A DNA stretch of 47,474 bases, taken from assembly GCA_019119495.1 (NCBI GenBank), contig DWWX01000013.1, positions 1 to 47,474 on the forward strand, given 5' to 3'. The notes beneath the pieces were generated by a model. The model did no database searches. It worked only from the letters and a program-made list of their open reading frames with translations, and had not been told where the DNA came from. Below are positions 1 through 47,474 of the stretch, in pieces. The DNA is from Candidatus Gemmiger stercorigallinarum (GTDB lineage Bacteria; Bacillota; Clostridia; Oscillospirales; Ruminococcaceae). Made by a program: the position numbers and the translations under genes. Each line of letters starts with the position of its first letter. Position 1 is the stretch's first letter.

Positions 1-1301
<1,301 letters not shown>

Positions 1302-1324
1302 AATAGATGATCTCCTCTCTATGG

Positions 1325-1352
1325 GGGCGCGGCGGGTACTGGCCCGGCGCCC
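1325..1352 (-). other. GC hairpin in the grpE-dnaK intergenic leader
   Basis: GGGCGC (1325-1330) pairs with GCGCCC (1347-1352) and CGGG (1333-1336) with CCCG (1343-1346), with a two-base bulge. It lies just upstream of the dnaK ribosome site in the mRNA. There is no T-run, so it is not a terminator; it could stabilise a processed dnaK transcript. Function is inference only. Confidence 0.4.
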
Positions 1353-1468
1353 GGCTCCCTATTGAAAACATGTGGTTGATTTTTGATTTATGTGATCGGG
1401 CTGTTGCTTCCGCGTTCTTTCTTTATTCGCGGAGGTCGCGGCCCGTCATGCCTTTGGGGTGCTTTGGT

Positions 1469-2134
1469 TTATTCGGCTACCACAACGGTGGCGTGGCGGA
1501 TGACCTTGTCGCCGATCATGTAGCCTTTCTGGTAGACCTGCACCACGCTGCCGCTCTCCTGCCCTTCGGCGGGGGGCACCTGCTGCACGGCGTTCATAAA
1601 GTTGGGGTCAAAGGGCTTGCCCAGCGCCTCGATCTCGGTCACGTGCAGCTTTTCCAGCGCCTTGGCGGCGGTGTCCAGCGTCATCACGACGCCTTTTTTG
1701 TAGTTGTCGTCGGTGCAGGCGGCGTTGGCTGCCATATCCAGCGTATCCAGGATGCCCAGGATCTGGCTGACCGCGTGGGAGACGCCGTCGTTGAATTTCT
1801 GGTCAGCCTCCCGCGCCGAACGCTTGCGGTAGTTGTCGTACTCGGCGGCGGTGCGCAGCAGCTGGTCGCGCAGGTCGCCGGCCTTTTTCTCGGCCGCCTC
1901 CAGCTTTGCCTTGGTGGCCTCCAGTTCCTTGGCGGTCTTGCCGCCGAACCAGTCCTTTTTCTGCTTGCCCTGCTCCGGCTTTTTGCCGTCGGGCTGGGGC
2001 GCCTCGGCTGCAGGTTCTGCCTGTGCGGAGGTCTCAGGCGCTGCGGCCGGCTGCGATGCCTCGGCCGTCTCGGCCTGGGGGGCAGCCTCCGTTTCCCCGG
2101 CCTGCGTGCCGGGAACCTTGGTTTCTTCGCTCAT
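1469..2134 (-). CDS. grpE: Nucleotide exchange factor GrpE
   Basis: GrpE releases ADP from DnaK. The 221-aa product has a long acidic, alanine/glutamate-rich and presumably disordered N-terminus (about residues 1-75). A coiled-coil segment follows (LEATKAKLEAAEKKAGDLRD), then the conserved core ending EVIRH-type (DKVIRHATVVVAE). The C-terminal beta domain carries GKPFDPNFMNAV and VVQVYQKGYMIGDKVIR, which are diagnostic. The longer upstream frame has no family similarity; the ATG at 2134 has GACAGGAGGA upstream (2141-2150). Its start overlaps the hrcA stop by four bases (ATGA), so translation is coupled. The acidic extension is longer than in Bacillus GrpE. Confidence 0.97.
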   Translation of the reverse strand: MSEETKVPGTQAGETEAAPQAETAEASQPAAAPETSAQAEPAAEAPQPDGKKPEQGKQKKDWFGGKTAKELEATKAKLEAAEKKAGDLRDQLLRTAAEYDNYRKRSAREADQKFNDGVSHAVSQILGILDTLDMAANAACTDDNYKKGVVMTLDTAAKALEKLHVTEIEALGKPFDPNFMNAVQQVPPAEGQESGSVVQVYQKGYMIGDKVIRHATVVVAE

Positions 2135-3156
2135 GTTTGTTCCTCCTGTCGTTTGCCGGACATGCTCTGGCCGAGCCTGGCGGCAAAATAATCCAGAATG
2201 GGGATCAGCCTGCGGAAATCCATCCGGCTGGAGCCGATCAGCGCCATGCTGCCGGTCAGGCCGCCGCCCGCAAGGTAACGCTTGCAGACAACGCACAGGT
2301 TGGGCATGGCGGGGTCAAAATCGTCCCCCAGCTTGGCGGTAACGCGGCCGCCCTCCGGCTCGATCAGCTCGGTGGCGGCTTCGGTGTCGGAGAAGATCTC
2401 CAGCAGCTCGCCCAGGTTTTGGCGGACGTCCTGCTTTTGTGCCAGGTACTGGGCGCCTTCCAGGTAGACCTGGGGGCCGGTGCGGACCAGTGCCTCGGCC
2501 GCCGCCACCACCGGCCACAGCCTTGCCCCCGCCGCCATGCGCAGGCTGGCGGAAAGCATGGGGGTCAGGTCCTCCGGCGAGACAAAGGTCAGGTTCTGGT
2601 TCAGCAGCTGGGCCAGCTGGGCCGCGTCGCTGCGGGAAAGCCCGGTGTCCACCCTGGCCACGCGGGTGCGGACCCCGCCGGCGCTGGTGACCGCCAGCAC
2701 CGCCGCCGAGTAGCGGCCCACCTGCACCACCTCAAAATGGGCGATGCACAGGTCGTCGGCGCGGGGGGTGCTGGCCGCCGCGGCGCAGCCGGTGTAATCG
2801 GCCAGTGCGCGGGCGGCGGCAGGGGCCAGCTTTTCGGGCTCGGCGTCCATGGCGTCAAACAGTGCGTCAACTTTCCGCCGGTCCTCGTCCGCCAGGGCCA
2901 TGGCGTCGGGGCCTTGCAGCAGGTGATCCAGATAATAGCGGTACCCTTTTGCGCTGGGCACGCGGCCGGCGCTGGTGTGGGGCTGTTCCAGAAGGCCCAG
3001 CCGGGTCAGCGCCGCCATCTCGTTGCGCAGCGTGGCGCTGGACACCGCCATGTCGAAATAGCTGGCCAGCAGGCCGGAGCCCACCGGTTCGCCGTCCAGC
3101 GCATACAGGGCGACGATAGCTTCCAGGATACGCTGCTTGCGTGCGTCCATTGCCAT
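2131..3156 (-). CDS. hrcA: Heat-inducible transcription repressor HrcA
   Basis: Repressor of class I heat-shock genes; it binds CIRCE when GroEL keeps it folded. 341 aa, the usual family length. The N-terminal winged helix holds ATLRNEMAALTRLGLLEQPH and the family signature HTSAGRVPSAKGYRYYLD (about residues 55-80); the C-terminal GAF-like HrcA domain follows. The ATG at 3156 (MAMDARKQ) sits 8 bases from AGGAGG. The in-frame ATG two codons later would be 14 bases away, so the first is preferred. First gene of the hrcA-grpE-dnaK operon; a perfect CIRCE lies 43 bases upstream, giving autoregulation. Confidence 0.98.
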   Translation of the reverse strand: MAMDARKQRILEAIVALYALDGEPVGSGLLASYFDMAVSSATLRNEMAALTRLGLLEQPHTSAGRVPSAKGYRYYLDHLLQGPDAMALADEDRRKVDALFDAMDAEPEKLAPAAARALADYTGCAAAASTPRADDLCIAHFEVVQVGRYSAAVLAVTSAGGVRTRVARVDTGLSRSDAAQLAQLLNQNLTFVSPEDLTPMLSASLRMAAGARLWPVVAAAEALVRTGPQVYLEGAQYLAQKQDVRQNLGELLEIFSDTEAATELIEPEGGRVTAKLGDDFDPAMPNLCVVCKRYLAGGGLTGSMALIGSSRMDFRRLIPILDYFAARLGQSMSGKRQEEQT

Positions 3157-3198
3157 CTGTGCCGCCTCCTGTCCATGGGTTTTGTTTCGGGTTTGGTT

Positions 3199-3225
3199 TT
3201 AGCACTCTATGTTCCTGAGTGCTAA
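3199..3225 (-). promoter_or_regulatory. CIRCE operator for HrcA
   Basis: TTAGCACTC - 9 bases - GAGTGCTAA, a perfect match to the CIRCE consensus. It overlaps the expected transcription start, immediately downstream of the -10 box at 3230-3235. Confidence 0.98.
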
Positions 3226-3229
3226 ATCT

Positions 3230-3257
3230 ATTATATTCCAACCTCGGATTCTGTCAA
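3230..3257 (-). promoter_or_regulatory. Sigma-A promoter of hrcA-grpE-dnaK
   Basis: On the minus strand: -35 TTGACA (3252-3257), 16-base spacer, -10 TATAAT (3230-3235). Both hexamers are consensus, and the operator CIRCE begins at about +1. Confidence 0.93.
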
Positions 3258-3344
3258 GGGGGTTGGCAAAAACTTTTGAAAGTTTAACAGTTTCGTCACA
3301 AACCCCGCCGGGCAGGCCGTCTGCGCCGCGGGGCAGACGCAAAG

Positions 3345-3377
3345 CGCCGCCGCAGGCAAAGCCATTCTGCGGCGGCG
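3345..3377 (-). terminator. Stem-loop after spoVT
   Basis: CGCCGCCGCAG (3345-3355) pairs perfectly with CTGCGGCGGCG (3367-3377) across an 11-base loop. It starts 8 bases beyond the spoVT stop on the minus strand. The following minus-strand tract (CTTTGCG) is only weakly T-rich, so termination may be partial. Confidence 0.6.
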
Positions 3378-3384
3378 TTTGCTG

Positions 3385-3939
3385 TCACTCTTCCATCCAG
3401 CGCGCCAGAAAGCTGGCGGCAATGCGCACGGCGCCGGTCTCGGCATCGTCGGGCGGGTCGGCCCGGTCGGGGCTGAGCAGGCAGACGCCGCCCTCGATAT
3501 CGCCGCTGACCACGATGGGCGCGGCGCAGCCCAGCACCTGGCCGCCCGCACCGCTGACCGCCTGCACCCGGCGGCCGGGGTCGGCGGGGGCGGTGTAGAC
3601 GCTGCGGGACGCCAGCAGCTTTTCCAGCTCGCGGGTGATGGGCCGGCCCAGCATGCCCTCCTTGGCGGCTTTGGGGCTGCCGGCCGCCGCCACCACCGCC
3701 TCCCGGTCGCAGACCAGCACCGGCACGCCCAGGCTTTTGGCCAGGACCTCGGCGTAAACGTCGGCCAGCTCGTTCAGCTCCAAAAGGGGCGAGTATTTTT
3801 TGAAGATGACCTCGCCGTCGGGCGCGGTAAAAATTTCCAGCGCGTCGCCCTGGCGGATGCGCTGGGTGCGGCGGATCTCCTTGGGGATGACCACCCGGCC
3901 CAGCTCGTCGATGCGGCGCACGATGCCTGTTGCTTTCAT
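3385..3939 (-). CDS. spoVT: Stage V sporulation regulator SpoVT-like, AbrB/GAF protein
   Basis: Transcription factor of the AbrB superfamily. The product is 184 aa (Bacillus SpoVT is about 178). An N-terminal swapped-hairpin AbrB domain (MKATGIVRRIDELGRVVIPK, then EIRRTQRIRQGDALEIF) is followed by a GAF-like domain (about residues 55-180; ITRELEKLLASR near 90). The annotated frame runs upstream, but the ATG at 3939 has GGGAGGGT before it and starts exactly where the family starts. SpoVT in spore formers is a forespore regulator; here it shows only that sporulation-derived regulation is retained. It is monocistronic, divergent from the NUDIX gene, with no sigma-A promoter seen in front of it; a forespore sigma factor promoter is possible. 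Confidence 0.93.
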   Translation of the reverse strand: MKATGIVRRIDELGRVVIPKEIRRTQRIRQGDALEIFTAPDGEVIFKKYSPLLELNELADVYAEVLAKSLGVPVLVCDREAVVAAAGSPKAAKEGMLGRPITRELEKLLASRSVYTAPADPGRRVQAVSGAGGQVLGCAAPIVVSGDIEGGVCLLSPDRADPPDDAETGAVRIAASFLARWMEE

Positions 3940-4073
3940 AGATTTACCCTCCCAGATGGTGGCCGCGCGGCGCGGGTCGGCTGCGGCCCGGCGCCGCGCG
4001 GTGCCTTTTTTTGACAATCCGGGGTTATTGTTCCGCCGGGCAAGGCAAAATATACCTGCCGGGGAGCCGGGGC

Positions 4074-4102
4074 TTTTCAATCGCCCGCACAGGCGGTATA
4101 CT
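4074..4102 (+). promoter_or_regulatory. Probable promoter of the NUDIX gene
   Basis: TTTTCA (4074-4079), 17-base spacer, TATACT (4097-4102); about 52 bases upstream of the ribosome site. Confidence 0.5.
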
Positions 4103-4160
4103 ATAAAAGATAAAACCACAGCCCCCGGCGCGGCCGGGCGGCAGGAGGGAACGCACAAAC

Positions 4161-4640
4161 ATGGCAGAACTTTTGCAGACGACGCTGTGCTACCTGGAAC
4201 GGGACGGCTGCTACCTGATGCTGCACCGCGTCAAGAAAAAGAAGGACGTGAACCGGGACAAGTGGATCGGCGTGGGCGGCAAGTTTGAGCCTGGCGAGGA
4301 TGCCCTGGCCTGCGTTTTGCGCGAGGTGCGGGAGGAGACCGGCTACACGATGGACAGGCCGCGGTACCGGGGCGTGCTGGATTTTACCTGCCCGCCCTGG
4401 CCGCCGGAGCAGATCCACCTGTTCACCTGCACCGAGTTTTCCGGCACGCCCTGCCCCTGCGACGAGGGCGAGCTGGCCTGGGTGCCCAAGGACAAGATCC
4501 AGGACCTGCCCATCTGGACCGGCGACAAGCTGTTTTTCCGCCTGCTGGCGGAGGAGGCGCCGTTTTTCCACCTGGAACTGTACTACGACGGCGACACACT
4601 GACCCGCGCCGTGCTGGACGGCGCCCCGCTGGCGCTGTGA
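4161..4640 (+). CDS. NUDIX hydrolase, MutT/8-oxo-dGTP diphosphatase type
   Basis: Hydrolyses a nucleoside diphosphate-linked substrate; the closest group is 8-oxo-dGTP diphosphatase (nucleotide pool sanitation). 159 aa with a complete NUDIX box G-x5-E-x7-REVREETGY at residues about 39-61, supplying the Mg-binding glutamates. MAELLQTTLCYLERDG and KWIGVGGKFEPGE match the MutT-like subgroup. The start at 4161 has an AGGAGGGA site 8-9 bases upstream. The gene stands alone, divergent from spoVT and convergent with the Crp-family gene, with a shared hairpin between them. Exact substrate cannot be set from sequence. Confidence 0.9.
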   Translation: MAELLQTTLCYLERDGCYLMLHRVKKKKDVNRDKWIGVGGKFEPGEDALACVLREVREETGYTMDRPRYRGVLDFTCPPWPPEQIHLFTCTEFSGTPCPCDEGELAWVPKDKIQDLPIWTGDKLFFRLLAEEAPFFHLELYYDGDTLTRAVLDGAPLAL

Positions 4641-4660
4641 CGTCCCAAACAGAAACGCAA

Positions 4661-4696
4661 AGCCCGCTGCCCCCGGAATTTCGGGAGCAGCGGGCT
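4661..4696. terminator. Bidirectional terminator between NUDIX and Crp-family genes
   Basis: AGCCCGCTGC-CCCCG (4661-4675) pairs with CGGG-A-GCAGCGGGCT (4682-4696). Short T-rich tracts follow on the plus strand (CTTTTTGG) and, more weakly, on the minus strand (TTTGCGTTTC). It lies between two convergent genes. Confidence 0.8.
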
Positions 4697-4712
4697 GCTG
4701 CTTTTTGGCTTT

Positions 4713-5330
4713 TTACTCTGCCTCGGTCCGGCCGGCGTCCGGCTGCGGCCGGATCGTATCCTGCTCCCGCACGGTGCGGCGCAGGCGGCTGAGGGTGACG
4801 TTGGTCATCTGCAGGAAGGATGCGATGTATTTGTTGTTGATGGTCTCCACCAGGCCGGGGTATTCCTGCAGGAACCAGCGGTACCGCTCCATGGCGCTGC
4901 CCCGGTAAATGACCATCTGCATCTTGACGGCCCGCCGCAGAGACTGTTCCAGCAGGGTGTTGTACAGCTGCAAACAGACAAAGGAGCTTTGCACCAGCTG
5001 CGCCACCAGGTCGGTGGGCAGGCAGAGCACCTCGCTGTCGGTCAGGGCCATCATCGAGGCGACGGCCGGCTCAGTCAGCGAGAAAGACGGCATGGTCGTA
5101 TCGCCCGTGTGGCAGCAAAAACAGGTGACGACTTCCTCGCCCTCGGAATTCTGCGAGAAACCGCACAGGCAGCCGCCGAGCACAAAGCCGATCTCCCTGG
5201 GCACCTCGCCCTCGCGCGCCAGTATCTCCCGCCGGGCCAGGCGGCGGACCCTGGTTACGGGCAGCAGGCTCCGGATCAGCGCCTCGTCCTGTATCTTCAA
5301 CACATCCCGGTAAAACTCGTATGCTTCCAT
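4713..5330 (-). CDS. Crp/Fnr-family transcriptional regulator
   Basis: 205-aa regulator: a cyclic-nucleotide-binding-like jelly roll (about residues 20-125) and a C-terminal winged helix (about 150-195) with YIASFLQMTNVTLSRLRR, the typical Crp recognition helix. The effector pocket lacks the canonical cAMP phosphate cassette (no clear FGExAL...R), and no N-terminal Fnr-type cysteine cluster is present (the cysteines GGCLCGF and CFCCH are scattered), so the signal is unknown. Starts at 5330 (MEAYEFYRDV). Single gene; a GATAA-N6-TTATC inverted repeat about 85 bases upstream may be its own operator. Target genes are not evident. Confidence 0.88.
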   Translation of the reverse strand: MEAYEFYRDVLKIQDEALIRSLLPVTRVRRLARREILAREGEVPREIGFVLGGCLCGFSQNSEGEEVVTCFCCHTGDTTMPSFSLTEPAVASMMALTDSEVLCLPTDLVAQLVQSSFVCLQLYNTLLEQSLRRAVKMQMVIYRGSAMERYRWFLQEYPGLVETINNKYIASFLQMTNVTLSRLRRTVREQDTIRPQPDAGRTEAE

Positions 5331-5415
5331 GGCGTTTCTTCCTCCCCGTTTTCCCCACTGCCGGGCACATGCGCCGGCAGCGGCATCCGCATTTCATCCC
5401 ATGCTTTTCACATCT

Positions 5416-5431
5416 GATAACGAATATTATC
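5416..5431. promoter_or_regulatory. Inverted repeat upstream of the Crp-family gene
   Basis: GATAA-N6-TTATC lies in a locally AT-rich patch between the regulator and the membrane protein gene. It is a candidate binding site for the adjacent regulator; the half-sites differ from the TGTGA or TTGAT of Crp or Fnr. Inference. Confidence 0.35.
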
Positions 5432-5502
5432 ATATTCTCGGAAAGGATGCAAGGCCCTTTTGCCGCAGCGCCGCCGCATTTTTGTACGCCGGCCGCCCGC
5501 GG

Positions 5503-6849
5503 TCAGTCCCTTTTTCGGCGCAGCCGCTGCCGGGCGGCGGACAGGCTGCACGCCTGGTACACAAACGCCAGCCCTGCGAACACCGTGACGCCCAGGCTGC
5601 GCCAGGTGAACCACCCGTGCTGGATGGAATGGGTGCGCAGCAGCGCCAGCCAGGCCGGGGCGGACAGCGCCGCCAGCAGCAGCGGCAGCGCGGCGCAAAG
5701 CGCCTGCCGGCTGCGCAGGCACAGAGCAAACAGCGCCGCGCACACCAGCACCGCGGCGATCAGCGGCCAGAACAGCCCGCGGCTGTTCAATGTATCGTAG
5801 ACAAAGCGGAAGATATTGCCCCAGGTCAGCTCCATGCCGTGCCAGGTATCCGCCGAGGTGCGCACCGCCGCCTGGTGCAGCGCGTCGCCCACAATGTCCT
5901 GCCCGGTGACCAGCCCGGCCAGCACCCATTTGGACGCCCAGCACAGCGCGTAACCGGCGCCCCAGCAGACCGCGCCGCCTGCCACCGCGCCGCAGCGGCG
6001 CAGCGGCGCCCGGCTGCCGGGCACGCGGGGGTCCAAAAGCCAGACGGTCAGCGGCAGGCCCAGGGTCAGGATGGGGGTGACCAGCAGGTCCAAAAAGGAG
6101 GTGCACACCCCCACCGCCACCAGCCCCACGGCCAGCGTACCGGCGGCGCGGGGCTTTGCCAGCACCCACAGGCAGGCAGCGTAGCCGATGGCAAAGCAGG
6201 TAAAAAACTGCACCTGGCGTGGCGCAAAAAAGGCCGACACCGCCAGCTGGCTGACGGCGAACCATACCGCCGGCCAGCGGCCGCAGACCTTCCACAGCCG
6301 CCAAAGCAGCGCGCCAGCCAGCAGCAAAAACACGATGTAGTTGACCACCCGCACCTGCCCGTAGGTCAAAACCAGCAAAAGCGGGCGCAGCCAGATCAGG
6401 TAGCCGTGCCAGTACCGCGCGTAGGAGAAAGGCTCCAGCCCGGTGTCCGCGCCGGCAAGCCCCCGGTCGCGGGCGACCAGATAGGTCTGCAGGTCGTCGG
6501 GCAGCGTCTCGAAGTTGTCCACGTTGTAGGCGGCGGCGGTCATCATGGCGGTCAGGGGGTCGCTCTCGTCGGCGGCGGCAGCCTCAAACAGCATGATGGT
6601 GTCGGTGTAGTTGTCCATCTGGAACAGCTTGAAGCCGAAGAGTTCCGGGTACAGCCCCTCCTGCTGCAAAAGCGGCACCGAGCGGGCGATGTTTGCCCGC
6701 ACCGGCCCGCCGGGCAGCGCAAAGGCCGCCAGCAGCAGCAAAAACAGCGCCGCCAGCGTGACGGCAAACACCGCCGCGGCGCGGCCGGTAAAGCGGGCGG
6801 CGCGGCGGGCGGGGGTGGATGGATGTTCGGCGTGGTCAGGCCTGGGCAT
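5503..6849 (-). CDS. Polytopic membrane protein of unknown function
   Basis: 448 aa. After a short arginine-rich cytoplasmic tail, helix one is at about residues 26-47 (VFAVTLAALFLLLLAAFALP). Then an extracytoplasmic loop of about 100 residues is rich in acidic and aromatic residues, followed by about 8-9 further hydrophobic segments and a basic C-terminus (SAARQRLRRKRD). This layout, one helix, a large first loop and a bundle of helices, resembles GT-C-type glycosyltransferases or the DUF-type membrane proteins near wall genes, but no catalytic signature was recognised. The start at 6849 is preceded by AAAGGAGC. It lies downstream of ftsW on the same strand and has its own promoter at 7033-7061. 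Function not assigned. Confidence 0.75.
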   Translation of the reverse strand: MPRPDHAEHPSTPARRAARFTGRAAAVFAVTLAALFLLLLAAFALPGGPVRANIARSVPLLQQEGLYPELFGFKLFQMDNYTDTIMLFEAAAADESDPLTAMMTAAAYNVDNFETLPDDLQTYLVARDRGLAGADTGLEPFSYARYWHGYLIWLRPLLLVLTYGQVRVVNYIVFLLLAGALLWRLWKVCGRWPAVWFAVSQLAVSAFFAPRQVQFFTCFAIGYAACLWVLAKPRAAGTLAVGLVAVGVCTSFLDLLVTPILTLGLPLTVWLLDPRVPGSRAPLRRCGAVAGGAVCWGAGYALCWASKWVLAGLVTGQDIVGDALHQAAVRTSADTWHGMELTWGNIFRFVYDTLNSRGLFWPLIAAVLVCAALFALCLRSRQALCAALPLLLAALSAPAWLALLRTHSIQHGWFTWRSLGVTVFAGLAFVYQACSLSAARQRLRRKRD

Positions 6850-7006
6850 GGCAAAAAGCTCCTTTATGGTCCCGGCTGCGGGGCGGCCGCAGAGGGGCGG
6901 GATTTGGCGGCAACAGCGGCAGGGGCCGGTCTTTTCCGGCGCGGCGGGCCTTTCTGCCCGGCCGGGCCGAAACGCGGCAGCGCAAACGGCGGCCGGGCAG
7001 ACAAAC

Positions 7007-7032
7007 GGGAGGGCAGGCTCCCCTGCCCTCCC
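7007..7032 (-). terminator. Hairpin at the end of ftsW
   Basis: GGGAGGGCAGG (7007-7017), loop CTCC, CCTGCCCTCCC (7022-7032). On the minus strand it lies 50 bases beyond the ftsW stop and is followed by GTTTGTC, a weak T-tract. It also coincides with the predicted start of the next transcript. Confidence 0.5.
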
Positions 7033-7061
7033 ATTATACTAAAACCGGCCGGCGGCTTCAA
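7033..7061 (-). promoter_or_regulatory. Probable promoter of the membrane protein gene
   Basis: Minus strand: TTGAAG (7056-7061), 17-base spacer, TATAAT (7033-7038), located in the ftsW-membrane protein gap. Confidence 0.6.
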
Positions 7062-7082
7062 CCGCCATGGCCCGGCGTGCCG

Positions 7083-8258
7083 CTAGGCCGCGTCCGCCTG
7101 GCGGGAGACCGACAGCACAATGCCCATCTCTCCCAGCAGCATCATCAGGCTGGTGCCGCCGGAAGAGAAAAACGGCAGGCTGATGCCGGTGTTGGGGATG
7201 GTGTTGGTGACCACCGCGATGTTCAGCACCGCCTGCAGGATCACCTGCACAACAAAGCCCACCACCAGCAGCGCGCCGAACCGGTCCTTTGCCCGCACCG
7301 CAATGGACATGCCCCGCAAAAGCAGCAGCAGAAACAGCCCGATGACCACCGCCGCTCCCACAAAGCCCAGTTCCTCGCACAAAATCGAGAAGATAAAGTC
7401 GTTCTGCGGTTCGGGGACGTAGAGGTATTTCTGCCGGCTGTTGCCCAGCCCCAGCCCGGCAATGCCGCCCGACGCGATGGCGTACAGGCTTTGGATGGTC
7501 TGGTGGCCCTCACCCAGGGGGTCGGCAAAGGGGTCCTGCCAGCTGGCCAGGCGGTCGGCGGCGTAGGGCACCAGCTCCGGCAGCAAAATGACCGCCGCCG
7601 CAATGGCCGCCGCAGCCGCCGCCCCCGCCAGCCCGAACCACTTGAGCCCGGTGCCGCCCACAAACATCAATACCGCCCCGATGCCCAAGATCAGCAGCGT
7701 GCCGGACAGGTGCGGCTCCAGCAGCATCAACACCGTGACCGCGGCCAAAATGACCGCAAAGGGCAGCACCCCGGTGGTAAAGGTTTTCATCCTGTCATGG
7801 TTGAGCGAGATGATGTGCGAAAATACCAGCACCACCGAGAATTTGGCGATCTCGCTGGGCTGCAGCGTGCCCAGGCCGGGCAGCACGATCCACCGCTTGC
7901 AGCCGTTGTATTCCGGCATGAACAGCACCACCGCCAAAAGCAGCAGCGAAAGCCCCATCAGCGGCCAGGCCAGCCTGTGCCAGACGTGGTAATCCACAAA
8001 GGAGGCCGCGTACATGGCCGCCACCCCCAGTGCCGCAAACAGCAGCTGGGGGCGGATGTAGGTGTAGGCGTCGCCCCGGCGGTACAGCGCCACCGCGTAC
8101 CCGGCCGAGAACAGAACCACCAGCCCCAGGCAGACCAGCGCCAGCAGTATGGCCAGAAACGGCAGATCCAGCGCCGGGGCGGCGCGCAGCCGGCGGCGCA
8201 GGCCGGCCAGCGCACGGCCGGGACCGCGCCGGGGCTGACGGTAGACGGTTTTTTCCAT
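7083..8258 (-). CDS. ftsW: SEDS-family peptidoglycan polymerase, FtsW/RodA
   Basis: Integral membrane glycosyltransferase that polymerises lipid II into glycan strands with a partner class B penicillin-binding protein, at the septum (FtsW) or side wall (RodA). 391 aa, family length, about ten membrane segments. SEDS signatures are present: GLGTLQPSEIAKF near residue 130, the extracellular loop with WQDPFADPLGEGHQTIQSLYAI around 245, GLGLGNSRQKYLYVPEPQNDFIFSILCEELG around 270-300, and PNTGISLPFFSSGGTSLMML near 365. The last two favour FtsW/SpoVE. The start at 8258 follows AAAGGGGG. It is a separate unit from the SpoIID chimera upstream, from which it is divided by a strong terminator. Confidence 0.94.
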   Translation of the reverse strand: MEKTVYRQPRRGPGRALAGLRRRLRAAPALDLPFLAILLALVCLGLVVLFSAGYAVALYRRGDAYTYIRPQLLFAALGVAAMYAASFVDYHVWHRLAWPLMGLSLLLLAVVLFMPEYNGCKRWIVLPGLGTLQPSEIAKFSVVLVFSHIISLNHDRMKTFTTGVLPFAVILAAVTVLMLLEPHLSGTLLILGIGAVLMFVGGTGLKWFGLAGAAAAAAIAAAVILLPELVPYAADRLASWQDPFADPLGEGHQTIQSLYAIASGGIAGLGLGNSRQKYLYVPEPQNDFIFSILCEELGFVGAAVVIGLFLLLLLRGMSIAVRAKDRFGALLVVGFVVQVILQAVLNIAVVTNTIPNTGISLPFFSSGGTSLMMLLGEMGIVLSVSRQADAA

Positions 8259-8357
8259 AGCGGCGCCCCCTTTGCAGTACGGCCCCGGCGCATATGCGCA
8301 GAGGGGCCGCCCTTGTATTGTATGCGCAAGGGGGGCGGTTTAATCCCCGCGGGCAGC

Positions 8358-8402
8358 AAAAATCCCGCCCCGGCCTGACGGGAAAAGCAGGCCGGGGCGG
8401 GA
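8358..8402 (-). terminator. Rho-independent terminator after the thiI-cinA-chimera unit
   Basis: TCCCGCCCCGGCCTG (8363-8377) pairs with CAGGCCGGGGCGGGA (8388-8402). On the minus strand the stem is followed by TTTTT (8358-8362). It is very close to the stop codon at 8409. Confidence 0.92.
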
Positions 8403-8408
8403 GGAAAC

Positions 8409-11400
8409 TCAATAGGTGGTCAGCGTGGTGCCAGGGTAGTAGTGCTGCAGGATCTGCTGGTAGGTCCAGCCGTTGTTGGCGTAGCCCACCGCGCCCCACT
8501 GGCTCATGCCGACGCCGTGGCCGTAGCCGTACACGTCAAAGATAAAGCAGTCGCTGCCGGCATCGTAGGTGACGGTAAAGCACTGGCTGCGCAGGCTGCG
8601 GCCGTCCACGCTCTGGCCGGCCAGCAGCGTTTCGCGGAACCAGCTGCCGCGGCAGGTGGTGTTGGGGCCGCCGTCGGGGCCGATCTGCATCTGGCTGACC
8701 CAGCCGTACTGGTTGGCGGACAAAATCTTGAACCAGCTGTTGGGGTCCACGCCGCTCAGGTCAATGCCCAGCACATCCAGGATGCGCTGCTGCAGGGTGG
8801 CGCGGGAAAACCGGGCGGTGCCGGAGGTGGCGCCGTTGGTGTTCCAGTGGGTGGCGGTGCTCTGGTCGTAGGGGCTTTCCACCGCCTGCAGCCAGGCGCG
8901 GTCGTTGCCCCACACGTCCGCCGCCGACGCGGTGCCGGTGGAGGCCGACGCAAAGTAGGGGGTAAAGCAGACGTTGCCGTTATAGGTGATCAGCACATGG
9001 GCCACCTCCTGGGCGGCGGCCAGCGCGGCCGCGCCGGGGGTCGCGCCCGCCACCGAGGGGTAGCCCCCCTGGCTGAGGATCCAGCAATGGGCGGCCACGC
9101 ACTGGGCCTTGTAGGCCTCGGCGGGGGCGTTGGAGCCCAGCTCGTTCTGGGCGATCATGGCCAGGCAGGTCACCAGGTCCAGCGTCTGCTGGCTGCCGTT
9201 CATCGTCACGTTGATGGTCTCGCCGGTGGAGCCGCCGTTGTCCGACGGCGGGGCCGAGCTGCCGCTGTCCGTCCCGCCGTCCGCGGAAGTGTCCGGCGTG
9301 GGGGTGGGCGCGGGCGTCGCCACCACCTGGTCCAGCGGCACATCCTGCTCCGGCAGGGTGCCCTCGGCGCCCTGGTTCAGGTCGGACTCCGCCGCGCCGG
9401 CCTCGCCGGCCTTGTCGGTCAGGCCAGCCAGCAGCGCGTCCACGTCGTCCATCAGCGCGTCGGTCTGGTCCTGCAGTTCGGCGATATCCTGGCTCAGGTC
9501 GCCGGAGGATGTTTCCTCCCCCTGGGCCTCCTCGGCCTCGCTGCCGGGGGCGGCGGCGGGCTGGGCGGCGCTGGCGGTGGCGTACCATTCCAGCTGGGCG
9601 GCCAGCAGGCTGGCCGTGTCCGGCCGCTGGCTGCCGTCCTGGCAGCGGGCGGCGGGCAGCAGCGGGTCTTCCCGCTGGGTGATGGTCGCGGTGGCCAGCT
9701 GGGCGTCCTCGTTGTCCTCAATCACACGGCCGGTGACGCACAGGCTGATGCCGTCGGCGTCAGGGGCCGAGACCAGCGTCAGGAAGCGGGAGCCGTCGGT
9801 GACGGTGATGTCGGTGTCGTACAGCGAGCGCATCCGCGCGCCCAGCACAAAGTCCAGGTAATCGTCATAGGCCGCAAGCGCGCCGCCGGCGGGCACAAAG
9901 TAGCTGCCGCCCGCCTCGTCGGGGTCGCTGTAATAGACCGCCATCGTCTTGCAGCGGTAGGTGCCGTCGGCCAGGTAGAGGGTAAAGCCGGCGTTGTCCC
10001 GCATGGTCTCCAGGTCGGTCAGGCCGTCCAGCAGGGTGCTGTTCATCACAAGCACCGTGTTGCCGGCGCCGCCGGAAAGCCAGTTCCCGCCGGATAGCTG
10101 CGGCACGGCGGAGGCGGCGTCCTCCGAGGTGGCGCCGTCGGTGTAGACCAGCTGCCCCTCAAAGCCGGGGAAGGCCAGGTAGCCCGCCACGCCTTCCCGC
10201 TTGGCGGCGGCGTTGACCAGGTAAGCCTGCGCACTCTCGTCAAACTGCGCGGTGCCGTAGCCGCGGGCGGCGGGCTTGGCGCCCAGGCTGCTGCTGAAAT
10301 ACCAGTACAGCGCCGCACCGCCCACCGCCACCAGCAGCAAAAAGGCCACGAACATGGCCACCATGGTGCGCTGCTGGCGGCGCTCGGTCTTTTCGATGCG
10401 GGCCAGGCTGCGGTTTTTGGTCGGGTCGGTCACGTCGTCGGGGTCGTCGCTGTCATACAGGCGGCGGGCCGCGCTTTGGAAGTCTTCCAGGCTGCGGGGC
10501 GGGGCCGAGTCGTCGGCCTGGCGGGCGGCGCGCACCGCCTCCGGGTCCAGGCCGGTGGTCAGGTCCGGCAGGTCGTCGTCCAGGATCGAGTGGGGCGGCT
10601 CCTGCCGGGCCGGGGGCTCGGCGGGGCGGCGGCCGCTGCCGGTGCGCACCGCACGGTGGGCCGCGGCGTTGGGCGCGCCGGCGGTCTCAAAGTCCATGGG
10701 CGGCTCGGCCCGGGGCGGGGTGCGGGCGCCCTTTTGCGGGGCGGCGCCGGGCTCTGCGTCAGGCTCAAAGGTGATGCTGCCGGTCAGCGGGGAACCTCCG
10801 CGGGCGGGCGGCTGCGCGTCGGTGTCCCAGTCCCGCTCGGCGGCGGCCCAGGCGGAGGCGGCCACCGTGGCGGCGTTATCCGGCGTGGGGCGGGCGGCCT
10901 TTTTGGGGGGCTGTTCCTCCCCCACCGAGGCCGCCACCGCCGCCGCGGCGGCTTCCGCAGCCGCCTTGGGGATCTGGGCGGTGTCAAAGTCCAGCATCGG
11001 CTCAAAATCGGCCTTGCCGGCCTTGCGCCGGCGTCGCAGCGAAAAGCGGGAGGTATCCCCCGGTTTCGGCTGCCCCGCCCGCGAGACCAGCAGCAGCGGG
11101 TGCTCGTGTCCGGGGCGGAACTGGATGGTTCCGGCGGTGTTTTTCAGCCCCAGGGCGCGGCGGCGCACCAGATCCAGCAGGTTGTTGCCGATGGCGGCGT
11201 CGGTCAGCTCAGGGCTGACGGCGCAGGCCACCGCGCCGCGGCGGTCGCACAGCAGCACAAAGGGGGCCTGGCCCACGGTGGCCGGCATGTAACAGACCGC
11301 ATAGTCCGCCTGCCCCACCGACAGCGCCAGCTGGGCGCGGCCGGCGGCCGCCTGCACCACATCGCCGGGAAAGCGGTTGAGCAGGCCGGGCGGCGTGATG

Positions 11401-11819
11401 ATCTTGCGGGCGCTGACCGGGTCGGCGTAGGTCTGGGTGCCAAAGTCAAAGGCGGCCTCGCTGTGCTTCAGCGGCCGCAGCAGCGCCCCCACCAGCCGGC
11501 CGGTCGTCTCGTCAGTGGCCACCAGCAGGCGGCGCTTTTTCAGCAGGGCGTCCAGCGCAGCCTGGGCCAGGCTGGTCTCGCCGGTGGCATACAGGGCGTC
11601 GCCAAAGCGGGCGGCCAGTTTCTGCGCCCACTTGTCGCAGTGTTCGTCGGCCATTGCCTGCGTGGGGGCGGACGCCTGCACGCAGACGGCAAACTCGCCG
11701 TCCCGCTCCAGCAGGCGCAGGCCGGTACAGCCGTCCGCCTGCGCCTGGCGCAGGATGGCGGTGACCTCGGCCGATGTCAGGCCGAACACGCGCAGGATGC
11801 GCAGCTGTGTGGACACCAT
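8409..11819 (-). CDS. Multidomain membrane protein: decayed CinA-like module, sortase-like pseudoenzyme, SpoIID domain
   Basis: 1136 aa. Residues 7-78 resemble the CinA KH-like linker (LRVFGL... ARFGDALY). Residues 84-223 follow the CinA C-terminal amidase fold, but the catalytic AESCTGG is replaced by ATDETTG. A 260-residue Ala/Pro-rich linker leads to one membrane helix (about 486-508). Residues 530-702 follow class B sortase layout (VAGYLAFPGFEGQLVY; TLYLADGTYRCKTMAVYYSDP; YDTDITVTDGSRFLTLVSA), yet the GHN His is M/N and the TLSTC Cys is Ala. After an acidic coiled linker (about 700-868) comes a SpoIID domain (868-1136) with the NELGSN glutamate, YKAQCVAAH and YGYGHGVGMSQWGA. The SpoIID part should cut glycan strands outside the membrane; the two decayed modules probably bind or scaffold. 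Last gene after thiI and cinA. Confidence 0.85.
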   Translation of the reverse strand: MVSTQLRILRVFGLTSAEVTAILRQAQADGCTGLRLLERDGEFAVCVQASAPTQAMADEHCDKWAQKLAARFGDALYATGETSLAQAALDALLKKRRLLVATDETTGRLVGALLRPLKHSEAAFDFGTQTYADPVSARKIITPPGLLNRFPGDVVQAAAGRAQLALSVGQADYAVCYMPATVGQAPFVLLCDRRGAVACAVSPELTDAAIGNNLLDLVRRRALGLKNTAGTIQFRPGHEHPLLLVSRAGQPKPGDTSRFSLRRRRKAGKADFEPMLDFDTAQIPKAAAEAAAAAVAASVGEEQPPKKAARPTPDNAATVAASAWAAAERDWDTDAQPPARGGSPLTGSITFEPDAEPGAAPQKGARTPPRAEPPMDFETAGAPNAAAHRAVRTGSGRRPAEPPARQEPPHSILDDDLPDLTTGLDPEAVRAARQADDSAPPRSLEDFQSAARRLYDSDDPDDVTDPTKNRSLARIEKTERRQQRTMVAMFVAFLLLVAVGGAALYWYFSSSLGAKPAARGYGTAQFDESAQAYLVNAAAKREGVAGYLAFPGFEGQLVYTDGATSEDAASAVPQLSGGNWLSGGAGNTVLVMNSTLLDGLTDLETMRDNAGFTLYLADGTYRCKTMAVYYSDPDEAGGSYFVPAGGALAAYDDYLDFVLGARMRSLYDTDITVTDGSRFLTLVSAPDADGISLCVTGRVIEDNEDAQLATATITQREDPLLPAARCQDGSQRPDTASLLAAQLEWYATASAAQPAAAPGSEAEEAQGEETSSGDLSQDIAELQDQTDALMDDVDALLAGLTDKAGEAGAAESDLNQGAEGTLPEQDVPLDQVVATPAPTPTPDTSADGGTDSGSSAPPSDNGGSTGETINVTMNGSQQTLDLVTCLAMIAQNELGSNAPAEAYKAQCVAAHCWILSQGGYPSVAGATPGAAALAAAQEVAHVLITYNGNVCFTPYFASASTGTASAADVWGNDRAWLQAVESPYDQSTATHWNTNGATSGTARFSRATLQQRILDVLGIDLSGVDPNSWFKILSANQYGWVSQMQIGPDGGPNTTCRGSWFRETLLAGQSVDGRSLRSQCFTVTYDAGSDCFIFDVYGYGHGVGMSQWGAVGYANNGWTYQQILQHYYPGTTLTTY

Positions 11820-11930
11820 GGGAACACCTCCGGGTGGTTGTGGTTGGGGCCGCCCCGCCGGCGCGGGGGCGGGCAGTTCAGAAAAAGATCAAGTGCGTGC
11901 GCCGGCAGAATGCCGCATTCCGCCGCGCTG

Positions 11931-13241
11931 TCAGATGTCCAGCGCGGCCGGGTCGGCCAGGCAGCGGTCCGCCGGCGCGGCCAGGGCATCCGGCAGGGGC
12001 AGGTCCAGCGCCATGCGGCGCAGCAGGTCCAGCGCGTACAGCGCCGCCCGCGTGCGGATGATGTCCCGCTCGCGGTAGCCGCCCAGCGTCAGGCGCATCA
12101 GATACACGCGGTTTTTGCGGGCGTCGCAGCCGCCCAGGTAGACGGTGCCCACCGGCTTGCCCGGCAGCGCGCCGCCGGGGCCGGCAATGCCGGTCAGCGC
12201 CACGGCCAGCTCGGCGCCGGAGACCCGCTGCGCCCCCAGCGCCATGGCCGCCGCCACCGGGCCGGAAACCACGTTGTATTGCTCGATCAGCGCCGGGGCC
12301 ACGCCCAGCAGTTTTGCCTTGGCGGCCTCGGCGTAGGTGACAAAGCCGTAGCCGAACACCTCGCTGGCGCCAGGCACATTGGTCAGCTTTTCCGCCACCA
12401 GGCCGCCGGTGCAGCTCTCGGCCGCGGCGGCATGCAGCCCACGTTCTTTCAGCGCGCGGACAACGGTGTATTCCAGCGCGGGCACGTCCACGTCGTAGGC
12501 GGCGTCGCCCAGCCGGGCGCGGAGCCTGTCCAGCATGGCGCCGCAGTCGGCTTCCGCCTGGGCGGCGGTTGCGGACCTGGCGGTGACGCGGATCTCGCTC
12601 TCGCCGGTCTTGCAGTAGATGGCGACGGTGGGGTTGGCGCTGTCAAACAGGTCGCCCACCTTCTCGGCAATGCGGCTCTCGCCCCCCAGCACGTGCAGCG
12701 TCTTGCTGTGGATGGTGCAGTTCTGCCGCCGCTCCAAAAGGGGGCGCACCTGCTCGGCCCACATGGCCTTCATCTCCCGCGGGACGCCGGGCATCAGGGC
12801 GGCGCAATGGCCGTTTTCATCCTCGAACCAGGCGCCGGGGGCGGTGCCGTGGGCGTTGGGCAGCTTGTGCCCCCGCACCGGCACCATGGCCTGTTTGCGG
12901 TTGTTTTCGGTGGGGGTGCGGCCGGTGCGGGCAAAAAAGTCCACGATCTTCCGCCATTCTTCCGGGTCAAAGGCCAGCGTATCGCCAAAGGCGTCGGCCA
13001 CCGTTTCTTTGGTCAGGTCGTCGGCGGTGGGGCCAAGCCCGCCGGAAAACACCAGCAGGTCGCTGCGGGCGCGGGAGGTGGCCACCAGCTCTTTCAGGCG
13101 GGCGGCGTTGTCCCCCACCACATGCTGGTGCAGCACGGTGATGCCCAGCTCGGCCAGTTCCCGGCTCAAAAACTGGGCGTTGGTGTTGACGATGTCGCCC
13201 AGCAAAAGCTCGGTGCCAACGCAGATGATCTCGGCGGTCAT
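11931..13241 (-). CDS. cinA: CinA-family NMN deamidase / nucleotide-binding protein
   Basis: 436 aa, complete. Residues 4-170 are a MoCF/COG1058 domain (MTAEIICVGTELLLGD, FSGGLGPTADDLTKE), a KH-like linker lies at about 180-248, and a CinA C-terminal domain at 256-412. That domain carries AESCTGG (274-280) and TGIAGPGGALPGKPVGTVY (350-368), the NMN amidohydrolase signature. The family recycles NMN to nicotinate mononucleotide and hydrolyses ADP-ribose-like compounds; in some genomes it is competence-linked, but nothing here shows that. The upstream-extended frame is rejected because ATG 13241 follows AAGGAGGG and matches the family start. It sits between thiI and the 1136-aa gene, whose N-terminus is a diverged copy of its last two domains. 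Confidence 0.95.
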   Translation of the reverse strand: MTAEIICVGTELLLGDIVNTNAQFLSRELAELGITVLHQHVVGDNAARLKELVATSRARSDLLVFSGGLGPTADDLTKETVADAFGDTLAFDPEEWRKIVDFFARTGRTPTENNRKQAMVPVRGHKLPNAHGTAPGAWFEDENGHCAALMPGVPREMKAMWAEQVRPLLERRQNCTIHSKTLHVLGGESRIAEKVGDLFDSANPTVAIYCKTGESEIRVTARSATAAQAEADCGAMLDRLRARLGDAAYDVDVPALEYTVVRALKERGLHAAAAESCTGGLVAEKLTNVPGASEVFGYGFVTYAEAAKAKLLGVAPALIEQYNVVSGPVAAAMALGAQRVSGAELAVALTGIAGPGGALPGKPVGTVYLGGCDARKNRVYLMRLTLGGYRERDIIRTRAALYALDLLRRMALDLPLPDALAAPADRCLADPAALDI

Positions 13242-13296
13242 GGGGATATCCCCTCCTTGGGAAAACAGTTCAAAAGGCAGGCAGCCTGCGTGCCGC

Positions 13297-14490
13297 TCAC
13301 ATTTCCGGGTCGTCGCCAATATGGATGGGGATCTTTTCCACATTGGCGGCGGCTTCCCGCTCCAGCGCGGCCAGGCCGGGCATGGCGGCCTCGGCGGCCT
13401 CGATCTCGGCCAGGGCGGGCCGGGTCTTGGGGTGGGGCGGGGTGAAGATGGTGCAGCAGTCCTCGTACGGCTCGATGGAGGTCTCAAAGGTGCCGATCTC
13501 GCGGGATCTGGCGACGATCTCGGTCTTGTCCATGCCGATCAGCGGGCGCAGCACCGGCAGGTCCTGGGCGGCGTCGGTGCAGGCCAGCGCCGCCAGCGTC
13601 TGGCTGGCCACCTGGGCCAGGCTTTCGCCGGTGACCAGCGCCTGCATGTCGGTGGTGGCGGCCACCAGGTTGGCGATGCGCAGCATGCTGCGGCGCATCA
13701 GCACGGTGAACAGCACGTCGGGGGCGTTGTCCCGGATGTACTCCTGGGGCTTGGTGTAGGGCACCACAAACAGCATGCAGTTGCCGGTGTACTCGCTGAC
13801 CTCCCGCGCCAGCGCCACCACCTTGAGCTTGGCGCGCAGGCTGGTGTAGGGAGGCGAGGCAAAATGGATGTGGTGCAAAGCCAGGCCGCGCCGCGCCATG
13901 TACCAGGCGGCCACCGGGCTGTCGATGCCGCCGGACAGCAGGTTCAGCGCGCGGCCGCTGGTGCCCACCGGCAGGCCGCCGGGGCCGGGCACCTTGGGGC
14001 CGTGGATGTAGGCGCCAAAGTCCCGGATCTCCACCATGACCTCCAGCTGAGGGTTGTGCACATCCACCCGCAGGTGGGGGTGCTTGGACAGCAGAAAGGC
14101 CCCCAGCTCCCGGCAGAGTTCCGGGCTTTTCATCGGGAAGGTCTTGTCCGACCGCTTGGCCTCTACCTTAAAGGACCTGATGCCCCGCAGCGTCTTGCCC
14201 AGGTAATCTTCGGCGGTCTGGCAGATGGCGGCAAAGTCCTTTTCGCAGACGGCGGCACGGCTGAGCCGCGCAATGCCGAACACCTTGGAGACGCGGCGGA
14301 ACGCCTCGTCCATGTCGATGTCCTCGTCCAAAGGCTGGATGTACAGGGTGCTTTGGGCGGTGCGCAGCTTGAACTCGCCCAGGTCGGCCAGACGGGTGCG
14401 GACCGCCTTGGTCATTTTCGCCTCGAAGGTGCCGCGGTTCAGGCCCTTGAGGGCCATTTCGCCCTGGAAGGCCATGATGATCTCTCTCAT
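13297..14490 (-). CDS. thiI: tRNA 4-thiouridine synthase ThiI
   Basis: Transfers sulfur to uridine-8 of tRNA (and in some species supports thiazole synthesis). 397 aa: ferredoxin-like and THUMP domains (about residues 1-165; GEMALKGLNRGTFE), then an ATP pyrophosphatase domain with the PP-loop LLSGGIDSPVAAWYM near residue 180. There is no C-terminal rhodanese domain, as usual in Bacillota, so sulfur would come from a dedicated cysteine desulfurase; one is encoded immediately upstream. An in-frame TTG at 14499 abuts the AAAGG site, so the ATG at 14490, 9 bases from it, is chosen. First gene of the unit thiI-cinA-chimera. Confidence 0.96.
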   Translation of the reverse strand: MREIIMAFQGEMALKGLNRGTFEAKMTKAVRTRLADLGEFKLRTAQSTLYIQPLDEDIDMDEAFRRVSKVFGIARLSRAAVCEKDFAAICQTAEDYLGKTLRGIRSFKVEAKRSDKTFPMKSPELCRELGAFLLSKHPHLRVDVHNPQLEVMVEIRDFGAYIHGPKVPGPGGLPVGTSGRALNLLSGGIDSPVAAWYMARRGLALHHIHFASPPYTSLRAKLKVVALAREVSEYTGNCMLFVVPYTKPQEYIRDNAPDVLFTVLMRRSMLRIANLVAATTDMQALVTGESLAQVASQTLAALACTDAAQDLPVLRPLIGMDKTEIVARSREIGTFETSIEPYEDCCTIFTPPHPKTRPALAEIEAAEAAMPGLAALEREAAANVEKIPIHIGDDPEM

Positions 14491-14630
14491 TTGTTTCAAC
14501 CTTTTCTGTTGGATTTGTTCGGGAAGCCGCAGGCCGGCGCAGGCCGCTTTTCTGCGATGCGCCGGACATTTTTTGTCATTTTAGCGGCACGCAGGCCCCG
14601 TTGTGTTTACGATATGTATTTTTTCAAAAC

Positions 14631-14659
14631 ATTATACGTTAAGTTATTTGCTTTTTCAG
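14631..14659 (-). promoter_or_regulatory. Promoter of thiI-cinA-chimera unit
   Basis: Minus strand: CTGAAA (14654-14659), 17-base spacer, TATAAT (14631-14636), in an AT-rich island between the desulfurase stop and thiI. It predicts a leader of about 135 bases. Confidence 0.75.
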
Positions 14660-14696
14660 ATCTAACGCCTTGCCGATGATTTTGCCGGCTGCCGCC

Positions 14697-15854
14697 TCAG
14701 ATGTGCTGCAGCTCGGCCAGGCCGGCGCGCAGAGCGTCCAGCAGGGCGTCCACGTCGGCCTCGTCGTTATCGGCGCAGAAGCTGACCCGCAGGGCGGTGG
14801 CCACGGCTTTCCCGTCGCAGCCCATGGCCAGCAGCGTGTGGCTGGGTTCGCCCTTGTCGCAGGCGCTGCCGCCGGAGACATAGATCTGCCGGTCGCTCAA
14901 ATAGCTGATGAAGGTCTGGCTGTTGACACAGTTTGTGGAAAAGTTAAGCACCTCCGGCACGGCGTTTTGCGGCGAATGGATGGTGATGCCGGGCAGCCCG
15001 GCCACCCCCGCCCGCAGCCGTGCGTTGAGGGCGGCGGCATTGCGGGCGCTGGCTTTCATCCGCTTTGCCCCCTGCTCGGCCGCCAGCCCCAGGCCGACGG
15101 CGTAGGGCAGGTTTTCGGTGCCGGGGCGGATGCCCCGCTCCTGATGGCCGCCCAGGTAGGGCGGGCGCAGGTGCTGGCGCTGGTTGTCGCAGAGGTACAG
15201 CGCGCCGATGCCCTTGGGGGCGTGCACCTTGTGGCCGGAGACCGCCAGCGTGTCCACGCCGGGCAGCTTTTTCATGTCCAGCGGGATGCGCAGCCAGGCC
15301 TGCACCGCGTCAATGTGCACGGCGGTGCGGCTGTTTTGGGCCTTGACCCCCGCCGCCAGCCGGGCGATGTCCTGCACCGCGCCGGTCTCGTTGTTGACGG
15401 CCATGCAGGCCGCCAGCACGGTGCTTTTGTCCACCGCGTCGATCAGTTTCTGCACGTCAAGGCTGCCGTCCGGCTCCGGCGGGATCTCCACCACAGTAAA
15501 GCCCCGGTCTTTCAGCGCCCGGATGGGCCGCTGGACGCTGGGGTGCTCAAACCCGGTGGTGACGATCTTATTGCCCCAGCTCTGCCGGGGGATGGCCGCG
15601 CCCAAAATCGCCAGATTGTTGCTCTCGCTGCCGCAGGCGGTAAAGTAGATCTCGTCTTTGGCGCAGCCAAGTGTTTTGGCGATCTTGCCGCGGGCGGCCG
15701 AGAGTTTGTTCTCGGCCAGGATGGCCGGCTCGTACAGGCTGGAAGGGTTGGCCCAGCAGCTGCGCATGGCGGCGTTGACGGCGTCGGCCACCGCCGGGTC
15801 CACCAGGGTGGTGGCGGCGTTGTCCAGATAATGCAGGTGGGGGTCGGTACGCAT
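14697..15854 (-). CDS. Cysteine desulfurase, NifS/IscS-like
   Basis: PLP enzyme converting cysteine to alanine and an enzyme-bound persulfide for thiolation and Fe-S assembly. 385 aa. LHYLDNAATTLVDPAV at the N-terminus, PLP contacts TACGSESNNLAI and NNETGAVQD, the Schiff-base lysine in VSGHKVHAPKGIGALYL, and the active-site cysteine in YVSGGSACDKG are all present. The start at 15854 (MRTDPHLHYLD) follows ACGAGG; the longer frame adds 39 residues unlike the family. It lies directly upstream of thiI, the usual Bacillota pairing in which it feeds sulfur to ThiI, although a separate promoter lies between them. Confidence 0.95.
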   Translation of the reverse strand: MRTDPHLHYLDNAATTLVDPAVADAVNAAMRSCWANPSSLYEPAILAENKLSAARGKIAKTLGCAKDEIYFTACGSESNNLAILGAAIPRQSWGNKIVTTGFEHPSVQRPIRALKDRGFTVVEIPPEPDGSLDVQKLIDAVDKSTVLAACMAVNNETGAVQDIARLAAGVKAQNSRTAVHIDAVQAWLRIPLDMKKLPGVDTLAVSGHKVHAPKGIGALYLCDNQRQHLRPPYLGGHQERGIRPGTENLPYAVGLGLAAEQGAKRMKASARNAAALNARLRAGVAGLPGITIHSPQNAVPEVLNFSTNCVNSQTFISYLSDRQIYVSGGSACDKGEPSHTLLAMGCDGKAVATALRVSFCADNDEADVDALLDALRAGLAELQHI

Positions 15855-15996
15855 GGTGGATGGCCTCGTTTTCAAATGGGTTTCGGCGCGTGCGCCGCGG
15901 CAGACCGCGCAAAGCGGCGGGCAGCCTGCCACAGCAGGAATGTCCCGCGCCCCGGCATTGCCGGTTGACAAAAATAAGCAAAGAAATACAGATTAA

Positions 15997-16026
15997 ATTA
16001 TAGCACGCCCCGGCGCCTGTACACAA
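15997..16026 (-). promoter_or_regulatory. Probable promoter of the cysteine desulfurase gene
   Basis: Minus strand: TTGTGT (16021-16026), 18-base spacer, TATAAT (15997-16002), leader of about 140 bases. The -35 and spacer lie inside the hairpin at 16007-16036. Confidence 0.55.
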
Positions 16027-16036
16027 GCGCCGGGGC
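16007..16036 (-). terminator. Perfect 10-bp stem between aldo/keto reductase and desulfurase genes
   Basis: GCCCCGGCGC (16007-16016), 10-base loop, GCGCCGGGGC (16027-16036). It follows the aldo/keto reductase stop on the minus strand. The downstream tract GTGCTATAATTT has few Ts, so it may terminate poorly. Confidence 0.55.
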
Positions 16037-16100
16037 GAAAATTCATACGTTTGTCGGTACGGCCGCGCGGAACGCCGCAGCCGGGCGGGGCTGGACCTCC

Positions 16101-17114
16101 TTACTCGCCGAAATCCGCCGCCACCTTTTTCAGCATCTGGCGGATGGGCAGCTGGTAGGGGCAGCGGGTCTCGCAGGCGCCGCACTCGATGCAGGCGCCT
16201 GCCTTGACCGGGAGGGTGTTGTACCGCTCGTGCGCCCAGCCTTCCAGGCCGTAGCGGTTGAGGTATCCCTGGAACAAAAAGCAGTTGGGGATCTGGATGC
16301 CCACCGTGCAGGGCGCGCAGTAGTTGCAGCGGCGGCAGAACTGGGTGCCCAGGCTTTTGCGCACCTCCTCGCAGGCGGCCAGCTCCTCCTCGGTCAGGGG
16401 GGAAGCATCCTCGGCGGCGGCCACATTCTGGCTCAGCTCCCGCAGCTCGGCCATGCCGGGGATGACCACCGTCACGCCGGGGTTGGCCAGCGTGTAGCGG
16501 ATGGCCAGGCGGCCGCTCTCGATGGCGCCGCCGGCCAGCGGCTTCATGGCGATGAACGCCTTGCCGGCGGCCTTGCAGCGGGCGATCAGGTCGGCGCCCT
16601 GCTGCTCGACGATGTTGTAGGGGAACATGATGGTCTCGATGTCGGGGCAGGCCAGCGCCTTCTCAAAGGTGGCGGCCAGGTGGGCCGTGACGCCGATGTG
16701 CTCCACAATGCCCACCGCGTGGGCGCTTTTCAACGCCTCCAGCGCGCCGCCGGGGGCGATGATGCGGTCAAAATCCTCCGGGCTGGGGTTGTGGAACTGG
16801 TACAGCTCGATATGGTCGGTGCGCAGGCTGCGCAGGCTGGCGTTCAGCTCCTCGGCCATCTCCTCGGCGGTGATGGCGCGGCATTTGGTGGCGATGACAA
16901 ATTCATCCCGCAGACCGCTTTGCTGCAAAGCCTGGCCGATCCATTCCTCGCTGACGGTGTACGCGCGGGCGGTGTCGATGTAGTTGATGCCGGCCTTGTG
17001 GGCAGCCTCCAGCAGCTGGCGCGTCCTGGGCTGGTCGATGCGCTGCACCGGGATGCCGCCAAAGCCCAGGCGGGAGACCTGCAATCCCGTGGACCCCAAT
17101 GAAACATACTGCAT
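16101..17114 (-). CDS. Aldo/keto reductase with C-terminal 4Fe-4S cluster motifs
   Basis: 337 aa. An AKR TIM barrel (about residues 1-260) has the catalytic tetrad visible: D and Y in NYIDTARAYTVSEEW, K in IATKCRA, and H in ELYQFHNPS. A ferredoxin-like tail (about 265-337) carries CRRCNYCAPC and CIECGACETRCP, enough cysteines for 4Fe-4S clusters. This domain pair is common in anaerobes; the clusters probably pass electrons to a nicotinamide or other cofactor, and the substrate is unknown. The start at 17114 (MQYVSLGSTG) has CGGAGGCG upstream; the frame extends further but without similarity. Single gene, divergent from proC. Confidence 0.93.
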   Translation of the reverse strand: MQYVSLGSTGLQVSRLGFGGIPVQRIDQPRTRQLLEAAHKAGINYIDTARAYTVSEEWIGQALQQSGLRDEFVIATKCRAITAEEMAEELNASLRSLRTDHIELYQFHNPSPEDFDRIIAPGGALEALKSAHAVGIVEHIGVTAHLAATFEKALACPDIETIMFPYNIVEQQGADLIARCKAAGKAFIAMKPLAGGAIESGRLAIRYTLANPGVTVVIPGMAELRELSQNVAAAEDASPLTEEELAACEEVRKSLGTQFCRRCNYCAPCTVGIQIPNCFLFQGYLNRYGLEGWAHERYNTLPVKAGACIECGACETRCPYQLPIRQMLKKVAADFGE

Positions 17115-17256
17115 AACAATAACGCCTCCGTTTGGGCGCGGGCCGGTGGCGTGCCGGGGCAAACGCCCGCGGGGCCGGCAAAAGGCCGCCCCGCGGCCGG
17201 GCCGCGCCGTTGTCCGCCGCGCCGGGCTTTTCCCCGCACGGCGATATATCCACACT

Positions 17257-17284
17257 ATTATAGCAGACTGTTCGCAAAATGCAA
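17257..17284 (-). promoter_or_regulatory. Promoter of the aldo/keto reductase gene
   Basis: Minus strand: TTGCAT (17279-17284), 16-base spacer, TATAAT (17257-17262) with an upstream TGC (extended -10). Confidence 0.7.
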
Positions 17285-17364
17285 TTTTTGTTTTTGCGGG
17301 CGCCGGCCCGTTTTGGCGCATCCCAGCCCCGGCGGCGCAGGAATGGCTCCTTCACCGCTTTTAA

Positions 17365-17393
17365 TTGACAAAGCAGGCCCCTTGCGATAGGAT
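17365..17393 (+). promoter_or_regulatory. Promoter of proC
   Basis: TTGACA (17365-17370), 17-base spacer, TAGGAT (17388-17393); a TATACT-like overlap just downstream may contribute. The leader would be about 95 bases. Confidence 0.75.
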
Positions 17394-17496
17394 ACTATAC
17401 AAACAGGACACGGATCATACACCAGGTTTTTCCATGCAGGGCGCCGCGTTCCGGCAGACCTGCATGGCACACGGCAAAAGGAGCGTGCAGTTTACC

Positions 17497-18297
17497 ATGC
17501 GTTACGGGTTTATCGGATGCGGCAACATGGGCGGCGCGGTGGCGCGGGCGGTCTGCCGCGGCGCGGGCGCCGGCCAGGTGCTTCTGGCCAACCGGACTGC
17601 GGCCAAGGCCGAGGCCCTGGCCGCCGAGCTGGGCTGCCAGGCGGGCGACAACGCCCGGGTCGCCCGGGAGTGCGGCTACATTTTCCTCGGCGTCAAGCCG
17701 CAGATGATGGCGGATATGCTGGACGGCATCGCCGACATCCTGGCTGCGCGGCAGACGCCCTTTGTGCTGGTCAGCATGGCGGCGGGGCTTTCGATGGCGC
17801 GCATCCGGCAGATGGCCGGCGACGCCTACCCCGTCATCCGCATCATGCCCAACACGCCGGTGGCGTTGGGGGCCGGCATGGTGCAGTACTGCTCCGCCGG
17901 TGTGACGCCGGAGCAGATGGCGGAATTTTTGCAGGCCATGGCCCCCGCCGGCCTGCTGGACCCGGTGGAGGAAAGCCAGATCGACGCCGCCAGCTGTGTG
18001 TCCGGCTGCGGGCCTGCCTGGGCGTACCAGTTTGTCGAGGCGCTGGCCGACGGCGGCGTGGCGGCGGGCCTGCCCCGCGCCAAGGCCCAGCTGTACGCGG
18101 CGCAGATGCTTTTGGGCAGCGCCCGGATGGTGCTGGAAAGCGGCAGCCACCCCGGCGCTTTGAAGGACGCGGTGTGCAGCCCCGGCGGTTCCACCATCCA
18201 GGGCGTGCGGCTGCTGGAGGAACGGGCCTTCCGCGGCGCCGTGACCGACGCGGTGCTGGCCGCCTTTGACAAGACGAAAGAGATGGGGAAACGGTAA
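17497..18297 (+). CDS. proC: Pyrroline-5-carboxylate reductase
   Basis: Last step of proline synthesis: reduces 1-pyrroline-5-carboxylate with NAD(P)H. 266 aa, the family length. The Rossmann signature MRYGFIGCGNMGGAVARAV opens the protein; FLGVKPQMM, RIMPNTPVALGAG and the C-terminal P5CR signature (SPGGSTIQGVRLLEE near residue 230) are present. The frame is open 44 codons further up, but ATG 17497 begins the nucleotide-binding fold and has AAAGGAGC upstream. It heads a proC-proB-proA cluster that encodes all steps from glutamate to proline. Confidence 0.97.
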   Translation: MRYGFIGCGNMGGAVARAVCRGAGAGQVLLANRTAAKAEALAAELGCQAGDNARVARECGYIFLGVKPQMMADMLDGIADILAARQTPFVLVSMAAGLSMARIRQMAGDAYPVIRIMPNTPVALGAGMVQYCSAGVTPEQMAEFLQAMAPAGLLDPVEESQIDAASCVSGCGPAWAYQFVEALADGGVAAGLPRAKAQLYAAQMLLGSARMVLESGSHPGALKDAVCSPGGSTIQGVRLLEERAFRGAVTDAVLAAFDKTKEMGKR

Positions 18298-18304
18298 GGG
18301 CCAA

Positions 18305-18526
18305 CGGCAATTCGGAATCAGAGATGAGGAATTTCGGTCGTCCGCACGCGTTCGCGTGCTCAAAAAGGCAGCGTGCGGGGCCGGCTCTACACTCTGCCGG
18401 CCCGCAGGAAAATTTGCAGGGCTTTCGATAAGCATCGCGGCATCCGCCGCAGCGCCAACCCCAATTTCAATCGCGGTCGAACGGCCGCACCTCAAGTTCC
18501 GATCCCTTATCCCTCATTTTTGATCC
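18305..18526. repeat. Structured repeat-like non-coding block between proC and proB
   Basis: The 298 bases between proC and proB hold no convincing gene. The two ends are imperfect inverted copies: the left end (AATTCGGAATCAGAGATGAG, 18309-18328) and the right end (AAGTTCCGATCCCTTATCC, 18494-18512) both read as TTCC..AT..TCC-type tracts in opposite orientation. Internally there are inverted pairs CCGCACGC (18342-18349)/GCGTGCGG (18371-18378) and GCCGGC (18380-18385)/GCCGGC (18396-18401). This resembles a short dispersed element (MITE-like) or a structured RNA. Single copy in the window, so repetition is inferred, not shown. Confidence 0.45.
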
Positions 18527-18595
18527 ATCGTTATTACAATGTTTTCAATGTTTTCATCCCGCCTGGCAGATGCCGCGGCGGCAGGGGGGGCAAAA

Positions 18596-19360
18596 ATGCG
18601 TATCGTTGTAAAGATCGGCACCAGCACGCTGGCCCATGCGGGCGGGCGGCTGAACATCCGCCATACCGAGGAACTGGTCAAGACCCTGAGCGACCTGAAA
18701 AACGCCGGGCACGAGCTGATCGTGGTGTCCTCGGGGGCCATCGGCATGGGGGCGGGCAAGCTGCAGATCCCCCGCCCGCAGGACATGCCCACCAAGCAGG
18801 CTGCGGCATCGGTGGGCCAGTGCGAGCTGATGTACACCTATGACCGGCTGTTCTCGGCCTACAACCACACCGTGGCGCAGATCTTGGTCACGCGGGAGGA
18901 CTTTGACCGCGCCCCCCGCCTGATGAACCTGCAGAACACCGTCTACCGGCTTTTGCAGCTGGGGGCCATCCCCATCATCAACGAGAACGACAGCGTCGCC
19001 ACCGAGGAGATCGCCGTGGGCGACAACGACACCATGGGTGCTCTGGTGGCCAAATACGCCCGCGCCGACCTGCTGGTGGTGCTGAGCGACATCGACGGCC
19101 TGTACACCGCCGACCCCCACACCCACCCGGATGCAAAACGCATCGAGACGGTGGCCGAGATCACCCCGGAGATCGAGGCGCTGGCCGGCGGGGTGCACAG
19201 CGGCCTGGGCACCGGCGGCATGGCCACCAAGATCATGGCCGCCCGCATTGCCGCCGGCGCGGGGGTGGACATGGTCATTGCCAACGGCGGCACGCCGTCG
19301 CTGCTGTACGATATTGTGGAGGGCAAGCCGGTGGGCACCCGTTTCATCGGCCGAAAGTGA
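18596..19360 (+). CDS. proB: Glutamate 5-kinase
   Basis: Phosphorylates glutamate with ATP, the committed and usually proline-inhibited step of proline synthesis. 254 aa: only the amino-acid kinase domain ([50 protein letters not shown]-type [23 protein letters not shown]). The C-terminal PUA domain of the long (about 367-aa) form is absent, a known short form. The chosen ATG 18596 follows AGGGGGG; an upstream in-frame start at 18539 would add 19 residues without similarity. It lies in the proline cluster and is followed after 70 bases by proA. Confidence 0.96.
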
Positions 19361-19430
19361 GCCCATACTGTCCGGATACCGGCGGGCGCCGCGCACCGGC
19401 CCCGCCATTTTTTATAAGGAGGCGTTTGCC

Positions 19431-20723
19431 ATGACAACCCACGAGATCCTGCTGGCCGCGCAGGCTGCCCGCCAGCCGCTGGCGCTGGCTTCCACCGACG
19501 CCAAAAATGCCGCGCTGGAGGCCATGGCCGTGGCGCTGGTGGCCGCCGCGCCGGAGATTTTGGCCGCCAACCGCCAGGACATCGACGCTGCCCGCGGCAA
19601 GGTGTCCGACGTGATGCTGGACCGCCTGGCGCTGACCAACACCCGCCTGGCCGACATGGCCAAGGGCATGCGGGAGGTCGCCGCCCTGCCCGACCCGGTG
19701 GGCGCAGTGCTGCGCAAGATCGTACGGCCCAACGGCCTGGTGATCGAAAAGACCGCTGTGCCCATGGGCGTGATCGCCATCATTTACGAGAGCCGCCCCA
19801 ACGTCACCTCCGACGCGGCGGCGCTGGCCATCAAGGCGGGCAGCGCCTGCGTGCTGCGCTGCGGGCGGGACGCCTGGCGCAGCTGCAGCGCCATTGTGGC
19901 GGCGCTGCGCCGCGGGCTGGCGCAGGCGGGCCTGCCCGAAACCGCCGTCAGCCTGATCGAGGACACCTCCCACGCCTCCGCCAACGAGCTGATGACCGCC
20001 GACGGCCTGGTGGACCTGCTGATCCCCCGCGGCGGCAGGGGGCTGATCTCGGCCTGCGTGGCCAACGCCACGGTGCCCTGCATCCAGACCGGCACCGGCA
20101 TCTGCCACATCTATGTGGACAAGGCCGCTGACCCGGAAATGGCAGTGTCCATCGTGGAGAACGCCAAGACCAGCCGCCCCAGCGTCTGCAATGCCGGGGA
20201 AGTCTGCCTGGTGCACAGGGACGCCGCGCCGCAGTTTCTGCCCCTGTTGAAGCAGGCGCTGGTGGACAGCCGCGCCGCCGCGGGCCTGCCCCCGGTGGAG
20301 CTGCGGCTGGACGAACGCGCGGCCGCCCTTATCCCCGGCACGCCCGCCGGCCCCGACGACTTTGACACCGAGTTTTTGGACTACATCCTGGCCGTGGGCG
20401 TGGTGGACAGCCTGGACGACGCCATCGCCCACATCGGCGCCCACTCCACCCACCACAGCGACGCCATCGTCACGGCGGACGACGCCGCGGCGGCCCGCTT
20501 TGTCTCCTGCGTGGACAGCGCGGCGGTCTACGTCAACGCCTCCACCCGCTTCACCGACGGTGGCGAGTTCGGCCTGGGCTGCGAGATGGGCATCTCGACC
20601 CAAAAGCTGCACGCCCGCGGGCCCATGGGCCTGGCCGAGCTGTGCACCTACAAGTATATCATCCGCGGCAGCGGCCAGGTGCGCGGCGGTTCGGCCGCCA
20701 GGCTGCAAACGCCCTGCGGGTGA
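19431..20723 (+). CDS. proA: Gamma-glutamyl phosphate reductase
   Basis: NADPH-dependent reduction of glutamyl-5-phosphate to glutamate semialdehyde, acting with ProB. 430 aa, an ALDH-superfamily protein. [20 protein letters not shown]-type region ([15 protein letters not shown]), the catalytic cysteine in [14 protein letters not shown] (near residue 250), and the C-terminal [20 protein letters not shown], diagnostic for ProA, are present. ATG 19431 has AAGGAGG 8 bases upstream. Last biosynthetic gene of proC-proB-proA; the hydrolase gene follows after 29 bases and is probably co-transcribed. Confidence 0.97.
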
Positions 20724-20752
20724 AAGAGTTCCCGCCGGAAGGAGCGCCCGCC

Positions 20753-21529
20753 ATGCCGCAGCATACCCCCTCTGACCGATGGTTCACGGTGGAGGCCATC
20801 GACGCCGATACCTACGCCATCAGCGAATATGCCCACTGGGAGGAGCCCCACTGCTACCTGCTGAACGGCGACCGCGCCAGCCTGCTGATCGACACCGGGC
20901 TGGGCGTGGGGCAGATCGCCGCCGTGGCCGCCGGGCTGGCCGGCCGGCCCGTCACCGCCGTTTTGACCCACGCCCACTGGGACCACATGGGCGGCCTGCG
21001 CGGCTTTCCCGCCTTTGCGGCCCACCGGGCGGAGCTGGACTGGCTGACCGGGCAGTTCCCGCTGCCGCCGGCCGCGGTGCGCGCCCAGCTGAACGACCCG
21101 CGCCTGCCGGCAGGTTTTGATTTGGACGGCTACCGGGTGTTCCATGGGCGGCCCGCCCGGCTGTGGCGGGGCGGCGAGACCATCGACCTGGGCGACCGCC
21201 AGCTGCGGGTGCTGCACACGCCGGGCCACTCGCCGGGGCATGTCTGCTACTGGGAGCCTGCCGCCGGCTATCTGTTCACCGGCGACCTGATCTACCTGGG
21301 CGAGCTGGCGGCGGATTTCCCCTCCACCAACCCGCAGGCCTATCTGCGGTCGCTGCGCCGGGCGGCCGCGCTGCCGGTGCGGCGCATCCTGCCCGGCCAC
21401 CACAGCCTGGATGTGCCCGCCGGGCTGGCCGGAGAGATGGCCGCCGCCTTTGCCCGCCTGAACGCCCGCGGCCTGCTGCGCCACGGCGCGGGCCGCTTTG
21501 CCTTTGACGGGTGGTCGGTGCGGCTTTGA
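20753..21529 (+). CDS. Metallo-beta-lactamase-fold hydrolase
   Basis: 258 aa, glyoxalase-II-like branch of the MBL superfamily. Metal ligands are visible: HAHWDH at residues 73-78, a later histidine in HTPGHSPGH near 160, the bridging aspartate in YLFTGDLIYLGE near 180, and a C-terminal histidine in LPGHHSLDV near 220. Two Zn ions are expected, with cleavage of a thioester, phosphodiester or lactone; the substrate is not evident. The start at 20753 has GGAAGGAGC upstream. It overlaps no other gene, follows proA by 29 bases and precedes a strong terminator, so it belongs to the proline transcript though the link is not understood. Confidence 0.9.
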   Translation: MPQHTPSDRWFTVEAIDADTYAISEYAHWEEPHCYLLNGDRASLLIDTGLGVGQIAAVAAGLAGRPVTAVLTHAHWDHMGGLRGFPAFAAHRAELDWLTGQFPLPPAAVRAQLNDPRLPAGFDLDGYRVFHGRPARLWRGGETIDLGDRQLRVLHTPGHSPGHVCYWEPAAGYLFTGDLIYLGELAADFPSTNPQAYLRSLRRAAALPVRRILPGHHSLDVPAGLAGEMAAAFARLNARGLLRHGAGRFAFDGWSVRL

Positions 21530-21542
21530 GTGGATAACGCAG

Positions 21543-21591
21543 CACAGCCCCGCACGGCTTTGATACCGTGCGGGGCTGTGTTTCTTTTTTT
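21543..21591 (+). terminator. Rho-independent terminator of the proline cluster
   Basis: CACAGCCCCGCACGG (21543-21557) pairs perfectly with CCGTGCGGGGCTGTG (21566-21580), followed by TTTCTTTTTTT. Confidence 0.95.
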
Positions 21592-21615
21592 CTGGCGCCG
21601 GCAGGGCCGCGGGGG

Positions 21616-22791
21616 TTACGCCTCGGCCACTGTGGCGTTGTCCACGACCTGATGCAGGACGATGTCGCGCAGGATGGTGGCGCGGACATAGTTTTCGCCG
21701 TAAGCCTCAATATAGGGGTCGGGGGTATCGGTGTTCAGCACGTCGTTGATGTTGGCGTCGCGCACCGTGTCGTCGCAGACCAGGTTCTCCTGCTCGGCGA
21801 TGGCCTGGATCAGCAGCGCGCGCTGGGCGGACTCCTCAATGACCGCCGAGAAATAGGCGGCGGTCTCCTCCATCATCGAGCTGTCGATCAGCGAAAGCAC
21901 CTGCTCCAGCGTCATGCCGTAGGAGCTGCCCATGTTGACGCAGTAGGACTGCAGGAACAGGTCGGTGAAGTATTTCTCCACATCGGCAGGGATCTCAGAG
22001 AACTGGGCCTCCTCCAGCAGGGCCTGGTAGGCGGCCTCGCTCATGTTGTTGTAGCGGATATCCTCGCGCATATAGTCGCGCAGCTCCTGGACGGTGCTCA
22101 GGTTCAGGTAGGGGTTGACGTTGTCTGCGATCCACTCGTCGGTCAGGTCCGCCACGTAGTTCAGCGTGGTGGCAAAGACCGCGTCCTTGCCTGCCAGGTC
22201 CGGGTTGCTGTCGTAGGGATCGGGGAAGGTGACCTCCACGTCAAAGGTCTCGCCGGGGGTGTGGCCGGCGATCTGGTCCTCGAAGTCGTCGATAAAGCTG
22301 CCGCTGCCCAGCTCCAGGATGTAATCCTGAGAGGAGCCGCCGTCAAACTCCTCGCCGTCCACCGTACCCACAAAGTCGATGCTGACGATATCGCCCATCT
22401 CGGCGGCACGGTCGGTGACCTGGGGCAGGGTGCTGGCGTTGTACAGCAGGTTCTGCTTGACGTAGGTGTCGATGTCCTCCTCGGTGACCTCGTCGGTGCC
22501 GGCGGGCAGCGTCAGGGCGGCGTAATCCTCCGGCAGCGTCACGCAGTCCAGGGCGCGGACGCCCGCGATATAGCCGTTCTCGTCAAAAATGTCGCTGTAA
22601 TTGAAGTCCAGCAGATAGCCGTAGGTATCCAGCGCGGTCTCGGCGGTGGAAGTCTCGCCGGTAGCGGTCTCGGCGCTCTCGCCGGTGTCGGAAGAGCTGG
22701 CGGAGCTGCTGTCGGTCTGGGAGCAGCCGGCCAGCACCAGGGCAAGCGCCAGCGTCAGCGCGCCGGCACGAAGGGAAGCTTTGTGTTTCAT
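21616..22791 (-). CDS. Trigger-factor-like peptidyl-prolyl isomerase lipoprotein
   Basis: 391 aa. A lipoprotein signal with lipobox VLAGC (Cys23) is followed by a Ser/Thr/Glu-rich tether (24-55). An FKBP-type isomerase domain lies at about 132-213 (GDIVSIDFVGTVDGEEFDGG, LGSGSFIDDFEDQIAGHTPG, VTFPDPY). A trigger-factor C-terminal chaperone domain follows (about 215-391). The ribosome-binding N-domain of true trigger factor is missing, so it should act outside the membrane on secreted proteins, in the role PrsA has in Bacillus. The ATG at 22791 follows AAGGAG. It is monocistronic; a TATAAT at 22875-22880 (minus) with a poor -35 (TGTACT, 22898-22903) is the likely promoter. Confidence 0.9.
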   Translation of the reverse strand: MKHKASLRAGALTLALALVLAGCSQTDSSSASSSDTGESAETATGETSTAETALDTYGYLLDFNYSDIFDENGYIAGVRALDCVTLPEDYAALTLPAGTDEVTEEDIDTYVKQNLLYNASTLPQVTDRAAEMGDIVSIDFVGTVDGEEFDGGSSQDYILELGSGSFIDDFEDQIAGHTPGETFDVEVTFPDPYDSNPDLAGKDAVFATTLNYVADLTDEWIADNVNPYLNLSTVQELRDYMREDIRYNNMSEAAYQALLEEAQFSEIPADVEKYFTDLFLQSYCVNMGSSYGMTLEQVLSLIDSSMMEETAAYFSAVIEESAQRALLIQAIAEQENLVCDDTVRDANINDVLNTDTPDPYIEAYGENYVRATILRDIVLHQVVDNATVAEA

Positions 22792-22874
22792 TCGGGATAT
22801 CTCCTTGTCTTTTTCAGCGCCGGGCGGCGGTTTTTCCACCGCCGGGGACGGCGCCTTTTTCTGCAATGTGTATC

Positions 22875-22903
22875 ATTATACAACACGCCGGCAAAAAAGT
22901 ACA
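22875..22903 (-). promoter_or_regulatory. Possible promoter of the lipoprotein gene
   Basis: Minus strand -10 TATAAT (22875-22880) with TGTACT 17 bases upstream. A consensus TTGACA at 22905-22910 is 24 bases away, too far to be the usual partner. Confidence 0.5.
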
Positions 22904-23058
22904 GTGTCAAAACGGTGGCAGCCTGGCCGGGCGTTTGCAGCGGGGCCCGCGGTGTGTTACACTATAGTTATAGTAAACAGGAAAAACAGGAGATCTGCGG
23001 CTTCCCCTTTCCTGCCGGGGCCGCCGCAGGCAAACCTGCAAAGAGGGAGTTTTTACCC

Positions 23059-23280
23059 ATGGACAAAGCCAAGATCGACCGCATCAATGCGCTGGCCCGC
23101 AAAGCCAAGGCCGGCCCGCTGACCCCGGAGGAGCTTGCCGAGCGCGACGCCCTGCGCAAAGAATACCTGGAGGCGGTGCGCAAAAATTTCCGCGCCCAGA
23201 TGGACCGCATCGTCATTGTGGAGCCGGACGGCACCCGCCATGGCGTGGGCCGCCCCCATCCGCCGGAGCGCAAAAACTGA
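23059..23280 (+). CDS. DUF896 (YnzC/UPF0291-type) small protein
   Basis: 73 aa. The sequence IDRINALARKAKAGPLTPEE, then LAERDALRKEYLEAVRKNFR, matches the DUF896 family: two helices with the conserved R-I-N-x-L-A-x-K and R-x-x-Y-x-x-x-x-R. In Bacillus the homologue YnzC is a small cytosolic protein of the SOS region; its role is unclear. The start 23059 is preceded by AAAGAGGGAG. It is short, charged and cytoplasmic, lies divergent from the lipoprotein gene and 227 bases upstream of purA, which has its own promoter. A weak promoter TTTGCA-N18-TACACT (22934-22963) is possible. Confidence 0.88.
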   Translation: MDKAKIDRINALARKAKAGPLTPEELAERDALRKEYLEAVRKNFRAQMDRIVIVEPDGTRHGVGRPHPPERKN

Positions 23281-23365
23281 CGCGGCAGCCCGGCGGCCGT
23301 TTTGCCTGCGCAGTCCGGCCGCGGGCGCTGCGCCGTGTTTTCCCTGCCGATTTTTGCCCAAACCA

Positions 23366-23394
23366 TTGGCATTTTGGGCAGGATTTGCTATAAT
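23366..23394 (+). promoter_or_regulatory. Promoter of purA
   Basis: TTGGCA (23366-23371), 17-base spacer, TATAAT (23389-23394) with TGC before it (extended -10). The leader is about 107 bases and GC-rich, with a stem of GGCGCGC and GCGCGCC near 23457-23480. Confidence 0.88.
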
Positions 23395-23507
23395 ATTTTC
23401 GTTACTGGGCGCGGCGGCAGTCCGCGGCGCCCGGCGCAGCAGCGGATCCCGCGCAGGGCGCGCGGAAAAGGCTGCGCGCCTGACCTTTTGAAAGAGGTAG
23501 AATATCC

Positions 23508-24797
23508 ATGTTGACAGCAATCACCGGTATCAACTGGGGCGACGAGGGCAAGGGCCGCATGGTCGACCTGCTCAGCCAGGATTACGACATCGTGGCCCGG
23601 TACCAGGGCGGCGACAATGCCGGCCACACCGTCAAGAACGAGCGGGGCAAGTTCATTTTGAACCTGATCCCCTCCGGCATTCTGCGCCCGGAGGTCGTCT
23701 GCGTCATGGGCGGCGGTATGGTCATCGACCCCCACCACCTGGAGGGTGAGATCGCCCAGCTGCGGGAGAAGGGCATTGCCATCAGCCCCGACAACCTGAA
23801 GATTTCCGACCGCGCCACCATCACCATGCCCTTCCATGTGGACCAGGACGGGCTGGAGGAGGCACGCCTTTCGGCCACCGGCGCCCAGTTCGGCTCCACC
23901 AAGCGGGGCATCGCCTACACCTACGGCGACAAGTTCATGAAAAAGACGCTGCGCATGGGCGACCTGCTGCACATGGACGCGGGCGTGCGCAAGCGGCTGG
24001 AGACCATCGTCGAGTCCAAAAACCTGACGATGGAGCGCATCTACGGCCAGAAGCCTGTCTCGGTGGACGAGATGTGGGCCTGGTGCCAGCATTACGCCCA
24101 GGTGTTCGCCCCCTACATCTGCAACGTGGGCGACTACCTGGCCAAGGCCGACGACGCCGGCAAAAAGATCCTGTTTGAAGCCCAGCTGGGCGCCTTGCGG
24201 GACATCGACTTCGGCATCTATCCCTACACTTCCAGCTCCAACACCATCGGCGCCTATGCGCCCATCGGCGCGGGCATCCCCGGCCGCAAGCTGGACCTGT
24301 CCATCGGCATCATGAAGGCGTACTCCTCCTGCGTGGGCGAAGGCCCCTTCACCGCCGAACTGGCCATGACCGAGGCCGACAAGGATGTTCTGCGCGAGCA
24401 TGGCCACGAGTACGGCGCTGCCACCGGCCGCCCCCGCCGGGTGGGTCCCTTTGACGTGGTGGCCAGCCGCTACGGCGTGCAGTGCCAGGGCTGCGACGAG
24501 CTGGCGCTGACCCTGCTGGACGTGCTGGACTATATGGAGCAGATCCCCGTGGTGGCCCGCTACCAGCTGGCCGACGGCAGCGTGACCGACGTGTTCCCCA
24601 TGGGCAAGACGCTGGACGACGCCCGCCCGGTTGTGGAGACGCTGCCCGGCTGGCACTGCGACATCACCGCCGTGCGCCGGTTCGAGGACCTGCCCCAGGC
24701 CGCGCAGGACTACGTGGCTTACATCGAGAAGGCCGTGGGCTGCAAGATCAAGTACATCTCGGTCGGCCCGGAGCGCGACGCCTGCATCGTGCGCTGA
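23508..24797 (+). CDS. purA: Adenylosuccinate synthetase
   Basis: GTP-dependent joining of IMP and aspartate, the first committed step to AMP. 429 aa, full length. MLTAITGINWGDEGKGRMVD gives the phosphate-binding GDEGKG, with GGDNAGHT near residue 38 and later conserved segments GAQFGSTKRGIAY and VGEGPFTAEL. Towards the end, GRPRRVGPFD (near residue 310) matches the family. The ATG 23508 has AAAGAGG 8-9 bases upstream. It stands alone between a strong extended -10 promoter and a hairpin terminator. No PurR box was recognised. Confidence 0.97.
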   Translation: MLTAITGINWGDEGKGRMVDLLSQDYDIVARYQGGDNAGHTVKNERGKFILNLIPSGILRPEVVCVMGGGMVIDPHHLEGEIAQLREKGIAISPDNLKISDRATITMPFHVDQDGLEEARLSATGAQFGSTKRGIAYTYGDKFMKKTLRMGDLLHMDAGVRKRLETIVESKNLTMERIYGQKPVSVDEMWAWCQHYAQVFAPYICNVGDYLAKADDAGKKILFEAQLGALRDIDFGIYPYTSSSNTIGAYAPIGAGIPGRKLDLSIGIMKAYSSCVGEGPFTAELAMTEADKDVLREHGHEYGAATGRPRRVGPFDVVASRYGVQCQGCDELALTLLDVLDYMEQIPVVARYQLADGSVTDVFPMGKTLDDARPVVETLPGWHCDITAVRRFEDLPQAAQDYVAYIEKAVGCKIKYISVGPERDACIVR

Positions 24798-24863
24798 GCG
24801 CGGCTGCCTTTTGGCGCGGGCCTGCCCGCAGGCGCCGCACCGACAGCTGAATCAGACTGCTTT

Positions 24864-24907
24864 CCCGCCGGGTCAGGGCCTTTGCCCGAACCCGGCGGGT
24901 TTCTTTG
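24864..24907 (+). terminator. Rho-independent terminator of purA
   Basis: CCCGCCGGGT (24864-24873) pairs with ACCCGGCGGG (24890-24899), with an inner GGGC/GCCC stem, followed by TTTCTTT. Confidence 0.92.
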
Positions 24908-24972
24908 GCAGCCGGGGCAGCGTCCGTCCATTTTTATCGTTTTGCATCAGGGGATAAGGGAGTTATCGTATC

Positions 24973-26172
24973 ATGACCGAATTTCTGCTGCGCACCTTTG
25001 TCAAGGACGCGCAAAACACCGCCGACCGGGCCGTGCGTTCGGCCTGCGGCAACCTGGCCTGCATCGTGGGCATTGTGTGCAATGTCCTGTTGTTTTTGGG
25101 CAAGTTCATTGTGGGCACGCTGTTCGGCAGCCTGTCCATCACCGCCGACGCCATCAACAACCTGTCCGACGCCAGCTCCAACATCGTCAGCCTGGTGGGG
25201 TTCAAGCTGGGCAGCAAGCCTGCCGACAAAAAGCACCCCTACGGCCACGCCCGGTACGAGTACCTGGCCGGGCTGGCGGTGTCGGTGATGATCCTGGTCA
25301 TCGGCATCGAGCTGGGCAAGGAAAGCCTGACCAAGGTCGTTGCCCCCACGCCGGTGGAGTTCAGCTGGCTGTCGGCCGCGGTGCTGCTGGCGTCCATCCT
25401 GGTCAAGCTGTGGCTCAGCGCCTTCAACCGCACGGTGGGCAGGCGCATCCATTCCGAAACGCTGCTGGCCACCGCGGCCGACAGCCGCAACGACGTCATC
25501 TCCACCGCCGCCGTGCTGGTCGCTTCCATTGCGGCTTACTATACCGGCTTTGACCGGCTGGACGGCATCATGGGGCTTGCGGTGGCGGCGTTCATCCTGT
25601 ACAGCGGCGTCGGCCTGGTGCGGGACACGCTGGACCCCATCCTGGGCGCCGCACCCGACCCGGAGCTGGTGGAGCAGATCCGGCAAAAAGCCCTCTCCTA
25701 CCCCGACGTGCTGGGCCTGCACGACCTGATGATCCACGACTACGGCCCCGGCAACCGGCTGGTGAGCTTCCACCTGGAAATGCCCGCCGAGGGCGACGTG
25801 ATGGCCATGCACGACGAGATCGACCGCATGGAGAAGGATTTTTACACAAACGACGGCCTGCTGACCACCATCCACTTTGACCCGGTGGTGACCAGCGACC
25901 CCCATGTGGCCGAGCTGCGGACATTTGTGGAGGAGACCGCCCGCGACATCGACCCGGAGATCAACATCCACGACCTGCGCATCGTGCCCGGCCCCACCCA
26001 CACCAACGTCATTTTTGACTGCGCCGCCCCGCCCCGCTACTTTGCCAAGGGCAGCGACGCCGGCCGCGACCTGCGGGACGCCCTGCGGGACGCGGTGCGG
26101 CAGAAATGGCCCGACCATTTCTGCGTCATCCAGCTGGAGCAGCTGTATGCCGACCTGACGCCGGAGAGCTGA
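24973..26172 (+). CDS. Cation diffusion facilitator transporter
   Basis: CDF-family divalent metal/proton antiporter in the cytoplasmic membrane (Zn, Mn, Fe or Co efflux). 399 aa: six membrane helices (about residues 25-215) with the metal-site motifs SITADAINNLSDASSN in helix 2, HPYGHARYEYLAG before helix 3, and ADSRNDVIST in helix 5. A cytoplasmic dimerisation domain follows (about 220-399), longer than usual and apparently a tandem ferredoxin-like fold (two VHDLRI/LHDLMIHDYGP-type strands). The start at 24973 has AAGGGAG upstream. Metal specificity cannot be read from sequence. It is a separate unit between purA and the malic enzyme. Confidence 0.93.
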   Translation: MTEFLLRTFVKDAQNTADRAVRSACGNLACIVGIVCNVLLFLGKFIVGTLFGSLSITADAINNLSDASSNIVSLVGFKLGSKPADKKHPYGHARYEYLAGLAVSVMILVIGIELGKESLTKVVAPTPVEFSWLSAAVLLASILVKLWLSAFNRTVGRRIHSETLLATAADSRNDVISTAAVLVASIAAYYTGFDRLDGIMGLAVAAFILYSGVGLVRDTLDPILGAAPDPELVEQIRQKALSYPDVLGLHDLMIHDYGPGNRLVSFHLEMPAEGDVMAMHDEIDRMEKDFYTNDGLLTTIHFDPVVTSDPHVAELRTFVEETARDIDPEINIHDLRIVPGPTHTNVIFDCAAPPRYFAKGSDAGRDLRDALRDAVRQKWPDHFCVIQLEQLYADLTPES

Positions 26173-26180
26173 ACCCGCAC

Positions 26181-26209
26181 TGTACATTTGGGCAAATTTG
26201 TCGTATGAT
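26181..26209 (+). promoter_or_regulatory. Promoter of the malic enzyme-fumarase-sortase operon
   Basis: TGTACA (26181-26186), 17-base spacer, TATGAT (26204-26209), immediately after the transporter stop; leader about 68 bases. Confidence 0.65.
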
Positions 26210-26283
26210 TTTAGTGTGATACCGCACACCGCGGAAGGCCGGCCTGCGCCGCCCGCCCCGCTCCGCCTGCAAGGAGGATGTTT

Positions 26284-27455
<1,172 letters not shown>

Positions 27456-27459
<4 letters not shown>

Positions 27460-28301
27460 GCATCCGGACCATTTCTGCCGCCGCCGTCACCGATGCGGTG
27501 GAGCGGCTGTGCATCCAGGCAAACACCTGCCTGCCCGCCGATGTGAAAGCCTCGCTGGACGCCGCCGAGGCGGCCGAGCCTTGGCCGCTGGCGAAAGAAA
27601 CGCTGGGCCTTTTGCAGAAAAACCTCTGCACGGCGGCGGACAAGGAGCTGCCCATCTGCCAGGACACCGGCATGGCCTGCGTTTTTGTGGAGCTGGGCCG
27701 GGACGCCCGCATCGACGGCGACCTGCAGGCCGCCATCGACGAGGGGGTGCGCCGCGGCTACGAGAAGGGCTACCTGCGCAAAAGCATCACCGCCGACCCG
27801 CTCAAGCGGGTGAACACCGGCGACAACACCCCCGCTTTTGTGACGCTGCACCTGGCGGAGGGCGACCGCTGCCGCATCACCGTCGCCCCCAAGGGCGCCG
27901 GCAGCGAGAACATGAGCCGCCTGGCCATGCTAAAGCCCGCCGACGGCGTGCAGGGCGTCAAGGACTTTGTGCTGGACACGGTGCGCCAGGCCGGGGCCAA
28001 CCCCTGCCCGCCCATCGTGCTGGGCGTGGGCATCGGCGGCAGCTTTGACAAGTGCGCCGCCCTGGCCAAAGAGGCCCTGCTGCGCCCGCTGGACCAGCCC
28101 AACCCCGACCCCTACTACGCCGCGCTGGAAGCCGAGCTGAAGGACACCGTAAACGCCATGGGCATCGGCCCGCAGGGCTTTGGCGGCCGCACCACCTGCC
28201 TGGGGGTGGCCATCCGGCAGATGCCCACCCATGTGGCCTGCCTGCCGGTGGCGGTCAACGTCAGCTGCCACGTGACCCGCCGGGCCAGCGCGGAGCTGTA
28301 A
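27456..28301 (+). CDS. Class I fumarate hydratase, alpha subunit (N-terminal domain)
   Basis: Iron-sulfur hydratase interconverting malate and fumarate, or tartrate and oxaloacetate in the TtdA group. 281 aa. Cluster cysteines are in LPICQDTGMA near residue 70, GIGGSFDKCAALAKEALLRP near 190, and GPQGFGGRTTCLGVAI near 245. The ATG overlaps the malic enzyme stop by four bases, so translation is coupled. The beta subunit gene follows, separated by a 70-codon gene. Fumarase is favoured over tartrate dehydratase because malic enzyme shares the operon. The 4Fe-4S cluster would be oxygen-sensitive, in keeping with an anaerobe. Confidence 0.93.
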
Positions 28302-28337
28302 CATCCCGGACAACAAACCCGCCAAGGAGGTACCGCC

Positions 28338-28550
28338 ATGGCCCTGAAAGGCAACCCGAACATCGACATTCCGCTGGACGGCGTGGGCGCCCAGCCGGAC
28401 GCCGTGCGCCGCAGCCGCGCCCCCATCGACATCCCGCTGGACGGCCGCGGCGACGACCCGGCGCAGATCAGCCGGTTGGAGCTGGAGATGGTCAACCGCC
28501 ACCACGCCGAGGTCAAGGCGCTGTACCGCCGCGCACAGAAGGGGGAATAA
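28338..28550 (+). CDS. Small protein with duplicated IDIPLDG motif, in fumarase operon
   Basis: 70 aa, not recognised as any known family. The motif IDIPLDG occurs twice (residues about 9-15, NIDIPLDGVGAQPD, and 30-36, PIDIPLDGRGDDPA), separated by 21 residues. A basic-acidic helix follows (ISRLELEMVNRHHAEVKALY). There is no signal or membrane segment. Expression is supported by an AAGGAGG site 8 bases before ATG, tight spacing (36 bases after fumarase alpha, 3 before beta) and matching codon use. Position between two subunits of one enzyme suggests an assembly factor, a small extra subunit or a regulator of the Fe-S fumarase; that is inference only. Confidence 0.75.
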   Translation: MALKGNPNIDIPLDGVGAQPDAVRRSRAPIDIPLDGRGDDPAQISRLELEMVNRHHAEVKALYRRAQKGE

Positions 28551-28553
28551 GTT

Positions 28554-29123
28554 TTGCAGTATCGTTTGCAGACGCCGCTTTGCAAAGCGGACCTGTCGCC
28601 GCTGGCCGCAGGCGACACGGTACTTTTGTCCGGTGTGGTGTATACCGCCCGCGACGCCGCCCATGCCCGCATGATGGAGCTTTTGGACCAGGGGCTGCCC
28701 CTGCCCTTTGCGCTGCAGGGCGCGGCCGTCTATTACGTCGGCCCCACGCCGGAGCGCCCCGGCTGCGCCATCGGCGCGGCGGGCCCCACCACCGCCGGCC
28801 GCATGGACAGCTATACCCCGCGGCTGCTGGACCTGGGCCTTGCCTGCATGATCGGCAAGGGCAAGCGCAGCCAGGCGGTCAAGGATTCGGTGGTCAAAAA
28901 CGGCGCCGTCTACCTGGCCGCCATCGGCGGGGCCGGCGCACTGATGGCCGGCAGTGTCAAAAGCTGCCAGGTCGTCGCCTGGCCGGACCTGGGCTGCGAG
29001 GCCGTGCGCCGCCTGGAAGTGGAGAGCATGCCGCTGACGGTGCTGCTGGACGCCCACGGGGGCGACCTGTACCAAAGCGGCCCGGCCGCCTACCTGGCAG
29101 CACAGGCTGCCGGGGCACGATGA
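28554..29123 (+). CDS. Class I fumarate hydratase, beta subunit (C-terminal domain)
   Basis: 189 aa, partner of the alpha subunit. The family core GCAIGAAGPTTAGRMDSYTP followed by LLDLGLACMIGKGKRSQ is diagnostic of Fumerase_C/TtdB proteins, supplying substrate-binding residues around the cluster. Initiation appears to use TTG at 28554, 7 bases after GGGGGA; the next in-frame Met is internal to the domain, so a rare start codon is indicated and may lower translation relative to alpha. The stop overlaps the sortase start by four bases. Confidence 0.92.
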   Translation: MQYRLQTPLCKADLSPLAAGDTVLLSGVVYTARDAAHARMMELLDQGLPLPFALQGAAVYYVGPTPERPGCAIGAAGPTTAGRMDSYTPRLLDLGLACMIGKGKRSQAVKDSVVKNGAVYLAAIGGAGALMAGSVKSCQVVAWPDLGCEAVRRLEVESMPLTVLLDAHGGDLYQSGPAAYLAAQAAGAR

Positions 29124-29848
29124 GCCGGCGCAGAGGCGGCCTTGCCGTGGGCATCGCGGCAGGGCTGGCGGTGGTGTTTGCCGCCGCGGCGATCTGCCAG
29201 ACCCTGCGCCTGCGCGCGATGGGCCGGCAGGTGGATGCCCTGACCGCCCAGACGGCGGACCAGCAGCAACAGCTGGATTCCCTGCAGCAGCAGCTGGCCG
29301 AGGCCCAGGCCGCCCGCGAGGCCGCCGAAGCCGAGGCCCAGGCCGCCCTGCGCAGCGCCGAGCTGGCCCGCGCCGCCGAGGCCAAGGCCGACATTGCCGA
29401 CGGCGACCAGATCGGCCGCGTATGGGTGGAGGGCACCCAGGTGGACTGCCCGCTGTACTGGGGCGACACCGGCAGCCAGTTCCGCAACGGCGCGGGGGCT
29501 CATTCCACCGACGGCTGCGTGCTGCCCGGCGAGAACGGCACCGTGTTTGTGGGCGGCCACACCGACAGCTGGTTTGTGGACCTGAAATCCGCCCAGATCG
29601 GCGGCATCATCCACCTGGAAACGCCCTGGGGCACCTTTTCCTACCAGATCACCGAGACCAAGGTGATCGGCGAGACCGAGATCGACCAGTGCCGCTGGGG
29701 TGCCGAGGAGCCCAGCTGCATCCTGTACACCTGCTACCCCTTTGGCATCCAGACGCCCACCACCCAGCGGTATCTGGTTTACGCCGACCCCATCGAGACC
29801 GACGCCGGCGGCGTTGTCCCCGACGAGCTGCGCACCGCCGAAAGCTGA
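29120..29848 (+). CDS. Class D sortase with an intact active site
   Basis: 242 aa. A signal-anchor helix (about residues 8-26) is followed by a coiled coil of about 60 residues rich in Gln/Ala/Glu (32-92) and the catalytic domain (95-235). The active site is complete: His147 in VFVGGHTDSW, Cys205 in ILYTCYPFG, Arg217 in TTQRYLVYA; CYPFG fits class D. It would join LPxTG-type proteins to the cell wall. No substrate with a sorting motif is in the window. The ATG overlaps the fumarase beta stop (ATGA), so it is translationally coupled to a metabolic gene. The long coiled coil between anchor and enzyme is unusual and may set reach or oligomer state. Confidence 0.9.
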   Translation: MSRRRGGLAVGIAAGLAVVFAAAAICQTLRLRAMGRQVDALTAQTADQQQQLDSLQQQLAEAQAAREAAEAEAQAALRSAELARAAEAKADIADGDQIGRVWVEGTQVDCPLYWGDTGSQFRNGAGAHSTDGCVLPGENGTVFVGGHTDSWFVDLKSAQIGGIIHLETPWGTFSYQITETKVIGETEIDQCRWGAEEPSCILYTCYPFGIQTPTTQRYLVYADPIETDAGGVVPDELRTAES

Positions 29849-29910
29849 GCGCCCGGCCGCCGGCCGGCAGGGCCGCGGCGCTGCCAGGCGGCAAAAAACG
29901 CCCGTTCCAA

Positions 29911-29944
29911 CACAAAGGCCCGTCCTTGCGGACGGGCCTTTGTG
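29911..29944. terminator. Near-perfect hairpin after the sortase gene
   Basis: CACAAAGGCCCGTCC (29911-29925) pairs with GGACGGGCCTTTGTG (29930-29944). T-runs are short (CCTTT inside the stem). It can close the sortase transcript on plus and the candidate minus-strand RNA on minus. Confidence 0.75.
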
Positions 29945-29994
29945 CATAGAGGGGTGGGAAAGTATATAAAGGTGAGAAGTTGTCTTTGGTTTAT
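29911..29994 (-). ncRNA. Candidate small RNA (about 84 nt)
   Basis: A consensus promoter on the minus strand (30001-30028) points into a gene-free stretch that ends in the hairpin at 29911-29944. No coding frame on this strand fits. A transcript would start near 29994, have an AC-rich unpaired 5' part of about 50 nt and a 3' terminator-like stem. Inferred from promoter and hairpin only. Confidence 0.4.
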
Positions 29995-30000
29995 GCCTTT

Positions 30001-30028
30001 AGTATACTCAAAATCCTTAACATGTCAA
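30001..30028 (-). promoter_or_regulatory. Orphan consensus promoter, divergent from the Lrp promoter
   Basis: Minus strand: TTGACA (30023-30028), 16-base spacer, TATACT (30001-30006). No minus-strand gene lies downstream of it. Confidence 0.65.
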
Positions 30029-30037
30029 ATCCCGTAC

Positions 30038-30066
30038 TTGTTTTTTCCTTTTTGTTTTGTTAAAAT
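30038..30066 (+). promoter_or_regulatory. Promoter of the Lrp/AsnC-family gene
   Basis: TTGTTT (30038-30043), 17-base spacer, TAAAAT (30061-30066), in an AT-rich region unlike the surrounding DNA; leader about 180 bases of which the first 110 are T-rich and hold no clear gene. Confidence 0.6.
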
Positions 30067-30252
30067 ATTGGGGCGGCCGCTTAACTTTTTTCGGTTTCCG
30101 GTTGCAAATTTTGCTTTCCTGAATTTTGGTAAACCACACAACCCCGTTTTTCTTTATTTTATTTTTTTGTGCGCATTGAACAAAAACCTTGCCGGCACCG
30201 GGGCGCGCTTTGCCGCGCAGCCCGCCGGCCGCACAGAAAGGATGACCGATCC

Positions 30253-30681
30253 ATGGACGATCTGGACCAAAAGATCCTCCGCCTGCTGATGAAAAACGCA
30301 CGCATGCCGGTCAAGGAGATCGCCGAGCATGTCAATTTGACCAGCCCCGCCGTGTCCAGCCGCATCCGCCGCCTGGAGGCCGAGGGCATCATCGGCGGGT
30401 ATACCGTGCGGCTGCACCGCCCCGGCGAGGCTTCCCGCGTGCAGGCGCTGATCTCCATCTCGGCCAACGCCGCCAGCCGCGAGGAGTTTTTGACGCTGGT
30501 GGAGCAGGAGCCCCAGGTTTTGCAGTGCTGGCGGGTGACCGGCAGCTACAACTTTATCGTCAAGGTCAGCTGCGAGAGCATCGACGACCTGGAACATCTG
30601 CTGACCCGTATGCAGAAGCTGGGTTCCACCAACACCCAGATCATCCTGAACACCGCGGTGGACCGCCCCCTTCAGCTTTGA
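30253..30681 (+). CDS. Lrp/AsnC-family transcriptional regulator
   Basis: 142 aa. An N-terminal winged helix (MDDLDQKILRLLMKNARMPV, then EIAEHVNLTSPAVSSRIRRL, residues 1-50) is followed by a RAM ligand-binding domain (about 65-135) containing VTGSYNFIVKVSC. The GxYD/N motif of the RAM domain is intact, so amino-acid or related small-molecule sensing is likely. ATG 30253 follows GAAAGGATG. The intergenic promoter pair upstream is a natural place for autoregulation. Gene 1 of a possible unit with the zinc-ribbon and glycosyltransferase genes (31- and 43-base gaps). Confidence 0.92.
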   Translation: MDDLDQKILRLLMKNARMPVKEIAEHVNLTSPAVSSRIRRLEAEGIIGGYTVRLHRPGEASRVQALISISANAASREEFLTLVEQEPQVLQCWRVTGSYNFIVKVSCESIDDLEHLLTRMQKLGSTNTQIILNTAVDRPLQL

Positions 30682-30712
30682 GCGGCGCTGCGGCAGAAAG
30701 AAGGCTTTTTTG

Positions 30713-31207
30713 ATGAAATTTTGCAGCCATTGCGGCGCGCGGGTGATGCCCGGCATGACCCGCTGCCCCGCCTGCGGCTATCTGCTGCTTGCGCCGGACG
30801 CGCCGGCCCCCGATCCCTCGCCCGAAGCGGCGGACGGCAAAACGCCGGACGCCGGGCCGGACGCGGCCGCCGGCACGCCTGCCGCCGGGCCCCGCTCCCC
30901 CGCCCCGGATGCCCCGGCGGCGGAGGACCGGCCGCCCCTTTACGCCCATCCGGCCGGCGCGCTGCCCGGCCTGACCTCGGCCGAGTACCTGGGCACGCTG
31001 CTGTTGTTTTTGATCCCCGTGGCCGGTCTGGTGGTCATGCTCTGCTTTGCCTTTGGCCGGGGCATCCACCCGGCCAAACGGAACCTGGCCCGCGCCTGCC
31101 TGATGCTGACGCTGATCCTGGTCACGCTGCTGGCGGTGGCGGTCTTTCTGCTGGCTTTGGCCGGCGCCGCCGCCAACCAGCTGATATTCTACTATATGTA
31201 CGGCTAA
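30713..31207 (+). CDS. Zinc-ribbon membrane protein
   Basis: 164 aa, no named family. The N-terminal zinc ribbon MKFCSHCGARVMPGMTRCPACGY has two CxxC pairs. A Pro/Ala-rich linker of about 65 residues follows, then two membrane helices (about 92-114 and 128-152) joined by a short basic loop (FGRGIHPAKRNLAR). This is the layout of small zinc-ribbon/double-TM proteins of Bacillota whose roles are mostly unknown. ATG 30713 is chosen over the adjacent TTG because AGAAGG is then 8-9 bases away. It sits between a regulator and a glycosyltransferase. Confidence 0.78.
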   Translation: MKFCSHCGARVMPGMTRCPACGYLLLAPDAPAPDPSPEAADGKTPDAGPDAAAGTPAAGPRSPAPDAPAAEDRPPLYAHPAGALPGLTSAEYLGTLLLFLIPVAGLVVMLCFAFGRGIHPAKRNLARACLMLTLILVTLLAVAVFLLALAGAAANQLIFYYMYG

Positions 31208-31250
31208 AGCCCCGCCAGGGCCTGCCCCGCAGAAAGACGGTGTTTCCCGA

Positions 31251-32240
31251 TTGAAAGCAAGTGTCATCATTCCCAACCTGAACGGCGCGGGCTGGCTGCG
31301 CGACTCCATCGAGTCGGTCTGGGCCCAGACCGAGCAGGACTTTGAGCTGATCGTCATCGACAACGGCTCCACCGACGAGAGCCTGGACATTGCCCGCAGC
31401 TACCGCGGCCGCCCCGGCTATACCCTGATCGAAAACGACCGCAACACCGGGTTTTCCCATGCGGTCAACCAGGGCATCGCCATCGCAAAGGGCGAGTATG
31501 TGGCGCTGTTCAACAACGACGCCTTTGCCGAGCCGGACTGGCTGGCCGAACTGCTGAAAGCCGCCGAAGCCGACCCGAAGATCTTTGCGGTGTCCAGCCT
31601 GATGCTGCGCTACTACGAGCCGGAGCTGGCCGACGACGCCGGCGACTACGTGACGATTTTGGGCTTTGCCTGCAAGCGGGGCGACGGGCTGAAAGCCAGC
31701 CGCTACACAAAGCCCTGCCGCATTTTTTCCGCCTGCGGCGGCGCGGCGCTCTACCGCAAGTCGATCCTGGACAAGATCGGCGTGTTTGACGAGCTGTTCT
31801 TTGCCTATTACGAGGATGTGGACCTGAGCTGGCGGGCCAACAACTTCGGCTACAAAAACGTCTACTGCCCCACCGCCCGCTGCCGCCACATCTGCGGCGC
31901 CACCACCGGCGCGGTGCGGTATAACCCCTTCAAAAGCATCCAAAGCGGCCGCAACAGCATTTTGCTGCCCTACAAAAACCAGCCCGCCGTTATGCTTGCG
32001 GTCAACTTTCTCCCCATGGCGCTGGGGTATCTGTTAAAAGTGGTCATGTTCCGCCACCGGGGCTTCGGCGACGATTATGCCAAGGGCTTTGCCGAGGCCA
32101 AAGCCGCCCTGCCCAGGATCGACAAGCCGAAATTTTACTGGCGCAACCTGCCCAACTATCTGTGGGTGGAGTGCAGCCTGATCGCCGGGCTGTTCCGCTA
32201 CATCGTTTACCGGGTGCAGCGCGCGCTGAAGATCACCTGA
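31251..32240 (+). CDS. Family 2 glycosyltransferase
   Basis: 329 aa GT-A enzyme transferring a sugar from a nucleotide donor to a cell-surface acceptor. ASVIIPNLNGAGWLRDSIES opens the Rossmann-like domain; VIDNGSTDES and ALFNNDAFAEPDWL carry the nucleotide and DxD-like metal contacts, and FFAYYEDVDLSWR is the typical rhamnosyltransferase-type GT2 motif (WbbL-like). The C-terminal 60 residues are hydrophobic/amphipathic and could sit on the membrane. Initiation is apparently at TTG 31251: the first residues match the family and no ATG is available; the upstream AGAAAGACGG is a weak ribosome site. Terminated by a strong hairpin. Confidence 0.9.
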   Translation: MKASVIIPNLNGAGWLRDSIESVWAQTEQDFELIVIDNGSTDESLDIARSYRGRPGYTLIENDRNTGFSHAVNQGIAIAKGEYVALFNNDAFAEPDWLAELLKAAEADPKIFAVSSLMLRYYEPELADDAGDYVTILGFACKRGDGLKASRYTKPCRIFSACGGAALYRKSILDKIGVFDELFFAYYEDVDLSWRANNFGYKNVYCPTARCRHICGATTGAVRYNPFKSIQSGRNSILLPYKNQPAVMLAVNFLPMALGYLLKVVMFRHRGFGDDYAKGFAEAKAALPRIDKPKFYWRNLPNYLWVECSLIAGLFRYIVYRVQRALKIT

Positions 32241-32260
32241 CTGTTTTTTGTTTTTACGCC

Positions 32261-32302
32261 AAAGCCGGCCGGCAGCATTTTTTTGCTGCCGGCCGGCTTT
32301 TT
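32261..32302. terminator. Strong bidirectional terminator
   Basis: AAAGCCGGCCGGCAGC (32261-32276) pairs with GCTGCCGGCCGGCTTT (32285-32300) around an AT loop, with Ts on the plus strand. It separates the convergent glycosyltransferase and 6-phospho-beta-glucosidase genes. Confidence 0.95.
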
Positions 32303-32361
32303 GAATTTCCGTTTCCCTCTATGCCTGGCGTCCGCCGCCTTTTACGGAAGGCGGACGCGCG

Positions 32362-33840
<1,479 letters not shown>

Positions 33841-33870
33841 TTACTTTTCCGGTTGCCCGGCGTTATTCCC

Positions 33871-33899
33871 AGTGTAGCATGCAGCCGCAGATATTGCAA
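33871..33899 (-). promoter_or_regulatory. Promoter of bglA, with operator-like palindrome on the -35
   Basis: Minus strand: TTGCAA (33894-33899), 17-base spacer, TACACT (33871-33876) with an upstream TGC. The -35 lies wholly inside the palindrome ATTGCAAT (33893-33900), the same 8-mer found in the leader at 33823-33830. Confidence 0.65.
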
Positions 33900-33970
33900 T
33901 ACTTTTCACCATTTTGCCCAATAATTTCTTTTCGCCTGCAAAAAAATTAAATAAATTACAATGTTTCCCC

Positions 33971-33999
33971 TTGACAGCACTTCTGTTCAGTGCTATGAT
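33971..33999 (+). promoter_or_regulatory. Promoter of ridA-PTS-aminotransferase operon, with operator in the spacer
   Basis: TTGACA (33971-33976), 17-base spacer, TATGAT (33994-33999), extended -10 (TGC). The spacer is filled by an inverted repeat AGCACT-N7-AGTGCT (33976-33994). Binding there would block polymerase. Confidence 0.85.
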
Positions 34000-34035
34000 T
34001 CGTAATGAAATAAATTTTATTGCAGGAGGCATATC

Positions 34036-34419
34036 ATGCTGGAACCTATTTTTACCCAAAACGCCCCCGCCGCCATCGGCCCCTACTCGCAGGCGGTGCG
34101 GGCCGGACAGCTTGTGTTTTTGTCCGGCGTCATGCCGGTGGACCCCGCCACCAATCAGCTGGTGGAGCCGGACATCACCGCCCAGGCGCAGCAGATCATG
34201 AAAAACATTGACGCTCTGCTCCAGGCGGCCGGCTGCACGGCGGCCGACGTGGTCAAAACCACCTGCTTCCTGTCCGACATCGGCAACTTTGCCGCCTTCA
34301 ACGAGGTGTACGGCCGGTACTTTACCGGCAAGCCGGCGCGCTCCTGCGTGGCGGTCCGGGATATCCCCAAAGGCGCTTTGGTCGAGGTGGAGGTCATCGC
34401 CTTCGGCCCGGACGCCTGA
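34036..34419 (+). CDS. ridA: RidA family enamine/imine deaminase
   Basis: 127-aa trimeric protein of the YjgF/YER057c/UK114 family, which hydrolyses reactive 2-aminoacrylate and other enamines released by PLP enzymes. NAPAAIGPYSQAVRAG at the N-terminus, FLSGVMPVDP, and the catalytic arginine in ARSCVAVRDIPKGALVEVE (near residue 105) are conserved. GCAGGAGGC precedes the ATG. It is the first gene of an operon with a PTS transporter and an aminotransferase, so its clients probably arise from that pathway. Confidence 0.95.
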   Translation: MLEPIFTQNAPAAIGPYSQAVRAGQLVFLSGVMPVDPATNQLVEPDITAQAQQIMKNIDALLQAAGCTAADVVKTTCFLSDIGNFAAFNEVYGRYFTGKPARSCVAVRDIPKGALVEVEVIAFGPDA

Positions 34420-34446
34420 ATATAAAACCAACAAGGAGGATGTATC

Positions 34447-35847
34447 ATGGCAACCAAAATCCCCGTATCTGACATTGTCCAGGCGCTGGGCGGCAAAGAG
34501 AACGTGGCCCAGGCAGCCCACTGCGCCACCCGCCTGCGGGTGACGCCCAGGGACTGGTCCAAGATCAGCGAGGACCAGCTGAAAGCGGTCCCCGGCGTGC
34601 TGGGCGTGGTCCGCGGCTCCACCCAGGTGCAGGTCATCATCGGCGCCGAGGTCAACAATGTCTACAAAGAGTTTGTGGAGCTGACCGGCGTGGACGAGGA
34701 GGACGCCATCGACGAGAACCTGGACTTAAAGTCAGAGCTGGCCAACAAAAAAGGCTCGCTGCTGACCCGCTTCTTCGAGACGGTGGCCGCCATCTTCAAC
34801 CCCATTGTCCCCGCGCTGGCAGGCTGCGGCTTCCTGTCCGCCTTCATCAGCATCTTTATGGCGTTCGGCGCTTCCACGTCCGACCCGACCTTTAATGTCA
34901 TCACCTCCGTCTCGATGGCGGTGTTCACCTTCCTGCCCTTCCTGCTGGCGGCCAGCGCCGCAAAGGTGTTCAAGATGAACCAGTTCGTGGCGCTGACCAT
35001 CTGTGCGGGCATGATGTCCAGCACCTGGTCCGGCCTGATCGCCGAGGGCGTCGAGACCTATACCTTCCTGGGCATCCCCTTCCGCGTCATCGACTATTCG
35101 TCCTCGGTGCTGCCCATCGTGTTCGCCATCCTGCTGGCGTCCTATGTGGAGCGGTTCCTGGACAAGTATATCCCCGGCGCGCTGAAGATCATCCTGGTCC
35201 CGGCGCTGACCATCCTGATCGCCACCCCCGTCACCCTGCTTACCGTCGGCCCGCTGACTTACTGGATCGGCGAGGTGCTGGCCAGCGGCGTCAATATGCT
35301 GTTTGAGTACGGCGGCGTCTTTGCCGGCCTGGTCTACGGCGGCATCTACTCGGCCATGGTCGTGCTGGGCATCCACCACGGCATGGTCCCGGTGCTGACC
35401 CAGATGATCGCCGACCAGGGCTTCAACTACGTCTCGCCCACTTCCGGCGCGGCCAACATCGGCCAGGCCGGCGCGGCCTTCGGCGTCTGGCTCAAGACCC
35501 GTGACAAGGCCCTGAAGGGCAACGCCGCTTCCGCCTGCTTTGCCGCCTGCACCGGCATCACCGAGCCTGTCGTTTACGGCGTCAACGTGCCGCTGGGCAA
35601 GCCTTTCCTGTTCGCTTCCATCGGCGGCGCCTGCGGCGGTGCCTTTGCCGCCGCCTTCCACCTGAAAGCCTACGTCATCGGCGGCCCGTCCTTCCTCAGC
35701 TTCGGCATGTTCATGGGCGGCGAAAACCCGATGTACAACTGCGCCATGGTCATGGCCGGCTTTGTCATCGCCTTTGTGGTGGCCGCGGTGCTGACCGTCC
35801 TGTTCTGGAAGCCGGACGAGAAGAAGGCCGCAAGCCAGGCCAAGTAA
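34447..35847 (+). CDS. PTS transporter, EIIBC component, beta-glucoside/glucose family
   Basis: 466 aa. The EIIB domain (residues 1-85) has the phosphorylated cysteine Cys26 in AAHCATRLRV, followed by a linker and an EIIC membrane domain (about 105-460) of roughly 10 helices, with the substrate loop motif ACTGITEPVVYGVNVPLG near residue 370. There is no EIIA domain, so a separate or general EIIA must supply phosphate. ATG follows AAGGAGG at 34454. Substrate enters as a 6-phospho sugar, which fits the divergent 6-phospho-beta-glucosidase. The substrate-binding motif is like those of glucose/beta-glucoside-type EIIBCs. Confidence 0.94.
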   Translation: MATKIPVSDIVQALGGKENVAQAAHCATRLRVTPRDWSKISEDQLKAVPGVLGVVRGSTQVQVIIGAEVNNVYKEFVELTGVDEEDAIDENLDLKSELANKKGSLLTRFFETVAAIFNPIVPALAGCGFLSAFISIFMAFGASTSDPTFNVITSVSMAVFTFLPFLLAASAAKVFKMNQFVALTICAGMMSSTWSGLIAEGVETYTFLGIPFRVIDYSSSVLPIVFAILLASYVERFLDKYIPGALKIILVPALTILIATPVTLLTVGPLTYWIGEVLASGVNMLFEYGGVFAGLVYGGIYSAMVVLGIHHGMVPVLTQMIADQGFNYVSPTSGAANIGQAGAAFGVWLKTRDKALKGNAASACFAACTGITEPVVYGVNVPLGKPFLFASIGGACGGAFAAAFHLKAYVIGGPSFLSFGMFMGGENPMYNCAMVMAGFVIAFVVAAVLTVLFWKPDEKKAASQAK

Positions 35848-35959
35848 CCCAACATTTCCCCTCAGCAAGAGCATTTCTGCTGAAATTTTTCCGGCAAAGC
35901 CGGGCAGACGGCCGTTTGACCGGGCTGCCCGGCCTTTGCCCATTGTTACGAGGTGCCAT

Positions 35960-37174
35960 ATGGATATCCGCAGCAAAATGACCGACGCTTTCCGCACGGC
36001 CCAGGGCGGGCTGTTCTCGGCAGTGGAGAAGGCCGACGTGGGCAGCGCCTACCAGGAACTGGAGCGCCGCGGCGTTGCCCTGATGGGCTGGGCCGACCCC
36101 TTTATGCCCGACCGTTCCCTGCCGGACTTTATCGAGCAGGCCTGGCTGGATGCCGTGCGGCAGGACGCCGCCCCGCACTACACAGCCCCCATCGGCGACG
36201 CCGAGCTGAAACAGGCCATTGCCAAAAAGCTCCAGGCCCAAAACGGTCTGACTGTGGACCCGGAGCGCAACATCCTGATCACCCCCGGCTCGGACTCCGG
36301 CCTGTACTTTGCCATCCTGCCGTTTGTGCATCCCGGCGACGAGGTGCTGATCCCCTGCCCCAGCTACCCCAACAACTTTCTGGACGTGCGCATCATGGGC
36401 GGCACGCCGGTGCCGGTGCAGCTGCGCCCGGAGACCGGCTACCAGCTGGACCTGGCGGCGATGGAGGCCGCCGTGACGCCCCGCACCCGGATGGTGGTGC
36501 TGACCCACCCCAACAACCCCACCACCACCGTCTATGACCGGGCGTCGCTGGAAGGGCTGGCGGACTTTGTCATCCGCCACGACCTGGTGCTGGTGGTGGA
36601 CCAGGCTTTTGAGGATTTCACCTTCGGCAACGAGATGCTCTCCCCCGCCGCCCTGCCCGGCATGTTCGAGCGCACCGTGACGGTGTTCTCCTTCTCCAAA
36701 GGCATGGGCCTGAGCGGCCTGCGGGTCGGCTACATCGTCTGCGACGACCGGATCATGGACGCCATGTACGCCAACGCGGTGGCGGTGATCGGGGCCACCT
36801 CCACCTCGGCCCAGCGGGCGATGCTGGCGGCGCTGGCCCGCCCGGAATTCATGCAGCAGTTTGCCGATGCCTACGACCGCCGCCGCAAACGGGCGTTTGA
36901 GGTGCTCAACAGCATCCCCGGCGTTTCGATGCAGATGCCCCAGTCGGGCTTTCTGTGCTGGGTGGACGTGTCGGCGCTGGGCAGTTCCGCCGACGTGGCG
37001 GCTTACCTGCTGGAACAGGCCGGCGTCTCGGTGAACGACGGCGTCAACTACGGTCCCGGCGGCGAGGGGCACCTGCGCATCGTACTGGGCGTCTACCGCG
37101 ACGACGAAAAGGTGTTCGCCGCGCTGGACCGCATCCGCGGCGCCCTGACCCGGCTTGCAGACAGCCGGCACTGA
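35960..37174 (+). CDS. Class I/II aminotransferase (PLP)
   Basis: 404-aa fold-type I aminotransferase. The PLP lysine is Lys247 in FSFSKGMGLSGLRVGY. ITPGSDSGLYFAILPFVHPG, PSYPNNF, and THPNNPTTTVYDR are the classic aspartate-aminotransferase-family contacts; the C-terminal arginine lies in GEGHLRIVLGVYR. ATG 35960 follows GAGGTG at 5 bases; the frame's earlier codons lack similarity. It is the last gene of the ridA-PTS operon and convergent with the YheO-type regulator. Its amino donor and acceptor are not known; a role in handling an amino or keto form of the imported sugar or aglycone is inferred. Confidence 0.93.
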   Translation: MDIRSKMTDAFRTAQGGLFSAVEKADVGSAYQELERRGVALMGWADPFMPDRSLPDFIEQAWLDAVRQDAAPHYTAPIGDAELKQAIAKKLQAQNGLTVDPERNILITPGSDSGLYFAILPFVHPGDEVLIPCPSYPNNFLDVRIMGGTPVPVQLRPETGYQLDLAAMEAAVTPRTRMVVLTHPNNPTTTVYDRASLEGLADFVIRHDLVLVVDQAFEDFTFGNEMLSPAALPGMFERTVTVFSFSKGMGLSGLRVGYIVCDDRIMDAMYANAVAVIGATSTSAQRAMLAALARPEFMQQFADAYDRRRKRAFEVLNSIPGVSMQMPQSGFLCWVDVSALGSSADVAAYLLEQAGVSVNDGVNYGPGGEGHLRIVLGVYRDDEKVFAALDRIRGALTRLADSRH

Positions 37175-37256
37175 CCCCCGCACCGGCCCCCGTCCGAAAA
37201 ACGAAAGGGCGCCTGCTCTGAGCGCCGCGCTCCAAACGCTTCATCCCAAAAAACAC

Positions 37257-37292
37257 AAAACCGCCGCGGAGAACGCTCTCCGCGGCGGTTTT
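37257..37292. terminator. Bidirectional terminator between aminotransferase and regulator
   Basis: CCGCCGCGGAGA (37261-37272) pairs with TCTCCGCGGCGG (37277-37288), with A/T runs on both sides (AAAA, TTTT); the minus-strand side continues GTTTTTT. Confidence 0.93.
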
Positions 37293-37294
37293 GC

Positions 37295-37417
37295 TTACTT
37301 AATATCCAGATACACCTGGGCGTGGTCGCGGGAGACCGGCCCCACCTCGATGTAGTTGTAGGCCATAAACGGGTTTTCCCGGATCACATGGGAGGACAGG
37401 CTGAAATCGTCCGGCAT
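37295..37417 (-). pseudogene. Remnant of a hotdog-fold thioesterase N-terminus (40 aa)
   Basis: A 40-codon open frame, MPDDFSLSSHVIRENPFMAY, then NYIEVGPVSRDHAQVYLDIK and stop, with a good GGAGGT site 5 bases before the ATG. It resembles the first 40 residues of PaaI-type thioesterases (the motif NPFMxYNxIEVxxV, normally continuing PES-NPYG-VHGG). It stops just before the active-site region and lies between the regulator stop (32 bases upstream) and the terminator. It may be a decayed gene or an expressed remnant; confidence in the family is moderate. Confidence 0.6.
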
Positions 37418-37449
37418 GGGGGACCTCCATTCTGCGGGGCCTTGCGGCT

Positions 37450-38133
37450 TTACAGCTGCTCCGTTTTGCCCTCGCCGGCGGCTTTGCGGTAGTTGCGGAT
37501 GTGCATATAAATGGTGTTTTTCGAGACGCCCAGCAGATCGGCGGCAATGACCACCGCATCTTTCAGGCGGAACATGCCTTTCCGGTACAGCTCCTCCACA
37601 ATGACCTTGTTTTTGTTGGAGGGCAGGATGGAATCGTCGGCCATGACGCGGCGGCGGACCCCCTCCAGCGCGGTGGCGATCAGCTCGCTGGTGTTGGAGG
37701 CAAAGGTCTCGGTCGCGCCGGCGGACGGTTTGGGGGTCAGGGCAGCCAGCATATCCGACAGCGGGGTGTTCATATACAGGTTGATGCACAGCAAGCCGAT
37801 GATCCGGTTATGGTCGCCGCGGATGGCGATGGTGGTGGATTTCATCGGCTCGCCTTTTTTGTTGGTGCTGAAATAGGGGGTGGCCGGCAGCCCTTTCGAC
37901 AAGGCGTCCAGCATATCCAGCGCCAGGTCGGTGATGGGGGCCCCCACCGTGCGGCCGGTATGCTCCCCGTTGACGATGGCGATGACCGAATGGTCGAAAT
38001 CCTCCAGCGAATGCAGGACGATCTCGTAGGCGCTTCCCAGGTATACGGCCAGGTCCTGCACCACCGGAATGTACGATTCCAAAATATGCTGTTCTGCTCG
38101 GTTCAATTTGATCTGCTTGGGCTGACCCGCCAT
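37450..38133 (-). CDS. YheO/DauR-type transcriptional regulator
   Basis: 227 aa. An N-terminal YheO-like PAS domain (about residues 15-125: DLAVYLGSAYEIVLHSLEDFDHSVI, GEPMKSTTIAIRG, ICINLYMN-type core) and a C-terminal helix-turn-helix with GVSKNTIYMHIRNYRKA (near residue 205-222) match the DauR/YheO group, whose members sense small molecules such as amino-acid derivatives. The ATG at 38133 lies 11 bases from AAGGCGAG; a GTG at 38145 is too close to that site. Convergent with the aminotransferase gene. It is the natural candidate to act at the palindromes in the bglA-ridA interval (inference). Confidence 0.88.
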   Translation of the reverse strand: MAGQPKQIKLNRAEQHILESYIPVVQDLAVYLGSAYEIVLHSLEDFDHSVIAIVNGEHTGRTVGAPITDLALDMLDALSKGLPATPYFSTNKKGEPMKSTTIAIRGDHNRIIGLLCINLYMNTPLSDMLAALTPKPSAGATETFASNTSELIATALEGVRRRVMADDSILPSNKNKVIVEELYRKGMFRLKDAVVIAADLLGVSKNTIYMHIRNYRKAAGEGKTEQL

Positions 38134-38242
38134 AGTTGTCTGCACTCGCCTTCATAGGCGCGGCCGCGCGCCTGTTCTTGTTTCAGCTTCCCGGCGCCGC
38201 AGTGTGCCTGAGCGCCGGGCAGATGCTGATCATACAGGCTCT

Positions 38243-38271
38243 ATTTTATCACAAATATCCGCCGCTTGAAA
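38243..38271 (-). promoter_or_regulatory. Possible promoter of the YheO-type regulator
   Basis: Minus strand: TTTCAA (38266-38271), 17-base spacer, TAAAAT (38243-38248). Confidence 0.45.
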
Positions 38272-38319
38272 AGCCCCGCGGCGGCGTTCCCGGCTGTTTT
38301 GTGCCGGAAAGCATCGTCG

Positions 38320-40734
38320 TCACTCCATCCGCAGCCGTTCCACGATGCTGTGTTTTTCCAGGTTGCGGAAACACAGGTACGGGATCAGAATCGCGAACGC
38401 CAACAAAATCGGGGTGCAGGCCACCAGCGGCAGCAGGGTGAAGCGGAAGGTGGTAAATCCGCCCTCTACCATCGCCCGGACCACAACGCCCACGGCCAGA
38501 CTGCTGAGGAGATACGATGCCGCCAGCGTCAAAACCGCGTAAAACAATCCCTCGTTCACCAGCATCCGATTGAGCTGGCGCTTGGTCATGCCCACGCTCT
38601 GGATCACCGCGAACTCCCGCTTGCGGGACACGATGGCGGTCACCATCGAGTTGATGAAGTTCAGCACGCCCACCAGCGCGATGACCACGCTGACAGCATT
38701 GCCCATGACGGCGGAGGACCGGGTTTGGGCCTCGTACTGCTGGGCCATCGTCTGGCGGGAAGCCACCGGCAGGCCGGGGTCCGTTGTCGCCATATAGTCA
38801 TCCAGGAACGCCTGTACTGTGTCGATGTGGGCGTCATCCACATTGAGGAAAAGCTTGCGCAGGGTGTGGTCCGGCCACTGCTGGCGGAATGCCTCGCTGG
38901 GGATGATGAAGCTCAAATTAAACTTGTCGCCCGCGCCCTGCTGCACCGTCAGCTGGGTCACCGGGTTCAGCGGATAAACCACCGCCATCACCGTATAGGT
39001 GCGGCCGTTCAGTTCCACGGTGCTGCCCGCAGAGGGTGTCGGCAGCACCGGGTACTCTGTACCCAGTTCCAGGCTGGGACCCACCGCCAGCACATAGTTC
39101 CCTCCGGCAAATTCGGCGGCGTCAAAGCTGCCCTCCAGCAGATACTGCTCCTGGGTGATGACATCCAGCGGAATGCCGTCCAAGCCGTACAGGATGGCGG
39201 AGCCGTCCCCGGTCTCCAACACATCCCGAAGCTGCTGGGCACCAGCGGCGTCGTAGGTTTCCCAATCGGCCAGTTTGTCCTCGGTGTAGAAGGCCGCCAC
39301 ATTTTGCAGTGTGCCCTCGTCCATCCGCCAGTCGATTTGGGCCGAGAACAGGTGGCCGGATGCCTCCACGCCTTCCTGGCCTTCTGCCTGAGCTACCAGA
39401 GAATCCGTCAGGGTGGTGCCGTGGGGGTCATAGTTGTTGATATAATCCTCGCTGGTGGCGTCGGACAGCTCAAAGTCGGCCAGAATCAGGTCGGCCAAAT
39501 ATTTGTCCATATCAAAGGCGGCGTTTTTGGCGTAAAAGCTGCTGAGCAGCACCAGTCCCAGGGTCAGGGAGCAGATCACCGTGATGGTACGCTTCTTGTT
39601 GCGCCACAGGTTGGCCCAGGCCATCGAGGCCAGGGAGGCGTTTCCACGACGGCGCTTGGTTTTCTTCTTGCTGGAGCTGTCGGCGTCGCTCATGCGCAGG
39701 GCCTCAATGGGCGATACTTTTCCGGCGAGTCTTGCGGGCCGCAGGCAGGAGATCAGCACTGTCACCCAGGCAAAGACCGCCGAGCCGAGGAAGATGATGG
39801 GGCTGGCAGAGACCACGGCCTCGCCGTCTATTGTCCCCATGAGCACCGGCACCAGCACGCTGCCCAGCAGCCAGCCCAGAATCAGACCGATGGGGATACC
39901 GATGATGCAGAGCCGGTTGGCCTGCCCGTAGATCAGCTTCTTCAGCTGCCTGGTGGTCATGCCCAGGGTTTTCAGCTTACCATAAAACTGCACATCGGCG
40001 GTGACGCTGATCTGGAAGATGTTGTAGATGATCAGGTATCCGGCAATGAATACCAGCACCATGCCCAGATACATGGGCATACTCTCCTGGGCGGCCATCG
40101 CCCCCATCTCCGGGGAGTATGCCAGATTGACATTGTATTCCAGGCCCGTGAGGCCGGTATCCGCCAGGATGCGGTCCATCGTCGTCTCAATGTTCTGGTC
40201 GCTTGCCAGATTGACCTGTACCATATAGAGGCCCAGCACCTGGCTTTCATCGGTGGAAATGACGCCGCCGGTCATCTCATCGGCATAGGCCCGGCTGACC
40301 CAGGCCATTGAGGAATAACTGGACTGGTTGCCCTCCCAGAAACCGCAGAGGGTGAAGGTGGAGGTAGTCACTTCTTCGGCGTTCAGGTCCTTGCGCCACT
40401 CCAGGGTTACGGTCTGCCCCAGCTCATGGGGGATGCCCAGCCGGTCCAGGATGCTGGTATCCAGCGCGATCTCGTCCGCCGCCTGGGGCATCTGCCCAGT
40501 GGTGGGGGTGGCATAGGAGTGCTGGGCATAAGCGTCGTTGGCCCAGCGGATCTCCACCGATTGCCCGGTAAGCTGCTGGTTTTCGGCAAGGCCCAGCACG
40601 ATGCTGCGGCCCAGATCCACCACATCCGGGTGGTCGGCAATCAGGTCGGCCTGTTCCTCGGTCAGCCCCCGCATAGAGGCTTGGGCGTCGTAGCCGGTCT
40701 GGCGGAAGGTCATCTCCACCAGATCGCAGCTCAA
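38320..40734 (-). pseudogene. ABC transporter permease (FtsX/MacB type), N-terminus missing
   Basis: 804 codons, open throughout. Residues about 1-180 are the extracytoplasmic MacB-PCD-type domain (FRQTGYDAQASMRGLTEEQA) and then a FtsX core with three helices, a second large extracellular domain (about 390-660), and a final three-helix FtsX core (SVVIALVGVLNFINSMVTAIVSRKREFAVIQSVGMTKRQL), a complete C-terminus. What should precede it, the first membrane helix and about 60-80 residues, is absent: the frame begins at a TTG right at a perfect inverted repeat (40730-40765). No ATPase partner is adjacent. I read it as a gene truncated by a rearrangement; an ATG at 40713 could still permit a shortened product. 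Confidence 0.8.
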
Positions 40735-40765
40735 GGGACCGGTTCTGACGAACCGGTCCCTTGAG
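40730..40765. repeat. Perfect 15-bp inverted repeat at the permease truncation point
   Basis: CTCAAGGGACCGGTT (40730-40744), loop CTGACG, AACCGGTCCCTTGAG (40751-40765). No flanking T-run on either strand. It lies 38 bases beyond the stop of the GH3 gene and at the broken end of the permease gene. Confidence 0.85.
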
Positions 40766-40803
40766 TATATTAAATGGAAGAAGAGGATGGTATTGCGATC
40801 CGA

Positions 40804-43767
40804 TCACTCGGCTTCAGGCTTTGCCTTCCGGCTGCGCACCAGCATGATCACACTGCCAATTGTCAGCACCGCCATGACGCCGGTGACAACGTACAGGGTC
40901 ATCTGCCACCAGGGGGTGATCGGCCGTACCGTAGCGTTGCCGATGTTCATGGCCTGGCTGTGGGTGACCGAGTAGGCGATGTTCTTGACCGCGCGCTGCA
41001 CGGCGGTGACGATGGCGGGGTCATTTTCCAGCCCGTCAAGCGTTGCCATGCCCATGCTGTAGCCATCCCACAGATCCTGCCCGGCCAGAACGCCCAGGCG
41101 GTAATCCATGAAGCTGGCCATGACCGAGCAGTCGGTGATGGCTGCGCCGTCCATGCCCCACTCATCCCGCAGAATGCCGGTCATCAGGCCGTGGTGGGCG
41201 CCGCTCCAGACCACGCCGATGCGGTTGAAGGAGCTCATGACACCCATGCCGCCGCCCTTGGCGACGCTGCCCTCAAAGCCTTCCAGATACAGCTCCCGGA
41301 TGGCCTGCTCGTTGGACCAGGTGGAGATGCCGTAGCGGCCTTCCTCCTGGTCGTTCAGGGCGAAGTGCTTGGTAAAGACGTAGACGCCGCGGTCCTGAAT
41401 GGCGGCGACCTCCACCGCAGCAATCTGACCGGAAAGCCAGCCATCCTCGGAGTAATACTCGAAGTTGCGGCCACAGTAGGGGGTGCGGTGGATGTTGGCG
41501 CCGGGGCCGTAGATGCCAGCGTAGACGGTACCGGTATCGGAGGGGGCATGCAGGAAATCCTCACCGATGCACTTGCCGATGTTCTCGATGATCTCCAGGT
41601 TGAATGTGGCGGCCATGACGTCCTCGGAAGTGTAGGCCATGGCACTGGAGCCGCCCATCAGGCTCTTGGTAAAGCCCTGGGGGCCATTTTCGTCCAGCGT
41701 ACCGGGCAGGCCGATGGACGGCACCGGCTGGGTCAGATGGAAGCCGTTGTAGATGACGTTGGTCATCTCGCTGTAAGGGACCTGCTTGATGAGATCCGCC
41801 CAGGCGGGGTCGTCGGCATCCGTCTCGGCAAAATCGTTGGCGGACAGATCGCCGGCCACGCCCATCTCGGGCATGGTGGCGTCGGGATAGTACATCTCCT
41901 TGTAGCGTCCCACCAGGGCGGCGCGGTCGGCTTCATCATGGGACAGGCCGTCCGCCCACATCTGCTCGGTGATGCGCAGCGAGACAGGGCCGGTGGGGAA
42001 GGTGCCTTCCCAGTCGCTGCGAGTCAGGTAGGTGATCTGCTGGTCCTCGGCGCCCTCGTACTTGTTCAGGTCGGCGTTGTCAAACAGGTTGGTGATGGCA
42101 TTGCCGGTGACGGAGGAAACCGCGTAGGTGGTCTTGTCGAAGTTGGGGTTGTTCCATTTGAAGGCCAGGCTGGCGTCCCCCTCGCCGCTCATGCGGGTGG
42201 TATCTGCGCCCTTGGCGGCTAGGATGTTGTTGATGGCGTTGTGGGCGTCGGTGCCAACCGTGAAGTAGTAGTCGCCATCCTCCAGGATGTAGGTTTTGGC
42301 GTTGTTGGCATCGTAGCTGGTCAGGTCTTCCTTGTTGACGGTAATGGAATAATGCTCGGTGGCACCGGCGGCGACCATCTTTTTGTCAAAGCCGCACAGC
42401 TCCACAGCCGCCTTCTCCACCTGATTGTCGATATCGTACTGGGTGTAGGGGCTCTGGAAGTAGATTTGCACCGTGTGCTTGCCGTCCACATCACCGGTGT
42501 TGGTTACATCCACCCCAACCTCGAAGGTGTCGCCCTTGTCCTCCACCGTGAAGTTGGAATACTCGAAGGTGGTGTAGCTCAGGCCATAGCCGAAGGGGAA
42601 GGCCACATCGGCGGTATAATCATAGTCACCGGCGTTGCCGCGGTTCAGCACATAGTCCTCATAGCGGGTCTCATAATAACGGTAGCCCACATAGATGCCT
42701 TCCTGATAGACCACATAGTCCTCGTTGCACTTGACAACGCCGGGGTCGGTGTTGTTCTGCGCGGTGGCCACATCATAGTCGGCGCCGTTTGTATAGTTGA
42801 AGGCGCCGAAGTTCTGCATGGCAGGGGAAGAATGGTTGTCCTTGAGGAAGGTATCCACGATGCGGCCGGAGGGGTTGACGTTGCCGGCCAGGATGTCAGC
42901 CACGCCGTTGATGCCGGTCATGCCCACGTCACCGATCCACAGTGCCGCGTCAATGCCGTAGCTGTCCAAAAAGTCCAGCTGCAGCGTGTTGGAGGAATTG
43001 AGCAGCACAACGATCTTTTTGAACACGCCCTGCTCCTTGAGCTGCTGCAGGTTGGTGAGCATGTCGATTTCTTCCTGGCAGAGCTGCAGGTAGTCACCGT
43101 CGGTCATGTAGGGCTCCAGCTCCGGCAGGCCGCTGGGCAGGTCGGCGCCCTCGCCGCCGGAGCGGGCCAGCACCACCAGGGCCACATCGCCGTATTCAGG
43201 CCAGGTATCCTGCAGGTCCTGGGTATACTCGGACCAGGGCACCTCATTGATGCGGTATTGGGCCTGGTTGCCGCCGGTGGTGTCGGCGTTGACGCGGGCA
43301 TAACCACAGTTCGCGTAAAAGTCCCACTGGGCAGGGTTGACGGTGCCCTCACCGAAAGCGTCCTCCAGGGCCTCCTTCAGGGTGACGGCATCCTCGGCGG
43401 AAACCTGGCCGGAACCGGTGCCGCCGTACATCAGGTTGTAGCTGGACTGGGAGAAGGTGGTGAACTTGGTGCCTTCCGCCAGGGGCAGGGTGTTGTCGTT
43501 GTTCAGCAGCAGAGCCGCGCCCTCCGCCTCGATGCTTTCGCAGAGTTCCTTTTCAAAGGCGACAAGGTCCTCCTCGTTGTCGTAATTGCTGGTGAAGTGC
43601 ACGGTCGCTTCCGGGTCGGGGATGACCTCCTGCGTCTTGGCGTTCAATGCCACGCTGATGACGGAGGAAAAAGCGTTTGTGACCGGGATCGCCACAATGC
43701 ATACCGCCAGCAGAACGGCTGTGACCGCTGTCAGGACGACCCAGCGTTTGCTTGCTTTCTTTTTCAT
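40804..43767 (-). CDS. Membrane-anchored GH3 beta-glycosidase with permuted domain order
   Basis: 987 aa. N-terminal anchor helix (about 9-30) and C-terminal helix (about 950-970, LYVVTGVMAVLTIGSVIML) followed by a basic tail. The order of the two GH3 domains is reversed: first the alpha/beta sandwich (about 70-390) with the acid/base region RSGGEGADLP (Glu206), then a fibronectin III-like beta domain (about 430-540), and finally the TIM-barrel-type domain (about 620-930) with the nucleophile Asp879 in AAITDCSVM. Other signs are TGxxxHxFxxxE-type residues VFTKHFALNDQEEGR. Such permuted GH3 enzymes are known. It should cut oligosaccharides outside the membrane. The start at 43767 follows AAGGAG. 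Divergent from a two-component system. Confidence 0.92.
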   Translation of the reverse strand: MKKKASKRWVVLTAVTAVLLAVCIVAIPVTNAFSSVISVALNAKTQEVIPDPEATVHFTSNYDNEEDLVAFEKELCESIEAEGAALLLNNDNTLPLAEGTKFTTFSQSSYNLMYGGTGSGQVSAEDAVTLKEALEDAFGEGTVNPAQWDFYANCGYARVNADTTGGNQAQYRINEVPWSEYTQDLQDTWPEYGDVALVVLARSGGEGADLPSGLPELEPYMTDGDYLQLCQEEIDMLTNLQQLKEQGVFKKIVVLLNSSNTLQLDFLDSYGIDAALWIGDVGMTGINGVADILAGNVNPSGRIVDTFLKDNHSSPAMQNFGAFNYTNGADYDVATAQNNTDPGVVKCNEDYVVYQEGIYVGYRYYETRYEDYVLNRGNAGDYDYTADVAFPFGYGLSYTTFEYSNFTVEDKGDTFEVGVDVTNTGDVDGKHTVQIYFQSPYTQYDIDNQVEKAAVELCGFDKKMVAAGATEHYSITVNKEDLTSYDANNAKTYILEDGDYYFTVGTDAHNAINNILAAKGADTTRMSGEGDASLAFKWNNPNFDKTTYAVSSVTGNAITNLFDNADLNKYEGAEDQQITYLTRSDWEGTFPTGPVSLRITEQMWADGLSHDEADRAALVGRYKEMYYPDATMPEMGVAGDLSANDFAETDADDPAWADLIKQVPYSEMTNVIYNGFHLTQPVPSIGLPGTLDENGPQGFTKSLMGGSSAMAYTSEDVMAATFNLEIIENIGKCIGEDFLHAPSDTGTVYAGIYGPGANIHRTPYCGRNFEYYSEDGWLSGQIAAVEVAAIQDRGVYVFTKHFALNDQEEGRYGISTWSNEQAIRELYLEGFEGSVAKGGGMGVMSSFNRIGVVWSGAHHGLMTGILRDEWGMDGAAITDCSVMASFMDYRLGVLAGQDLWDGYSMGMATLDGLENDPAIVTAVQRAVKNIAYSVTHSQAMNIGNATVRPITPWWQMTLYVVTGVMAVLTIGSVIMLVRSRKAKPEAE

Positions 43768-43829
43768 GTTTGATACTCCTTTCCATCTGATTACGCGCCG
43801 GTGGACGGTCCGGCTGCGCTTTTGCAATC

Positions 43830-43859
43830 ATTATGGAACTTTTCACAAAGTTTTTGCAA
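43830..43859 (-). promoter_or_regulatory. Possible promoter of the GH3 gene
   Basis: Minus strand: TTGCAA (43854-43859), 18-base spacer, CATAAT (43830-43835). Confidence 0.5.
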
Positions 43860-43925
43860 CAGCTTGCGCACAACCTTAGCCGTGGGCAGCATAACCTTCA
43901 AATTCACCGCAAAGTTTTCTGTTTC

Positions 43926-43954
43926 TTGACTTGTTTTGTGGATATCGCTATATT
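43926..43954 (+). promoter_or_regulatory. Promoter of the two-component system
   Basis: TTGACT (43926-43931), 17-base spacer, TATATT (43949-43954); leader of about 25 bases to the response regulator start. Confidence 0.85.
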
Positions 43955-43983
43955 TAAGTAAGCATTCGATAAGGAGGATCAAC

Positions 43984-44697
43984 ATGCTGGGAATCGCCAT
44001 TGTGGAGGATGACCGGGACCACGCCGCGCTGCTGGAAGCGCATATCCGCCAATATGCCGCTGAGCACCACCTGCAGGTATCGGTGCGGCTGTTTCACGAT
44101 GCGGTAACCTTTCTGGACCAGTATACAGCGGACTATCAGATCGTTTTTATGGACATCATGATGCCCATGCTGGACGGCATGCAGGCGGCGCGCCTGCTGC
44201 GCCAGAAAGACAACAAGGTTGCGCTGGTGTTTGTCACCACCATGCGCCAGTACGCCGTGCAGGGTTACGAGGTGGACGCCTGCGACTTTCTTGTCAAGCC
44301 GGTGACATATCCGGAGTTCGCGCTGAAATTCACCCGCATACTGACCAAAGTCCCGCAGCCGGATACCGGCCGCGAGGTGTTCTTGAAAACCGAGAACAGC
44401 TTTGTACGCCTGTCCAGCCGTGACATTTTATATGTAGAAGTCAAGGGGCACTACTGCATCTACCACACCGCCAACGGGGAATACCGCCGCTACCAGACCA
44501 TGAAAAGCGCCGCGTCCAGCCTGCCTGCCGACAGTTTTGCCCGGTGCAACAACTATCTGCTGGTCAACCTGGCCCACGTGTCCCGCATGGACGGCATGGA
44601 GGTGCATGTGGGCGGCGCTGTCCTGCCGGTAAGTTACCCCCGGCGCAAGGCCTTTGCCGATGCGATGGCAAAGTATATGGAGCGTGGGAAACAATGA
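43984..44697 (+). CDS. LytTR-family response regulator
   Basis: 237 aa. A receiver domain (residues 1-120) with the phospho-acceptor Asp57 in VFMDIMMPMLDG, acidic pair ED at 8-9 and lysine in DFLVKPVTY near 106 is joined to a LytTR DNA-binding domain (about 135-235: YVEVKGHYCIYHT, FARCNNYLLVNLAHV). LytTR regulators (AgrA, ComE, VirR type) often control secreted or surface functions and bind imperfect direct repeats of about 9-10 bases. The ATG 43984 follows AAGGAGG; the upstream frame adds residues without similarity. The stop overlaps the kinase start (ATGA). Confidence 0.94.
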   Translation: MLGIAIVEDDRDHAALLEAHIRQYAAEHHLQVSVRLFHDAVTFLDQYTADYQIVFMDIMMPMLDGMQAARLLRQKDNKVALVFVTTMRQYAVQGYEVDACDFLVKPVTYPEFALKFTRILTKVPQPDTGREVFLKTENSFVRLSSRDILYVEVKGHYCIYHTANGEYRRYQTMKSAASSLPADSFARCNNYLLVNLAHVSRMDGMEVHVGGAVLPVSYPRRKAFADAMAKYMERGKQ

Positions 44698-46052
44698 TCG
44701 GGGCAATTTATCTCCTTTTGGGCGATTACACCTTTCAGACCTACAATCTGGTGCTGACCTATCTGCAGTGCTTCATCTGCCTGGCTTTTTTCACCCGGCG
44801 GCTGGAGCGCCGCAGGCATTTCGCGCTGCGGGTTGCGGTGTCGCTGGCGGGCGGCATCCTGCTGTGCTTTCCGCTGGTGATGCTGTACACCCATCTGAAT
44901 ACGCTGCCGGTCCGGGTGCTGTGCTACCTGATTGTCAGCCTGCTGAACTTTCTGGCGCTGGTGTTCTGCTGGAAGGACAACATTGAGGAGCTGCTGCTCA
45001 CCTTCTGTTCCGGCACGGCGGCCTACCAGCTGACCAACAAGCTCTATCCCCTGCTGCAGCTGCTGCGGGGCTACAATGATTTGACGACCATCTCGCTGTT
45101 CCACGAGGGTGACATCCAGTGGTGGGACTGGGCCATTTACTTTGCTTTTTACCTGGCCTGTTACTGGCTGCTCTCCCGGTTTTTCCAGCCCAAGAGCCGC
45201 CTTTACCGCAGCCGCCGCACCGCGATGAGCGTCGGCCTGCTTTCCGCCGCGACCATTCTGGTGGTGAACGTGCTGATCTGTGTTTCCCGCACCTATGAGA
45301 CCGAAAGCCTGGCGCTGGACATTGTCGTCAAGATCTTCTGCATCCTGTTTGGCATCGAGGTGCTGTTTGCCTGCACGCACATTTTCTTTCTCAACGAGCG
45401 GGACCACCAGATTGACGTGCTGCACCAGCTGTGGCGCCAAGACAAGGCCCAGTTCGAGTCCATCAAGGCCAATATGGATGTGATCAACATGAAGTGCCAC
45501 GACCTGAAGCACATCCTGGACAAAATTGCTGGTAAGCTTACCGCCGAAGAGACAGAGGCGCTGCGCTCCGCCATTGAGTTTTACGATTCCAGCATCAAAA
45601 CCGGCAACGAGGTGCTGGATGTGGTTTTGTGCGAAAAAGCCATGGCCTGCCAGCGGGACGGTATCCGCTTTACCTGCATGGCAGACGGAAGCCTCCTGGA
45701 CTTTTTGACACCCGTACAAATCTATACGCTGTTCGGCAACATAATGGACAACGCCATGGAGGCTGTGCGCAAATTGCCGGAGCCGGAACTTCGAGTCATC
45801 TCGCTCGTCTGCCGCGCGGACGGCGGGCAACTGCGGATCGAGGAATCCAACTATTTTACCGGCAGCCTGAGCTTGCACGGCGCCCTGCCGGAAACCCTGA
45901 AAGGGGATGCTTCCCGCCATGGCTATGGCACCCGCAGCATCCAATACATTGCACGCCTGTACGGCGGCGACATGAGCATCGAGAGCAGTGGCTCCATGTT
46001 TTTCCTGAATGTATGGTTCCCTTTGCGCCAGCAGGATGTGGCGCCTGGCTGA
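44694..46052 (+). CDS. GHKL sensor histidine kinase (AgrC/NatK-like)
   Basis: 452 aa. An N-terminal domain of about six membrane helices (residues 5-230) is followed by a short coiled region (LWRQDKAQFESIKANMDVIN), the phosphorylated histidine His269 in KCHDLKHILDK, and a GHKL ATP-binding domain with the N-box GNIMDNAMEAVRKL (near 346-360) and G-box RHGYGTRSIQYIARLYGG (near 415-430). This is the class that pairs with LytTR regulators, usually sensing peptides at the membrane. Translation is coupled to the regulator by a four-base overlap. Divergent from the membrane-anchored GH3 enzyme. Confidence 0.93.
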   Translation: MIGAIYLLLGDYTFQTYNLVLTYLQCFICLAFFTRRLERRRHFALRVAVSLAGGILLCFPLVMLYTHLNTLPVRVLCYLIVSLLNFLALVFCWKDNIEELLLTFCSGTAAYQLTNKLYPLLQLLRGYNDLTTISLFHEGDIQWWDWAIYFAFYLACYWLLSRFFQPKSRLYRSRRTAMSVGLLSAATILVVNVLICVSRTYETESLALDIVVKIFCILFGIEVLFACTHIFFLNERDHQIDVLHQLWRQDKAQFESIKANMDVINMKCHDLKHILDKIAGKLTAEETEALRSAIEFYDSSIKTGNEVLDVVLCEKAMACQRDGIRFTCMADGSLLDFLTPVQIYTLFGNIMDNAMEAVRKLPEPELRVISLVCRADGGQLRIEESNYFTGSLSLHGALPETLKGDASRHGYGTRSIQYIARLYGGDMSIESSGSMFFLNVWFPLRQQDVAPG

Positions 46053-46251
46053 CCGGGCGGCCGGCGCTTCTTTTACTGTACATACCTGCCAGGCGGGCCC
46101 GGCTTTCCGTGTCCGTCCACTGCAGTTTCACCGGCGCGTCTAGCTCGTCTCATGGTGATCGTCAGCGCATGGTTGTCAATAAAATCAGCTGCCGGTATCC
46201 CCTGTCCGCCCCACTGCTTTCATGGCAGGCAGATCGCACCGGAAAAGAAAG
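46053..46251. other. Gene-free interval downstream of the kinase
   Basis: About 200 bases with no frame of convincing similarity on either strand and no recognised RNA. It is the beginning of the transition from GC-rich core DNA to the AT-rich right end. The hairpin series at 46252-46407 follows. Confidence 0.5.
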
Positions 46252-46280
46252 CCGCCCGGATGCAGACTGCATCCGGGCGG
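46252..46280 (-). terminator. Hairpin 1 (third minus-strand terminator)
   Basis: CCGCCCGGATGCA (46252-46264), loop GAC, TGCATCCGGGCGG (46268-46280); on the minus strand followed by CTTTCTTTTCC. Confidence 0.75.
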
Positions 46281-46293
46281 TCGATGTGTTGTC

Positions 46294-46312
46294 CGGCCGG
46301 TTTTGCCGGCCG
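46294..46312. repeat. Hairpin 2 of the series
   Basis: CGGCCGG (46294-46300), loop TTTTG, CCGGCCG (46306-46312). No T-run follows it on the minus strand. Confidence 0.5.
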
Positions 46313-46327
46313 CGACAGGAATGGAAA

Positions 46328-46348
46328 AAGCCTGCATTCAGCAGGCTT
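46328..46348 (-). terminator. Hairpin 3 (second minus-strand terminator)
   Basis: AAGCCTGC (46328-46335), loop ATTCA, GCAGGCTT (46341-46348); on the minus strand followed by TTT. Confidence 0.75.
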
Positions 46349-46381
46349 CAAAACGCCGTTTTGGGGCGACAGAACAAAAAA

Positions 46382-46407
46382 ATTGGCCGACAGGCAAATC
46401 GGCCAAT
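46382..46407 (-). terminator. Hairpin 4 (first minus-strand terminator)
   Basis: ATTGGCCGA (46382-46390), loop of 8, TCGGCCAAT (46399-46407); on the minus strand followed directly by TTTTTT. It is the nearest terminator to the AT-rich gene, 70 bases past its stop. Confidence 0.85.
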
Positions 46408-46476
46408 CAATGTGGCGTGTCGTTCCAAAAAAGATATTTTATCAATCAGAACTTTTATGGTAATACATGCCTGGGT

Positions 46477-47265
46477 TTAGCACCGGGCAAATATATTTAA
46501 TAAATCACCACCAACAATACCAGATTTATAGTGTTTATAAATATATTCTGTAATTATTCGAGAATCCGTATTATTGTATGTATCCATGTTGGTTAGCTCA
46601 TATGTGTGATAATAACCACCAATGACAGTGTTAGAAAGTGCGTTATATTGCACAGTATATCCCAGATACTCATCCTCTTTAAGACTTTGTAAAACATCAA
46701 TTTGTTCTTGTACAGAAAAGTTATGGCAAAAATCTTCCAAAGTAATCCCTACAACATTCGTAACATTTACCTCGAAATATTCTTGTAGAATTGCGTGATT
46801 TGGAAGGCTATTCCACTCAACTAATAATGCAGCGGCCCTTTCGAAATCTCGCTGACACATTATTGCTCGAAATTTATTGGCGTATCCCGGTTCAAACTCT
46901 AAAGCAATCGCTTTATCGAAATACAATTCCGCAATTTCAAGGTTTGGCTCAACGTACAATCCATTTGCATATGCATATCCATAGTTATTGTTTCGGATTG
47001 CAGAACTTTCAGTATCACCATACGAATAAATGTTTAGCATTGTTTGATACTCTTCTGCATCAAACGCTATTTCTGCCTGTCTAAGTTTGTCCTCTGGTGA
47101 AATATCCCCTAAGTTGCCAATCACAGATACATTTGTGGTTTGAGATTGGTCAGCTTTAAATGTCGCGTTAAAATCGATCATCAATTTATTAATTTGTACC
47201 GATGTCGCAATTGTCGCCGCCAAAATAGTACCTATAATGGACAATGTACTCATAAATGTTTTCAT
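46477..47265 (-). CDS. AT-rich gene for a secreted or anchored repeat protein, unknown
   Basis: 262 aa, not recognised. Visibly AT-rich with AT-rich codons, against GC-rich neighbours, so recently acquired. An N-terminal hydrophobic stretch (MKTFMSTLSIIGTILAATIA) suggests a signal or anchor. The middle part (about residues 55-160) has Sel1/TPR-like helical pairs: EIAFDAEEYQTMLNIYSYGD, YGYAYANGLYVEPNLEIAEL, FDKAIALEFEPGYANKFRAI. Six cysteines or fewer, no catalytic motif. The ATG has no ribosome site upstream and lies at the 3' arm of a large hairpin, so translation is expected to be weak or regulated. Three tandem terminators follow. Next to the TnpV-like gene, it may be element cargo. Confidence 0.7.
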   Translation of the reverse strand: MKTFMSTLSIIGTILAATIATSVQINKLMIDFNATFKADQSQTTNVSVIGNLGDISPEDKLRQAEIAFDAEEYQTMLNIYSYGDTESSAIRNNNYGYAYANGLYVEPNLEIAELYFDKAIALEFEPGYANKFRAIMCQRDFERAAALLVEWNSLPNHAILQEYFEVNVTNVVGITLEDFCHNFSVQEQIDVLQSLKEDEYLGYTVQYNALSNTVIGGYYHTYELTNMDTYNNTDSRIITEYIYKHYKSGIVGGDLLNIFARC

Positions 47266-47312
47266 GATGTAATTTATAAAGGGTGGATTACACCACCGAA
47301 AATTACATCATG
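47263..47312. repeat. Nested inverted repeat covering the start of the AT-rich gene
   Basis: CATGATGTAATTT (47263-47275) and AAATTACATCATG (47300-47312) are perfect 13-bp arms; inside them GGTGG (47282-47286) pairs with CCACC (47293-47297). In the minus-strand mRNA the 3' arm ends with the start codon of the AT-rich gene. It could be a regulatory hairpin, a recombination site or an element end. Confidence 0.8.
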
Positions 47313-47350
47313 ACTGCGGCTCATTTGTGGCGAATGAAAAGACAGTTGTG

Positions 47351-47422
47351 ATGAAGGAGGGATGCCCTGCACCTGACCGTAACTGTCAACTCCACACATT
47401 CCCACAAAGGAGGCCGTTATGA
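47351..47422 (+). CDS. Short open frame coupled to the TnpV-like gene
   Basis: 23 codons from ATG 47351 (MKEGCPAPDRNCQLHTFPQR), stopping in a four-base overlap with the TnpV-like start (ATGA). The frame is open further upstream to 47273, so this may be the 3' end of a longer element gene whose start was lost, or a small leader. No ribosome site close to 47351 stands out; the family is not recognised. Confidence 0.35.
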   Translation: MKEGCPAPDRNCQLHTFPQRRPL

Positions 47423-47474
47423 AACTGACCTACACCCAATATGGGGATTATCTGATTCCCAATCTCGTATTGTC
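47419..47474 (+). CDS. TnpV-like transposon-encoded protein, N-terminus only
   Basis: The frame MKLTYTQYGDYLIPNLVL is seen before the edge; GDYLIPxL is the opening of the TnpV family found in Bacillota mobile elements. AAAGGAGG precedes ATG 47419. The gene continues beyond the window. It signals that a mobile element starts or continues to the right; assignment rests on 18 residues. Confidence 0.6.
   Translation, partial: MKLTYTQYGDYLIPNLVL

Follow-up and report, generated by a model that had tools for sequence, protein, structure and literature searches.

A predicted membrane-tethered SpoIID protein of Gemmiger with CinA-like and sortase-like parts that have lost catalytic residues, and its CinA-sortase-SpoIID relatives in Oscillospirales

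The catalytic residues of class B sortases are His, Cys and Arg. In CinA enzymes, the Ser of the AESCTGG motif carries weight among the deamidase residues. In Thermus CinA, Lys-301, Thr-340 and Arg-377 are among the residues that bind the nucleotide or act on it, and the KH and deamidase domains of the dimer share a two-fold axis (PMC4246079, available portion). The catalytic glutamate of the C. difficile SpoIID is E101 (PMC6221140, available portion). In the accessible portion of PMC10868615, sortase and SpoIID are named solely as separate losses, while that of PMC7924749 reports a group including Faecalibacterium as being without SpoIID orthologues. The rules of the latter study rest on domain architecture, and fused forms of SpoIID may therefore have been overlooked. 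A CinA-sortase-SpoIID fusion was not described in the titles and abstract openings of the open-licence literature searched.

We analysed a stretch of 47,474 nucleotides from Candidatus Gemmiger stercorigallinarum (the window). It harbours a gene in which these three domains are joined, with the following features:

8409-11819, minus strand: fused gene encoding 1136 aa, from the ATG at 11819 to the stop at 8409-8411
11586-11819, minus strand: residues 1-78, CinA KH-like domain in which GIGES has lost its Mg-binding Glu
11145-11585, minus strand: residues 79-225, NMN-deamidase-like (PncC) fold from model and profile, active site gone
10365-11144, minus strand: residues 226-485, linker, mostly Ala/Pro/Asp-rich, predicted to be cytoplasmic from the topology
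10296-10364, minus strand: residues 486-508, sole membrane helix, basic side first (N-terminus predicted inside)
9594-10283, minus strand: residues 513-742, domain resembling class B sortases, with the catalytic Arg but without the His and Cys
9216-9593, minus strand: residues 743-868, outer linker, variable
8412-9215, minus strand: residues 869-1136, SpoIID/LytB lytic transglycosylase domain
9141-9143, minus strand: Glu893 of the SpoIID domain
8490-8528, minus strand: GYGHGVGMSQWGA of the SpoIID domain
11931-13241, minus strand: intact cinA of 436 aa (COG1058, KH and PncC with AESCTGG), separated by 111 bp from the fusion on its upstream side
13297-14499, minus strand: thiI, conserved neighbour
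14697-15971, minus strand: class V aminotransferase, conserved neighbour, assigned as a NifS-like cysteine desulfurase from similarity and location
7083-8258, minus strand: gene of the FtsW/RodA/SpoVE family, downstream

The initial annotation had described three domains in one protein, a single membrane helix, a cytoplasmic CinA-like half and an extracellular SpoIID half, all of which agrees with our analysis; it gave no strand, and the ORF was found on the minus strand. The hydrophobicity scan revealed one hydrophobic stretch, at residues 486-508 (2.61, vs. 1.31 in the runner-up 19-residue window), immediately preceded by basic residues. Judging from the sequence, this helix is expected to leave the CinA-like part in the cytoplasm and SpoIID outside the cell.

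The C-terminal domain scored above the cut-off of SpoIID_LytB TIGR02669 (111.8 vs. 83.3, E 5.5e-32) and below that of Pfam PF08486 (18 vs. 23), and the SpoIID-domain profile matched PDB 5i1t (E 2.7e-24). The domain had been annotated as complete, with its glutamate and the GHGVGMSQWGA motif, and E893 and GYGHGVGMSQWGA are indeed present. The catalytic Glu is invariant in the same-genus sequences (28/28) and present in all 112 distinct ORFs of relatives (112/112). Assignment to the sporulation SpoIID (spore_II_D) was rejected, as the TIGR02870 equivalog gave 99.9 bits where its cut-off demands 234.75; in the tree, SpoIID of the fused type forms a paralogue group separate from sporulation SpoIID. 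The SpoIIP amidase was found in 34 of the 35 same-genus genomes.

The NCBIfam CinA model NF001813 matched residues 5-175 (E 4.6e-12, model positions 179-350 of 414). As this alignment begins at position 179, the N-terminal COG1058 part is missing from the fused protein; the Pfam CinA_KH match (0.0042) was below its own cut-off. The AlphaFold model of residues 1-266 (pLDDT 90.4, pTM 0.86) retrieved CinA chains at ranks 1-6 of the PDB fold comparison (E from 2.9e-15 for 6mr3, the best, to 4.8e-12). The KH and amidase fold proposed in the initial annotation was thus recovered by the structure prediction and fold comparison suggested there, and AESCTGG is missing, as it had stated. Neither the COG1058 pyrophosphatase domain nor the KH Glu-187 is retained. 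In the automatic alignment of the 33 same-genus sequences (Thermus CinA numbering), Arg-377 and the Thr-340 loop are lost in 33/33, Lys-301 is retained in 7/33 and Tyr-296 in 24/33, and the Ser of AESCTGG is replaced by Glu in 32/33. With most nucleotide-pocket residues gone in Gemmiger, the ancestral pocket probably no longer holds a nucleotide, and this loss weakens the ligand-sensing role that the initial annotation had proposed for the CinA-like part.

NCBIfam srtB matched the fused protein weakly (0.23), while a profile of the Gemmiger sortase region matched PDB sortase B at 2e-6; the many antibody chains lower among its PDB matches were taken as chance. The AlphaFold model of the domain (pLDDT 89.6) placed class B sortases at ranks 1-13 of the PDB fold comparison (E 2.3e-9 to 5.6e-8, TM to query 0.52-0.61). 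The same kind of check therefore upheld the class B sortase layout; the His and Cys are missing, as previously noted, and the C-terminal Arg is retained. Median dN/dS, calculated from 324 of the 378 same-genus pairs, was 0.22 in SpoIID, 0.31 in the CinA-like part, 0.53 in the sortase-like part, and 0.51 and 0.67 in the linkers. Consequently, the dead CinA part is closer to the live enzyme than it is to the linkers. The sortase-like domain is weakly constrained, evolving at approximately the rate of a linker.

In the same-genus loci, a gap of 18-133 bp separates the fusion from the cinA on its upstream side (32/32), and the FtsW/RodA/SpoVE gene is on the same strand in 15/32, some of the loci ending short of this gene, and in 0/79 other-genus loci. 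In the nearest genus (g134; L076-L078) the free upstream gene is PncC alone and not a full CinA. Same-strand thiI and nifS were present in 56/79 and 54/79 of the other-genus SpoIID-family loci respectively. As these sulfur-transfer genes are also nearby, the neighbourhood alone is no proof of joint function.

The fused protein had matches in 34/34 of the other Gemmiger genomes searched, and its CinA-like part also matched in six further genera. Confinement of the architecture to one assembly, named beforehand as a finding against it, was therefore rejected. The recurrence that the initial annotation had proposed to search for was observed; the separate-gene and live-enzyme forms and the intact upstream cinA had lain beyond its view. 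Among 79 other-genus loci selected by SpoIID match, 58 have a same-strand sortase, 44 CinA/PncC, 40 both, and 14 all three in one ORF. In 17/79, some of them ending at contig edges, there was no same-strand CinA/PncC or sortase nearby, suggesting that SpoIID of the fused type may work alone. Such neighbours are not common to any SpoIID, being found in 0/20 sporulation-type control loci (L201-L203 and L216 shortened by contig ends). CinA fusions general to Clostridia were also rejected: outside Oscillospirales, 134/150 genomes matched CinA, with a longest frame of 471 aa.

Across several Oscillospirales families, CinA/PncC and a class B sortase are encoded beside this SpoIID paralogue or fused to it, often with intact enzyme residues. 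In locus L119, a single 1194-aa frame contains the deamidase Ser-Tyr-Lys-Thr, the sortase His-Cys-Arg and the SpoIID Glu, along with a weak COG1058 part. A live CinA occurs with a dead sortase in L079-L081, which group with the Gemmiger clade. In the operon of L154, a gene for a Hydrolase_2 wall hydrolase separates those for sortase and SpoIID. In the CinA tree, the six dead copies cluster together (100), and the free cinA genes of the Gemmiger clade form a group of their own (99); the long branch to the dead copies masks their live CinA parent. The Gemmiger gene is so a worn-down state of a CinA-sortase-SpoIID module.

Its product is most likely a lytic transglycosylase anchored in the membrane, whose cytoplasmic CinA-like part is constrained and non-catalytic. 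Beyond this anatomy, we infer the mechanism. The outer SpoIID domain would be the sole working enzyme of a single-pass membrane protein, predicted to cut glycan strands once an amidase has stripped the stem peptides. The CinA-like and sortase-like parts would descend from live enzymes, encoded beside or fused to SpoIID in relatives, and would have turned non-catalytic in the Gemmiger line. The CinA-like part may be kept as a putative dimer scaffold, whose partner would be either a second copy of itself or the intact upstream CinA. The sortase-like part may be a spacer or a wall-facing binding module, and both parts would hold SpoIID paired and at a fixed reach from the membrane. The role would be wall remodelling during growth, not spore engulfment, with a putative place in the cell cycle. 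This full picture, a SpoIID wall cutter at work in wall remodelling on a dead CinA dimer scaffold and a dead sortase spacer or binding module, takes about half of our credence. The shared two-fold axis of the Thermus CinA dimer, the constraint on the CinA-like part and the cinA upstream speak for it. Against it stand the linker-like rate of the sortase-like domain, the lone PncC upstream in g134, the 17/79 loci with neither CinA/PncC nor sortase and the sulfur-transfer neighbours.

A gene-order accident is conceivable, though rather doubtful: operon neighbours would have been fused by stop-codon loss, the tethered CinA and sortase decaying as functionless passengers after a second cinA. Consistent with this, the order in the fused ORFs of the relatives examined is always CinA-sortase-SpoIID, the SpoIID tree requires 12 transitions into or out of the fused state, none of 47 chosen genomes has two high-scoring CinA amidase domains (0/47 with both a fused and a free one), and L079-L081 combine live and dead parts. 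However, functionless passage is hard to match with the dN/dS of the dead CinA part compared to SpoIID and the linkers, with its conservation across 33 sequences (71 columns invariant, mean column identity 77%), or with its presence throughout Gemmiger and in the six other genera. This constraint, which includes new invariant residues (e.g. H119, E121, D125, P151-D153, G183-Q184), would also suit a cytoplasmic sensor, in which binding of a nucleotide or small molecule to the CinA-like part would be signalled via the helix so that SpoIID opens or closes; in relatives with a live CinA, the signal would be the pyridine-nucleotide state. The topology of the helix fits such a sensor, as do the 14/47 genomes in which a high-scoring fused CinA, found only as the sole copy, has the deamidase Ser, Tyr, Lys and Thr in every case (14/14). 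We nevertheless consider it unlikely, because the nucleotide-holding residues are mostly lost in Gemmiger and a single helix with a linker of ~260 residues would transmit a conformational change poorly.

Also unlikely in our estimate is an Oscillospirales module that links CinA/PncC pyridine-nucleotide recycling inside to wall cutting and anchoring outside, the dead Gemmiger CinA docking the live CinA of the adjacent gene and the NMN or ADP-ribose state controlling SpoIID. A new activity hidden in the sortase-like or CinA-like part, for example an amidase preparing denuded strands for SpoIID, is very improbable. Both parts contain residues invariant among the same-genus sequences, and the Hydrolase_2 of L154 would be in line with such an activity, but constraint on the sortase-like part is weak and visual inspection of it revealed no known catalytic pair.

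The fusion of a cytoplasmic NAD-salvage enzyme to a wall hydrolase and a sortase is apparently undescribed in the open-licence literature searched and recurs across several Oscillospirales families. Separate genes, fusions with live parts and fusions with dead parts are natural experiments on the reason for the association of CinA with wall enzymes, and the module gives a handle on the role of SpoIID outside sporulation. Live fusions may be called plain CinA or plain SpoIID by profile score, a risk for annotation.

Compared to CinA, the bifunctional ADP-ribose pyrophosphatase/NMN deamidase (6mr3; Thermus 4ct8), the fused part shares the KH-deamidase fold and order, but it is membrane-tethered and is without COG1058, the Ser, the Thr-340 loop, Arg-377 and the KH Glu-187. 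The fold and the C-terminal Arg of class B sortases (2oqw, 4lfd, 5b23) are common to the Gemmiger domain, which lacks the His and Cys and sits between the membrane helix and SpoIID. SpoIID of the SpoIIDMP engulfment complex (5i1t, 5txu) has the domain and the catalytic Glu in common with the Gemmiger SpoIID, which belongs to the other paralogue group and is borne on a CinA-sortase stalk. This stalk also distinguishes it from the chlamydial division SpoIID, which, in the available portion of PMC6635528, shares the domain with the catalytic Glu. In the triple-fusion and operon relatives (e.g. L119, L089, L079 and L131), domains and order are identical to those in Gemmiger; these relatives keep the CinA and/or sortase residues, whereas Gemmiger has lost both.

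The fused gene encodes a CinA-like part (KH and amidase/PncC fold), a linker, a membrane helix, a sortase-like domain, an outer linker and SpoIID, in that order. It was read, together with a second sortase-family gene in the window, as follows:

8409-11819, minus strand, fused ORF of 1136 aa.
28052-29848, plus strand, second sortase-family ORF (Pfam Sortase, 1.1e-15 at 29426-29791).

Frames were read from stop to stop, and protein lengths are thereby slightly overstated. Pfam detected only traces of CinA_KH (0.0042) and SpoIID (0.0047) in the fused protein, both below the cut-offs; a Pup match (0.018) was regarded as chance. The NCBIfam match to SpoIID_LytB (5.5e-32) was above the cut-off, and that to CinA (4.6e-12, spanning KH and the first amidase portion) was below it. 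AlphaFold, run on the window protein with related-locus sequences, gave confident models of residues 1-266 (33 sequences; pLDDT 90.4, pTM 0.86) and 513-742 (31 sequences; pLDDT 89.6, pTM 0.89). Foldseek ranked CinA-family chains at positions 1-21 for the first model (best E 2.9e-15, TM to query at most 0.68); for the second, positions 1-13 went to class B sortases (best E 2.3e-9, TM to query 0.52-0.61), in agreement with the CinA and sortase B folds proposed in the initial annotation. Basic residues precede the single hydrophobic helix (486-508) on its N-terminal side, which is expected to place the CinA-like part in the cell and all that follows the helix outside it.

The architecture is not confined to this assembly: the fused gene was matched in all 34 other same-genus genomes, and the search of related genomes that the initial annotation had suggested revealed triple fusions beyond Gemmiger, for example at the loci L089 and L119. 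Frames were full-length in 28 of the 35 same-genus genomes (window included), full-size in two more (G021 and G028) and in pieces or cut in five (G001, G002, G017, G023 and G032). The 32 named contigs of this sample comprise 28 Gemmiger, two Subdoligranulum, one Faecalibacterium and one assigned only to Oscillospiraceae; G. formicilis ATCC 27749 and G. gallinarum DSM 109015 are included. When the sortase-like region of Gemmiger was used as a profile, 155 of the 297 genomes of the family matched, ordinary sortases among them; outside Gemmiger, matches were strongest (E 1e-59 to 1e-74) in six more genera (g33, g37, g45, g50, g82 and g134).

Loci fetched from relatives were read with profiles built for this analysis; some of these loci, and all 47 genomes scored for CinA below, were hand-chosen, not random. 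The order CinA or PncC, class B sortase, SpoIID paralogue (the module) is common to the separate-gene and fused forms:

L131, L174, L178: separate genes for CinA/PncC, sortase and SpoIID, in order.
L104, L106, L185: CinA-sortase fusion adjoining SpoIID.
L170: sortase-SpoIID fusion adjoining cinA.
L079-L081, L089, L091, L092, L094, L096, L119 and others: triple fusions.

In the single frame of L089, CinA_KH, Sortase and SpoIID all exceeded the Pfam cut-offs, and the sortase region, with His and Cys present, matched a solved sortase B (5.6e-36). The single frames of L092 and L096 matched three CinA models plus SpoIID. The 1194-aa triple fusion L119 (G091) has all the deamidase, sortase and SpoIID residues and, judged by these residues, is the strongest candidate for a live version. 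L169 also belongs with the separate-gene loci, but its sortase and SpoIID are overlapped by further long frames. At eight loci (L097, L099, L103, L113, L126, L129, L158 and L194), SpoIID is preceded by three or four same-strand sortase ORFs, all carrying His, Cys and Arg. A Hydrolase_2 wall hydrolase with an SH3 domain lies between sortase and SpoIID at L154:5632-6792, and similar-sized unscanned ORFs occupy this place in L162 and L175. Long frames of L144, L176 and L179 (1428, 1550 and 1081 aa) end in a module-type SpoIID; profile reading recognised no CinA or sortase part in them.

For an unbiased count, 79 loci (L101-L179) were chosen by SpoIID match, leaving out 18 places already fetched (mostly via sortase matches), three contig-split and 11 lower-scoring ones. 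On the same strand, sortase was present in 58/79, CinA/PncC in 44/79, both in 40/79 and neither in 17/79; all three parts shared one ORF in 14/79. Neither sortase nor CinA/PncC stood at any of the 20 sporulation-type SpoIID loci; for 13 of these, the module locus of the genome in question was read too. Of the 79 loci, 56 had thiI on the same strand and 54 had nifS. In the genus, cinA was upstream of the fusion at 32/32 loci (gaps of 18-133 bp, 111 bp in the window), with thiI found at 31 and nifS at 30. Of 147 genomes searched across the order, 133 had a CinA match, eight in a frame above 600 aa (families f4, f9, f15 and f23); all eight frames had the sortase His, Cys and Arg, and SpoIID fell within the stretch read only for the two of f15. 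Of 150 genomes of the same class outside the order, 134 had a CinA match, none in a frame above 471 aa.

Compared with the residues named for Thermus CinA (PMC4246079), 33 same-genus CinA-like parts have all lost KH Glu-187, the Thr-340 loop and Arg-377, while Lys-301 is retained in 7/33 and Tyr-296 in 24/33. The AESCTGG Ser position is Glu in 32/33 and Ala in 1/33. The sortase-like domain lacks His and Cys and retains Arg. In SpoIID, neither the Glu nor the GHG His varies across 28 same-genus sequences, and among relatives the Glu was found in 112/112 distinct ORFs and the His in 111/112 (113 table rows, one locus being entered twice). All residue states given here come from automatic alignment, in which divergent rows may be misassigned. 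The one exception for the His, L098:7232-8758 (G035), appears rearranged: its C-terminal GHG part comes ahead of its N-terminal one, resembling a circular permutation, and the frame adjoins a CinA-sortase fusion.

Pfam CinA scoring detected two high-scoring copies in 0/47 chosen genomes. In fourteen, a single high-scoring copy lay in a frame at least 750 aa long, with Ser, Tyr, Lys and Thr always present; several of these genomes are incomplete (G271 67%, G324 70%, G226 79%, G035 84%), so that a second copy could be missed. In another 15, a weak copy (E 3e-36 to 1e-4) in a long frame accompanied a high-scoring CinA elsewhere, and 16 had a high-scoring copy in a short frame and no second one; the G130 copy was counted as free though it is within an unread 612-aa frame. 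G090 had a weak fused copy only, and G125 had none. The Gemmiger clade, with a dead fused copy and intact cinA or PncC adjoining, agrees with this pattern.

In the SpoIID tree, the window grouped with g134 (support 99), within a set of 18 holding L079-L081, L082 and other Gemmiger-like fusions (support 96). The fork uniting L079-L081 with the Gemmiger clade had support 94, just below the 95 mark. As L079-L081 combine a live CinA with a dead sortase, the first of the two to die may have been the sortase, followed by the fused CinA once a free cinA had arisen. The fused and separate states require 12 changes on this tree; well-supported branches force at least four changes for the separate state.

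The main rival to the role favoured below is passive decay. Median Nei-Gojobori dN/dS (324 of 378 same-genus pairs) was 0.22 in SpoIID, 0.31 in the CinA-like part, 0.51 in the linker, 0.53 in the sortase-like part and 0.67 in the outer linker; these values are rough, given the high median dS (0.65-1.18) and the non-independence of pairs, and it is their ranking that matters. The dead CinA-like part is clearly constrained. The case for constraint on the sortase-like part, which has 22 invariant columns among 31 sequences, is weak. Sensing by the CinA-like part, as initially proposed, is possible, but its old nucleotide pocket is damaged.

We favour a role for the CinA-like part as a dimer scaffold or dock for the SpoIID wall cutter, which would fit SpoIID and amidase precedents, the presence of SpoIIP and possible pairing of the CinA-like part. 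SpoIIP was found in 34/35 same-genus genomes and sortase-family matches in 35/35. In Thermus CinA, the KH and deamidase domains share a two-fold dimer axis (PMC4246079), so the dead part could still pair. SpoIID cuts only strands first stripped by an amidase, as demonstrated with SpoIID and SpoIIP of C. difficile (PMC6221140), and at the chlamydial septum there is a precedent for SpoIID outside sporulation (PMC6635528).
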